NCBI RefSeq assembly: GCF_036669915.1
Contig: NC_089314.1
Location: 1,259,470 to 1,323,469 of the forward strand
DNA length: 64,000 nucleotides
Reading direction: 5' to 3'
Origin: Pocillopora verrucosa
Taxonomy: Eukaryota > Cnidaria > Anthozoa > Scleractinia > Pocilloporidae
The notes under the pieces are model-generated. The model searched no databases. It was given only the letters and a program-made list of their open reading frames with translations, and was not told the DNA's origin. Every line of letters begins with the position of its first letter. Position 1 is the stretch's first letter. The position numbers and the translations under genes are program-made. Positions 1 through 64,000 of the stretch are shown piece after piece.

Positions 1-3000
1 TTCACGAATGGCTAGATGTGTTTACCTTTTCATACGGCGCCACATCTCAACTTCAACATAACATGGGTGAGCAGTGTTGAGTTCGAAATGGAAACTTAAA
101 TAACCTGGCGTCGGATTTTTCGCCTGCAGCCCACGCAATTAAGTGATTTCAAGTGTTTGTTTCGCAGAGGACGGCAAAGAGATGAACAACGTTTTGAGAC
201 ACACGTACTGAGCTATTGTTTTTCCCACTAAATCTTTTGTTTTGCCAAGTTGTTGTTGTCGTCGCCGACGTGGTTTATTCAGGATCTGTATTATCGTGTG
301 GGAGGAGAATGTGTTACCTCCTTGCAAGTTTAATATCTTAGCTAATTGTTGAAACAATACCTCCCAAAAAAATGTTCATTATGTAGTCTAACAGCACAGC
401 TACTACTTAAACTTAACTACCAGTGTGAAAGATGTTTCAGTCGAAAAATAATGCAGTCTTCTTACTTATTCCAGGTATTTAACGAAGATTTTGAATACCC
501 TTTAAACGATAAGGGAAACCTTGATTTCCATTTTGTTCGTCCATCAGAGCTCGCTCAAAGCGCGTATCACGTTAAACTGAGGCATCAAAAAAGAACAAAA
601 ATACAAATTCAAATGTTTTCCAACATACACAAGGCTTAATCAAATCGTGACACTCGACAAAAGTGAATCTGAGGACCAGTGTCTTGTAAACAACCACCTC
701 TAAAATGAGTGTTGAACACATTTTTCAATCTTTCACTATTCAAAGTTCAGTCCATAAAGATTTACACATGCTTCTACTATCTCTGTCCAGAAAACATGAC
801 TCTAATTCGAGTTAATTCAAAGAAACCAATTTAAACATCTTTTCAAATCAAAGGTGGTCGATGAAATTCTCATGAAAACTGAGAGCTTCAATTCTTCTTT
901 TGAATAAAGAACGTACATTAGTATCGGAGAAAACAACTACACCCAAAGCTTTCGCTAAAATTTAATTAAACCAACATGGGTGAAAAAGAGTTCGAAAGTA
1001 GATAGATATAAGAAAAAAATTATTACAGAAGCGAAATTGTTGGGATTATTATTGATAAAAAACATTGAAGCCATGTTGGTGAGACTTGTTGGTGAGGTCT
1101 GCAAAAGAGCTGCAAGGCAGATGTGTTTTATGTTCCAGGGTTAAAACGGAATAGCTATTTTGCTATAACAGAAAACGCGAAGGAACAAAGATCCGAATCC
1201 GAAAGGTGTTGAAAAGCATATAGATATATTCACATTTCCTCTATTGAAAGTGATGCTTGAGTAAAGTCTTGACGATTTAAGATAGATCACTTTGAACCAG
1301 ACTATTTTACGCCTACTGCGACAGAACTACTTCATTGTGGCGACACAAATCTAATTGCAAAACACATTTTTTTGGTTGATTGTCTTTGAACATAGCAAAT
1401 TTAAAACTGCACATCGGTTTAGGTGTCAACGACAAGAAACAATGCGCAGATTGCTGCCCTTGGTGATACAAGAATCGCTTAAAATAATGTACCTCAGTTT
1501 TTACTTTTATCCATTTCCAGTCGCAAATAGACCCGTCCTTCCTTACCAGCTCATGCTCAATTCGCCAAACCTGCTTAGATTTTCGTAAGATTGCTTTGAA
1601 GCTCATTAGTCTGGTTCGCCGTATGATAAAAATCTGGTATTTTTTTAGAAAATGTGTCTTACAAGTGGTTTGCTGTTTGGCAACCTCGCTGGTGAGGTTT
1701 CAGGCAAGAACCGATCAAATGCTACTTATGTATCTTGCAAGTGCAGTGACAGGTGTGATGGAAAGTCATGAAGAGCAAATAGCCGATTGCATCGGACTTG
1801 TAGACAAAATGACTCGATTTCATATGAAATGATCGGTTTTTGGCGAAAAATGAGTCGAAGACAAAACTCGAAAACGTGACTCCCCTTGGCAAGTGATGAA
1901 TATCGCAAAAATTAAGAAAAGGACCAAGCTTCATGATCTTGATAAATTTTTGTTGTCAGATGCATTGATATCGTGATAGGATTTAGCTTGCGGTCGTTGA
2001 ACAAATGCATCCTAATTTTCTTGGACGAACGTGACGCATTAAAACTTTAACACTGAGTACCAAGAAATTTTGAGAAATGCGTCGTCTAAATTCCAATGCT
2101 CCTTACAAAGTTGTCAACGAAGATCAAAAGGAAGACTTGTAGCGTCGCGGCACTTATTTAAGTTATGTCCGTCCTCGTTTCAGCAAATGATAATTTATGG
2201 CTCAGCCAAACTCCAGTTCATTCTTCTGCTTTTTAAAATAATTGTGTTTTGGAAGGATTAGCAATTGTAAACTTTTTCAAGTTTGCAAACAGTCAGTGAT
2301 AGACAGGGAAACGTTTGCAGCCTTACTGTAAGTGTTCGATAGATAACGATATGCTTATTTCGATATGCGAACCCCAATCTGACTTTCTTAAGGGAAATCT
2401 ACCAAATTTGAGTTATGAATTAAGTCAACTGCAAAATTTGATTTGCTGAGTATTTTGTAATTTGTTTCCCTTCATAAGCGCACTTTATCTCAATGTAGAT
2501 GGTTCTGTATAGACGCAACCTTTGGGTCTTCGAAACTTGTAACATTTGACGAAAATTTTCCATCACACTTACCTTTTGAAGATAAGCATATGCAGTTTTC
2601 ATTTAATCAAATCCTTTGTCGTAACGCATACCATCAAAAAAAAAAACAAATAAAAAAATAAATGTAAATTTTGGTGTTTTTAAGCCTAGCGCTCTAGCTT
2701 CAGAACCTTACTAAGGCAGAAGTGATTCTTTCATTACCTAATGTTTGGAATCGAAATTGCGGTTACAAAACGTTTCTTTAAAAATAAAGAAAATAAACAT
2801 ATCTAATACTTGCCTAAGGGCAGAAAAAATAATCCTCCGTCGTGCCCTGAAACATCTAGAAAATTTTCTATAGTGTTTCTTTCAGTTATCAGTTTTTTTT
2901 TTTCCACAAGCTATTTATAATTAAGTAAAGTACATTTTGCAATAACACTACAGTTACTTAACTGCTTTTCCGTTTTCCTTTTCACTTTGTCACCTAAAAT

Positions 3001-6000
3001 GCGTTCTGAATGCTAATTGCAGGATAACCAATCAGTGATACACCTACAAAATGTTTATCATGCGCATAAAAGTGGCCGGAAAAGGAGGAAAAGTAGCGAC
3101 TTCTCCACAAGATGGCCACCTGCGGTAGACATGATACTGTAGAATACAAAATGAGGATTCTTCTGAAGACTATTATGTCTACCGTTCACTCTCTCCCCCT
3201 TGTACTGAAAACCTTTTTAGTTTCAAACATCTATGTCAACCTTAATTTGTTTAGATTTTATAAGACTGAGTATTTCACAAGGATTCATTTCAGACCTTTA
3301 ATATAAAATCTAAAGTTGAGCAAAAATTTTGCCTCAAATCGAAAAAAAAAGCAATTGATAATAATTAAGCTTTTTTTCCGAAAAAAGGATTCGAAGGAGC
3401 AAACGAACAAAATCTATCAGAGCTCAGTACGTGACAACTGCATCGAAACGAAGCTTTCATTTTTTTCTGTCATTTGGGTTTGTTTTTCTTTTCTGCAGAA
3501 TTTGATCTTTTTTTTTTTTTAACTTAAGCTTGCTGATCTAATTGAGTGCCCGTCTGAACGGCACTTGTCATGGATTAGTTATCGAAACAGATGAGGAAAG
3601 CACCATCTGTGGAATAATACTACTTATTCCTATTCCCGAACGTACTTTCCTTTTAAACGGGAAAAAATTTTGAAGTCTTAGTAAGTTAGGTCACCGCTGT
3701 AGACATAACTAATTTAAGGTCTACAGTCAGTTAAGTTCGCGGCCTTTCATTAGCATCATCAAACGTTACGTTGTTATGGACGGTGATGATTTTGCAACGC
3801 TTGTTTGGCAAATAGAAGGATTTTCGAGTCAAAGTAGAGAAAAAAAAATACTCTGTTTTATCAAGAACTTGAAATAAAATACAGTGAAACATAAATTTAG
3901 ATATTTGCCTCAAGAGGGCATTTTTAGCTTTCGTCGCAAATTACAGACAGAGTTGGCGATTTTAAAATGTATTGATTTCTCCTTTTTCTATGAAGGTAAG
4001 TTACATCTCAGCGATAAGACTTATTTACACAATGGGAACCAATAATAAAAAGGTTTGAATGATGGAAATCCATTTCCACTGACAGTCTATTATAGAGTAA
4101 CTTCAAGTTGCCATAGTGAGACAGCAGTCTAAATGATAACAATCGTTTTGTATAAAAATTAAAAAAATAAAATAATAATAATTTCTACCTTAACATCTTT
4201 GCCAAAGTGACTTTGATGATTCCCGCTGAGTTGTGTAAGTTCTGAGTTTCCCACTCGAAAATGAATTGTAGTATTTCCTAAAAAATTGATGGGAGCTATA
4301 GTATCGCGTGACTAAAGACAACATTTAGAAGAGGAGGGAGGAGTTTAATTCTAGATAGCAAGACAATTTGATCCGATTTAGAGAAACTTTCATTCAGCGT
4401 GTAAATTGAAGCTGTTGTTATAGTTGAAGTTAGGATATTTTCAACTCGAAAGATCCAGTTTCCAACTGGAGCTTTAACTGGAAGGGCTAGACTTGACTCT
4501 ATTACCACAAATTTTCTCTCAAAACTACCAGCACATTACTTTCAGATGTTGAAGCTGGTGTTCACATCGAAATATTACATGTCATTTTCATTTCATTCTT
4601 GAATAATAAGTGCATACATCTGGATGTGCCTTTGACAGTGAAGAAACCACTCTCTCCTCCAACTTGAAGGGCTATAGCTGACTATTTGACAAAAGATGTT
4701 ATTTCAAAACTACTGAGAAATGAAAAAAAATGTAGTATCTCGTGTAGCTGTTGACATAGATGTCCAAGTTATAAATCTATCTCGAGTTTTCTTCAACTTG
4801 TTTTACAATGAAAAGCGTCAGTGCCGGGGGAAGTAGATTTTCTTCTGCGAATTTTTTTTCATACGAAGATGAGTCTACATCATGTTCGATCAGTTGGATG
4901 TAAGCCGTTGGATTTAAATATCAGTCTACAAGTTTCTGGCATTTCTGACCAATAAAACTTCGCTACAGCGATTAGGGAAATTACATTTTGTTGAGATGTG
5001 ATGAGTTTAGGATATGTAAACTTACGACTACGAGGAAAAGGTACTCAAGAACGTTTCGTGCGGAAATGCACCTCTCAGAGGCTTAAAACGTTGACCTATT
5101 GTGAAGTATTCCAACCACAAATATAAAAAAAAAAAAATGAGGGAAGGATGCGCGTTTTACCGCAAAGATCAAGCGAATTTTACCCGCTAAACCTTAACAG
5201 ATAACTTGATATTGGGTTGGGCGTGAACTGTTGACAATTTTAACGCGTCATATGCCGTTACATGGAAATAGAATGTCCTTGATTTAGAACGCTGAACTAT
5301 GCAAAATATAAACATTTAAACTTAAGATGAATAAGGGAGTCCACCTTTTTTTTCCTTCCTTTAAACATCACTATCATTCTCTTAAAGGTAAGCCAAGGTT
5401 TACGTCGGCAGAATCCATGCGATCGACAATTTTCGACATATTATGAAACATTAACATCTTGGCGGTTTCTTTCGTAATCTAACTGCGTCACATAGAATTC
5501 CAGTTTCAGCACACAACGCGTGACGCTTTTATGAATGAATTCTGAACTTCTCTGTCTTGTTTGGAGCTAAAAAATTTCCCTTTCTGCCACTCCTGCTATG
5601 GTGGTCTCTGAACTCGGCCAACGAAGAGCTCAAGGGAAAACGTGACCAGTTTGACAACCGCTGACAGGTTATGTTGCAATTAACCAGCAATGCGATAAGC
5701 TTGGGTACTTAACGTACCTTTGTGTGTATTTCAAGGCCATAACCATAGATATTTTTGTTTCTCCTTCCTTAGCTGAGGATATAGACAGGATTGAAATTTA
5801 TCAACCCATCCTGCTTTTTGATGTTGAGAAAATGTATCTTATTTGCTTTATGATATATGTTCTACTTACATATGATTAATCAAATATTTTGAGAGTCAAA
5901 ATCACGCAAAACAGCAATATTAAATCAAAAGTGAAAGTGATGATTAGTTTCTATGAGAGGCAAGCGAAGTCTCTCTTCGAGCTATCAAAACTTTAGGAAA

Positions 6001-6050
6001 TGTATGATGATCCTCAAAAAACGGAAGCTTTGACAAGGCGTAATATTCAA
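1..6050. other. Intergenic, no convincing gene
   Basis: AT-rich DNA with only short chance frames. Items noted: A-rich stretch near 2634-2662, T-run at 3508-3520, and an exon-like stretch on minus at 1493-1570. No RNA gene or complete CDS could be supported. Confidence 0.6.
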
Positions 6051-6053
6051 GGC

Positions 6054-6059
6054 TTTATT
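6054..6059 (-). promoter_or_regulatory. Polyadenylation signal AATAAA of the CUB-trypsin gene
   Basis: The + strand reads TTTATT, giving AATAAA on the minus strand about 90 nt after the CUB-trypsin stop codon. A second AATAAA overlaps the stop codon itself (6146-6151). The distal one is better placed, but neither has been tested. Confidence 0.45.
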
Positions 6060-6148
6060 TCGTGATCGGATATTCATTCTTTCCAAAGCAAGAAAAACTA
6101 ATCTCTTACAATATAGTATGACGACAAAAGATGTGAGTCGTACGTTTT

Positions 6149-11191
<5,043 letters not shown>

Positions 11192-11310
11192 TTCGCGCCG
11201 TTATCGAGTTATGTCAAAACTCGCTCAATTTCTATAAGTCGAATTAATGTTTGTGGTTTCTGCCTCTCTGCCTTTGCAGTAGTTAATTGTGTCGTTTGTC
11301 AGTTATCGCT

Positions 11311-11320
11311 CTATATATTG
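11311..11320 (-). promoter_or_regulatory. Possible TATA box of the CUB-trypsin gene
   Basis: The minus strand reads CAATATATAG about 120 nt upstream of the ATG at 11191. Sequence and distance fit a TATA box, but such AT-rich strings are common in this window, so support is weak. Confidence 0.25.
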
Positions 11321-11842
11321 TTTCTAAAAAGGGAATTGAAGTCTTTTATTGACCCAGGTGGACATATGAGTAAATAAGCTACCGAGGAAGGGAATAAAAT
11401 GTACCGTATCTATCTCCGTAATATTTCACTTTTATGACTTACGAAATAATAAAGAGATTCTGACTACACTAACACAAGACATTTAATGTGGAAAGTATAT
11501 TTTGGATGAGTCAGTCGGTCTCAGTACTTAGTATACGCATCCTGATCTAATCTCAATATGCGTACAGTGAAATTAGGGGTTCTTCAAGCATAATTATCCT
11601 GTGCTACGCCAGATACGAAAAACCACCCAAAAAATCTGTGTATAGGTGGCAAAAAAATATGTGGAAACGTATTCCTCATCTAATGCAGCAGTACAATACC
11701 CCGAGAAAAGTGTTCACTAACCTGGTTACACTACTAATCACAAAGAAAAAATAAAAAATTGCAATGGTATTCTTCACGGAGTTGGAAAACGAAAGAAAGA
11801 AAAAGAAGAAAGTGGTCAAACGTGAAGCTGATCGACCTGTCT

Positions 11843-11968
11843 GGATCAATATCAGTATCTGGGCAACTGCCAACCTACCCCTCCCCTAACCCAACATTAA
11901 CCCTAACTTTTTAGGTTAGGGGAGGGGTAGTTGGGCAGTTGCTCAGATACTGATATTGATATTGATCC
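11843..11968. repeat. Large fold-back (hairpin) repeat
   Basis: Left arm GGATCAATATCAGTATCTGG... through CCTACCCCTCCCCTAACCC pairs with the right arm ...GGGGAGGGGTAGTTGGGCAG to ATTGATCC, about 50 bp each with few mismatches and a 6-nt TGATAT duplication in the right arm. The loop includes TTAACCCTAAC, similar to two telomeric TTAGGG units. Likely a fold-back MITE. Confidence 0.75.
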
Positions 11969-12828
11969 GAATGTCTGATTTTTCTCGCGAAAAGTAGTTC
12001 TCTCGTAGTTCAAGAATACATTCGTTCCCATTTTTTTTTATCATTGTTGACATTTTTGCCATAATCAGGTGTTCTAGCTAAGAGTTAGTAGAATTGCAGT
12101 TTTCCTCCAGGTTTTAGTCAGCTTTCCTCGTGAGAGTTATGGAAAATTCAGCGTTATAGTAATACTATTCAAACTCACCTGCTTGCCGAAGCATCTTCTT
12201 AACAGGCAGTCTAGTCTCGTGCCCAAACCTTCAATTCTACGATCACTTACAATTACACGGTAGGATCTGAATGCGAGGTTACAGACAATCCTAGCTTCTC
12301 CGTTGCAAGATCATTATCAAACACCGAAAATAATAGAAAACTATAATCATTGCAAGTCTTACAGAGACTTTTTCAACTTTCGAAGAAAAAACAAAGCTTT
12401 TCAACTTTTATCTGCCTGCAAACTTGAAAGTTAGTGGGGAGCTTCGAGCTCAGCCCGTATTGTGCGCGAGTTGCTATATTTAACATATATGTGTTTACAA
12501 TCCTGTGTATAAGAATGCTAATTCTTACCTCGCAGGTGCACACACCGGCGACATTGACGCTCACAGTCACCCACACACTTCGTCATTCAAATATATCTGC
12601 GTGACTTTCTACAGGAGGTCAGCAGGTTGCTGAGCTACTGAGTGAGCCATCAACTTCAAGTTGAAAACCACCTATAAACCACCATGGCGAATTAAAAAAA
12701 GGGCTGAGTCGCCATGGTCTCGAGTGTTAGCCGTTGATGGGACCAAATAGCTCCGTGACAAAGGGTTGACCGGCTTAAAACGATAGCATTTCGAATCTCA
12801 CCGTAACGATTTATCTGCCTTTATCAAC

Positions 12829-12897
12829 TGCTTGTTAATAATAAAAAACTGTCTCGCTCGCCTACCAACGCAGGACAACAGTTCCTTTAAAAACAAT
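12829..12897 (+). repeat. Decayed fragment of repeat family A
   Basis: Retains CCTACCAACGCAGG and ACAGTTCCTTTAAAAAC, parallel to CCCACCGACGCAGC and ACAGTTTCTTTAGAAAC of the 18.9 kb copy. Partial and degenerate. Confidence 0.45.
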
Positions 12898-14716
12898 TGA
12901 TCCGCGTATTTCGTCACGTTTCGCAGCAACTTGAAAAATTTAGCTCAGATTTTCAACTTGATAATTTTCATTCCTTTTCTGTCCTTCGCATCCTTAATCA
13001 ATCTTTTTGCTCCCTTTGATCTGGGTGCATTTCTTAAGTGTTTCTCTTCTGTATCATACCAAAATTATATACTTCTTCTAAATTGATGACCTTTTTAGCT
13101 CCATAGAGATTCCCCCAAAATACTTCAAACCCATTTTCTATTTAATGTCGAAGCGCCCGAACCAAAATGTTCCCCAAGCCCAAGAAAATTTAACATTATC
13201 ATTATCCAACAATAACTTAAAAGTAGAAATAAGTAAACTACTTGAAGCGCACAGGAAAATACAAGTGAACAAGTCGCAATTTGTTTTAGGTCCGCTTCTA
13301 ATTGGTTTAAGGGGTGGCTGACTTTTGACCGATTGCAAGGCAACTCAAATTACCTCAGGAAATTAAGGTAAAGGGATGCAAATAATTTGCCTTTATCATC
13401 GCGCCCATCGCTGGGGAAGAGAAATCGGACGGGTGTGTCTTTTATATCGGTCGTTTATTGTAGCCAGCGATTGATTTCTTTTTAAACAAAATGTTTCATA
13501 TGGATTGAGATGCCTACATGCCTAGATCTACACAACTGACCGGGTAGTTCAACATGCCGTAAATTATGAACAATGATGACACTTTGATGGGCCATTTCAG
13601 GCTTGCTATAATCAAATGCAACTCAGTGCGAGTATTAATGGGGCATTGAAAAATTATACAACAGCGACATTAGTTGGTGAGAACAAGTAACTACGTAAAC
13701 TTGAGTTGAATGCTTTCTTCATATCTTATCAGCTGAAATCCTTATTGGATCTCTTGCCCAATATGAAGAGTTTCAATAAACAGTCATTTTGTTTAGCTAA
13801 GGGATGCCACAGGCAAAATGTAGGAAATTCTATAGCTTTTGCGACACAAATCACGGCATTACACAGAAGCAACGTCTTCGACCAAACAATATCACCATGA
13901 CTTGACATTCGTCATGTTAAATTCTTCCGCGCGGCCATCTCATGCCGTCAGTCAAGTGACCCTTTCTTACTAAACAACTGTAAGTTCTCGTCAGAATTTC
14001 TTTACTTAATTTCGAAACTAGTTGACGAGAATAAAGACTTACATCGGCTGAATGGTACAATTTTGGTTGATAATACAATCTCCTGTTTTATTTTATTTTT
14101 TACACTGTATTATATGACAGGTATGAAAAAATTCCTTTTTGATTAATACATCTTAATAAAACCCACATGCTTTATACTACTAATGTTAATTATGTTTTCA
14201 ATATACTATCGACGTCAATTAACTGATGCATTCATGAAAAACATGTCTATTCTCTGGAATGTTTTATAAATATAGAAAAGAAATGTGTTTAACTCAAAAG
14301 CCAGGTGTAGGCTTCTAACACTTCCTCCATTATCCGTGGCAACCAAACATACTGAAAACAAAACATACATGTTATGTCTTAGAACTATGGAAATAGAACT
14401 GCAAAATTAACACATCGATTAAGTAACAAACTAGAACTCATCTGCTCTTAAAGAAATGCTTTGATTGAAGTGTTAGTTCATGTCTTCATTAACTTATTTA
14501 CAAACGTCAAACAAAAGGAGATAGTGTTTGGTGAAGTAATGTTTCAGCGGCCTGCTTTGAGATCTTAAATCTTGTTATCCTAAGAAGTCCTTTATGTTGT
14601 AAAGTAGTTGTATCCGCTTTTCATGCTGCGATACACTTTTCTGTGTGTTCATTATCCGTGATATTAGAAATAAATTGTCGCCACTGGTCCTCCCGCCCGC
14701 TGTTTCTTTCTTGTCG

Positions 14717-15646
14717 TCACAGCGAATAAATCCAAGTTTCTGAGTCCACGTTATTCAGGTCTGAATAATTCGGAGCTCGACTAATTTCCGCACCAGTTTC
14801 CTTCTGACTTAGATCGCTTTGCTCTCCCAACAAATTTGTCTCACTTACAGCATAACGCTTCAAAACATCGCTAGAGAAAGCCGAATTAAAACTTTTCAAG
14901 CGGGGTTTCTTCCGAGGTGCCTCTTCTGGTTGTGGGTCATTCTTGACACGAGGGCATGAATTTTTCTTTGTGAGCTTTGGTTTCTCGGGAGCAGCATGAA
15001 GGCTTTCGTCACTCTTATCGCCACTTTTGCCAAAACTTGAATTTAAGTTGAATTTCTCATCTACGTACGCACCAAAGCTCTGTGCAAGAAACTGCTGACT
15101 TGCGCGTAAAACTTCCTCAGAAAGAGCTCTCTTAGCTTTTGGAGTCCAATTTTCGCAGTTTTCAACATCACCACTGGAATGTAAACTCTCAGTTTCCAAG
15201 CTTGATGTTGACCCGTCCATGTAGGGTAGAAGCAGATGCTCTTTCCCAGCTCTAAGAATCGCTGAAGCTAAAAGGAAAACTATTCCTTCTCCTTTTGCGA
15301 CATCTATAGCAAGTTGACCTTCTTGCGACATTGCTGTTACATCCACGCAAGAGTTAATTAGAAAGTTTACTACGTCGACATGTCCGCCAAAAGCTGCGTA
15401 ATGCAAACAAGTCCATCCGCGCTCATCTCGCAGCTCTAACTCCGCTCCATTTTCCATCAACAACCTAGCCATTTCTAACTGACCAGAGAGGCAGCTGCGA
15501 TGCAGGACTGTGCTCCCTTTCTCGTCCTGTTCATTTATCCTCGCTTTGTGAAACTTCAATGCAAATTTGAGTTGCGCAAGGTCATTTGCCTCAATCGCTA
15601 TATTGAATACTCCCGCAACACTTGTCCTCCTTTGACGATGTGCCAT
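14717..15646 (-). CDS. Ankyrin-repeat protein, single exon, 309 aa
   Basis: Probable intracellular adaptor. The N-terminal half holds ankyrin repeats. Two are canonical: about residues 43-75 (STVLHRSCLSGQLEMARLL) and 76-108 (GWTCLHYAAFGGHVDVVNFL). They are flanked by a degenerate first repeat (about 16-42) and a last one about 109-140. The arrangement recalls small PPP1R12/PPP1R27-type ankyrin proteins, but I see no RVxF phosphatase-docking motif, so that assignment is only a resemblance. The C-terminal half is Ser/Glu/Lys-rich and probably disordered, with a basic cluster RKKPRLK that could be a nuclear localisation signal. The ATG at 15646 is the first in frame and the stop is TGA. No introns are needed; a single-exon structure among intron-rich neighbours could mean a retrocopy or simply a compact gene. 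Specific partner unknown. Confidence 0.75.
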   Translation of the reverse strand: MAHRQRRTSVAGVFNIAIEANDLAQLKFALKFHKARINEQDEKGSTVLHRSCLSGQLEMARLLMENGAELELRDERGWTCLHYAAFGGHVDVVNFLINSCVDVTAMSQEGQLAIDVAKGEGIVFLLASAILRAGKEHLLLPYMDGSTSSLETESLHSSGDVENCENWTPKAKRALSEEVLRASQQFLAQSFGAYVDEKFNLNSSFGKSGDKSDESLHAAPEKPKLTKKNSCPRVKNDPQPEEAPRKKPRLKSFNSAFSSDVLKRYAVSETNLLGEQSDLSQKETGAEISRAPNYSDLNNVDSETWIYSL

Positions 15647-17301
15647 AGCAGGAGCCTGTGAGCTTGTATCTGTTGGTTTATTTGACGAAACATAAATGCT
15701 ACATCACTTTCATCTTGTTCTGTTTAAAGAATGACACAAATGATTAACGGTGATGTAATTCTCGCTTCAACAAGCGCATTATTATGTAAATTACGAATCG
15801 GTTCAAAATATAATAAGCTTCAGTTTATTCGGATACTGTCATGAAAACTCCTTGAATACAAAGCATGGTTGATTTGTTGAGGGAGTTGATGAGTACGTTG
15901 TGTTATCTTTGGAAAATTATCCATACTTTCAGATTAGTAAAGAAGTTGGTAAGCTCGATGCAAAGCTATCAGGAAGTCAAGATGTTTAAGCAACTAAATA
16001 CGATTTACTTTGGCCTTATATAATAGGCTAATTTAGCTTTTCAACTACTCCTGAGCCGAACTGAAGATCCAAATCGGAAATTTCAAACATGGCTCTCTTT
16101 GAGAAGTCACGATATATTTGATAAATATGTGTCAAACGTAGAGGATCTGTTAGATATATGGTAATTTTGTATGTCATCTTTTCTTAAGGTGGGAGGTCGC
16201 TGAAGTCGTTGAAAAGGGGGCCAAAAAGTGAAGAGGACAATGAGCTGGAATAAAGAAATACAAGGCCAAACTTTCTATAACCTTTCCGCAAGACTCGCAA
16301 ACTATGACGTGCCTCTTAGGGAATCATGTAAATCTCTGTAGCGCCTTTGCTTACTGAAGTAATTAGTGATTCAGCAAGTAGTCGGTGTTTTAACACTAGC
16401 GCGTGACAAATCCTTACAAAAAAAAGAAGCTGTCATCTAATGAAAAATAAAAAAATTACGTTGTACTTTTTTCAATAATGCATGCTTACTATTGCAATAT
16501 ATTCCACAGCTCCTAAAGCTGTACATATAGATTAATTTAGTAAATGTTGTTCAAGGTGGTACCGGCTTCATTTTCATTAAGTTTGCCACTTCAGTTTCAT
16601 TAAGTTAAGCTTACAATCTAATGCAATAATGCCAAAACCACAACATTGTTCATCAGAAACCACAATTTTTCGTTCAAAGGGCAACTTTCACGGTTATTTG
16701 AAAACGACGCCAGATTGTAAAGTGAATCGCTATGAAACAGAAAGATTTTGTAAAAGACTAAACTAGATCCCGTCGAAACCACCACCAAACTGTACCTTCT
16801 CGAGCTTTTACCGGATAAAGTATCTTAGAACATTCTCTTGAAGTTGATAAACACCGAAGCAGCTTAGAATAAAATAAGCTTAATTCCGGCATCTGCTTGA
16901 TTTTTATCATTGACGACAGCCGAGAGGACGCCACATCAAGATTTACCTTGTGATAAATCAATTAATTAATTTGGTGGTAGCTTCCTTTTTAAGCATCGAT
17001 CATTTACTCAGGAAAGCGGCATGAGGAAGATCATAACATTCATAAAAAAATGTCGTTTTCTGCTCTTTTGATTCGGAGGACTCAATTGAATTGCCGTTAC
17101 GCTGCCCCTGTTTTTCAAAATTTTGTTTTTTAAATTCTTGCATAGTTTCCCGGATCCGACTTTTACTGGTCAGTCCCATATGAATCAAGAAGATTGATGT
17201 TTTGAAGAAGCAAAATATGTATCCAGTCAGTTTTAAAAAATTCTTCATTTAAAGAATCCATTTTTTCAGCAGCAATTGAAAAAAGGGAGTTTTTTTTCCA
17301 T

Positions 17302-17352
17302 TAAGGGTTGCATCGCTCGCTAGGAATCAATTGTAGAATGAATTAGATCAAG
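17302..17352 (+). repeat. Short dispersed repeat, copy 1
   Basis: AAGGGTTGCATCGCTCGCTA followed by GGAATCAATTGTAGAATGAA and AGATCAAG; its partner lies 1 kb downstream in the same orientation. Confidence 0.5.
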
Positions 17353-18340
17353 TAACAACTAATCCTGTGATTTCCCCATTTTGCTTTTATAAATAGCATC
17401 TTGAGTGCCCAGCTCAATTACCAGGTAATGTGCTGGAGACGTTATGTTGTGACCAATAGCCTGACAGCAAATATAGTAATTTGCTTGCTGCACAAGAGCT
17501 TTATGCTAATGTTATAAGAAACATCAACGCCGCTAATTGTACATTGATTGTATCGGGAGAGGCCTGGGATCGATAGCATTGCTTTTCACTCTTCTGCCAA
17601 GCTGCTGATCGAATTTCTCGTGAAGTTAAGTTGAAGAGAATCATTTGGATGGAAATGAATGAAGCATTTTTAGAGCAACCTAAAATTATTTCTAAACTAC
17701 GTTCCTTAATATTTGATTGGTGAAAAGTTTCAAGAGCTGAGTCCCGACAAAAGGGAAACCGAAATAAAAACAATGCATAGTGGATGATTAAATTCTGCTT
17801 CAATATTGAAATTACTTTTGTGCAGAGTACCAAAGTTTTGAGGTCAATGAGGTTTGTTCTCAGTGAAAAGATATCGAATACCATAGTCTTAAATTGTCTC
17901 AAAAGTTAAATGTCACAAAGCCAGTTCAACTGGAAAGACAACGTATTTCTTTCCTCAAGCTACATTGCATGCAATTACAAATAAATTCTAAATTTGAGTT
18001 GGTAAATGATATTGCGTAAACAACCCAATAGAAAAACCATTTACTTTAAGATTCCTTAAGATTTTAAACTCTCTTCGATAAAAATGATGAAAATCGTTAT
18101 GAGCTCAGCGTTTCCTGTCTTTCCTAGTAGTTGTATAAAACAACACCTGAGGTGTTTTGTTTAATTGAAACGGGAATAATCTATGCATTGAAACTAAAGG
18201 GGCCAACATCTGGTGCGCCCACGCTGAGTTTTAACGTCTGTTTGCATTTTGAAAAAAGTTTAACCCTCGGTTGCAAGACTTATATCTCTTCCTATAAACA
18301 TTCTACTTACTAAACCAACCAACGAGATCAGTTCTCTTTT

Positions 18341-18390
18341 AAGGGTTGCATTCCTCGGTAGGGATCGATTGCAGAAAGAATAAGACCAAG
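18341..18390 (+). repeat. Short dispersed repeat, copy 2
   Basis: AAGGGTTGCATTCCTCGGTA then GGGATCGATTGCAGAAAGAA and AGACCAAG; about 75-80 percent like copy 1 by eye. Confidence 0.5.
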
Positions 18391-18796
18391 GTAAGCTAGA
18401 CTTGTATAATTCTTCCCTTTAATAGTTAGACAATTATTGAAAACGCAAGCAATATGCAAATCTTGTGCAACTCTTCATCATCTGTTTTCGTCACGTTCCG
18501 AGGAGAGGACAAATTTTTAGCTTTTTTCCTTAACTTTCAATTTTTAAATTTCCTTTGATTCGCCACTTTCTAGGTGCCTATAACGTGGTAAACGCCATTT
18601 GGCGTTTACTATTGAACTCCTTTTTTGACGGTTGACAGTAAAAAAAAACTACCGTTTTCGACAGTTAACAGCTATCAACGAGCGCTTTTCATTCAACTAA
18701 TTTATTCTTGTTTTCTCGTCACCATACTCCCACCAATAGCGTAGCTTCACTTTCTGCATATAAGCCCACACACAACCCACAATCCTCCTCCAATCG

Positions 18797-18946
18797 CTCT
18801 GACGAAGGGCTAACGCTCAAAAAGTCTGCTTTTTTACTGTTTACTATGGCAAATTTACGTTTTCAACTCAGTTGTTAACACTAAATTACCTGCTATACTC
18901 CCACCGACGCAGCGCCACAGTTTCTTTAGAAACTTACCCCCTTTAT
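18797..18946 (+). repeat. Dispersed repeat family A
   Basis: About 150 bp sharing three blocks with copies elsewhere in the window: a CTGACGA...GGGCTAACGCTC block, a centre of the type AACTCAGTTGTTAACACTAA, and an end CCACAGTTTCTTTAGAAAC. Strand is given as that reading CTGACGA. The GAAAC box is mutated here. Confidence 0.7.
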
Positions 18947-21217
18947 AAATTTTAGGGTGTTTGACAGATGACAGTTCAAATCCAATTAAGATGGTATTTT
19001 AGTGCTCATTTAAATCGCCGCTTTAAACGATCCTTAAAATAGCCATCCTAAAAGATTCTTAAAATCGCGCCACTCCATCGCCTCTAGATTGGCCGCTTTA
19101 ATTGTTGTCAAAGTTCCCTCAGATCAATACCTAAACTGTTCATTAGACGTTCATTAAAACCGCTTAAATGGCCATATTTATTAGAAGTTACTTCTGATTG
19201 GCCAGTCTTGTGCTCTAACAGAGCCCAGCTTTGCGATAGGCTACATGATAAAGAGAAGCACTGAAACAACATAAAAATCGACTTAACTGTTGAACTGAAA
19301 TTCAATTTAGGTGAGAAAATTTTATTGATATTTAAAAAATGTTCAGTGTGTATTTTCAGAAATAATCTGTAACAATGTCTGACTTAATCAACGATTGGTC
19401 AATTTGAGATTAACAGGTGTAACAAGAATGAGCTAAGTTGCTACCCATAATAATTTTTCTCCCAGGTATCATAAGTAACATATATGATCTTCTAACTTTT
19501 CTCTCGTCTCAAACAACAGTCACTGAAATTGGAATTCGAAGTGCATCAGAAGAACTATCTAATAATTATTTCCTAGAAGGAATAATTTTATATTTTTATA
19601 TCTATTTATATTTTTCATTATCAGCTAATTTCTGTAGTTGTCGGAGCTGTTTTTTTTGCAACGGTTTTCTTTTTATAATACTTATATACTTGCGTTATTT
19701 TTTCTTAAATGGTATACAGGATATTAGTGCGCACAATTTGTATTCCTACTAGTCGCTCTCATAATATTTAGGAATCTTTTTTGAGAATTAAAACGAGGTC
19801 TCCACTTTGAATTTGGTCTTATTGAGATATCTTTGATGAAGTGGTTTTTACAACACGCTATCTCATAATTGTCTCTTTGAGAAAGCATCCTTTGACTCCA
19901 AAACCTACTTCATTATGAAGTTCATTTCTGGCAAATGAAACTCCTGTGCTAGTTATACAAATTAATCAATCAGCCTCCTCTTGAATAGAAAATGTGTCAA
20001 ATGTGTATCTTCTGTTTAAATCATGACTAATGATTGACGTTGGTGGTAGTCCTGACTATTTTCAAATTTTTGAAACAGAGATACTAAATAAGCCCAGGAT
20101 AAAATTGAAATCAAGCAGTGCTTTTTTGTTGCACGCCGGGTGGTTTATGCCCGGGTTATAATTAGAGCTTACAAGCCAAGGTAATCTTCCACTTACTTTG
20201 TCTTCATTGGCAGAATTGAATTGAAAAAATGAAGTTGCTTATTATTAACCATATCTTTCTCAATCGCCTTTTAAATAACATTAATTTAAGGATCGTCAAC
20301 TTTGTTCGAAATTGCCCAAAGATAAACTGATAAACTGTCTTGTATCAATTTTTACTTTAAGAATTTCGCACAGTTAAAGACTGAAAGAGACAATGAACAT
20401 ATAGAGAAAGGAAAACGAAGAAGCAAACGTATTAATAACATCGATCGAAAGTTGAGTTTTCGTCCATAAAAAACTCAAAGTTTTTGGAGTTAAGTTGAGT
20501 TGAGTTGAATCTAGAGAAATTAAATTGAAGTCAATGGAGTTATGCTGATAACTCATCAGTGTCTTCGTTTGATCCTTCTTATTTTTATTATTTATATTTT
20601 CTTTCAGTTTCCATTGTCCTTTAGAAAACCTCAAAATGTAAATGATATCTTCCTGGGAATTTAACACAAACGCGTGTGCTAGAACATTCTCCCTGATTTG
20701 CATAACTTTGAAGTCAATGCGTTATTAGCGATATTCAGCGGGTATGCGCGAACTCCTTGTGCCAGCTGATAACAACATACACGACCGACAATACCTTGAA
20801 ATATAAACTCCTTAAGGAATAATTTGAAGGTGTCGTAATGACCAAAAGAGTGATCATTATTGGTTGAAACTAGGTCTTAGCATCTGAGGTGCAAGGCAAT
20901 AACACTATGGAAAAAAATTAGTCACCTGCTTCACCTGTCACAATGATCACTCAAAATGATGACAGCATGCGAAACATTTAATGGGTTTCCTCGATCTACG
21001 TCGCCAAAAATTTCCTTCAAAATACGTATTCTGAGATAATTGTAAGTAAGGCCCAATATTTGATACTTTATATTGTTTAAATTCAATAGTATGGTATTTT
21101 TTGACGGTCATAAGAAGCAATACAAGGAGTTGTATCGCTCATGTGTGAACGAAACACATATTTCAACAGATTTGTGGAAGACTTCATCTAAAGGGAATAA
21201 GGGTACAAACGTTGATC

Positions 21218-22858
21218 ATGTTGAAGAAAACAGAAGTAGGAAAAGCAACTCGAAGGAAATACCCAAAGGTAGAGGAGAAGAAAAGGAAGAGCGCTGACAG
21301 CAGAAACAAGACAAGATTTAGCAGGACAAAAGCAGCGACAAACGAAGGGAATGCATTCAGATACGAGGCAGAAATTCAAGAAAACACTGCGATTGAAAGA
21401 AATGCTTCAGAAATTTACAGTTTCCCCGAAGAAAAGCATGTTAATGAAATGCAAAGTGAAGGAGAGCTAAAAGTTGCGAGATGCGACTTTCGAAAGCTAA
21501 GAAGTTTTGACATGGAAAGCATTGATGACTCTCTCAGCATGATATCTTTAAATTCTCGACCAACGTCAGCCGTTACTGATTTTGCAGAGGAAGTGAAACT
21601 TGAAAGTGATGAAGAATTTTCAAGTTTGGAGAAATTAAACGAAAACGATCAATTTCTGATGCGGAAGATTTCAAATGAGAGCAATTCGAGTGATTTGGAA
21701 ATTTCAGTTGACAAAGGGTCGCCAAGGATACAAGGCATTGAAAATCGAGAAGAAAGTGATTTGGTTGACGAGGAAACGGAGAGAGACAATTCCAGGAACG
21801 CAATTGCTATTCTTCCCTTAGAAGAAGTAGAGATAATAGAAGAGAAAGGAAATAAAAAAGCCAATGTTAAATCTGCATGGGAATTGAATGAAAAATTCCT
21901 TTTAACCGCAGACTTTCCAGCCAGAATTTGGGAAGAGAAGATTAATGGAAAAGCAATGAATGCAAGAAGGAAGTCATCTGAACTATTTAATGCAAGTTTT
22001 CCTCCATTATCTTCAGTCTCTGAATTACGAAGAGGCTCATATCCTATTTCACCTTTGATGTCCTCAGGTTCACCACGTGAGCTTCCATTACTATCAGGAA
22101 GACAATGCAAAGTTAAACTTCCCACGCATTTCCCAGGGGTGCCCTCCCCTGAAGTCGAAGGTGATTCCGAAATCAAGTCTTCGGATGATGAGGTGTTAAA
22201 TGCTTTACTCCTGGAGAAAGGACAAAAGGCAGGGGGAAATAATGCAAAATTACACAAAAAACGAATTGATGTTCCCGGAAAACAGGGAAGTAATTTGACA
22301 ATTTCCTCCACTAGGTCATCTCCCATTCTAAGTAGATCGCACTCACCAGTGGCATCTACAGAAACTCTTGCAATGAATGTTGCATCTACTGAATACCTCG
22401 CTACCCGAGTTGTCACCCAACTAGACTGTGCTTTACAAGAGACTGTCAACGTCAGCAAAAACAGATCAACGATTCGCGCAGGTTGTGTGACGCCAAATTT
22501 GATGCCCCAAAGGTACAGCTCTCTTTCATTTCGTCCAACCACGAGCAACTATTTCAGGGGAACAAGCAATTCACTTACGCTACCCACAGTTCAAGACAAA
22601 TGCAGCAAAAGTTTACCAAATTTGACGGATAATAAAACTAAAAGAATGTTTGTGACATTCGACAAAGATCTTCCTCGCGCAAAAGTAGTCGACTTGGAGG
22701 GAAAAAGTGACGTCTCACAGAAATGTCGTCTAATTAACCGCAGATTATCCAGCGAAGACGCATTAGTAAGGGCCATGCTCGACAAAAAAATTCAAAAGAA
22801 GGCAATGGTAAGAAAGTGGGTTGTTTCATCTTCGCAAAGTACATTAACTGCAGAGTAA
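21218..22858 (+). CDS. Serine-rich, probably disordered protein of unknown family (about 546 aa)
   Basis: Long open frame that I do not recognise. The first ATG in frame is 21218; the frame is open back to an upstream stop at 21146, and a candidate splice acceptor (TTTCAACAG) ends at 21169, so a 5' exon could add residues. The N-terminus is very basic (KKTEVGKATRRKYPKVEEKK), the middle is acidic and Ser-rich, and the C-terminus is again basic. Several basophilic-kinase-like sites are visible (RRKSSEL, RRGSYPISP, NRRLSSED), as is a SPILSRSHSPVAS segment, which suggests a phosphoregulated cytosolic or nuclear protein. No signal peptide, membrane segment or folded domain is evident. The best candidate for a conserved part is the last 90 residues (KSLPNLTDNKTKRMFVTFDK onward). 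The stop codon lies inside GAGTAAGC, a possible splice donor, so a further exon is possible. Confidence 0.6.
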   Translation: MLKKTEVGKATRRKYPKVEEKKRKSADSRNKTRFSRTKAATNEGNAFRYEAEIQENTAIERNASEIYSFPEEKHVNEMQSEGELKVARCDFRKLRSFDMESIDDSLSMISLNSRPTSAVTDFAEEVKLESDEEFSSLEKLNENDQFLMRKISNESNSSDLEISVDKGSPRIQGIENREESDLVDEETERDNSRNAIAILPLEEVEIIEEKGNKKANVKSAWELNEKFLLTADFPARIWEEKINGKAMNARRKSSELFNASFPPLSSVSELRRGSYPISPLMSSGSPRELPLLSGRQCKVKLPTHFPGVPSPEVEGDSEIKSSDDEVLNALLLEKGQKAGGNNAKLHKKRIDVPGKQGSNLTISSTRSSPILSRSHSPVASTETLAMNVASTEYLATRVVTQLDCALQETVNVSKNRSTIRAGCVTPNLMPQRYSSLSFRPTTSNYFRGTSNSLTLPTVQDKCSKSLPNLTDNKTKRMFVTFDKDLPRAKVVDLEGKSDVSQKCRLINRRLSSEDALVRAMLDKKIQKKAMVRKWVVSSSQSTLTAE

Positions 22859-23124
22859 GCTCAGACATCAATTACCTAGAGAGCGGAGTTTGCTCAAGTC
22901 ACTACGGAAAAGAAATTGTTGATTGAACGCTAGTCAAATAATAGTTCAATCTTTTACATGTATGGGCTAACTTTACCGAGCTACACACGGCTAAATGTGT
23001 CGGTCAGAAAAAAAAGAGGAATTAAAAAATTCTTTACAACCGGCTAGTACATTTTTTTGTGTGCGGAAGTTCTTTTCAGAAAATCGTCTTAAATACTTCT
23101 CTTGAAAGAAGACTGAGGAAATTA

Positions 23125-23345
23125 GGGACCCGTCATTATTCATCGGGGGGAGTGGAGAGAAATTGGAGGATTTAATTAATTTTTTGGGGGGGAGGGAAGC
23201 ACATGGCTATTGGGGGGAATTGAGGGGGGATCAGTCACTAACAGAGTTTAAGTGGGAGAAACTAAAGAACATTGAATGCCAATGAGGGGAGAATAAGAAT
23301 TCTTGAGTGCCTCGGGGGGGTTTAGGGAGGTTTATTTTGACACAA
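23125..23345 (+). repeat. G-rich repeat tract 1
   Basis: Repeated runs of five to seven G (for example TTTTTTGGGGGGGAGGG, ATTGGGGGGAATTGAGG, GGGGGGATCAGTCAC). Begins with GTCATTATTCATC, almost the same as the entry to the second G tract, so both belong to one dispersed family. Can form G-quadruplexes. Confidence 0.6.
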
Positions 23346-24654
23346 CCAGAATCCGCCCCCCCCCCTCCCCCCATCACCTCCGTGATAAAAAAAAAAGAAA
23401 AAATGAGTGCCTCAGGCAGGAAAAACGCCTCTTCAGGTGATAAGATCTTGGTTTTGAAAGGGATTGCTTTCCTTTGCGTTGCGTTGTGAGGAGAACATAT
23501 AACTCGATATTCTCGGCTGATAGAAATTATATAGAATCAAGGTGGAATTATATCGTTAGCTCCCTTTTTCATTCAGTTTGCTTTTTGTTTAGCCCCTGTA
23601 AGGAATATTTTGTTCCAACCAACGAGTTAAAACGTATCTTGAATTCATATCATAGCTTAACAACAAAGTGACAACTTGTACACTCTGGTAGCTCGATTTG
23701 GTACTTTTTGAAGTTTATTGCTCAACTGGTCAGACGACCATCCCAAGCAAGCCTCCGTAATTGAAGTGTCGTGCTCATGTATGTGGGCCTTTTATGCGAG
23801 TTTTTCCTCAATGTAAAGCCTAAGATATCTACTTAGGTTTCTTTGGTTTATTTCTACGCCGAATTGTTAGGTATTCCTCCAGCAGTTTCATGTAAAAAAG
23901 CACTGATTGCCGCACTTTCACCATACGTTGGAGATGCTTCTGTAACCTTGCACTTCCATTTTTAATCAAAAGGGCAAGTCCTTTAGTTCATCTTGAAATG
24001 TCCACTGTTTTACACTCAAAGAGACCCTAATTGTACAATTGGTCATGCAATGTAAAGTATCCATAGTTTTACCCTCAAAGAAAACCTGACCTTACAGATG
24101 GCCCCGCATATTGAAATAGTTGTATTCAGAGAGACAGCCTAACTGTACAACTAATGACGCACTCTTTGGTCGCATACATGTGTTCAGGTACTCAATCTTA
24201 ACTAAAGGTAAAAATCTTAAATCTAAGGTAGGGCCAAGACACTTTTTATATTTTCTTGGGTAGGGTCATAAAGCTATCTTAGAGTTTTTATGTACAGGCA
24301 CAATCCTATATTGTAGATGAATAAACTGAAAACTTCGTTTGGGATGCAAACGTTTGTTTGATAATAAAAGAACTACAATTAGCAGCAAGAAAGACTACAT
24401 ATAATTTATATGGCGTCTAAAACTAAAAACATTAAAATTTCTATAAAGAGATTTAGCTCAAAGATAGAGTAAAATATTGTTGAGAAGTATTCTCCTAAGT
24501 CTTCTGACTTTCCCTTCTTGGCGTTAAAAAGCCTCTGATTTGAAGTCAAACTATTTTTTATACAACTAATTGCGCAATGATTAATCGGTGGATACAACTG
24601 ATGAAAATTTGACGCCTTTTACGTTATTCTACAATGATCAAAAGTAATCTAATA

Positions 24655-24860
24655 AAGGCCAGTCACTATTCATCACCTCGGAAGAAGGGGGTCAGGGGGT
24701 CGGGGGGTCTTGGGGCTGGGGGCTGGGGGCTGGGGGCCGGGGATCGGGGGGATCGGGGGGATCGGGGGGTCGGAGGATCTGGAGAATTAAATGGTTTTAA
24801 GGGAGAACGGTGGGGGGATCAGTGGTCTTTAACTGAGTATTAAGGGGGATTATAGGATAT
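24655..24860 (+). repeat. G-rich repeat tract 2 with minisatellite
   Basis: Entry GGCCAGTCACTATTCATC, then tandem GGGGGCTG and GGGGGGATC units, then GGGGGGATCAGTGG. Strong quadruplex potential. Same family as tract 1, with the central part expanded. Confidence 0.65.
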
Positions 24861-25069
24861 TGAGTGTTTCTTTTATAATTTAAACTATGTTACAATTACC
24901 TGCATAGAGTTTCAACATTAACGATTGCACGTAACCCACCGTTGTGTGTAAATCAATGTTATTGTCACTGAACACCCCTGCCCCCGGCGATAAATTTTTT
25001 TTCTAAAAAAGGTCAAGAAATAGTAGACAGGGTCCTCTGAAGTTGCGCAAGTATCAATCTTATTCAGCT

Positions 25070-25258
25070 TCATCCGCCATCTTGATGCTGTTGCCTGCCC
25101 GAAGCTGTCAAAATAATCATTTCCAGCTTCCTCTGCTCCTTGGTCTTCTTCGGCTTCTTCCTTTGGTTTTTTCTCCTTTGTTCCAGCTTCTTCTGCTCCT
25201 TCTTCCTCTTTATCTCTTCCTCTATGCGTCTTTGTTTTAAAATTTCCGTCAGTTCAGC
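25070..25258 (-). other. Lys/Glu-rich exon-like open stretch downstream of the CRD gene
   Basis: The minus strand shows an acceptor (TACTTTTTTAG) followed by 62 open codons to a TGA, very rich in Lys, Glu, Arg and Gln (for example EEEIKRKKEQKKLEQRR), typical of a charged single helix. A strong donor (ACT|GTAAGT) lies 10 nt after the CRD-gene stop, at 25738, so this block could be a spliced 3'UTR exon or an alternative product. The + strand is a CTT/TTC-rich simple sequence, so an open frame here may also be chance. Confidence 0.3.
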
Positions 25259-25747
25259 CTAAAAAAGTACCAAGATGCAGTTAGCTTAACAGGAGTTTTT
25301 TAAATTCTCCTTCCATTTGCATCTACTCAAATCCCCCTTCCACTGCCGCATAGGGCTGGAATATAGTTTAATGCCCCGTTCACGCCACAGCTTAAACATG
25401 TTATAGGGCTATTTTTTTAAATTTTGTTATCCTCATAGAAGCTGCTTCAACCAATGTTTTTCGACTCCAAATTTAGCATGTTAAAAATACAAGGTAGAGA
25501 GTGATTACTTGAATCTTATGGAAAATTCAGTTTTTCAGTTCTCTGTGTATGATTTTCTTTCAGAAAAACTCGAATAACCTAAACATTTTTGCCTGGTGTG
25601 GATGGGATATAAGTCATTTCAAAATTTTCGTTGTTAATTTGTCGACATTGTTGAGTGTGTTATAACTTGCGGAAAAAGTCCCGTGTTATCTCAGTTGCCC
25701 CTGAGTTTGTCATCTTGAGCAATCAAAGTGAACTTACAGTTGCCAAA

Positions 25748-28711
25748 TTAGACTGCTTTGCAATTAAACGTCTTTAAACCGAGGCCAAAGTAATCACAAC
25801 GACCAATCAGATCGAAGCGTACCATAATCGAAAATGGGTCTTTTAAACTAAACTGAACTTCAGGCGTTACCTTGTATTTCGTCCTCCACAATGTTTCCAC
25901 TATGTCCAAGAGAAATTGTTCATCCGGTAGTGTCAGGCTAAAGCTTATTGTCAATCCTTGTACCATGTTATCGTGACCAAAGAAGCCAAATTCTCCCCCT
26001 TCCCTATAGCAAGCGTAAGTGCCTCTTGTGGGGCACCTCCGATTTCCGCCATAGAATTGCATAACCTTTAGTGAAAGAGAACGGCTCTCATCTTCCTTAA
26101 TAAGTCTGGTCACTTGCACTCGCGCGGTCACGTACGGGTTGTCAGGGCGACCGGTTTCATTTATGGAAATAACTTTGCCTGTGAAAGCTGAAATGAAACA
26201 TGTTAAAGAGGAGTATAGTCAGCTGCATTCATTTAGGTTTCATAGCACGAAAGAACCAAGAATAACACCACAAACATCTCAGCCCGTTACCGTTACAGAG
26301 TTACCAGACCCGCCCCACTCCCTATACAACGTTAAATCAGGGTGTCCCCTAGGATAAATTATAGGGATGTTGTCTTGATTAGCTCATAGAATGATCTTTA
26401 TCATTAGATTTTGGTAACGCCAATAATAATAATTCAGTGTCTGGCAGTCTATGAGAATATTGGAATTTGCGACAACTGGGTTTCAACTGCAATGTCCAAG
26501 TGGACCGACGCCTCTTCTTTCAGCCGCAAAAATCTCTCGCTCAAACTTCAACAAAAAGGTCACTCATGAAACTTAACCGATTTACTTGAAAGATCCCCAC
26601 CACCCGAATCTCTAACATTGTTATAAATCAGCTTATGTTTTTAACAAAGAATATCTGAATATCGCAATTCAGTTATACTTCGTAGTGAATAACGTAAACT
26701 GGATACCGTAGATTCCGGTGTTAGTACTTACACATGTGCATATGTGCTCATGGTGACACAATGATAGTCGACCATAACAATGGCATTAAAAACGAAGGCA
26801 CTGAATCGTTCCATTAAGTAAACACTCTTGGGTCTGGTTTTCATGGTATGAAAAATAATTATTTGGTTTTATCGCGTTGGTCAGTGGTATACATTCTCAT
26901 TTGTTCCGTTTCCAGAGTTGACAGTTTTTCACTGACACTGAGGTGAATAATTGTCTCAGTATATAACATACACAAACCCAAAAAGTAGTTTATTTCTTTC
27001 AATATTCCAAAAATGGTCTCTGGCTGCCTGGAGGTGAAAGATACAACCTAATGACTTCCGAGCCAACCGATTAGTGCGTGAGGAAAGTACTATTCACCTG
27101 TGAAGTATATGTTAATGCTAACTATTGTTTTTGAAATATGTATATCAAGGATTACTCACCAAAAGTATATTGGCTTCTAAAGAAGGCTTCATAAAAATCT
27201 TTCGTAAAATTACGTATTACTGAAAATTAAGAAAATTTAAAATAATTAGTATAAATGACAACCAAACTTCATTGTATAAAACTGGACATGCAGAAATTTT
27301 TTCGCTTCTGAGGGAATGTTTGTTACAATATTGAAATGAGGGTTGTGGCAGAGATCTTCCTTTCCCATTTTACACGTTTTTTATTCCTCTACTTTATCAC
27401 CAGTTCACCATTGCATTTCAAGATTGTCAAAATTCAAAATGATTGGTAATCCTCTCTATCTGTAATTTTGTAAAAAATAATTTTGAGTCTTTTTCTTTTT
27501 AGTTTACCTTTTTAGGTTCGATAACTTCAAACTTTTAAAAAATATAATTATGCTCGCAGGAATACAGTTTTTTCTGTCGTGTCTGTCGATCAGTCAGGAC
27601 AGACTCAAGTACGGTGAAAACTCACATTTCGCGAGAGAACTCCATAATGAGCATATTTCGCGCCAAAATATATCGTTTATAGATGTCTGACCGCTAAAAT
27701 TGTTTCAACGAACTTTCACTGAGCTTGTATCAAAGGAACTGGTCAGAAAATTCAACTACGCGGAAAAATGTGATCCTATTAAACGGAAAGATAGAACGGT
27801 AGTGGAATGGTGGGATGGCGGAATACCCTACGACGCGGAATGCCTTGTTGTGTGAAACAAAAGTCTCTCAAAAATGGAATTGCAATGGAATGCGGTAGGT
27901 TTTCTGTTTTGCATGTGAGAAAAGTTTTCTGTAACGCTCCTTGTAGCGTCATCATACATCATTTATTTCTTTTCAATGCTATAAAAATTGTGTTATATCA
28001 GTAGCCATATGCAGTCTTAAACTGCCTAATTTTTTTTGGAAGAGCAAACAAAAATCTTCAAAAATCTAGTCTACGGTCCGGGGAAAACAAACAAAAAAAT
28101 TGTTCCCAAGGTTTACACTGACAAGTGTAGAGAAAGGCGGAAATTTAGCACAAAGTAAGACATATTCAATACTTACTGTACCAATCCCATGATTGATCAT
28201 AGGTCCATCCTGTACGCATGTCAGGTTGCATGCAAAGTTTATCGTCATAGAACGGAAGATATCTGCAGTTATGTCTCAGAAATCCAACGGTCATATGGAG
28301 TGAAGGAGATACGTACTTATCCTTGCACGCGGTTGCGAAATTCATACATGTCTCACGGCAGGGCCTCAGTGGCATACCAATATGAAACGTATGAGTACAA
28401 GTGGCGATGTTCAGCGAACAGGTGTAGGCAAATATATCGGGTGGGCAAATTCTCTGGTCGACCTTATAGAACATGTCGTGCAGGTCTGGAAACTTAGGAT
28501 TGAAACGGTACCTTCTCAGAAAACTTCGCCAGCTTATTCGAACCATTATCCTTACAAATTTACGTGGACCTCCATACCCCTTAACCAATATGTGCCTTCT
28601 GCACCGAACGATCTTCCGACTCCAGTCCTTACAATGGTCGACTTTTTTTCTCATGTCATCGCTAGAAACTGTCGCGGGAAGAAGCAACATGAATATCACA
28701 AGGAAATTCAT
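25748..28711 (-). CDS. Divergent secreted Frizzled-CRD protein with unrecognised C-terminal domain (3 exons, 341 aa)
   Basis: Exons 28711-28177, 27219-27160 and 26178-25748 join in frame (535+60+431 nt, both introns phase 1, GT/AG sites). Residues 1-17 are a signal peptide. Residues 27-160 look like a Frizzled cysteine-rich domain: ten Cys, with the diagnostic block MPLRPCRETCMNFATACKD followed by a Cys pair near RYLPFYDDKLCMQPD. It departs from standard CRDs by a long basic segment between the second and third Cys (about residues 34-75). After the CRD, residues 179-341 carry four Cys (RRC, YAC, GRC, FNC), two N-glycosylation sequons (NFT at 182, NET at 205) and beta-rich text, but no netrin-like or Frizzled transmembrane pattern I can recognise. 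It is therefore a secreted protein, possibly binding Wnt or another lipid-modified ligand. The sFRP gene at 40-46 kb on the same strand has the same three-exon, phase-1 layout, suggesting a diverged paralogue. Confidence 0.75.
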
Positions 28712-28750
28712 TGTGAACAGTGTTGATTCTAATGTTTACTGGATGTGGCG

Positions 28751-28762
28751 CCTTTTATGGAG
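28751..28762 (-). promoter_or_regulatory. Possible TATA box of the divergent CRD gene
   Basis: The minus strand reads CCATAAAAGGCG about 45 nt before the ATG at 28711. ATAAAAGG is close to a TATA box and would imply a very short 5' leader. No further promoter evidence. Confidence 0.3.
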
Positions 28763-31700
28763 GACGAGGTGACCTTGGAAGGAAGGTCAAACTACTGAAA
28801 AGATTAAATAAATCTTAAAAATAGAATTGGTCTTGTATTAACATAATCTGCTTTTTGTAAGTAAGTTTTTTTGTAAGTCAATTTTCTGAATGCCTACGAA
28901 TAGATAGACACATAATACCTTCATTAATATATTTGTCAACGGGCATTAGACACTTCCCTTTCGCTTTTCCTGAATTTTGAAGAATTCTTTTCATGTTATT
29001 GCTCATTCATAATCTCTTATCTTCTGTCATCTTTGGCGTATTCCAAATATTTTGGAAAGTTTCTTTCGAGCATAGTCTCTATCCTAAACTTTACAATGTA
29101 TGATTTCCACCGTATTTTGAGCTGTGAACAACATATCGCTCTTTTCAATTGCAATTTTCGTAATCAAGGTGTCTAAGACAACTTGCCTTGTTTCATAGTT
29201 CATGGAATCTTTATTTGATTGGTTTGGACTCGCAACTCGTTGTGGAGCAAAATCGCATTCATTAAGTAGGTCCTCTGCAGAGGCGGAGAGGACTCTATTA
29301 CACGACAAGAGCGTTCTTTATACTGTGTTAAAAAGAAAAAGAAACTGTACCGTTTGATCAAATAACCAGATAGTTTTCGTTTTAAGTTTTACAGCAATTG
29401 TCACTGTGTTTTATCTTAACTGTTACAAAAGTTTTGTACCGCGCGAGTGATAGATGTTCTTCATGTACGTGTAAGTACATGCTCATCATGCGATGACTGT
29501 CGAGCCCCTAGGTCACGCCCTTGCAGCGTGGTCCAGTACTTTGTTGGTGTCTTTTACTCAAAGCAGGTGCGGCAAGATAAAGGAAAAGGAGATATTTGAT
29601 GACAGGAAGGTGTTGGTTCTCAGGAGGACAGTGGTCGTTCGCCAACTATGTCGTCAATTGTGTTGTAGCGTGATTTGAAACGAAAGTAAGGAGGAACTGT
29701 TTATGCTCATTACACGACGCGATGGTATGAAAATAACACGAAAAAAGCGTTTGGAAATTGTTTCCATGTAATGACTCTCTGAGGCTTCTTCATTTTAATA
29801 AAATAGAACATTGCAAACAAATCTTCCTAAATTGAATGACTTTAGGGTCTGAGTCGGCATTGAAAGAAGGGCCACTCGTGTTTTCGTCAAAACATTCCTT
29901 GGTTTAATTGAAGTCGATACGCCAAGTTGTGGGTGGTTAATACGGTATTTCAGAGTAAAATTAACAAATTGGCTTTATGGAATACAGGTAGTGATTATCC
30001 TGATAGAGGAAAAATATATGAATTAGTCATTGTAATTCAAAAGTCAATAATCATATAAAGATTTCAAAGCGTCGATTATGTGATGCTTCACCTTTCTCTC
30101 CAGCTCAACCCCGTTATATAACAAGATGGGTGCATAAACGACGCCACCGGGTGAAATTCTTGTTAGTGGTAATAATCAATAAGATAATTAAAGATCTAGG
30201 AGATGGAAGCCAAATAATCGTCAAATTATTTTAGGTTGACCCTGATCGGAAACAAACACAAACACAAATCATGATTTGTGCCTGGCACAAATCATAATTT
30301 CTGACTTTTGTTATTCATAATCATGTCTAGAAGTCATTCCAGTGATCCGTAAGAGAGCAGAATATGATTAGATTAATCCCACAAATTCTAACAAGAAAAG
30401 TATCCACGCTAATGATATTACGAAAGAATCTAGTCCTGTATGAGTTTACAAGTTTTGGCACTAAACAAGAGTAAGCGGGATGTACAACCCAAGAGAGCAC
30501 TAAACATCTGTTTATTTTGGCGACAAAGGGCTTACGGCGAAAGCGACATGTCTGATTTTTGCCCAGAGCCGATTACCGAAAACTCCTTCATTAATCTATC
30601 TGGTAACGTTCAATAACGTATTGAGCAGTATCAAATATGGAATCAAACTTCACCAGGATTTTTCTGGAGAAACCGCTAATCATTCAGAAGCACTGCGATT
30701 TAATAAAACGAAACAGGATTTGCAGTTCGAGGTTCTTGCATACATGAATGACTATGTACTCGTTTAAAAAGTGAAAAAGACTGCAGTAACCCTTGGCGTG
30801 ATATTGCTATCGTAAGATTTTGGGTTTGTTTACGTCCGCACTATAAGTTTGTTTTTGCAATGTGCTAAGCTTTTTATTTTTACTTGATCCAGTTATGGTA
30901 CTCAGCTCGATTTGCGTCATATTATCGCCCGTTTCTTCTAGTTGGCAGTCAATGAATGAGATTAAAACGAAGTTTATTAGTGATAACACACTAAATGTTC
31001 ATGTAATGACCCCAAACCAACATTTTTCAGCATTGTCACGTGAAGTTTGTTACTTAGAAAAATTGTTATATTCTTGTTGTTGCGGTCGCTTGGCAAGTAA
31101 TTCCGTTCAAGAATTCGCATCGTTCGAACTGTGGGAAATTTCGTGCTGTCTCATATGATGAATGTAATCATAATCGATAAGAACATGTAATTTAAAATTC
31201 GTTTAACCATTTTCCGGCGGGCCACTTGCCAAAAGCAAAGTGGCCATATCTGACGTATTAAGCTTTCCAACACTATTTCGGTCCTTGAGGACGAGAGCTA
31301 AACATGCAAATTAATTTCCTTTTAGAAGACCAAAAATAACTCTGGAAGAGAGTTTTATTTAGAGAAATATTGGTAAGAAGCAAACAATGAGCTGGGCTTT
31401 TTTGGAGTTTGTATTTGATCAATGCTATTATAATGCAAACATTTGAGCCAGTTTCCCGCTAGTTGAGTTTGCATGTCCACTGAGTAAATTGAATCCTGAA
31501 AGAATATCTTTCGATGTCGATCAGCAAATTAGCTCAATATCTAGCATTACCTACTCCACTTGAACGAAAGTATCGAACCTTGCGCCTCTCACTTGAGCGA
31601 TAGATGTAGGTCGTGATATATTAAGTAAGTCATGAGAAAAACACTCCAAGAAAAAGGTTGCCAGAGAGTAACCATAAGAAAACAACAAAGACTGATATTG

Positions 31701-32482
31701 CGTCGTTTAAAAGGCGGAAGTTGCATTTACATCCTTAATTTATGTACTTGTCTACAAGCATATCCCCAAAAGAGTTGAAGCAGAAATGCACACCATAACA
31801 CAGGAACCGCCAAACCCCCTGTCACTACCCAATCAGGCTAAAAGCAAGCAACAGAGTTAATTATTTCCGTTTCCGGTCGCGTGAACGTGTTCCAAAAAGT
31901 TCCTCTATCATTTGCCAATAGAGTGCAATTGAAATTTTGCCATTTGCAAACAGACAAGTTAAAGAACCATGGGATGAGATATAGTTCTCTACATGCTGGC
32001 AGATGTTCAGCACCCTCGATGCTTATACGTACTTTGATGGTGTCCTTTCTATGGGACAGATCTGATGACTGACGATAATCTTGATGATTGAAAACAGGAA
32101 TTTAAGATAAAAAACGCACCAGCTCCCTGTAGGAGAGTCCAATCAGGTTGCCAGTGAACGTGACCAATTCCCATACAAATAATGTTTTTATTGTATTTGA
32201 CCATTGCCGCCTTTGTAATATTGTTACAGATATGGGTATTGAGGATACTTCAGTAATTACGAAGGATTTGAGGGTTATTTTGTCCGCAATTACCGACGGT
32301 GGCGGCAACGAGACGTTTTTTACTTAAAAGGTCATCCCTAGAGATAATGTAGATATCTATTTCCATTTCCTGAATTCTGCAGGCAGACAGTCATGTTTCA
32401 GTCGATCATTTTGGGTGGTCTTTCTTGAGAAATTTTTTGTAGAAGCATCAAAACCTTAACCTAAACCAATGTATATTATCAT

Positions 32483-32637
32483 TAAAGAGGGGAAGGTTTC
32501 TAAAGAAAATGTGGAGCTGCGCCGGTGGGAGAGTATAACTGGGTAATTTGCTATTATCAACTGAGTCGATAACGTAAATTGGCCACCGTACAGAGTTACA
32601 AAGCTGACGTTTCGAGCGTTAGCCCCTCGTCAGAGGG
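32483..32637 (-). repeat. Dispersed repeat family A
   Basis: Full-length copy: + strand reads GGTTTCTAAAGAAAATGTGG at the start, ATCAACTGAGTCGATAACG in the middle and GCTGACGTTTCGAGCGTTAG near the end. Minus reads CTGACGA then GAAAC. Confidence 0.75.
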
Positions 32638-35600
32638 AATCTTATACTATCATTAGTAAGAGACCTATTTAGACGCAGCTTATCAAGTGCACTGCCGTAA
32701 ATGTTTTACAAAATGGACACCGAATTTTCGTTGAAGTGGTCCATTGTTTCAGCCTGCCTCAGTACTTGTGCTTGAAGCCTTGGGCTTTAAGGCAAAGGAG
32801 CCACGACATGCCAGTGACAACACGTATCTAGTGTATTTTCTTTCGTGAAATCCATCTTTCCGGATCCGAAGAGGCACTTGCAATCTTTAAAAGCCGCCGA
32901 CGACGAAATTAGACCCCGAGGGCTAATAATTTGTATGAAATGCTCCAGATGCATCGTTTTTTTAGGAGCTTATTTGGTTACTGATTCCCCGGTTCTTTGA
33001 TTTGATCATGGACTGTGAAAATTGCAGTCTCGGGTATGAGTCACATAAAATGCCAGGCAACAAGATTGGTCTGTCTAACGATAGCAGGTGCTTATAATAA
33101 CTAATTTCCTGTTTTCAATGATCATTTTTATCGTCACTCATTACACGAGCTCTACAGAAAGGACACCAACAAAGCCCGAATAAGATACAAAGCTTTGACT
33201 AGAATTTCTGCTCTTTTTTAATATCTTCTCATAGAATGTACTTGAGACATTTCTTTATCTTCTTTGTTTACGAATGAAAAAACCTCGAACACAGTCTTTC
33301 GACAAACGATAGGGGAACTTAGAGACGTGTTCAAGCGAACGGAAACGGAAAGAATTTTACTTTCCTGCTCACTGTTAGCCTCCTTGAGTAGCGACTAGCG
33401 GTTTTTTTGTGGTTTCAGTGTCATGATATACATCTCTGCTTTCAAATGTCCGTTACCATAGTGATATGCACGTACAAACTTTAACTGTAACTAACACTTC
33501 CGTCTTTTAAGGGGAAATATCAGTCCTTGTTGTTTTCACGATGGTTACCTCGCGGCAATCTTTTTCTTTAGACTATTTCTGATAAATTGTATGATGTATC
33601 GTGACCTACATCTGTTTTTCTGTTCTTATGAGAGGCGCAAAGTTCAATACTTATCGTTGAAGTGGAGAAGGTAACACAGGATATTGGGCTAATTTTAGAC
33701 TAACTAAGATGAGAACTGACAACAGATTACTTCAAATTCAATCAACGGAGCATTCCAACTCTTCTAGCAGGAAACTCCCGCAGATCTTCTCAATATAAGA
33801 TTATTGATCAAAATAATCTCGCAAAGTATGCACAGCTCTCTGTTCACTCTTATCACTCGTACTCAGAGTAAAACTCCCTTCCTGCGCAATTTTGTGACTT
33901 GCATTAATTTTAGTCAACAAAACGAGAGATTCTTTGGTTTGTTTAGATATCACCTTAAAGTACGGGACTGGTGTCTAAAAGCTCCATGCTAGATGTGCTT
34001 CCTTAATCCTGGCAATTAGCCCACCGGAAAAAAACTTTTCTGAAAAATTGCGATTTATTCTTTAAGTTTTTACCGCCAATTATCAAATAACCTCTGAAGG
34101 AATGTTTTACACTTATCACGTAAATCAGAAAGTCGTTGCTGATTAGACTGAAATGGATTATTAAAGAAGTATGTTTGTACGCGATTAAGATCACAAGGGG
34201 TGTATAAGACGATGTCGCCAAATTTTGTTGAGGTTTGAACGATGCGAATTCTATTAACAAATATTCATGCCGGGCAACTGCGATAGCATCAAAAGTGAAG
34301 CTTTCAAGGTAAGACTATCAGATTACAGAAAGAACCTTTAAGGTGAAGCCTCACCAATTTTGCCATGCGACCAGCGAAGTCATAGTAAAGTCTAACATTG
34401 CGTCATCCTAGTTCACTGATTTTTAACCGAGAATTGCGCAATGGTAAACAAACGAAACCATCGTCAAATCCATTAGTATCTGTAAGATCAGCCATGCACT
34501 TATCCTTTCCCTGAAGTAAACTGATTAGAAGTCCAAGTAAAATCGTAGTTAAAAGCTGATTTTCGTGACGCAACGATGGGAAAGGCATGTGATATTGCAC
34601 AAAATCAACCACAAAAGTAGTCTGTATCAAAACCTGATCTTGTAGACGTAATAAGCCTAACAAATTCATAACTATCCTGTTAAAGCGGTGCTGTAACCAG
34701 ACCAAAATTTTTACTGAGTCAGTATCAGAGGTACCGCTTTTTTCCACTTCGTGGATGCACGGCCTGTGATACCTACACGGACCTTCAACGGTGCACGTTG
34801 TTTAATGCTCATACGAAATACAACAACAGAACCAAATTTTATAATAAAATGATAGCGAGATTCCCAAGCAAATGCTTCTGTTTGATATCATATTTGATGT
34901 TGCGTAATATGGTATTAGATGTTACTAGCGAGGATAAGAATGACGTTTATGGTAAACGATGAAAGTTCAAGAATCAAATTTGTTACTGTCATCTCTAAGT
35001 AGTTTTTTCATCAAACGTAAATATTTGCATAAAGTGTGAACACGGGAATTATTTGATTTTATAATAGAGGATATTTCTAAGGGTTACTGGAGAGGCAGAG
35101 TTCACCTTTAATTCCCGTTTGGCGTTGCCCGTGACTGAAATTCATGCTCTAGTTAGCTCTCTACTAACTCGTACAGCGTTCATCGTGTTAGGAAGCTCAA
35201 ATGAATTTAAGTTGTATAGTGTCGTATCAAGTTCAAAGGTAAATTTTTTCATTTTTCTGTTTTTCATCCGCTATTATCATTTTTTTCACCTTTTTTTCAG
35301 TGTACACTGTTCACCAACTCGTAGAAGATGTCTTCTTGAAAAAAAATTTTTGTCAGCGGAGTAAGTTCAGGTCCCTGACCCTATGTAACCCAGTGAAATA
35401 ATTTACACTGCTGAAAAACTGCGTCTAGTTAATGCTATGGTGGCTAAAGTGAAAAAATGTTCCCGAGGTCTTGGCTAAGCAGCAATTTATTCACCACAGC
35501 TTTGTGAATTCGTTCATCAGGAACTCAAATCAAGGGCGATACGATTGTGGGAAATGGATGCCATCTTAGAATAAGAGGCATTGAGCGAATTTTTTCAATG

Positions 35601-37065
35601 TCAAGACTTTCTGGATCTAATCAGGGATGACTAAAAGTGAAGGAAGTAAGAAACTACGATTACCCAGAGAACGAGAGGGTGTGAGGAGACAATCACCAGC
35701 ATGTCAGCGGGTTGAAGTAAGCATTCTTTAATTCATTTCTTGTGGAAGCAATGAGGAACAACTTGATCACTTCAAAAATGCGCTTTGGGAAAATAAGATT
35801 AGAAAGCTTTTCGTTTTTCGAATTGAGACCTTGGTCATAAATTCAAATATTCCACATTCAAAAATGTTGGGTAAATTATGATATCCTTGAAACTTTGGTC
35901 ACGATGTCAAAAAAAACAGAGACAAAGTCTAAGCTTTATCCTCGCAAACACTTTAAGGACTGATTTCTATTATCCTTTCAATCTGGAGACATTTTGTATG
36001 TACGAGGTTAACAATCTTGTAATATTTCAGCCAGAAAACTCAAAAGAAAAGTTAAATAAAAATATGCGTGCAAAGTAAGCTTAGAACATGCAAAACAACA
36101 AGAGTGAAATAGCCTTTGATACACTAAGTCAAACATCCCACGTCTAAGTTTTTCTAAGTAAAAGAGCTTTGTCCGTGTTTTGTGCATCTAAGGAATGTTG
36201 TAGATCGATCCAAATTATTAAAGATCGATCATTTTAATCATATCGTAGAGTCGTAATTTAGTATAAGTCTTATGATAGGGTTTAATTAAAATCGGAAGAA
36301 TCTTAGGAAAGGGAAACTTTTTTTCAGATTGAATTTTTGGCAAACTCTTTTTATCACAGGCTACAAACGCAGACGAAGGAATAACAGAATCGCAAAAACC
36401 ATTCACACCCTACGACTTTCTGTTTATATAACTAAATCGAGGAACACCATAGAACTTCGATCGTAAAGTCAGACAGGGAAGCTGATGCTTTTGCCTAATT
36501 AAACACTTTCCAAGCGATGTATCTATCTGTATTTATAAATAATCTCGAGCTAAAGAAGCAACGATGATTCTCCTCATCAAAAAGTCGAGTTTGGTTCTTT
36601 TAAACATGATTCGCACGTTTGTTCCGCAGAAGTATCAAAGGGCTGGTAAGCCTGAGAGAAAATAATCATGTCCCATTATTTTCTCTTGGGGCTGGTTATT
36701 TACCTGAAGTTTAACTTATGGCATTGTTCTAAACAATAAAAAGATTGAGATATCTTTTTTTCAGGTTTTTTTTTACACAACTCTAAGACTCCGCGATAAG
36801 CGACGACGAAAATGAAAGCAAATTTACAGTTATCTTGGTAGCCTTAACAGAAAACTGTTTACAGGGAAAGAGAAAAATTATAATAGATTATAAATTAAAT
36901 GTTTATACCTTGTTTTAGCAGATGATGTGTATTCGCTTGTTTCTCAAGAGCCGCCAGTGGGGGGAAGAGGAAACAGTGATTTCGTGGCTCATTTGAAATA
37001 GGATTTTGTTGAGGTAGTAGGTCCATTTGGGTAGTCCATGGATTGGTAGCATTCGAATATTAACG

Positions 37066-37210
37066 GTATTCTCGTGCCAGGGGTTAGTGTTTTGTCTATC
37101 ACCCTCTTCACAGGGTGGGTTTTCAATTTTTTTTCTACACGACTCTAAGACATTAGAATAACAACTGTATTCTCTTACCAGGGGTTAATGTTTTGTCTAT
37201 CACCCTCTTC
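37066..37210 (+). repeat. Tandem duplication of about 100 bp
   Basis: CCAGGGGTTAGTGTTTTGTC with ATCACCCTCTTCA and the nearby CTACACGACTCTAAGAC recur: units around 37066-37112 and 37164-37210, and a third ACACAACTCTAAGACT lies near 36776. Confidence 0.55.
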
Positions 37211-39858
37211 AAGTCGTTCAAAAAATGAATGCATGACGTACAATGAAAACTTTTGGCCACATTTAGATCAATTTAGAACGCGGTTTTACCAAAGTCTGAA
37301 TTGATTTCTTGAAATGAGGACGCACTGTTTCAACTGTAACCTCAGCTGTTTGTCGTTGCTGAGTTTTGTTCGTTGTCTAGCTCAAGGTAAGGTCAACAGT
37401 TTCGTTCTATACTGTAGATCTGTTGTTCATATCGTGCAGTGCGAAGGAGAATGATTTTGAATTCTCTGTTTTATGCGGAATTCTTTATTTATTATGACTA
37501 AAATGCGAAGCAAAAGTCTTGGCACGCTCTAATACTTTTTAAATTTTTTTTATAACTTTCATTCATATCCTCCTCTCCCCCACCTCCATGTTGCCAGCAT
37601 GGTGTTATTTATTAAAAAACAACGGTCATTTATTTTTTTTAACATTGTTTGGGGGAAAGCGGGAACTTTCAAGTAACTTATTAAAGATGAATCACAACAT
37701 TTCTGTTTAATTTGTTGCGAGAAGGTTGTAGACCACCCACAAAAATAATGGACCTTATTCGCCCGTGAGACCCATTAGTAAGGGGAGGTTACTAATTATA
37801 CTTTAGCTACTCATTGTGGATCTTACTTGAATGTAGACTTTGATTGATTTTGCTTGTGAATAGTGGGCGCTGAGTATCGCAGTTTTACTTGTTTGTTTTT
37901 GCCTTGAGTGTTTTTTTCTTCTTGTTTTTCTTTGAATATGGTTGTGTTCTTTCAGGCCTGGGTTTTTAGTTTGGAAAAAAGCTCCAATGTTCCAATTCGC
38001 CTTACTGCAGATATGGGATGTGTAGAGGTAAAGAGTCCTCTGTGAGTCCTTCTTCGCCACCAAGGGTTAGCGTTAGGAGAGGCATCAAGGTCAGACTAAG
38101 GCGGCCATGAAAACTCAACAAATTTTATATTCGATTGAAGTGACTGCATTTGTTTGCTGTGCTTGGATCGAAGCCCTATATTTTGGAATCTCTCGAACAC
38201 GTGAAACGAATTCTTTTCATTAAGGTTTACTCTAAGGGAAATACATGCCATGTTTTGTGTGGAAAGGTTGTTAATAAACTTTCCGGGGCAAAAGAATGAA
38301 ACGATTGTAAACCAACATTTCTCTAAGACCCTGTGGTATTTCCTTTGCTGGACTATTATGTTAGGTATCGAAAAATAATGTATTAAAAATTAAAACAAGG
38401 TACTGTGTTTATTTAAAACATGAAGGTACTTATTGAACGGCACCAACATCGTTCAGCATGCATCGCGAAAATAGTCGGTGTGAACAGCGGACGCATTAAA
38501 CAATATCAATGACGTGACCTCAATGCTAACATGGATAAGTTTTTATTACAGTGATAATATCATAACTGTGGAGAGCCTCACTGTCTCTGTTCCACTTATG
38601 ACTCTCCAGTGACCTCAGACAAAATATATTTACAGTTTTATTATCTCGGAAATGCTTTAGGACCCATTACATGATATCTCTTGTAGAGCTGAGCCAAGAT
38701 TATAAAATTGCCGTTCGCTTAATATAATTGAATCATGAGAGAACTTTATGGGGTAGTGTCACGGTTGGGCGTGCGTGGATTTGCCCACCACTTCTGTGAT
38801 TATTTTGAAACCGTCCACCGTCTTGAGTATTTATGAAGTCTTCATGAAAAAAACAGATGAATGGATCTACCGTTACACTAATTATTTCCCTGATTGTCTT
38901 CTTTTCAATTTAAACCTCAAAAGCCAGTTTTTACATGCTTAAAACTATTGACAGAAGTGAATACAAAAAAAAAATTGAGATACCGATCAAAGATTATATT
39001 TTTTTCCCAAAACACCGTTAAATCTTTACAAGATTGTTAAGTAATTACACACAAGTCGCTCATATATTAAACACATGAAATCGTTCTAAGGAGAGGATAT
39101 AACTAACCAGATTATCATCATTTATGGCAGGGTCAGAGCTTAACATCCTTGTTTCTTATTAAAAACGTACAAAAAAAACAGGATTGAATATTTAAATCAA
39201 CTACCTATCTGTGATCCTCTAAAAACAAGAAGATAATTTCGACTGGTGTTGTATTCCATACACGATTAGAAAATTAATCTGTGCTACGTATTATTCTAGA
39301 AGTTTCTTGTTGCTGATTGTGTCGATAAAATCATTTTCCTCTCTCAGTGCTGAATTTGTTTCGTTTTACAATGTTGTCGTCATCTCTTAGCACTGATTTT
39401 TCGTCCGTAGGACGAAAACTTCGCTAAGAACCGTTGCAACTTATCGCTAGCAGTCTTCATACCCTGAGATTAATCCAGTGAGCTCGACATTATTCTATGG
39501 AAAAAGAAGGACTCATGTAATCCTGTCTAATTCTACGAACTTCAAGATGTTTACTTTGTATCAAACTCATCTTCCATTAATGACCCTGATTTGGGGATGA
39601 AAATGCTGTTTGAAAAAAGAATAAAAGAAATAAATAAAGTTAGTTTTCGACTTATAGTGTCGAAAGTGGCAGTGGCCACTTTTTCACTTATCAGAATTTT
39701 GAGAGTAAACATTGCCACCTTTTCACTATTGCCGTTTTTTTAAGGTTAGATTGGTAATTCGAGAAAATAGCAAAAGATCATCATAAACCTCCCCTCAATT
39801 GAAAGAAGTTTTGGGAAATTGCCTTCAAGAATTAGCAATGAAGCCATCAACCACTTTA

Positions 39859-40171
39859 AGAGGGTAATTTAGTATTAGCAACTCAGTTAATAACGTAAAT
39901 TTGCCACCGTTAAGAGTAATAATAGTAATAATAATTTATTTACTTCTGTTACGCGTGTTGCATATGCAGATACTCACAAAGTTTCAAAGCTGACGTTTTA
40001 TGGCCCTTTTTCGGAGCGAATGAAGAAGCGCTTGCGCTCGAAACGTCAGCTTTGAAACTCTTTCCTGTGGCCAATTTACGATATCAACTCAGCTGATAAC
40101 ACTAAATTACCCTGTTATACTTTTCCACCGAAACTGCACCACATTTTCTTTAGAAACTTACCCCCTTTATT
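39859..40171. repeat. Inverted pair of family A repeats (fold-back element)
   Basis: Two family A copies face each other. Left half reads GGTAATTTAGTATTAGCAAC, right half ends with the complement (ACACTAAATTACCCTG, then TTTCTTTAGAAAC). The centres TTTCAAAGCTGACGTTT and CGAAACGTCAGCTTTGAAAC are complementary. A short (TAA)n-rich insert lies in the left arm near 39916-39940. The right end reaches within 10 nt of the sFRP stop codon. Confidence 0.7.
40166..40171 (-). promoter_or_regulatory. Possible polyadenylation signal of the sFRP gene
   Basis: TTTATT on + gives AATAAA on minus 10 nt after the sFRP stop. It sits at the edge of the inverted repeat at 39859-40171. Cleavage this close to the stop would leave almost no 3'UTR, so a more distal site is also possible. 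Confidence 0.3.
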
Positions 40172-40180
40172 CATTGGAAT

Positions 40181-43100
40181 TTACTCAAACTGCTTACCTT
40201 TTCTTTTCAACTTTTTGTTTCTCCTGTTTTTTTTTCGTCCAGAACTTTTCACTGCTAGACGTCTTTCCCACTTTCTGAATTTTTCCACCCAGGCTCTCTC
40301 CCAAGGGACGATCAAACCCGTATCACGAAACAAGTAGAGTTTGTGCTGTTCAGCAACCACGTGACCGGCCACTAAGAAAGAGGCGTCTACCTTGGGAACC
40401 TGTGGACAGTTGCATGTGGTATTCCTGTGCAGGTAAATAGAGTCTCCCTTCCTCAAGTGAATAGAGCTTTTTTGTAGGATCCTCTCAATTTTTCCCTCTA
40501 TTACTCCGCCATTGTCCTTCTCTGTAGTTGAGGTGATGAATACTTTTAAAACTGTGGACGGAATGCACATAAATTAAAGTAGCAGTTAGATGCTGTGTCG
40601 TAAATTTTTCATACGAGGAAACAAAAAAGACTTGTTATTAAAACAAAAGGGGGTCTTAATGGGGTAATGGCCTTTACTGGTAAAGGTTAAACTTTTGGCC
40701 AATTTACGGCCAATAGTTTGCAGCATTACATCTTTGTCACCAGAAATTTTTTTACGGTTATTTTTTTTCTACAGCTAGCGGTTAAAATTTGTTAATTGGG
40801 CCATTTTACGGCTAACGGTTAACCTCATTAAATCGTTATTAAAAGGCTACACTGATGTAGATCCAAAGTTCTTGGTGATTGCTTTATCGACTTATTACCC
40901 AAACAATTATCCACTCGTAGAACTCGGTGCAAGTAAACCGTTTGTTCTTACTGGCATTAATGAGTAAATCAGAGAATCCTATACAAGAGCGATAGAATTG
41001 TATGCCTATTTGAATGCTTATAGGATATGTCTGTGAAAAAAAAATTTAATAATCATAATCGTAATAATAAATATCATGCATGATGATTATGGTAATAATC
41101 TTCATTAATGATAACTAGACGCACGTCTACGTGTACCCCGACACCCCTGTGATGGTAAATGTAGGCTCATTCTTTTTTTAACCCTTTAACACCTAAGAGT
41201 GACAATCATCTAGTTTTTCCCAACAATATCACCCCTGAACCACACATTAAGGTTACGACAATAAAAGACATGATCACCAACTAAAGATACTCTTGATTGT
41301 TGGACAAATTCTTCATGTCACTACCTCGAAAAATGTACCGAGAACAGTATGGAGAATACGCATATTGATCTTAGGACGTAAAGAGTTAATATGGTTTCCA
41401 CATTTATTTTATATAAACATTTTAAAGGACCTGTGTAAAGCATTTAAAAAGCACGTAATATATGTGTTAACGCTTTCACACAGTTTCTTTACGTGCGTTT
41501 AAACTTGACCTTGCAACCTTTTTGTTAAAAAAAAAAATGCATGCACATCGATGATCGTGAGGACGAATAAAGCCGGATTCTGAACCGAGGCCTCCAACGT
41601 AGCACTTTAGTAGAAATATCATGAAAAAGTGGGTCCGGTCTCATCTGTGTGATAACAAGTATCATTCTGTGCGTAAAACCCTGAATTGTTTTCGCTAGAT
41701 ACTTCAATGACTGTTTCAAAGACCTGTGCCGTACATGCGGGCCAAATAATTCAACAGCTTAGGAGTGCAAACCAAAACAACTTACTGAAATGGTAAGAAT
41801 TCCTTTTATACCGCTGGTAGTTTACACGAGGCTTGATGCATCTGCAGGATGACACTGCAAGACAAACGGTGAAGATAATCAAAAGATAAGTTTGTATTTA
41901 AGACAACAAGATTCAAAAGAAAAAAAAAAGCAATTGACTCTATTTCAAAAGATGTATGGCCCGAAGAGAAACAGCGAAGCGTCATAGTTTACAGAGTTTT
42001 ATTGCTGATCAAGTCATTTCAAATGTTTCGAGGTTTTCTCACTTTGTCGATTATTTAAAACATCGTTCTCCTAAGCCTTTCGGAAAGTACTGCTGCCATT
42101 GTCCATGTCGCGCCGTCGTCGCGCCGTATGACCATTACGGTCATAAATCGGAGACGGTTTTTGAGAGATGTCGACTCAAAATTCATTCAAGTGAGAGAGA
42201 AGTTACCGAAACGAATGATTTCATGTTAAGTCTACTTTATGGTCTTTCTCTGGAAAGTCAGTTACGCAACCCTTTTCCCTTCGCGTCCACAATGGGACCT
42301 CAAATACGACAACGGCGGGCGTGTACGACAGCGATCGGGAACTGAGGTAACGGGGAGAGGAAACCGTCGCCAATGGCGAAAAATAGGATTTCACAGCTGC
42401 AGAGGAAGCGAAGGGACGGGTGGGACGGGTTGATTTCATCTTCAATCTTTCGTTGAACGACGCAGCACTGTGAAGGTGTCATCTTGTACAACATCTCATC
42501 GCTTACGTGCCTATCGGTTTGTTTTGCGTTGTTTGTTGTTGTTGTTGTTGTTGCAATTGTCTTTTTTCAAAATTAGATTCTGATAGTTTCATACCATATT
42601 AAGGTTTATGATGATATCAACACACTGATACAGTGTGCTGCAACTCATCTTTGATCTTTTCTTCAATTTCACAAATCAATTCAGGGTACTTAAGATGGCT
42701 ACCCTTAGAAATCAGTTATTGGTCACTTTGGGTTAGCACAGCATTAACTTATCTCTTAATCAATACCTGAGAGCTAAGCTGATATATGTATATTCCTTAT
42801 ACGACATTTTGATTGGTCGAGAAAACCAAATACCACTTGAGTATTTCAACTTCAATTACAGCTCTAGCATTGATACCACTTACTTGAGGCATGCTATTAT
42901 ATTTTTTTTTGTAACTAATTCCGCAGCTACGTTTTAGCAACGAGGTGTCTCATCTAAATTTCAAACAGATCTATTTCGAAATACTCGATTTTGTTCAAGA
43001 TCGTTCGCACTAACCCCTAAAATATGACAATAATATTACTTAGGTAATAATGCTCTTATAACATATGAATGAAATAATATTGTGGATCAGCCTCTGACTA

Positions 43101-46001
43101 ATCTTTTACACGCAATCTGCGGTTGAGGCACTCTCCACTATACGGTTGACTTGGTGTATCTCAATACTTTCAGGCGAACCTTTCGCGTTTGCGTAAACTT
43201 CAAAGCTCCTATCAGCATAATCAAAGTGTTTCTAGCCAAGTGGCTGTCGATATTTTACTTATTTTCTTAAGCAATAATCAACACCGCGTTTGCTGTCGAA
43301 ATCGCGTGACGAAGTAAAAAAGAAATACGCATGAAGACCAATGCACTGCCTGTTGTTGTTTACTTTAACTATGTTGAGAATAAAGCAAGTTATCGAGGGC
43401 TTCTCACCAAAAATAAACTTCGGTTTTCTTTCATGTTCTGTGGCCGGCGTTTAAACAGTTTTCCTTTAAAAGGCATCCCAATAAGTGCAGTCTATTAAGC
43501 AAATTAAATTATCGCAAAAATTTTAGGAATGTTGTAGGCAAGTTTTAATAACTGTAATAATCGGTTTACGGCAATTTACTCTGAAAGGGGCTTCATTTTC
43601 TAGAGCCGAGGTAATATCTTTTCAATGTTACACCAAAGTAAAAGAAAAAATTCTGGAGTGAGATTGATGGACGAAAAGAATTGGCGGAAAATCGAAAGAA
43701 AACGGCACTCATAACGAGGCTTTCTCTCTACAAGTAAAACTTAACAGTACATAATCTCCTGAACGGAAAGAAGACAAAGAAAATACTTCAAAACAGACAG
43801 TAACATGATTTATTTTTAAGTTGGTCTCGCCATAAAGGCAGGGTTCGAATAAAATAAAACCCTACGGTATGGAATTCGCGCGCTGTGTCCGAAATAATCC
43901 TTCAGTATTCAGTAAATTAGTTTTGGACTGGACCTGCGGAAAGACTTGATAGGCCTCTTGAATACCTCTCGCACCCGCAAAAAACTTGGAATATATTTAG
44001 GCTTAACTCTAATAAAAAACTAAACAAAGGAAAAAGTAGTTCTAAAAATGTAGTACACGTTCATTTAGTACATTGTGATTCTTTTGCAACTTCCTTCTTT
44101 GGTTCCGATTTCGATAGCAGTGTCTTAAGTTTTTAAAGGAATAGGAGACTAAACTATTTGTCCGCATTGTACTCTTTACCAGATATTGGGATCGGCAAGC
44201 AAACTTTCACACGTTTCTTAACTTCGTGTTAGATTTTTTAAATGGATTTCAATCATTTCCTGTCTGCCCTATGAACTCTGGGAGGGAGAGCTTCTGAAGA
44301 GCTGCTATGTCAAGGATATAATGAATATGATATGATTTAAAGGCATCACGCAATTCCTGTGGGCTTTTGAAAAAGAAGTCATATGTTCGTAAACTCTGCT
44401 GGCTTAATAACTACATTGCTGAACCTAAATGCAGCAGTCTAATATCACTGCAAAAGTAAAAATTTATTAATAGAAACTGAAAATATTTTTAGAACTTTTT
44501 ATGACACGGTTTTGGTATTCAAGAACACAACATAATTTTGACCTTTCCATCGTTAGAGACAATTTTTTGGTTGTTATCGACGATGTTCACAAATGTTTAC
44601 AATTCAAGTAGAAAGATAGAGAAATATTTCAACTACGAAAGCCATACGCGACCTCGAGAGGCATAGTCAAATGATGCACTCCAAAACTTCGGAGAAAAAT
44701 CAATGGACAGATATGAATGGTTGACAAGTCTTTACCTACAAATAAATCACACTCGGATTAAGAGACTGCAAGCATTCTTTCGTATTCGTGAAGTTGGAGT
44801 CACAGCAAATTAAAGGAACGTGACCACAAATTTGTTTGGTAGTTTGAATATTTATCACCAAGAAAAGTGTAATTTCCTGTGAATTAATAGGAAAGTCAGC
44901 TGTGTTGACATAGGATTCTATGCCTGTACGATTCCTAAATTTTATGAGTTTTTTAATTTGGCCATATTTTATTTGAATCGAATTTACAAATTAAAACCCG
45001 GTTATCTTAATTCATGGATAGAAGCAACTCACAGGCTGGATATTAAAAGAAACGGACGAATGATAATTGAAAGTTACAAGGCTTGGTTAATCTAGTTTAA
45101 TTAAAGCTTTGAAAAATCCGCCAACCCAGTCAGAAACAACAAAAGTTGACAGTCAATCAAATGTTTGAAATTTCATTTAACCAACCTCATATAGGGTCAG
45201 TTTACGTGGCGTAAAAGTAGCCTAAAGATCGGTTTCAGAGAAGCGCATGAAAAAAAAGTAACCCATGACCTGTAGAGTGAGTCGCCGTTTATAAGAACAT
45301 TTTTGAATAAAGCAACGCCATATTTCGTAACTTTGTACACTAGATAAACATTTAAAGAATTTGAGACTCTTAACGTTAACTGCATGATCATTCCTTTCAA
45401 GCCCTTAAATCCGAAGGGCTGGCGACAAAGGAGTATATTTGTCGTTTTGCGAGATCAAACGCTTAGTGGACCTCTTAGTGCAAATGAACAGTGAATAATC
45501 CTGATGAATTTTTAAGACGAACGATTTAATTAAGAAGCAAATAATACAGCCTTGATTTTACTTACCAGATTTAATAAAGGACTCAGGCTTGATGCAAACG
45601 TCGCTTTCATAGGATGGCAGGTCCTTACAAACGACGTCGGGGGGCCACTCCCGGTTGTATTTTCGGATGGTAGGCATACACTCTCTCATGACCTTTTTGC
45701 AAACTGATCTGCACGGACGAATTGGCCTGGATTTAAACTCTGGTGCACAGATGGGTAGGTGATAGGCACAGAGGAAAAATCCTGCATCAGCCGAACAGTT
45801 GATAGCGACGATGTCACTGTATAGCTCAATCCTTTGCCTGCTGTATTGTTGCGTGAGATGTTCAAGCGCATTAGGAAACATTGTCATGTTGTACGGCAAG
45901 TGTTTCTGGCAAATTGGAATCTTGATGGGCTCACATGTTCGGCCTGCCAATGTGATCACAATATCAAGGCAAAACACGACAGTTCCCATCAAAAGATACA
46001 T
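40181..46001 (-). CDS. sfrp: Secreted Frizzled-related protein, FRZB/sFRP3-4 type (3 exons, 291 aa)
   Basis: Secreted modulator of Wnt signalling. Exons 46001-45566, 41854-41786 and 40551-40181 join in frame (436+69+371 nt; both introns phase 1). Residues 1-20 are a signal peptide. Residues 23-136 are a textbook Frizzled CRD with ten Cys: CEPIKIPIC at the start, FFLCAYHLPICAP in the middle and IRPCRSVCKKVMREC plus WPPDVVCKDLP later. The small second exon carries CRC (149-151) that opens the netrin-like (NTR) domain, which continues to about residue 265 through LRKGDSIYL and NTTCNCPQV. Near the end, WVEKFRKWERRL matches the conserved EKW...VKRWDMKLR segment of vertebrate FRZB/SFRP4. The last 20 residues are strongly basic and probably bind heparan sulfate. 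Intron 1 is about 3.7 kb and intron 2 about 1.2 kb; both contain repeats. Subfamily assignment is by recollection of FRZB/SFRP4 sequences, not by alignment. Confidence 0.92.
40656..40832. repeat. Inverted-repeat element, family E, in sFRP intron 2
   Basis: Left end TTAATGGGGTAATGGCC and right end CGGTTAACCTCATTAA are imperfect inverted copies, with GGCCAATTTACGGCC and GGGCCATTTTACGGC inside. Looks like a small MITE. Only one copy seen in this window. Confidence 0.5.
41178..41389 (+). repeat. TTAA-flanked MITE-like repeat, family C
   Basis: About 210 bp with ends TTAACCCTTTAAC and GTAAAGAGTTAA, that is, CCCTTTAC-like inverted termini inside TTAA duplications. Internal landmarks: CCTAAGAGTGAC, ACACATTAAGGTTACGA, CTCTTGATTGTTGGACAAAT. 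Termini and TTAA target resemble piggyBac-type non-autonomous elements. Lies in sFRP intron 2. Confidence 0.65.
41855..45565. other. Intron 1 of the sFRP gene
   Basis: About 3.7 kb between the CRD exon and the small NTR exon. It contains a locally CpG-rich stretch with an open frame (about 41956-42450) and a (TTG)n microsatellite. No nested gene can be asserted. Confidence 0.7.
42530..42553 (+). repeat. (TTG)n microsatellite
   Basis: About eight TTG/GTT units in sFRP intron 1. Confidence 0.85.
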
Positions 46002-46053
46002 CTTGTTGCTTGTACTTTCGTTGTGAAATTAAATTATCACGGCCAACGTGCTG

Positions 46054-46062
46054 TTTAAATAA
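46054..46062 (-). promoter_or_regulatory. TATA-like element upstream of sFRP
   Basis: The minus strand reads TATTTAAAC about 53 nt upstream of the sFRP ATG. Plausible position, weak sequence support. Confidence 0.2.
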
Positions 46063-46079
46063 TGGACTTATATTGGCCC

Positions 46080-49000
46080 AGCGCACACTTGCCCCTTTAT
46101 CAAGGAAATTGATTGTATCATTCGCTATTATTAATACTTGCAAGAGGACAACACCGCCCAGTTGAGCAGGTCTCTCTAAAACGTCCTGAAGGACAAAGTA
46201 TTAATTGAACCGGGCGATTTGGTAAGACCACGCACTTAATTGCCGACAGTTAACACGTTCCGCGGTGTTTATAAACAACAAGCTTGACCCGTCTCGTTTG
46301 AACAAACTGTGTTCTGTGATCTGCTAATGAATGTTGACGGCGTTAAGCTTTGATGTAACCTTGTAGGCTAGCGTCGCCAAAATTTTAGAGATATTAAAGG
46401 ATAAGCTTGGTTGTATTTATTATATTTGTCAATTCTTTGACCCCGAGTATTCTTGAAAGTTATTTAGCGTTTTATATCGCATAAAACGCTTCTAAGTGTC
46501 ATTGTTTTGACGAGAATCAGTCACTTCGACGGGCGGGACAAATATTCAGACAAAGTTATCCAGTTATGTTTGGAATAAATTTATTCTGTAAAACAGAGAA
46601 TTTTTCTCTCTTCAACTTTCTTAGCTGTGTCATTATTCAGAAATGCTTACACCATCCAGATATAGAGTAATTGAATGGTAAATATGGCGTCAAAATTTGG
46701 CGGGAAAATCACGGCATTCCCTGTTGCCGCGTCGTTTATTGCCAGATGGCGGGAAATAAGCGGACGTAGCTTACGTGTCTTCAAGTTCCCGGTTCCTGAA
46801 TAATTCATTCATAGCATAGATAACTTCTTAATACTCTATCTTAGGCAAACATTTGGGGTTTCCGGTCATGCCTAAGAACATGCAAAGCATTTCCAAGCGA
46901 ATAATCGATATAAGCTTCCTTTTGGAAGACATTCCAATTCATGTCATGCATGATAAATCGCGTGTAAGGCTTTATGACGTCACCTAAAAATTAATCTCAA
47001 TAAAGTTTTGCACGCTATTTTGACTGTACATTTATTCTCACCGCTAATATTTCTGAAAACACTACAAAGGAAACTGTTAGGGAACTGAGCACTCATATTT
47101 CATTTGATCAAAGCTAAGGGTTTTTAACAGAAAAACTTTGAGAGTATGACCATAGATTAAAAAAACAGAGGAGAGAATCCGTTGTAAAAATCCAGAAAGT
47201 AATTGATACAGACAAAACGCTCTTATTTCAATTGCATTCCTGCATGCAATCCTTCCCCGGAGTAAATTGTGATGATTCACGCTTTAAAATCCAGAAGTAC
47301 CTAGCGAAACAACCATCCGTTTTTACATGCTTGGACTTAAAAGTGTTCCGTCGTAAGTTGCACTCAGTTGTCTACTATGATGGCAGTGATATAAATTTGT
47401 ATTGCTTGAAATACGACCAATATAGACTAACAGTTTTGACAGCCTTTTTATTCTCCTAAACTTTGTCGGGGATTCTTAAAATAGATTTATTAGCGTGCGA
47501 ACCTGTCCAGCTCTATTTTGGAACTTGGTAAGAGATTTTCGTGCGTCAGTGCTGTTATTATGTCGAAATTGCCCCTAATGAAAATGAATTTTTGTTTATC
47601 TCTTCAAGTCACTTGATTAAAACTGACAGCGTCTATTGATAAGTTCAACTTCGTGGTGCCGTCAGAGATGACTTCAATGATTAATCAAATGCCGAAATGT
47701 ACTTCTGAAGTAGCAAATGAGGTTTGAATGGACCGATGGTAATAATATGTATTATGTAATCTAAAACAGACGAGGGATAGTTTTCAGTCATGAGTCTCTC
47801 AGGATGATTAAATGATTTATTTCGCAGTTTGAATTTAATCTGTTAATTGTTTAGTGCTTTTCGTACCGAAGCAAATAAAGGGAAAGAGTTCGTCATAAAC
47901 ACAAGCCTATGAAAAAAAAATATTTTCATGACGTTACAGTCATCATAGAAAGCCTTGTTGATACAAAAGCACAATTTTGAAGATGACAGCATGTAAAGAG
48001 CAGTTCCAATCGTTGTTTACATGGGAACAACATTAATTTTCCAGGATTTTGCAATTTTAGCAAAACGTAAGGTGTGCAGGCAATGGCCATTACTCTGTGG
48101 GCATAGATTTTTTGAGTGTTTATCTATACGTACATCTTCGTTTGTTATGAAAGGAGCAATCTCCTGATCAGTCTTCCTCGTGCACATATCTTAACCCTCT
48201 TGAAAATCTTTCTGCGTCAGGCTAAATTATTTTTTCACACTTTCAAACATTTTAGCTTTAGACTTTCTCGGGAAACTTGAAACAATATTGTTTATCCCGT
48301 TTAATAAACTGTTGTAGGATTCAGGTAAGACAATTGTTTTTGTTATTCCGTATGGATTTCCATGCGTTAATCGTGTGAGGCGTTTATATCAAAAAATGTA
48401 TTGACCTGACAGATATTAACCTTTCTCACACAATTTAACAGTTTTTTTTCAGTTCTGCTAAATGGCGTAGATAATATTCGAAAATACTTACGGATGGAAA
48501 GTATCTGAGGTATTCAGTAAGTAGTCTAATATGACTTATGAATACTAAGCATTTAAATATCGAGTAATTTTCGATGCAAATCGGCTTTAAACCATTGTAA
48601 GTTTGTTTTTCGCATTCGGGCCCCAAAAAAATTGTATTGAATCGAAACACTTGACCGCAATAAAAAAAATTAACGAATTAAAGAACCAGGCCATAAATCT
48701 TCCATAATCAAATTAAAGATATGTGCAATAACTACTTTTAGTTAGTCATGCAAAAGATCAAGTTACCATCACGCACATGAATATTCGACTTATATGTACA
48801 TCAATAATGGATACATGGCCGATTTGAGTCCAATTCGAATTTTTACTAACAACTGTTATGCCCAACTAGCTTTGATATCATTTGTCATTTACAATACTTA
48901 ACAAAAAAATTAGCTTCGAAACTATGCAGTAAACAAATCTCAATTAATTGACCAAGTGGCCTGCTGATCACCCAGACGAAGTGATTTAGACTACGCGCTC

Positions 49001-49537
49001 GTCTGTTACTCCTGGGCTCACGGCATCGTAAATTTCAATCGAAAAGTCACGAGATTCGAAAATAAAAGGGATCAGGAAGTTTCATACCAGGTCAACTGCT
49101 TACTTTTGGCTACTGATCTTTAAAACTCTGTTGTCTAAATGTCCGAATCGTGAAAACCGCTAGAATCAAAGATAAAAAATATATCCGATTCTTTCCTCAA
49201 TTATTCTCCCAATGATATTCAAGGTGCCCCGACAAACAATGCAGTACTGGATGCATGGACGTCTCTCCCATAGAATAACGTGAGGGAATGCAGAAAGACG
49301 ATAAATTTTTGGTTAAGCCATTTGTGTGTTTGTTTGATTAATCAGTATTGCCAAGAAGTATTTCTATCGATTAACGTTACATTTCGTAAGAAAAGACAAG
49401 CAAAACCTTGACTTAAGTTGGAATAAAAAATTGTGGACTGTTTGTTATCTCAGCCTTGAGTCAAGTACCTGCGCAAAATAAATAGTCTGTATGTGGCAAA
49501 AGAGAAAAAAATAACGTGACCAATCTTTATTTATGTA
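46080..49537. other. Intergenic between sFRP and ABCB8
   Basis: Divergent intergenic space upstream of both sFRP (minus) and ABCB8 (plus). AT-rich with short chance frames; no RNA gene or CDS supported. A family A repeat begins at 49538, directly before the ABCB8 leader. Confidence 0.55.
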
Positions 49538-49682
49538 TTAAGGAGGTAAGTTTCTAAAGAAACTATGGTGCTGCGTCGGTGGGAGAGTATAGCAGGTAAT
49601 TTAGTGTCAACAACTGAGTTGAAAACGTAAATTAGTCAGCGTAAAGGGTAAAAAAGCTGACGTTTCGAGCGTTAGCCCTTCG
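49538..49682 (-). repeat. Dispersed repeat family A, truncated
   Basis: Matches the family from TTTCTAAAGAAACTATGG through GCTGACGTTTCGAGCGTTAG and stops abruptly after GCCCTTCG, losing the CTGACGA end. It lies about 320 bp before the ABCB8 start codon. Confidence 0.75.
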
Positions 49683-49944
49683 ATTGTATTATTTCGTTTC
49701 TTTGAAGCTTCTTGTCGGTTTCTTTGTTGTATTTTTTTTTCCTATTTGACTATTGTTTGCATTTTTTGTCGTTGTCCGTTTGTTTTTATCGTTGCTAGTT
49801 CTTTTATGTGACAACCTCTCCATGTGTCTGTCCTCCCCCGTCACTTTGCAGCTCCCTACCCTACCCTGCTTGCGCGCCCAAATCTACAAAGCGTTCACTC
49901 ATGTTGCTTGAGAGCCTGGGTCGAGTTCTTGATTAGAAAGCAAG

Positions 49945-49965
49945 ATGGCGGACAAGCTAGGCTAA
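49945..49965 (+). promoter_or_regulatory. Short upstream ORF before ABCB8
   Basis: ATG GCG GAC AAG CTA GGC TAA lies 37 nt before the assigned ABCB8 ATG (50002). Its ATG has A at -3 and G at +4, a stronger context than the downstream start. If transcribed as one leader it would be a six-codon upstream ORF that could damp translation. Confidence 0.35.
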
Positions 49966-50001
49966 AGGCGTCTGTTACCAGCAAGTTCAGGTGTAGACGA
50001 A

Positions 50002-53000
50002 ATGTACCCTCTCCTGGCTCAGAAACTTGGTTGTTCTTCTTTGAGAAGTTATTTAGTCTGTTTAACTCCAAGGAATTTCATCACGTACAGGTATCAACCG
50101 CTGCAAAAGCTGAAAGAACACTTTTTTTGTATTCAAGGCTCAGTGTAGTTCTTGAAGCTTACCCATCGTTGTATTGGGCTAGCTGCGAACGATCCCTGCT
50201 TGCTTTCAGCTTTTGCGTTTGGTTTATCATTATAATCTAAAATGTGTACTTTTGTGTTGCATACAGCGATCATTTCATTTACATTTTGAGATAATAACTA
50301 TGACACACCCCCTTAATATCCGTCTCATTTTTTAATTTTGTCTTAGGGGAGAGGGATAGAAGATTCTCCCCGAACATTCACCCTTCCCCCCACTAAATAG
50401 CCCAGTCTTCAGAGTACAATAGAACTTAACAAGATCTTGAGCGAGTCATTTTTGTCTGTGTGCAAATGCAAGCAATTCATGGTTGCAGTATTGATTACCT
50501 TCTGCATGCAACAAACAATGCTCTAATTCTGGTGAGGCCATTAGGGAGGTTCTGAGTTTGCTGTATCCTTTTAATTTTTGTTGTTAAAATATTCTGTTAA
50601 TTCGTGTGTTTTGTAGGTCCAGTCCAATATCACTGAATCTCTATTTTAAATATTCCCAATCCCGTTAATTTTTTCCATAAGTATCCTGTATACCCAAGTA
50701 TTATGTATCTGATAACCCCTAAGAGGGCCTTTCTGTCGGCACAATCAGCATCGAGAGAAAACATGTATACTTGACATACTCTAGTAAGAGTGCCTTCACT
50801 GGTGGTCTGAAATGGTGTTAATAATAATAATAATAATAGGTCATTTATAATACGCTAATTCAATAAAATGTTCAAATGCACATGACAAGATTAAAAAACA
50901 AAATGAAAAGGCTAAAAAGATAAAATTACAATTAAGAGTAAACTTACAATAATTTAAAAAGCTAAGATTACAATTAAAAGTAAACTCACAATAATAAAAA
51001 CAATTGCAGGGCTTGCCTTCAAATTTCACTCAAAATTTTATAAGTCCATCATTTTCCAGACCTTAGCTTTATTTGCACATACTTGTTGTTCAGTCATCTG
51101 GGAGGTTCTGGCTGGTTTAAATTTTTCCTTTCAAACTTCCCATACCATTGGGACAGTTTTTTCATTTTTTGAGCAATGTAATTCTCTTCTATTTATAGGA
51201 GTAACAGACTAACAGTTCTTAGGGAACATCAAATCTCAAAAATCATCACAAAAAGTGCTTCAAAATATACTGCAGAGGCATTCAGATGGAGAACTTTGCA
51301 TGTCTGGAAATTATTAGAACAGAGATCAAATTCTTATGCCCATCCCTGGTATCTTCTCAAGTATACTGGACTCTTAGCTGTTGGAACTTTAGTTGTCAGA
51401 TCAAAGATTTCTAGTGCCTCCTGTGGGCCGAAGTTGAGTCACAAGTCATCATCACAGCTTTCGCAGGGCAAAGACAAAGATGGGAAGAGATCACAGCCAA
51501 AATTTGATTTCAGAGAATTCTGGAAATTCCTGTGGCCTGATATTTGGCTTTTACTATTAGCAAGCTTGAGTGCTTTTGCAGTTGCCATGGTGAACATTGA
51601 ATTACCGCTGTTGCTTGGGAACCTTGTAAATGCTGTCTCTAGTTTAACAAGTGGCAATCTAAACACAGACATATTTCAAGTATTAAGAGAACCTGCAATG
51701 AAATTGATATCACTTTATGGGGCTCAGTCAGTCCTTACATTTGCTTATATCTCATTTCTTTCTTGTTTGGGTGAGAGGCTTGCAGAGCGAATGCGCAATG
51801 CTTTATTTGCATCATTGATACGACAAGACATTGCTTTCTTTGATGATCATAAAACAGGAGAGCTAGTCAACAGGTATGTTTCCTCTTCTAAGGGTTGCTT
51901 GGCCAAAACAGCTTTATTTCATTTTCATGGAATATCATTAATTTATAGCACATACATACGTAGGGTATATGAAAAAAAAAAAATAGACATACAAACCATA
52001 CCATGAACATAACATTCACTCTGAAAAACCAAGGACTCCCAGCTACCACTTTCCGTAATATCATTACAGTGGTCCAATCCTCTAACGGTATGAATTAACT
52101 TTAGATAAGTTCATATATTATTTTTTGTTCACTGCAAAATTTAGGTCAAAGGATTGTTCAGGGTAAGCTGCATGACATGCATGCATTTTGATTGATTCTT
52201 ATAATCTGTAAGATGACAGATGCTTAGATGATGCCACCATTACCAACATTTTGCCTTTCTATGATACATAAAAGGATTCCATGCTGCTGTGAGTCTGTAC
52301 AGTAATAGATCACAGAAGACATCAAGATGTCATCTGCTTTGTGCCTAAACATTTCTCTGCTCCCCCAAACTGAATGCTAATTATTTCTTGAATTGAAAAT
52401 GTAGGTGGCTCACTTAGAACCTTTTTTTTGTCTTATATGGTGGAAAATTTTCCTTGAAGGTTGACCAGTGACATTCAAGATTTCAAGAGTGCATTTAAGC
52501 AGATTATTTCCCAAGGTCTGCGCAGTACAACTCAGACTGTCGGCTGTGTGGTATCACTTTATATGATTTCACCCAAACTGACAGGTGTAATGATGGTCAT
52601 CTTACCAGTTGTCATTGTTGGTGGTACTTTGTTTGGCTCCCTATTAAGGAGGCTCTCCAAGGCTGCTCAAGAACAGGCTGCTAAGGCAACTGCAGTTGCT
52701 GATGAGGCTCTTGGAAATGTGCGAACTGTGAGGGCATTTGCTATGGAAGATAAAGAAACTAAGTAAGATCATAACAAAGTCACTGTTGCCCTCACAGACC
52801 ATTTTTTGAATACATTTTTTTTTTAATGCATCTTTTCTAAATAGAATCATGCATCTTTGTCTATCAACTTTCTGACTTTCTTACTTTCTGGAAGGTTCAG
52901 AGTGAAATGATGAAGTATCTTATGGCAAATATATGAGTTGTAATACGATAATGAGATTATCTACATTACTTTCAAGTGAATTAACCCTCCTAGAAGTGAT

Positions 53001-56000
53001 TGACATGTAACATCTCCCTAATATCCTTACAATGTCCAGGTAATGAGAATACTCAGACCTATCAGGTTGAAGTTGTTGTCTTGATCTAACACCAAATTCT
53101 CATAACTTATTAACAAGAAATTGTGTAGCAGCTAGAAGGGAGATTCAACAATCAGATCTTGGGATTTAAAGGGTTAAGAGGTTTTTTGTTTTAATTTTGT
53201 TTTGTAAATTGAGTTTTATTCTTAAGTTTTTTTTAATTTGACAGTGTTTGTAAAGAAAAATATAAAATGGGCAAAAAATTTGTCAAGGATTAAATATTAG
53301 AGTATACTAAGAAATATTGTAATTATTCCTATGGTAATGAATATAATAATTTCATTAGCATTGGCTGGATCATCTTGCAGCTTGTATCAAGATGAAGTGT
53401 CTAAATCCAAGGCACTGAATGAGATGTTAGGTGTTGGAGTTGGGTTGTTCCAAGGTCTGTCAAATCTAGCCATTAATGGCTTGGCACTGGTAGTGTTGTA
53501 TTATGGTGGATCACTTCTTGCTGCCAAAGAAATGGAACCTGGAGACTTGATGAGCTTCCTGGTGGCTACACAGACTATACAAAGGTACTTTATTGGACAG
53601 TATGGCTCACACACCTTTCTTCAGGTCCTAGCACTTTTTTATAACTAAAAAAAACAGCTAATAAGTTTTAAATTTTCATTGTGTGGGAAATTTAATAAAA
53701 TAATGAGAGATTTTGGCTGCAAAAGAGCAACAACTTTAAGATCAAGACAAAACCCAATGAGCTTTTTTCAGAACTCAGACCCTCTTAAGTCTGATTTTTG
53801 GGCTGTATGCTCAGCTATTGTAACAGTTCCAACTTTTTCAGTTGTTGTAATTTTCTCAATTTAGATTCTAATTTCATAATGAATAAAAAGAAAGGAACAT
53901 GAAAATTGAACTGGTCAGAAAAAATTTAGACCAGGATAAACCTTTGAATCACCTGACTGACAACCTTCTGTGTTGTAGGTTTGTATAATTACCTAATTAG
54001 GTGTTAATTTTCTTCTTTTACAATGTCAGGTCTTTAGGTCACATATCTCTCCTATTTGGCCAAATTGTGCGTGGCATGAGCTCAGGAGCAAGGGTGTTTG
54101 AGTACCTAGCAATCGAACCCACCATACCAGTTACAGGTGGTAAACAAGTCCCCCTTGAGAACATATGTGGAGAAGTTAGCTTTAAGGATGTTACTTTTGT
54201 GTATCCTACACGACCCATGCAAACTGTTCTTAAAGACTTTTCCCTGTCAGTGCCAGCTGGTAAGATGGTTGCTTTGTGTGGAAGTAGTGGAGCTGGCAAG
54301 TCAACTGTAGCAGCCCTGTTGGAGCGTTTTTATGATCTGAAGAGTGGAAGCATTTTTCTTGATGGTCATGACATAACTTCCTTGGATCCCACATGGCTGA
54401 GGGGACATGTGATTGGATTTATTCACCAGGTATTTAGACTGTGAATAAAAGCAGGTGCACTTTATTAAGAACCAAATTACCTTGCAAACATATTTTGAAT
54501 TAAACAAGGTTGCTGTTACAACCAGAGAGTAGACAGGTGTGAAACAGCATGAACATAAGTTCTAGTTATTGTTAATACACAGTTGTAATCCAAATTCTGT
54601 TCACTCATATTGATTTCTTTGGGCATAGCTTTAAATTAAGTACTGTTAAAGTCAGTTAGAACTCTCTCTTAAAATCATTCATGTAGGAATAAAAAATGTG
54701 ACATTTCACCTGATGATAACAAATTAAGCATGAATAAAAATATTTAAGAAATAGTCTTTTGAAAACATTAAAATGTTAAACATTTTTTTCAAAATATCAT
54801 TTCCAGCCAGCCTTCTGCTATCATTTTTATGTGTTTGTTCTTTACATCCAGGAGCCTGTGCTGTTTGCCACTTCAGTTTTAGAGAACATACGTTATGGCC
54901 GCCCAGAAGCAACAGATGATGAGGTATATATAACAGACAACACCTTGTGTCATGATCATTGTCTGATGAATTCATCAATTTTTTGTTACATTATTTCCTT
55001 TGATTTTTTCCCATAATATGAAGGTTTTAGCAGCAGCTCAGCAAGCAAATGCTGATGGCTTCATTAGAGATTTTCCTGAGGTAACTGATTGCACTGTATT
55101 CTTTTGATACCAGTCATTCTTTGGAATGGCTCAACTTTTGTGGTTGTCATTGTTCAGCAGATTAATTTATTTCTGCTGTTTCATGTCATGTGATATAAAA
55201 AAAGTTTCTAGCTTGTGGTAGCAAAAAATTTATTAGCAACTAAAATTTGAATCTGGGTGATCTGACTGATGCAGTTGGCATCAAATGCTTAAGTTTATAA
55301 CCTCAAAGTCAGTTTCTATCAAAAGCGGCAGATATTTATCTTCTTTTATCTCAGTGGTCAACATTTACACTTTAAAAAAGTTAAACCCAACTTTTCTTCA
55401 CAATGTTTCCACAGATATCACATTGTAGTTGTCACAGGGTCAACTTTTCCTAAGTCTTGGCATTAATCTTTTGTATCCTGCCATCTGAGTATCCCTGCAA
55501 AATGAAATCAGTAGCCCATAAGGCAACATTTGAAATGATATTGTACTCAAGCTTCAAGGTTCTAGTGCTATGTGTCGCAACTTTGCACAAATCTCACTTT
55601 ATTCCACAGGGATACCAAACTGTCCTTGGAGAGAGAGGTGTTACTGTGTCAGGAGGACAGAAACAAAGGTGTGTAGTATTTAAAACTTTGATGAATATAA
55701 AGCAGAAAGTATCAGTCAGCTTTTTTTGGTTTTTGAGAAGAAGCTGCCAAATGAGTGATAGTTGGGTAAAACTTTTTTTTAAAATTATTTTGTTTGTTTG
55801 TTTTTTGCTAGGATTGCAATTGCCAGGGCACTTCTAAAGAACCCAGCCATTCTCATCCTAGATGAAGCAACAAGGTATTTTCAGTATGCCATATAGACTC
55901 ATTTCTTTTGCTTTTTATTAATTCAAATCAAATCATGATGTTTATTATATTCACAAAAATTCATAAAACGACAGAGATTATCCATGTTGATGGTGTTCCC

Positions 56001-57811
56001 TAAAGGAGTTAGCATTCATGACATTAGGTGAAAGTTCCTTTTTTTTTATATTAGGGAATCTGCATCGTTGATTTATTCAATTAATCTGATTTTACAAATG
56101 TTTTGGGCCAAGAAGTGTGTTGAGTGTCATCTTTCATTTACATCCAGTGCCTTAGATGCAGAATCTGAACGTGTTGTACAAGAAGCTTTGGACAAAGTTA
56201 CTAAAGGTTTTAAATTTACTTCAATTCATAGCTAAAGTATTAGTCAAATGAATATAACTGATTATAAGGTTGACCTGTACAATAATGTACACATGACAGC
56301 CTCTTTATGAGTTGCATATTTCATGGGTTAACACTTCAAGACACTCTTTATGTCTACTGCAGCCATTAGGCTCAGTTTGTGTGTATGGAAAAGGTATTTT
56401 ATCCTGAGTGATTTTAAAGAGAAAGTTGAGAAAATTAATAGTACTTTTCTACCAGTTAAGGGTCATTCTCCATGATGAATAACTGTGACCATAGACTTGA
56501 CATTTCTTGTAGCTTTGTCAAAGTTTTTCACAATAAGGACCTCCCAGCTTACTAATATTATTTTGAGTTGCTGTAGAGCCTAAGAGAATTCTTCAAGTTG
56601 ATTAATATGGAGGAGAAAAAAGCATTGTACTTTTAATGATACTTGTCCTTCAATTCCTGCACTTAGGACGCACTGTGATAGTTATTGCTCATAGGCTCAG
56701 TACCATACAGAATGCTGGTAAGTTAATATGAAGTTGTCCTTTGAGCTTTGTTTTATCATATGATTCTCCTGAAATCATTGAGAGGGTTACACTACACGAA
56801 AATTGAAAAAGATTTGTTATCCTTATGACACAATTTTTGAAGGCCCTTCGGGCTGTCAAATTAGTTCTTCTTTTATTTATTTATTTCTTTTTATTTGTAT
56901 TTTCAATTGGTGATGATCTCTGGTGTAGGGCTGATCTTGAATGGTGGGATCATAGCCAAAATATTCTCTGCAAGCACTAGCCTTTGCAAAGTTTAAGTTT
57001 AGTTTTCTGTCATTAATATTTGATTGATATGAATGAACTAACTCTGGGTTAGTAGGATTATTAACTATTAAAGATAGTTTCATTCATATAAGTAATTTAT
57101 TGCTTACCCAACTCTGTTGCTGCAACTTCATTAACTTTTTTTTATAATTAAAACAGATATGATTGTGGTTCTTTCCCATGGTAACATTCGCGAGGTAAGT
57201 TATAATTGCAAACATATCAATGTCCTTAATTAATAATTGCAGCAGTTTGTGTCACTTTCTTGTACTTCCCCCACATCAGGTGTTTCCCTCAGCTGGTTAA
57301 AGTTTTTTGAATCTGTTCATTTCCCCACATACATTTTGTAAAAAAATTTCCAAATAATTTAAAAGTGTGTTGTTATGGTTCTGATAAAGTTTGTTGTTGT
57401 AATTTGTAGCTGTTACGGTAACTGTAGTGCTGTTGTTCTCATTGAAACTAAAATATTTCCTTGGAACTAAGGATAACTTGGGTTTCAAAGAATACAATTA
57501 AGTGCTAACAGCTTACTTCAAATTCAAACTGTTCCAGTCAGTTGGAACATCTGTTTAAAAAAAAAAAGGAATATGCAAGAAACAGATAAGTTTTGGACCC
57601 TTTCATAATTTAAGATGGATTTCTCTCAACAGTTACTATTTTTGGATGCTCTAACAGGCATGAACTTTGTAATTTTATGGCTTTGCTATGGTAGGAGGTT
57701 GAACATCACTTCAAATCACTTTTATAATAGGTGGGAACACATCAAGAATTAATGGCCAGAGATGGACTTTATGCAGACCTTGTACGACAGCAAATTCAAG
57801 AACAGGATTAA
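50002..57811 (+). CDS. ABCB8: ABCB8-like mitochondrial half ABC transporter (13 exons, 716 aa)
   Basis: ATP-driven half transporter expected in the inner mitochondrial membrane. Exons 50002-50090, 51199-51873, 52460-52762, 53381-53584, 54030-54429, 54852-54923, 55024-55080, 55610-55668, 55812-55874, 56148-56206, 56667-56717, 57157-57194, 57731-57811; all phases agree and total 717 codons. The N-terminus is rich in Arg, Ser and Leu and poor in acids, like a mitochondrial presequence. The transmembrane domain follows (first helix near [17 protein letters not shown]). The C-terminal nucleotide-binding domain has Walker [10 protein letters not shown] (508-516), signature SGGQKQR (614-620), Walker B LILDEAT (Asp637, Glu638) and H-loop His669 (IAHRLST). 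ABCB8 rather than ABCB10 or ABCB7 is indicated by stretches such as [33 protein letters not shown] and GARVFEY, and by the length (vertebrate ABCB8 is near 720-735). Roles reported for ABCB8 include mitochondrial iron export and the mitoKATP complex. Confidence 0.92.
50817..50838 (+). repeat. (TAA)n microsatellite
   Basis: About seven TAA units in ABCB8 intron 1. Confidence 0.85.
52981..53177 (+). repeat. TTAA-flanked MITE-like repeat, family D
   Basis: Lies in an ABCB8 intron. Begins TTAACCCTCCTAG and ends TTTAAAGGGTTAA: inverted CCCT/AGGG termini within TTAA, like family C but with a different interior (GTTGAAGTTGTTGTCTTGAT, GTGTAGCAGCTAGAAGGGAG). Probably another non-autonomous piggyBac-type family. 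Confidence 0.6.
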
Positions 57812-58031
57812 CTTAGCATGTGCCCCAATAGATGTTGAAGTACAAGAGCAGAGACCATGAGATGTCATCCATCTGAGCAGTGTTAATCACACTTCAGTGC
57901 CCTAAAAACCACATGTTAGATCCATTTGATAAATTCCTGTGTCACCTTAAGGATTAGCTTGAGTTAACTTGTTTCACATTATCCAGTAGATTTCATTTGA
58001 AGACATCTTGTTTGTGACTTTTTACATTTCA

Positions 58032-58186
58032 TTAAGGGGCTGAGTTTCTAAAGAAACTGTGGTGCTGCATCAGTGGGGAGTGTTACAAGATAATTTGGTG
58101 CTATCACTTGCGTTGATAATGTAAGTCAGCCACAGTAAAGAGGTTGTAACACTTGCAATCTGAGTGTTAGCCCTCTTTCAAAGAGA
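58032..58186 (-). repeat. Dispersed repeat family A, diverged
   Basis: Begins GAGTTTCTAAAGAAACTGTG and ends near GAGTGTTAGCCCTC. The GACGTTTCGAG block is heavily mutated, so this is an old copy in the ABCB8 downstream region. Confidence 0.65.
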
Positions 58187-59224
58187 ATATCATAACTACT
58201 TGTAATCAAATGTACTGTGTGTTAGTTTAGCTTCTCAGATACATACGTGCAGAGTTAAAGCAACTGATATGACATAGGATTCCACTCCATTTTGACTGGG
58301 TGAAGAAATCAATTTAACTCAAAATGAGCCTTTGGGAAGAGAGGGTGGACTCCACCCTAGATCAGCTATGATGCTCTTTGTCCCAGAAAGTGGCATTGCC
58401 ATCAATGTAGCCTACAGTGCAGGTGTCTCATTAGGGCAAGTTAAGATTAAGAAGCTGGCAACCTTTTACTCATGTTTGGTCTGAAGTTAGAGTCAACAGT
58501 GGGGAGAGGAGTGGGGAAGGGGGAAAAAAAATTCATTGCTCTAACCCCTCCCCTCTCTTTTTTGATCAAGGCAAACCCCCATTGGTACAGATTTCTTTCT
58601 CTCCCCACTCTTCCACTGCTGTAAAAATCATAGATGGCAGCTATAATTTTCCACCAAGATAATATTGAGCACTCACCCACCAAAATATTGCCTGCTCTGC
58701 AGGCTGCTATCAAAGTTAAAGATCGAACTCTCTTGTAAGAGGGTTAAATAGATCTCAAAGGGTACTGTTGTAGTGTGAGTGGTCAGAAAGGAAATCATAG
58801 GGACAACAGTTAAAGCTGTGACATTTTTGGTGATCAATGGTGGTATTTGATTAGCCCCTGTGCTGCAATAGGATTTCACTGTCTTCCCTTTGATACTTTG
58901 GTCACATCTCTAATATTCTGACCAATTCATTGTTCCTCGTTACAATTAATTAAAGTACAATAACTGTAGCAACCTTCTGGACATTGGATAACGATTTTAT
59001 TTAAGTGAATAATGAAACTACAACGTGAAGTCTTCTATACAAATTGATTGAAGAGAAACTAAAAAGTAAAGTCATTAAACAAAAGTCTGGCACTTCTTAC
59101 TCATAATACATGACCCCAAGTTATGGTATAAAATAACATGTAGACTTGACACTGGGAGCCAAGAAAAGAAATCAGTACTATCTCATGAACGCCTTGGATG
59201 TTTTCCATCTTCAAACAAAATTGT

Positions 59225-59409
59225 TTACCCTTTAACCTCCATGAGTGATCGGCATGTAATTTTGAATCATATATGAAATCAGGCCACCAGAATAAAGGAT
59301 ATGATCAACATCTAAAGAAGGTCTTGATTGTGAAACAATTCTCCCTAGATAATGTAGAGAGAACAGTGTGGAGAATTTGCACACTGATTTTAGGGTGTAA
59401 AGGCTTTAA
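59225..59409 (+). repeat. Family C repeat, copy 2
   Basis: Starts TTACCCTTTAACC, contains GTCTTGATTGTGAAACAATT and GAGAACAGTGTGGAGAAT, ends GTAAAGGCTTTAA where the next copy begins. Confidence 0.65.
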
Positions 59410-59606
59410 CCCCTAAGAGTGACTCCACATCTAATATCTCCTCACAGTGTCACTCTTAGATCAAACATTAAGGTCATGAAAATAAAGAAAATAATCAATA
59501 ACTTAAGAAGCTCTTGATTGTTAAACAAATTCTCCTGTCAGCTCCTTATGAAATTATACAGAACAGTTTAGAGAATATGCATGTGGATTTTAAGTGTAAA
59601 GGGTCA
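59405..59606 (+). repeat. Family C repeat, copy 3 (head-to-tail with copy 2)
   Basis: Starts TTTAACCCCTAAGAGTGAC and ends GTGTAAAGGGTCAA. Shares the terminal TTAA region with copy 2, so the two copies form a direct tandem pair. Confidence 0.65.
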
Positions 59607-60344
59607 ACATGGTTTACAAATATAAACCAGCTAATAAAACTAGTGAAAGTTTATGAGACAAGAAAAACATTTATGATGATCTTATACTGCAATTGAGATA
59701 TTAATAAGTAAAATTTAATGTACTTGTTTTAGATGACACATTTTACTTCCCATCCTTCTGCCTATGAATGATTTTATTCAATAAAACTGAACAATGTTCA
59801 TAGACTTGTACCATTATTGCATCATTTTGTGTAATAAATAGTCAGTAATAGTTTAATTTTTAAATTTCAGTGTATCAATGATATCAATTTCACTCCTGGT
59901 TTCATCCATCATAACTTATTATTTCCACTGAGGCATATCACTAAACCCAATTGAAATCTTTTTGTACATCTTTCCACCAACAGCATCATTCATTAGTCTC
60001 TTGTGCATATACAAAAGCCATGATGGAAACTCCTTTCCATGCTACCATAACGCAATTTATTTACAATAGAGACTTAACGCCCTGCTTTTTCACCACCTAT
60101 GGAATCTCAAAGGCACAAAACTATCAGTAAAAGTCAGAAATTAGATTTAAATATACACTCACATAGTTTTAAATAGGAAAAATGTCCACACATAAGAGAG
60201 CTGGAAGTCATTTTTCCCATTTGGACTAACTGTAATGAGTCAATTTACTTCCCTCATTTTTAAACTCTTGCCTGGAATGAAATGTGTATTGATCACCATG
60301 ATACTTTGCCACCTTAAGCTTTGGAAATTTTAGTCATGGACCCA

Positions 60345-60537
60345 TAAGATTGTGTAGCATCTTATTTCACCTTATAATACCATCACAGAAACATGTCATG
60401 GTCATGAGAAAAATAGAAGTAATCACATCAAGTAAAGAAGCTATTGACTGATAATCACACAAATTCTCATTTTCAGATTCAAGTGAAACTTACAAAGATC
60501 AGTGTGAAAATTAAGTATGCATGAATTTAAAGGTATA
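60345..60537 (+). repeat. Family C repeat, decayed copy
   Basis: Recognisable by CATGGTCATGAGAAAAATAG, the GAAGCTATTGACTGATAATC block and GTGTGAAAATTAAGTATGC near the end. Termini are eroded. Confidence 0.45.
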
Positions 60538-60733
60538 GCGCATTAAATTTGAATGATACAGTAACACAACCAATCACACTCCATAATTATATATTACTAA
60601 ACACATAATACAATAAAATTCAGAAATTCCTTCAATTGTGGGAGACCCCTCCCTGGAGACAAACAAATTCAAAACCTCTGTTCATCATTACATTCAGTTG
60701 TATTTTCAGTATTATCAAAATTTTACTTCATAT

Positions 60734-62417
<1,684 letters not shown>

Positions 62418-62534
62418 TTAATATACATAAGTGTTTGTTTGTAAACATTGTTACTAGGTAAATGGACAAGACATGATATTGCTCTACATATGTACCAAGC
62501 TTTAATGCAATTATTTGAAAAGCAGCGACCATAG

Positions 62535-63060
62535 CCCATTAATCTGTATGAGCGACCAGCATCTAGTTTCCCCTTACAATGTCACTCCTGAATCACACAT
62601 TAAGGTCACAAGAGTGAAGGAAATGATCACCAACTTAAGGCCACTTAATTGTGAAAGAAATCATACTTTATATTAAAGTTCACATGGCAACCAGGTGGAC
62701 AATCAGACATAGTTTGATACTACTCTGGTTTGCAGATTTAATGAATGTAACAGAAGAAGTTACAATTCATAGACCCAACGTTTCGACACTCCTGTCTAGT
62801 GCCTTCATCAGGGGTGATCTAAACGCTGCAACAAGAGGTCCTTTAATATTTTCTGATGAGGTGTAAATAGGCGTCAGGAAGCAAACTGCCATCATCACGA
62901 TTTAAAGGAGCGTGGGCGGAGTTAATATGCCAAGCTTCCAAATAAAGGCACTGGTGGTAGCGCTGATTAGTGGTGATAATTTAAAAATCAAAATCATACT
63001 TAATAAATCATACTTGTCAGTGCCTTAAGAAATGTATGGAGAGTAAGTATTTTAATAACA
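62535..63060 (+). repeat. Family C repeat split by a retroelement insertion
   Basis: The left part carries CATCTAGTTTCCCCTTACA and GAATCACACATTAAGGTCAC up to GTGAAAGAAATC. The right part resumes at CTTGTCAGTGCCTTAAGAAA and ends near 63060. The interruption is the Penelope-like fragment at 62669-63004. Confidence 0.65.
62669..63004 (-). mobile_element. Penelope-like retroelement fragment with hammerhead-ribozyme-like core
   Basis: On the minus strand the insert contains CTGATGA, a hairpin GGCAC...GTGTC, then GAAAC and GTTGGGTC (positions 62811 down to 62770). This is the CUGANGA/stem II/GAAA arrangement of a hammerhead core with a very short stem III, as described for Penelope-like elements. 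It is flanked by AAATCATACTT at 62658-62668 and 63005-63015 (an extra copy at 62991-63001), consistent with a target-site duplication. No reverse transcriptase frame is present, so it is a truncated or terminal-repeat copy. Confidence 0.6.
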
Positions 63061-64000
63061 GAGTGAAAAGGATAATTGTGTGAAAACAGAAATCTGTACT
63101 CCCAAATGGTAACTCTAACTTCAGTAGCTAAGTTTCACACCCATTAAGTGTTTTCTGATGGAGTTAGGAAAACTCAGTGACAATTTAAGGTGATTAGGAA
63201 ACAAAAGTTTCCTTCAATGACAGAAACTAAATCATGGATTGTTTATTTATAAGAAATTTAACCTTAATCTGTGAGTCCATCATTTTTAAGCCACAGCATT
63301 TTAATCTTAACCACCTCCAACAAACCTCACAACCTTTTTATTCATTTCATTGCATTGGGGTGCATCTGCCTCGACAGGCAGTTTATATGAGGACTTTTAT
63401 CTTAGTTAAACAAATTTTTTATTGCTCTGAAAAAATGACATCTTTTCTTCTTAAGACATTTAACTGGGTCACAGAATGGCCATAATAAAATCTGCTAAAA
63501 AATCTAAGAACTGCTTTCAGTTTGTTTCCATTAATTTTTAATTTGCTGCAAATGTACAAAATCGTGATGGAACAACTCTAGAATGTTTTGCCACCATGGT
63601 AACTCAGCCACAAAATTTAGATTACTCAACAGATTAATTTTCTAAAACGTTGTTGTCCTATACTTGTGTTAAAAATTAACCTCTGACCCTAATTGATATA
63701 TTGGTGACATGTAGATTGGCATGCCATAATCATATCAGCTATCTGACAAGCAATTTAGATGATATATGTAGTGTAAATTAATGAACAAGCTTGCTGGCAC
63801 TGTAATAAAGCGTAAACATGAACTCTTAATCGGAGCATTTTACACATGACTTCCAAAGAAACAGGTTGCAATGAAGCTTACAAACTTAAAATTATATATT
63901 CATGTTCACTTTTAATGGGAAAACAAACGTAAATATCATAGTCAACTCGAGGCTTAAAATCCATAATTACAACAACCCTTCAGTCCATAATTTTAGATTG
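63060..64000. other. Window end, presumed 5' intron of LIX1L
   Basis: No exon recognised on either strand. Because LIX1L exon 62377-62131 needs an upstream exon, this stretch is probably intronic. Confidence 0.45.

Follow-up and report, generated by a model that had tools for sequence, protein, structure and literature searches.

According to published work, sFRPs sequester Wnts by means of the CRD or the NTR domain, or bind Frizzled (PMC8417734). In the same source, SFRP1, 2 and 5 are given three exons, whereas SFRP3 and 4 are given six (PMC8417734), so that three exons alone are not diagnostic of a class. The CxC motif is reported as the sFRP3/4 form, and the NxT sequon is found in Frizzleds and in sFRP3/4 proteins other than that of Platynereis, which lacks it just as the gene described below does (PMC4669655). 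Both Platynereis fzCRD-1 and Platynereis sFRP3/4 are presented as sFRP3/4-related proteins that kept the ten Cys while one domain was lost or became highly derived. Indeed, fzCRD-1 has at most a short remnant of the NTR, whereas sFRP3/4 combines a conserved NTR with a derived CRD (PMC4669655). Our candidate likewise kept the ten Cys, but both of its domains are derived.

More distant architectures have also been reported. Nematostella sFRP1 is described as carrying Frizzled and C345C domains (among PMC4300403, PMC12225738 and PMC12549020). Clytia sFRP-A, a cnidarian CRD protein, is described as an Fz plus a lectin domain (PMC4169000), and the Corallium skeletal proteins CR_25 and CR_26 as having no annotation except a Frizzled domain (PMC7853314); these proteins are likened to the candidate by description only. 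CRD proteins, secreted or other, are reported to contain a netrin domain in some members and not in others (PMC6386478). In that source, absence is called by Pfam scan, by which the candidate would count as lacking the domain despite its exon plan. Given these known comparisons, a derived sFRP is therefore unsurprising. A literature search of titles and abstract openings, with partial coverage, found no sFRP with the candidate's C-terminus.

Gene model and neighbouring sFRP

The window analysed is a 64-kb stretch of Pocillopora verrucosa DNA. The candidate gene is composed of three minus-strand exons, 28711-28177, 27219-27160 and 26187 or 26178 to 25748, which splice in frame. They measure 535, 60 and 431 or 440 bp. 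The two introns, each in phase 1, are of the GT..AG type with consensus-like ends (GTAAGT/TTTTCAG and GTGAGT/CATTTCAG). Exon 1 (donor ACA/GTAAGT) encodes a signal-like N-terminus and a ten-Cys Frizzled-type CRD, exon 2 a linker, and exon 3, which ends with the stop at 25750-25748, a putative derived NTR-like domain followed by a C-terminal extension. The two acceptors of exon 3 are 9 bp apart and leave the frame unchanged: starting from 26178, splicing reproduced the 341 residues of the initial annotation, and starting from 26187 it gives 344. A TATA-like CATAAAAG at 28752-28759 on the minus strand, 48 bp upstream of the ATG, is a motif match only.

A conventional sFRP gene, unmentioned in the initial annotation, is located on the same strand at 46001-40181, 11.5 kb upstream of the candidate. 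Its exon 1 (45566-46001, 436 bp) encodes a CRD with an NxT after Cys 2 (NMT at 38, after Cys 31), exon 2 (41786-41854, 69 bp) a linker with CxC, and exon 3 (40181-40551, 371 bp) the NTR domain and a basic tail; both introns are in phase 1. Pfam recognizes Fz (E=2.4e-26) and NTR (E=8e-11), and among PDB entries the CRD comes nearest to sFRP3, with 121.6 bits versus 88 for Fz5. The neighbour is sFRP3/4-like.

The exon plan is common to both genes (535/60/440 bp in the candidate versus 436/69/371 bp in the neighbour, with phases 1 and 1). Skipping of the 60-bp exon 2 would keep the frame as well; we include this exon because the neighbour has a counterpart and because the profile alignment described below starts within it. 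In tblastn searches against a one-window database, the neighbour retrieved the candidate CRD with E=0.002 and the candidate retrieved the neighbour CRD with E=5.3e-5, and neither direction gave any link between the C-termini. The CRD gives no support to a recent duplication of the neighbour as the origin of the candidate: of four CRDs, that of the candidate has the C3-C9 block least like the neighbour's. A CRD profile built with both genes included revealed no third copy in the window: beyond these two genes, it gave four matches only, at E of 2.1 to 4, over 2408 six-frame fragments.

Coding potential of the exons

The ORF of exon 1 is 189 aa long and that of exon 3 alone is 156 aa. Of the stop-to-stop ORFs in the window, 7 reach 189 aa or more, compared with 0.04 per simulated 64-kb window (4 of 100 simulations), and 9 reach 156 aa or more, compared with a mean of 0.34 (30 of 100 simulations have one). 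Therefore, exon 1 is improbable by chance, exon 3 alone being just mildly unusual. Codon scores, obtained with a training set of 1411 codons only, give weak support to the gene. Among the three sense frames of exons 1 and 3, the proposed one scores highest (-0.03 and -0.04 versus -0.47 to -0.51), and in exon 3 it also leads all six; on the other hand, both large exons sit slightly under background, exon 2 is at -0.32, and an antisense frame of exon 1 reaches -0.07.

These data bear on whether the exons belong to one transcript. Exon 1 could be a CRD-only secreted protein and exon 3 a part of another gene or a chance ORF, an arrangement that we judge very unlikely. The four splice sites resemble the consensus and keep the frame, the exon plan is that of the neighbour and the codon score singles out the proposed frame of exon 3 among six, even though the ORF of exon 1 stops three residues past the donor (read-through adds SKY, then the stop), 30 of 100 simulated windows contain an ORF equal to or longer than that of exon 3, and CRD-only secreted genes such as Platynereis fzCRD-1 are reported (PMC4669655).

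The CRD of the candidate

The N-terminus of the candidate, about residues 1-17, is hydrophobic and signal-like by eye, and the CRD covers about residues 27-164. All ten Frizzled-type Cys are present with near-Frizzled spacing, in agreement with the ten-Cys CRD-like domain initially annotated. From C3 to C10 the spacing is 8-6-12-3-6-19-10 versus 8-6-11-3-6-16-10 in the neighbour, and from C1 to C2 it is 9 versus 7. Pfam Fz matches model positions 40-94 with E=1.3e-5, which is under the curated cut-off, and in the PDB the sFRP3 CRD matches best (E=5.2e-4). The Fz-like domain of RECK was rejected, with E=0.48 only, and so was a Frizzled receptor identity, since the candidate ends at 344 residues and has no Pfam match to a seven-pass membrane domain after the CRD.

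The segment between Cys 2 and Cys 3 has 51 residues, 14 more than the 37 of the neighbour, and contains 14 K+R for 3 D+E, which confirms the unusual basic insertion noted earlier. This part of the CRD falls outside the Pfam Fz and PDB matches. In Frizzled structures, the Cys 2-Cys 3 region contributes to the lipid groove, so binding of the Wnt lipid by the candidate is not to be assumed. The candidate also has no NxT/S six residues after Cys 2, its sequons being at 182 and 208 only.

With the sFRP3/4 class (FRZB, SFRP4) and the neighbour, the candidate shares a secreted form (by eye), the ten-Cys CRD with nearly equal C3-C10 spacing, the CRD end LPxY[DE]xxxCxxP[ED], the linker and the domain position. 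It differs from them by the absence of NxT after Cys 2 and of CxC, by an NTR region that keeps just the CP of CxCP, and by an extra C-terminal stretch with two Cys and no basic tail. Such very high divergence, with loss of conserved NTR motifs, is what a decaying, functionless sFRP copy could display, but more than 340 codons and the splice sites are intact, the ten CRD Cys are kept, and a neutral copy at about 20% identity should have gained stops; we regard decay as highly improbable.

The C-terminal region and its probable relation to NTR

The C-terminus was initially described as holding four Cys and no recognized domain; we counted the same four Cys, and neither Pfam (up to E=10) nor the PDB gave a match. 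About 40 further residues look beta-rich by eye. NCBIfam gave one chance-level match only (E=0.12). Exon 3, exon 1 and the neighbour CRD exon have no relatives in a viral contig collection, nor does exon 1 in a genome contig collection; these collections are viral and prokaryotic and thus uninformative about cnidarians.

A more specific comparison was made with NTR sequences, using six HMM or hhalign profiles and seven single sequences. In a profile alignment that contains no intron information, the exon 2/3 boundaries of the candidate and of the neighbour coincide at one NTR model column. The score of this alignment was reached by 42 of 20000 shuffles, and 3 of 20000 were also within 4 residues of the register. 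The best-scoring stretch crosses the boundary into exon 3, and the linker and first NTR strands outscore most shuffles against sFRP profiles. The strength of the result varies by profile: the sFRP3/4 set is the strongest, and the profile combining the neighbour with netrin-1 is the weakest, near chance by hhalign (9/100). The signal comes from sFRP3/4 sequences and not from SFRP1; the candidate has three exons, as reported for the sFRP1/2/5 class (PMC8417734), but no CxxC. The CxC at the NTR start, present in the neighbour as SSCRC, is absent from exon 2 of the candidate.

The sequence signal for NTR is confined to the linker and the first two NTR strands. The whole-domain alignment is weak and absolute profile scores are low, an unrelated ORF of the window scoring higher. 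When the NTR profile was run on the 2408 six-frame fragments, it found exon 3 (1.1e-30) and exon 2 (1.4e-4) of the neighbour and six others at E of 0.36 to 4.8; exon 3 of the candidate was not among the matches.

Since the exon plan, the phases and the linker/NTR intron position match the neighbour and the strand alignments beat most shuffles, the C-terminus most likely derives from an NTR domain, heavily changed. These same features make the CRD architecture without a name, proposed initially, probably wrong. Nor is "ordinary NTR" an applicable label, because whole-domain support is weak. Alternatively, the C-terminus could be another domain, unrelated to NTR, joined to an sFRP-type CRD and linker, in which case the protein would have a new CRD architecture with a second domain binding another extracellular partner. 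The missing Pfam and PDB matches, the weak whole-domain alignment with its low absolute scores and the four Cys and further beta-rich-looking residues would all suit such an origin, for which Clytia sFRP-A offers a cnidarian precedent (PMC4169000). It accounts poorly, however, for an intron that shares both model column and phase with the neighbour and for a top-scoring stretch that enters exon 3, and we consider it rather unlikely. We give still less credit to the idea that a new fold or domain of extracellular type, making up the last ~110 residues, was grafted on the sFRP CRD and linker; the candidate would then be a secreted CRD protein specific to its lineage, with a non-Wnt ligand.

Collectively, by these comparisons, the candidate is probably an intact sFRP paralogue that has diverged fast and carries a derived NTR domain; this is a claim of homology. 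It keeps the exon plan and the CRD of an sFRP, the alignments support the start of the NTR, and we infer that the about 110 further residues are the rest of this domain.

Other features of the window

Two copies of a 144-nt sequence, 83% complementary, are inverted relative to each other at 32489-32632 and 40021-40164, and a 61-nt inverted pair is located at 39857-39917 and 40057-40117; these pairs are probably copies of a small mobile element. On the minus strand, the region 6149-9653 contains an exon for a trypsin-type serine protease, extended by a long proline-rich tail, and, upstream of it, two exons with CUB domains; the three probably form one gene. The same strand carries an ankyrin-repeat exon at 14717-15703 and a LIX1-family exon at 60734-61342. 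On the plus strand, a 569-residue ORF at 21149-22858 is rich in charged residues and Ser and matches no Pfam family significantly (best E=0.16). ABC transporter exons are found at 51182-55837, also on the plus strand, with Pfam ABC_membrane on the first; within this region, the ORF 54001-54444 includes a Walker A-like stretch, by eye.

Possible function and significance

Judging from its N-terminus, read by eye, the candidate protein would be secreted. It could then bind Wnt, a Frizzled CRD or cell-surface heparan sulphate, and such binding would locally tune Wnt signalling. The basic segment between Cys 2 and Cys 3 may hold the protein near its source, taking the place of the neighbour's basic tail, which is missing from the candidate. 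Taken alone, modulation of Wnt/Frizzled by the candidate is, like its ligand binding, a tentative proposal.

If the derived sFRP reading is right, this is an sFRP paralogue whose CRD falls under, and whose NTR lies beyond, standard profiles, yet whose exon plan is intact. Counts of sFRP genes based on Pfam only could overlook genes of this kind. Furthermore, the conventional and derived genes, paired on one strand, would offer a system in which to ask how a Wnt antagonist gains a new ligand.
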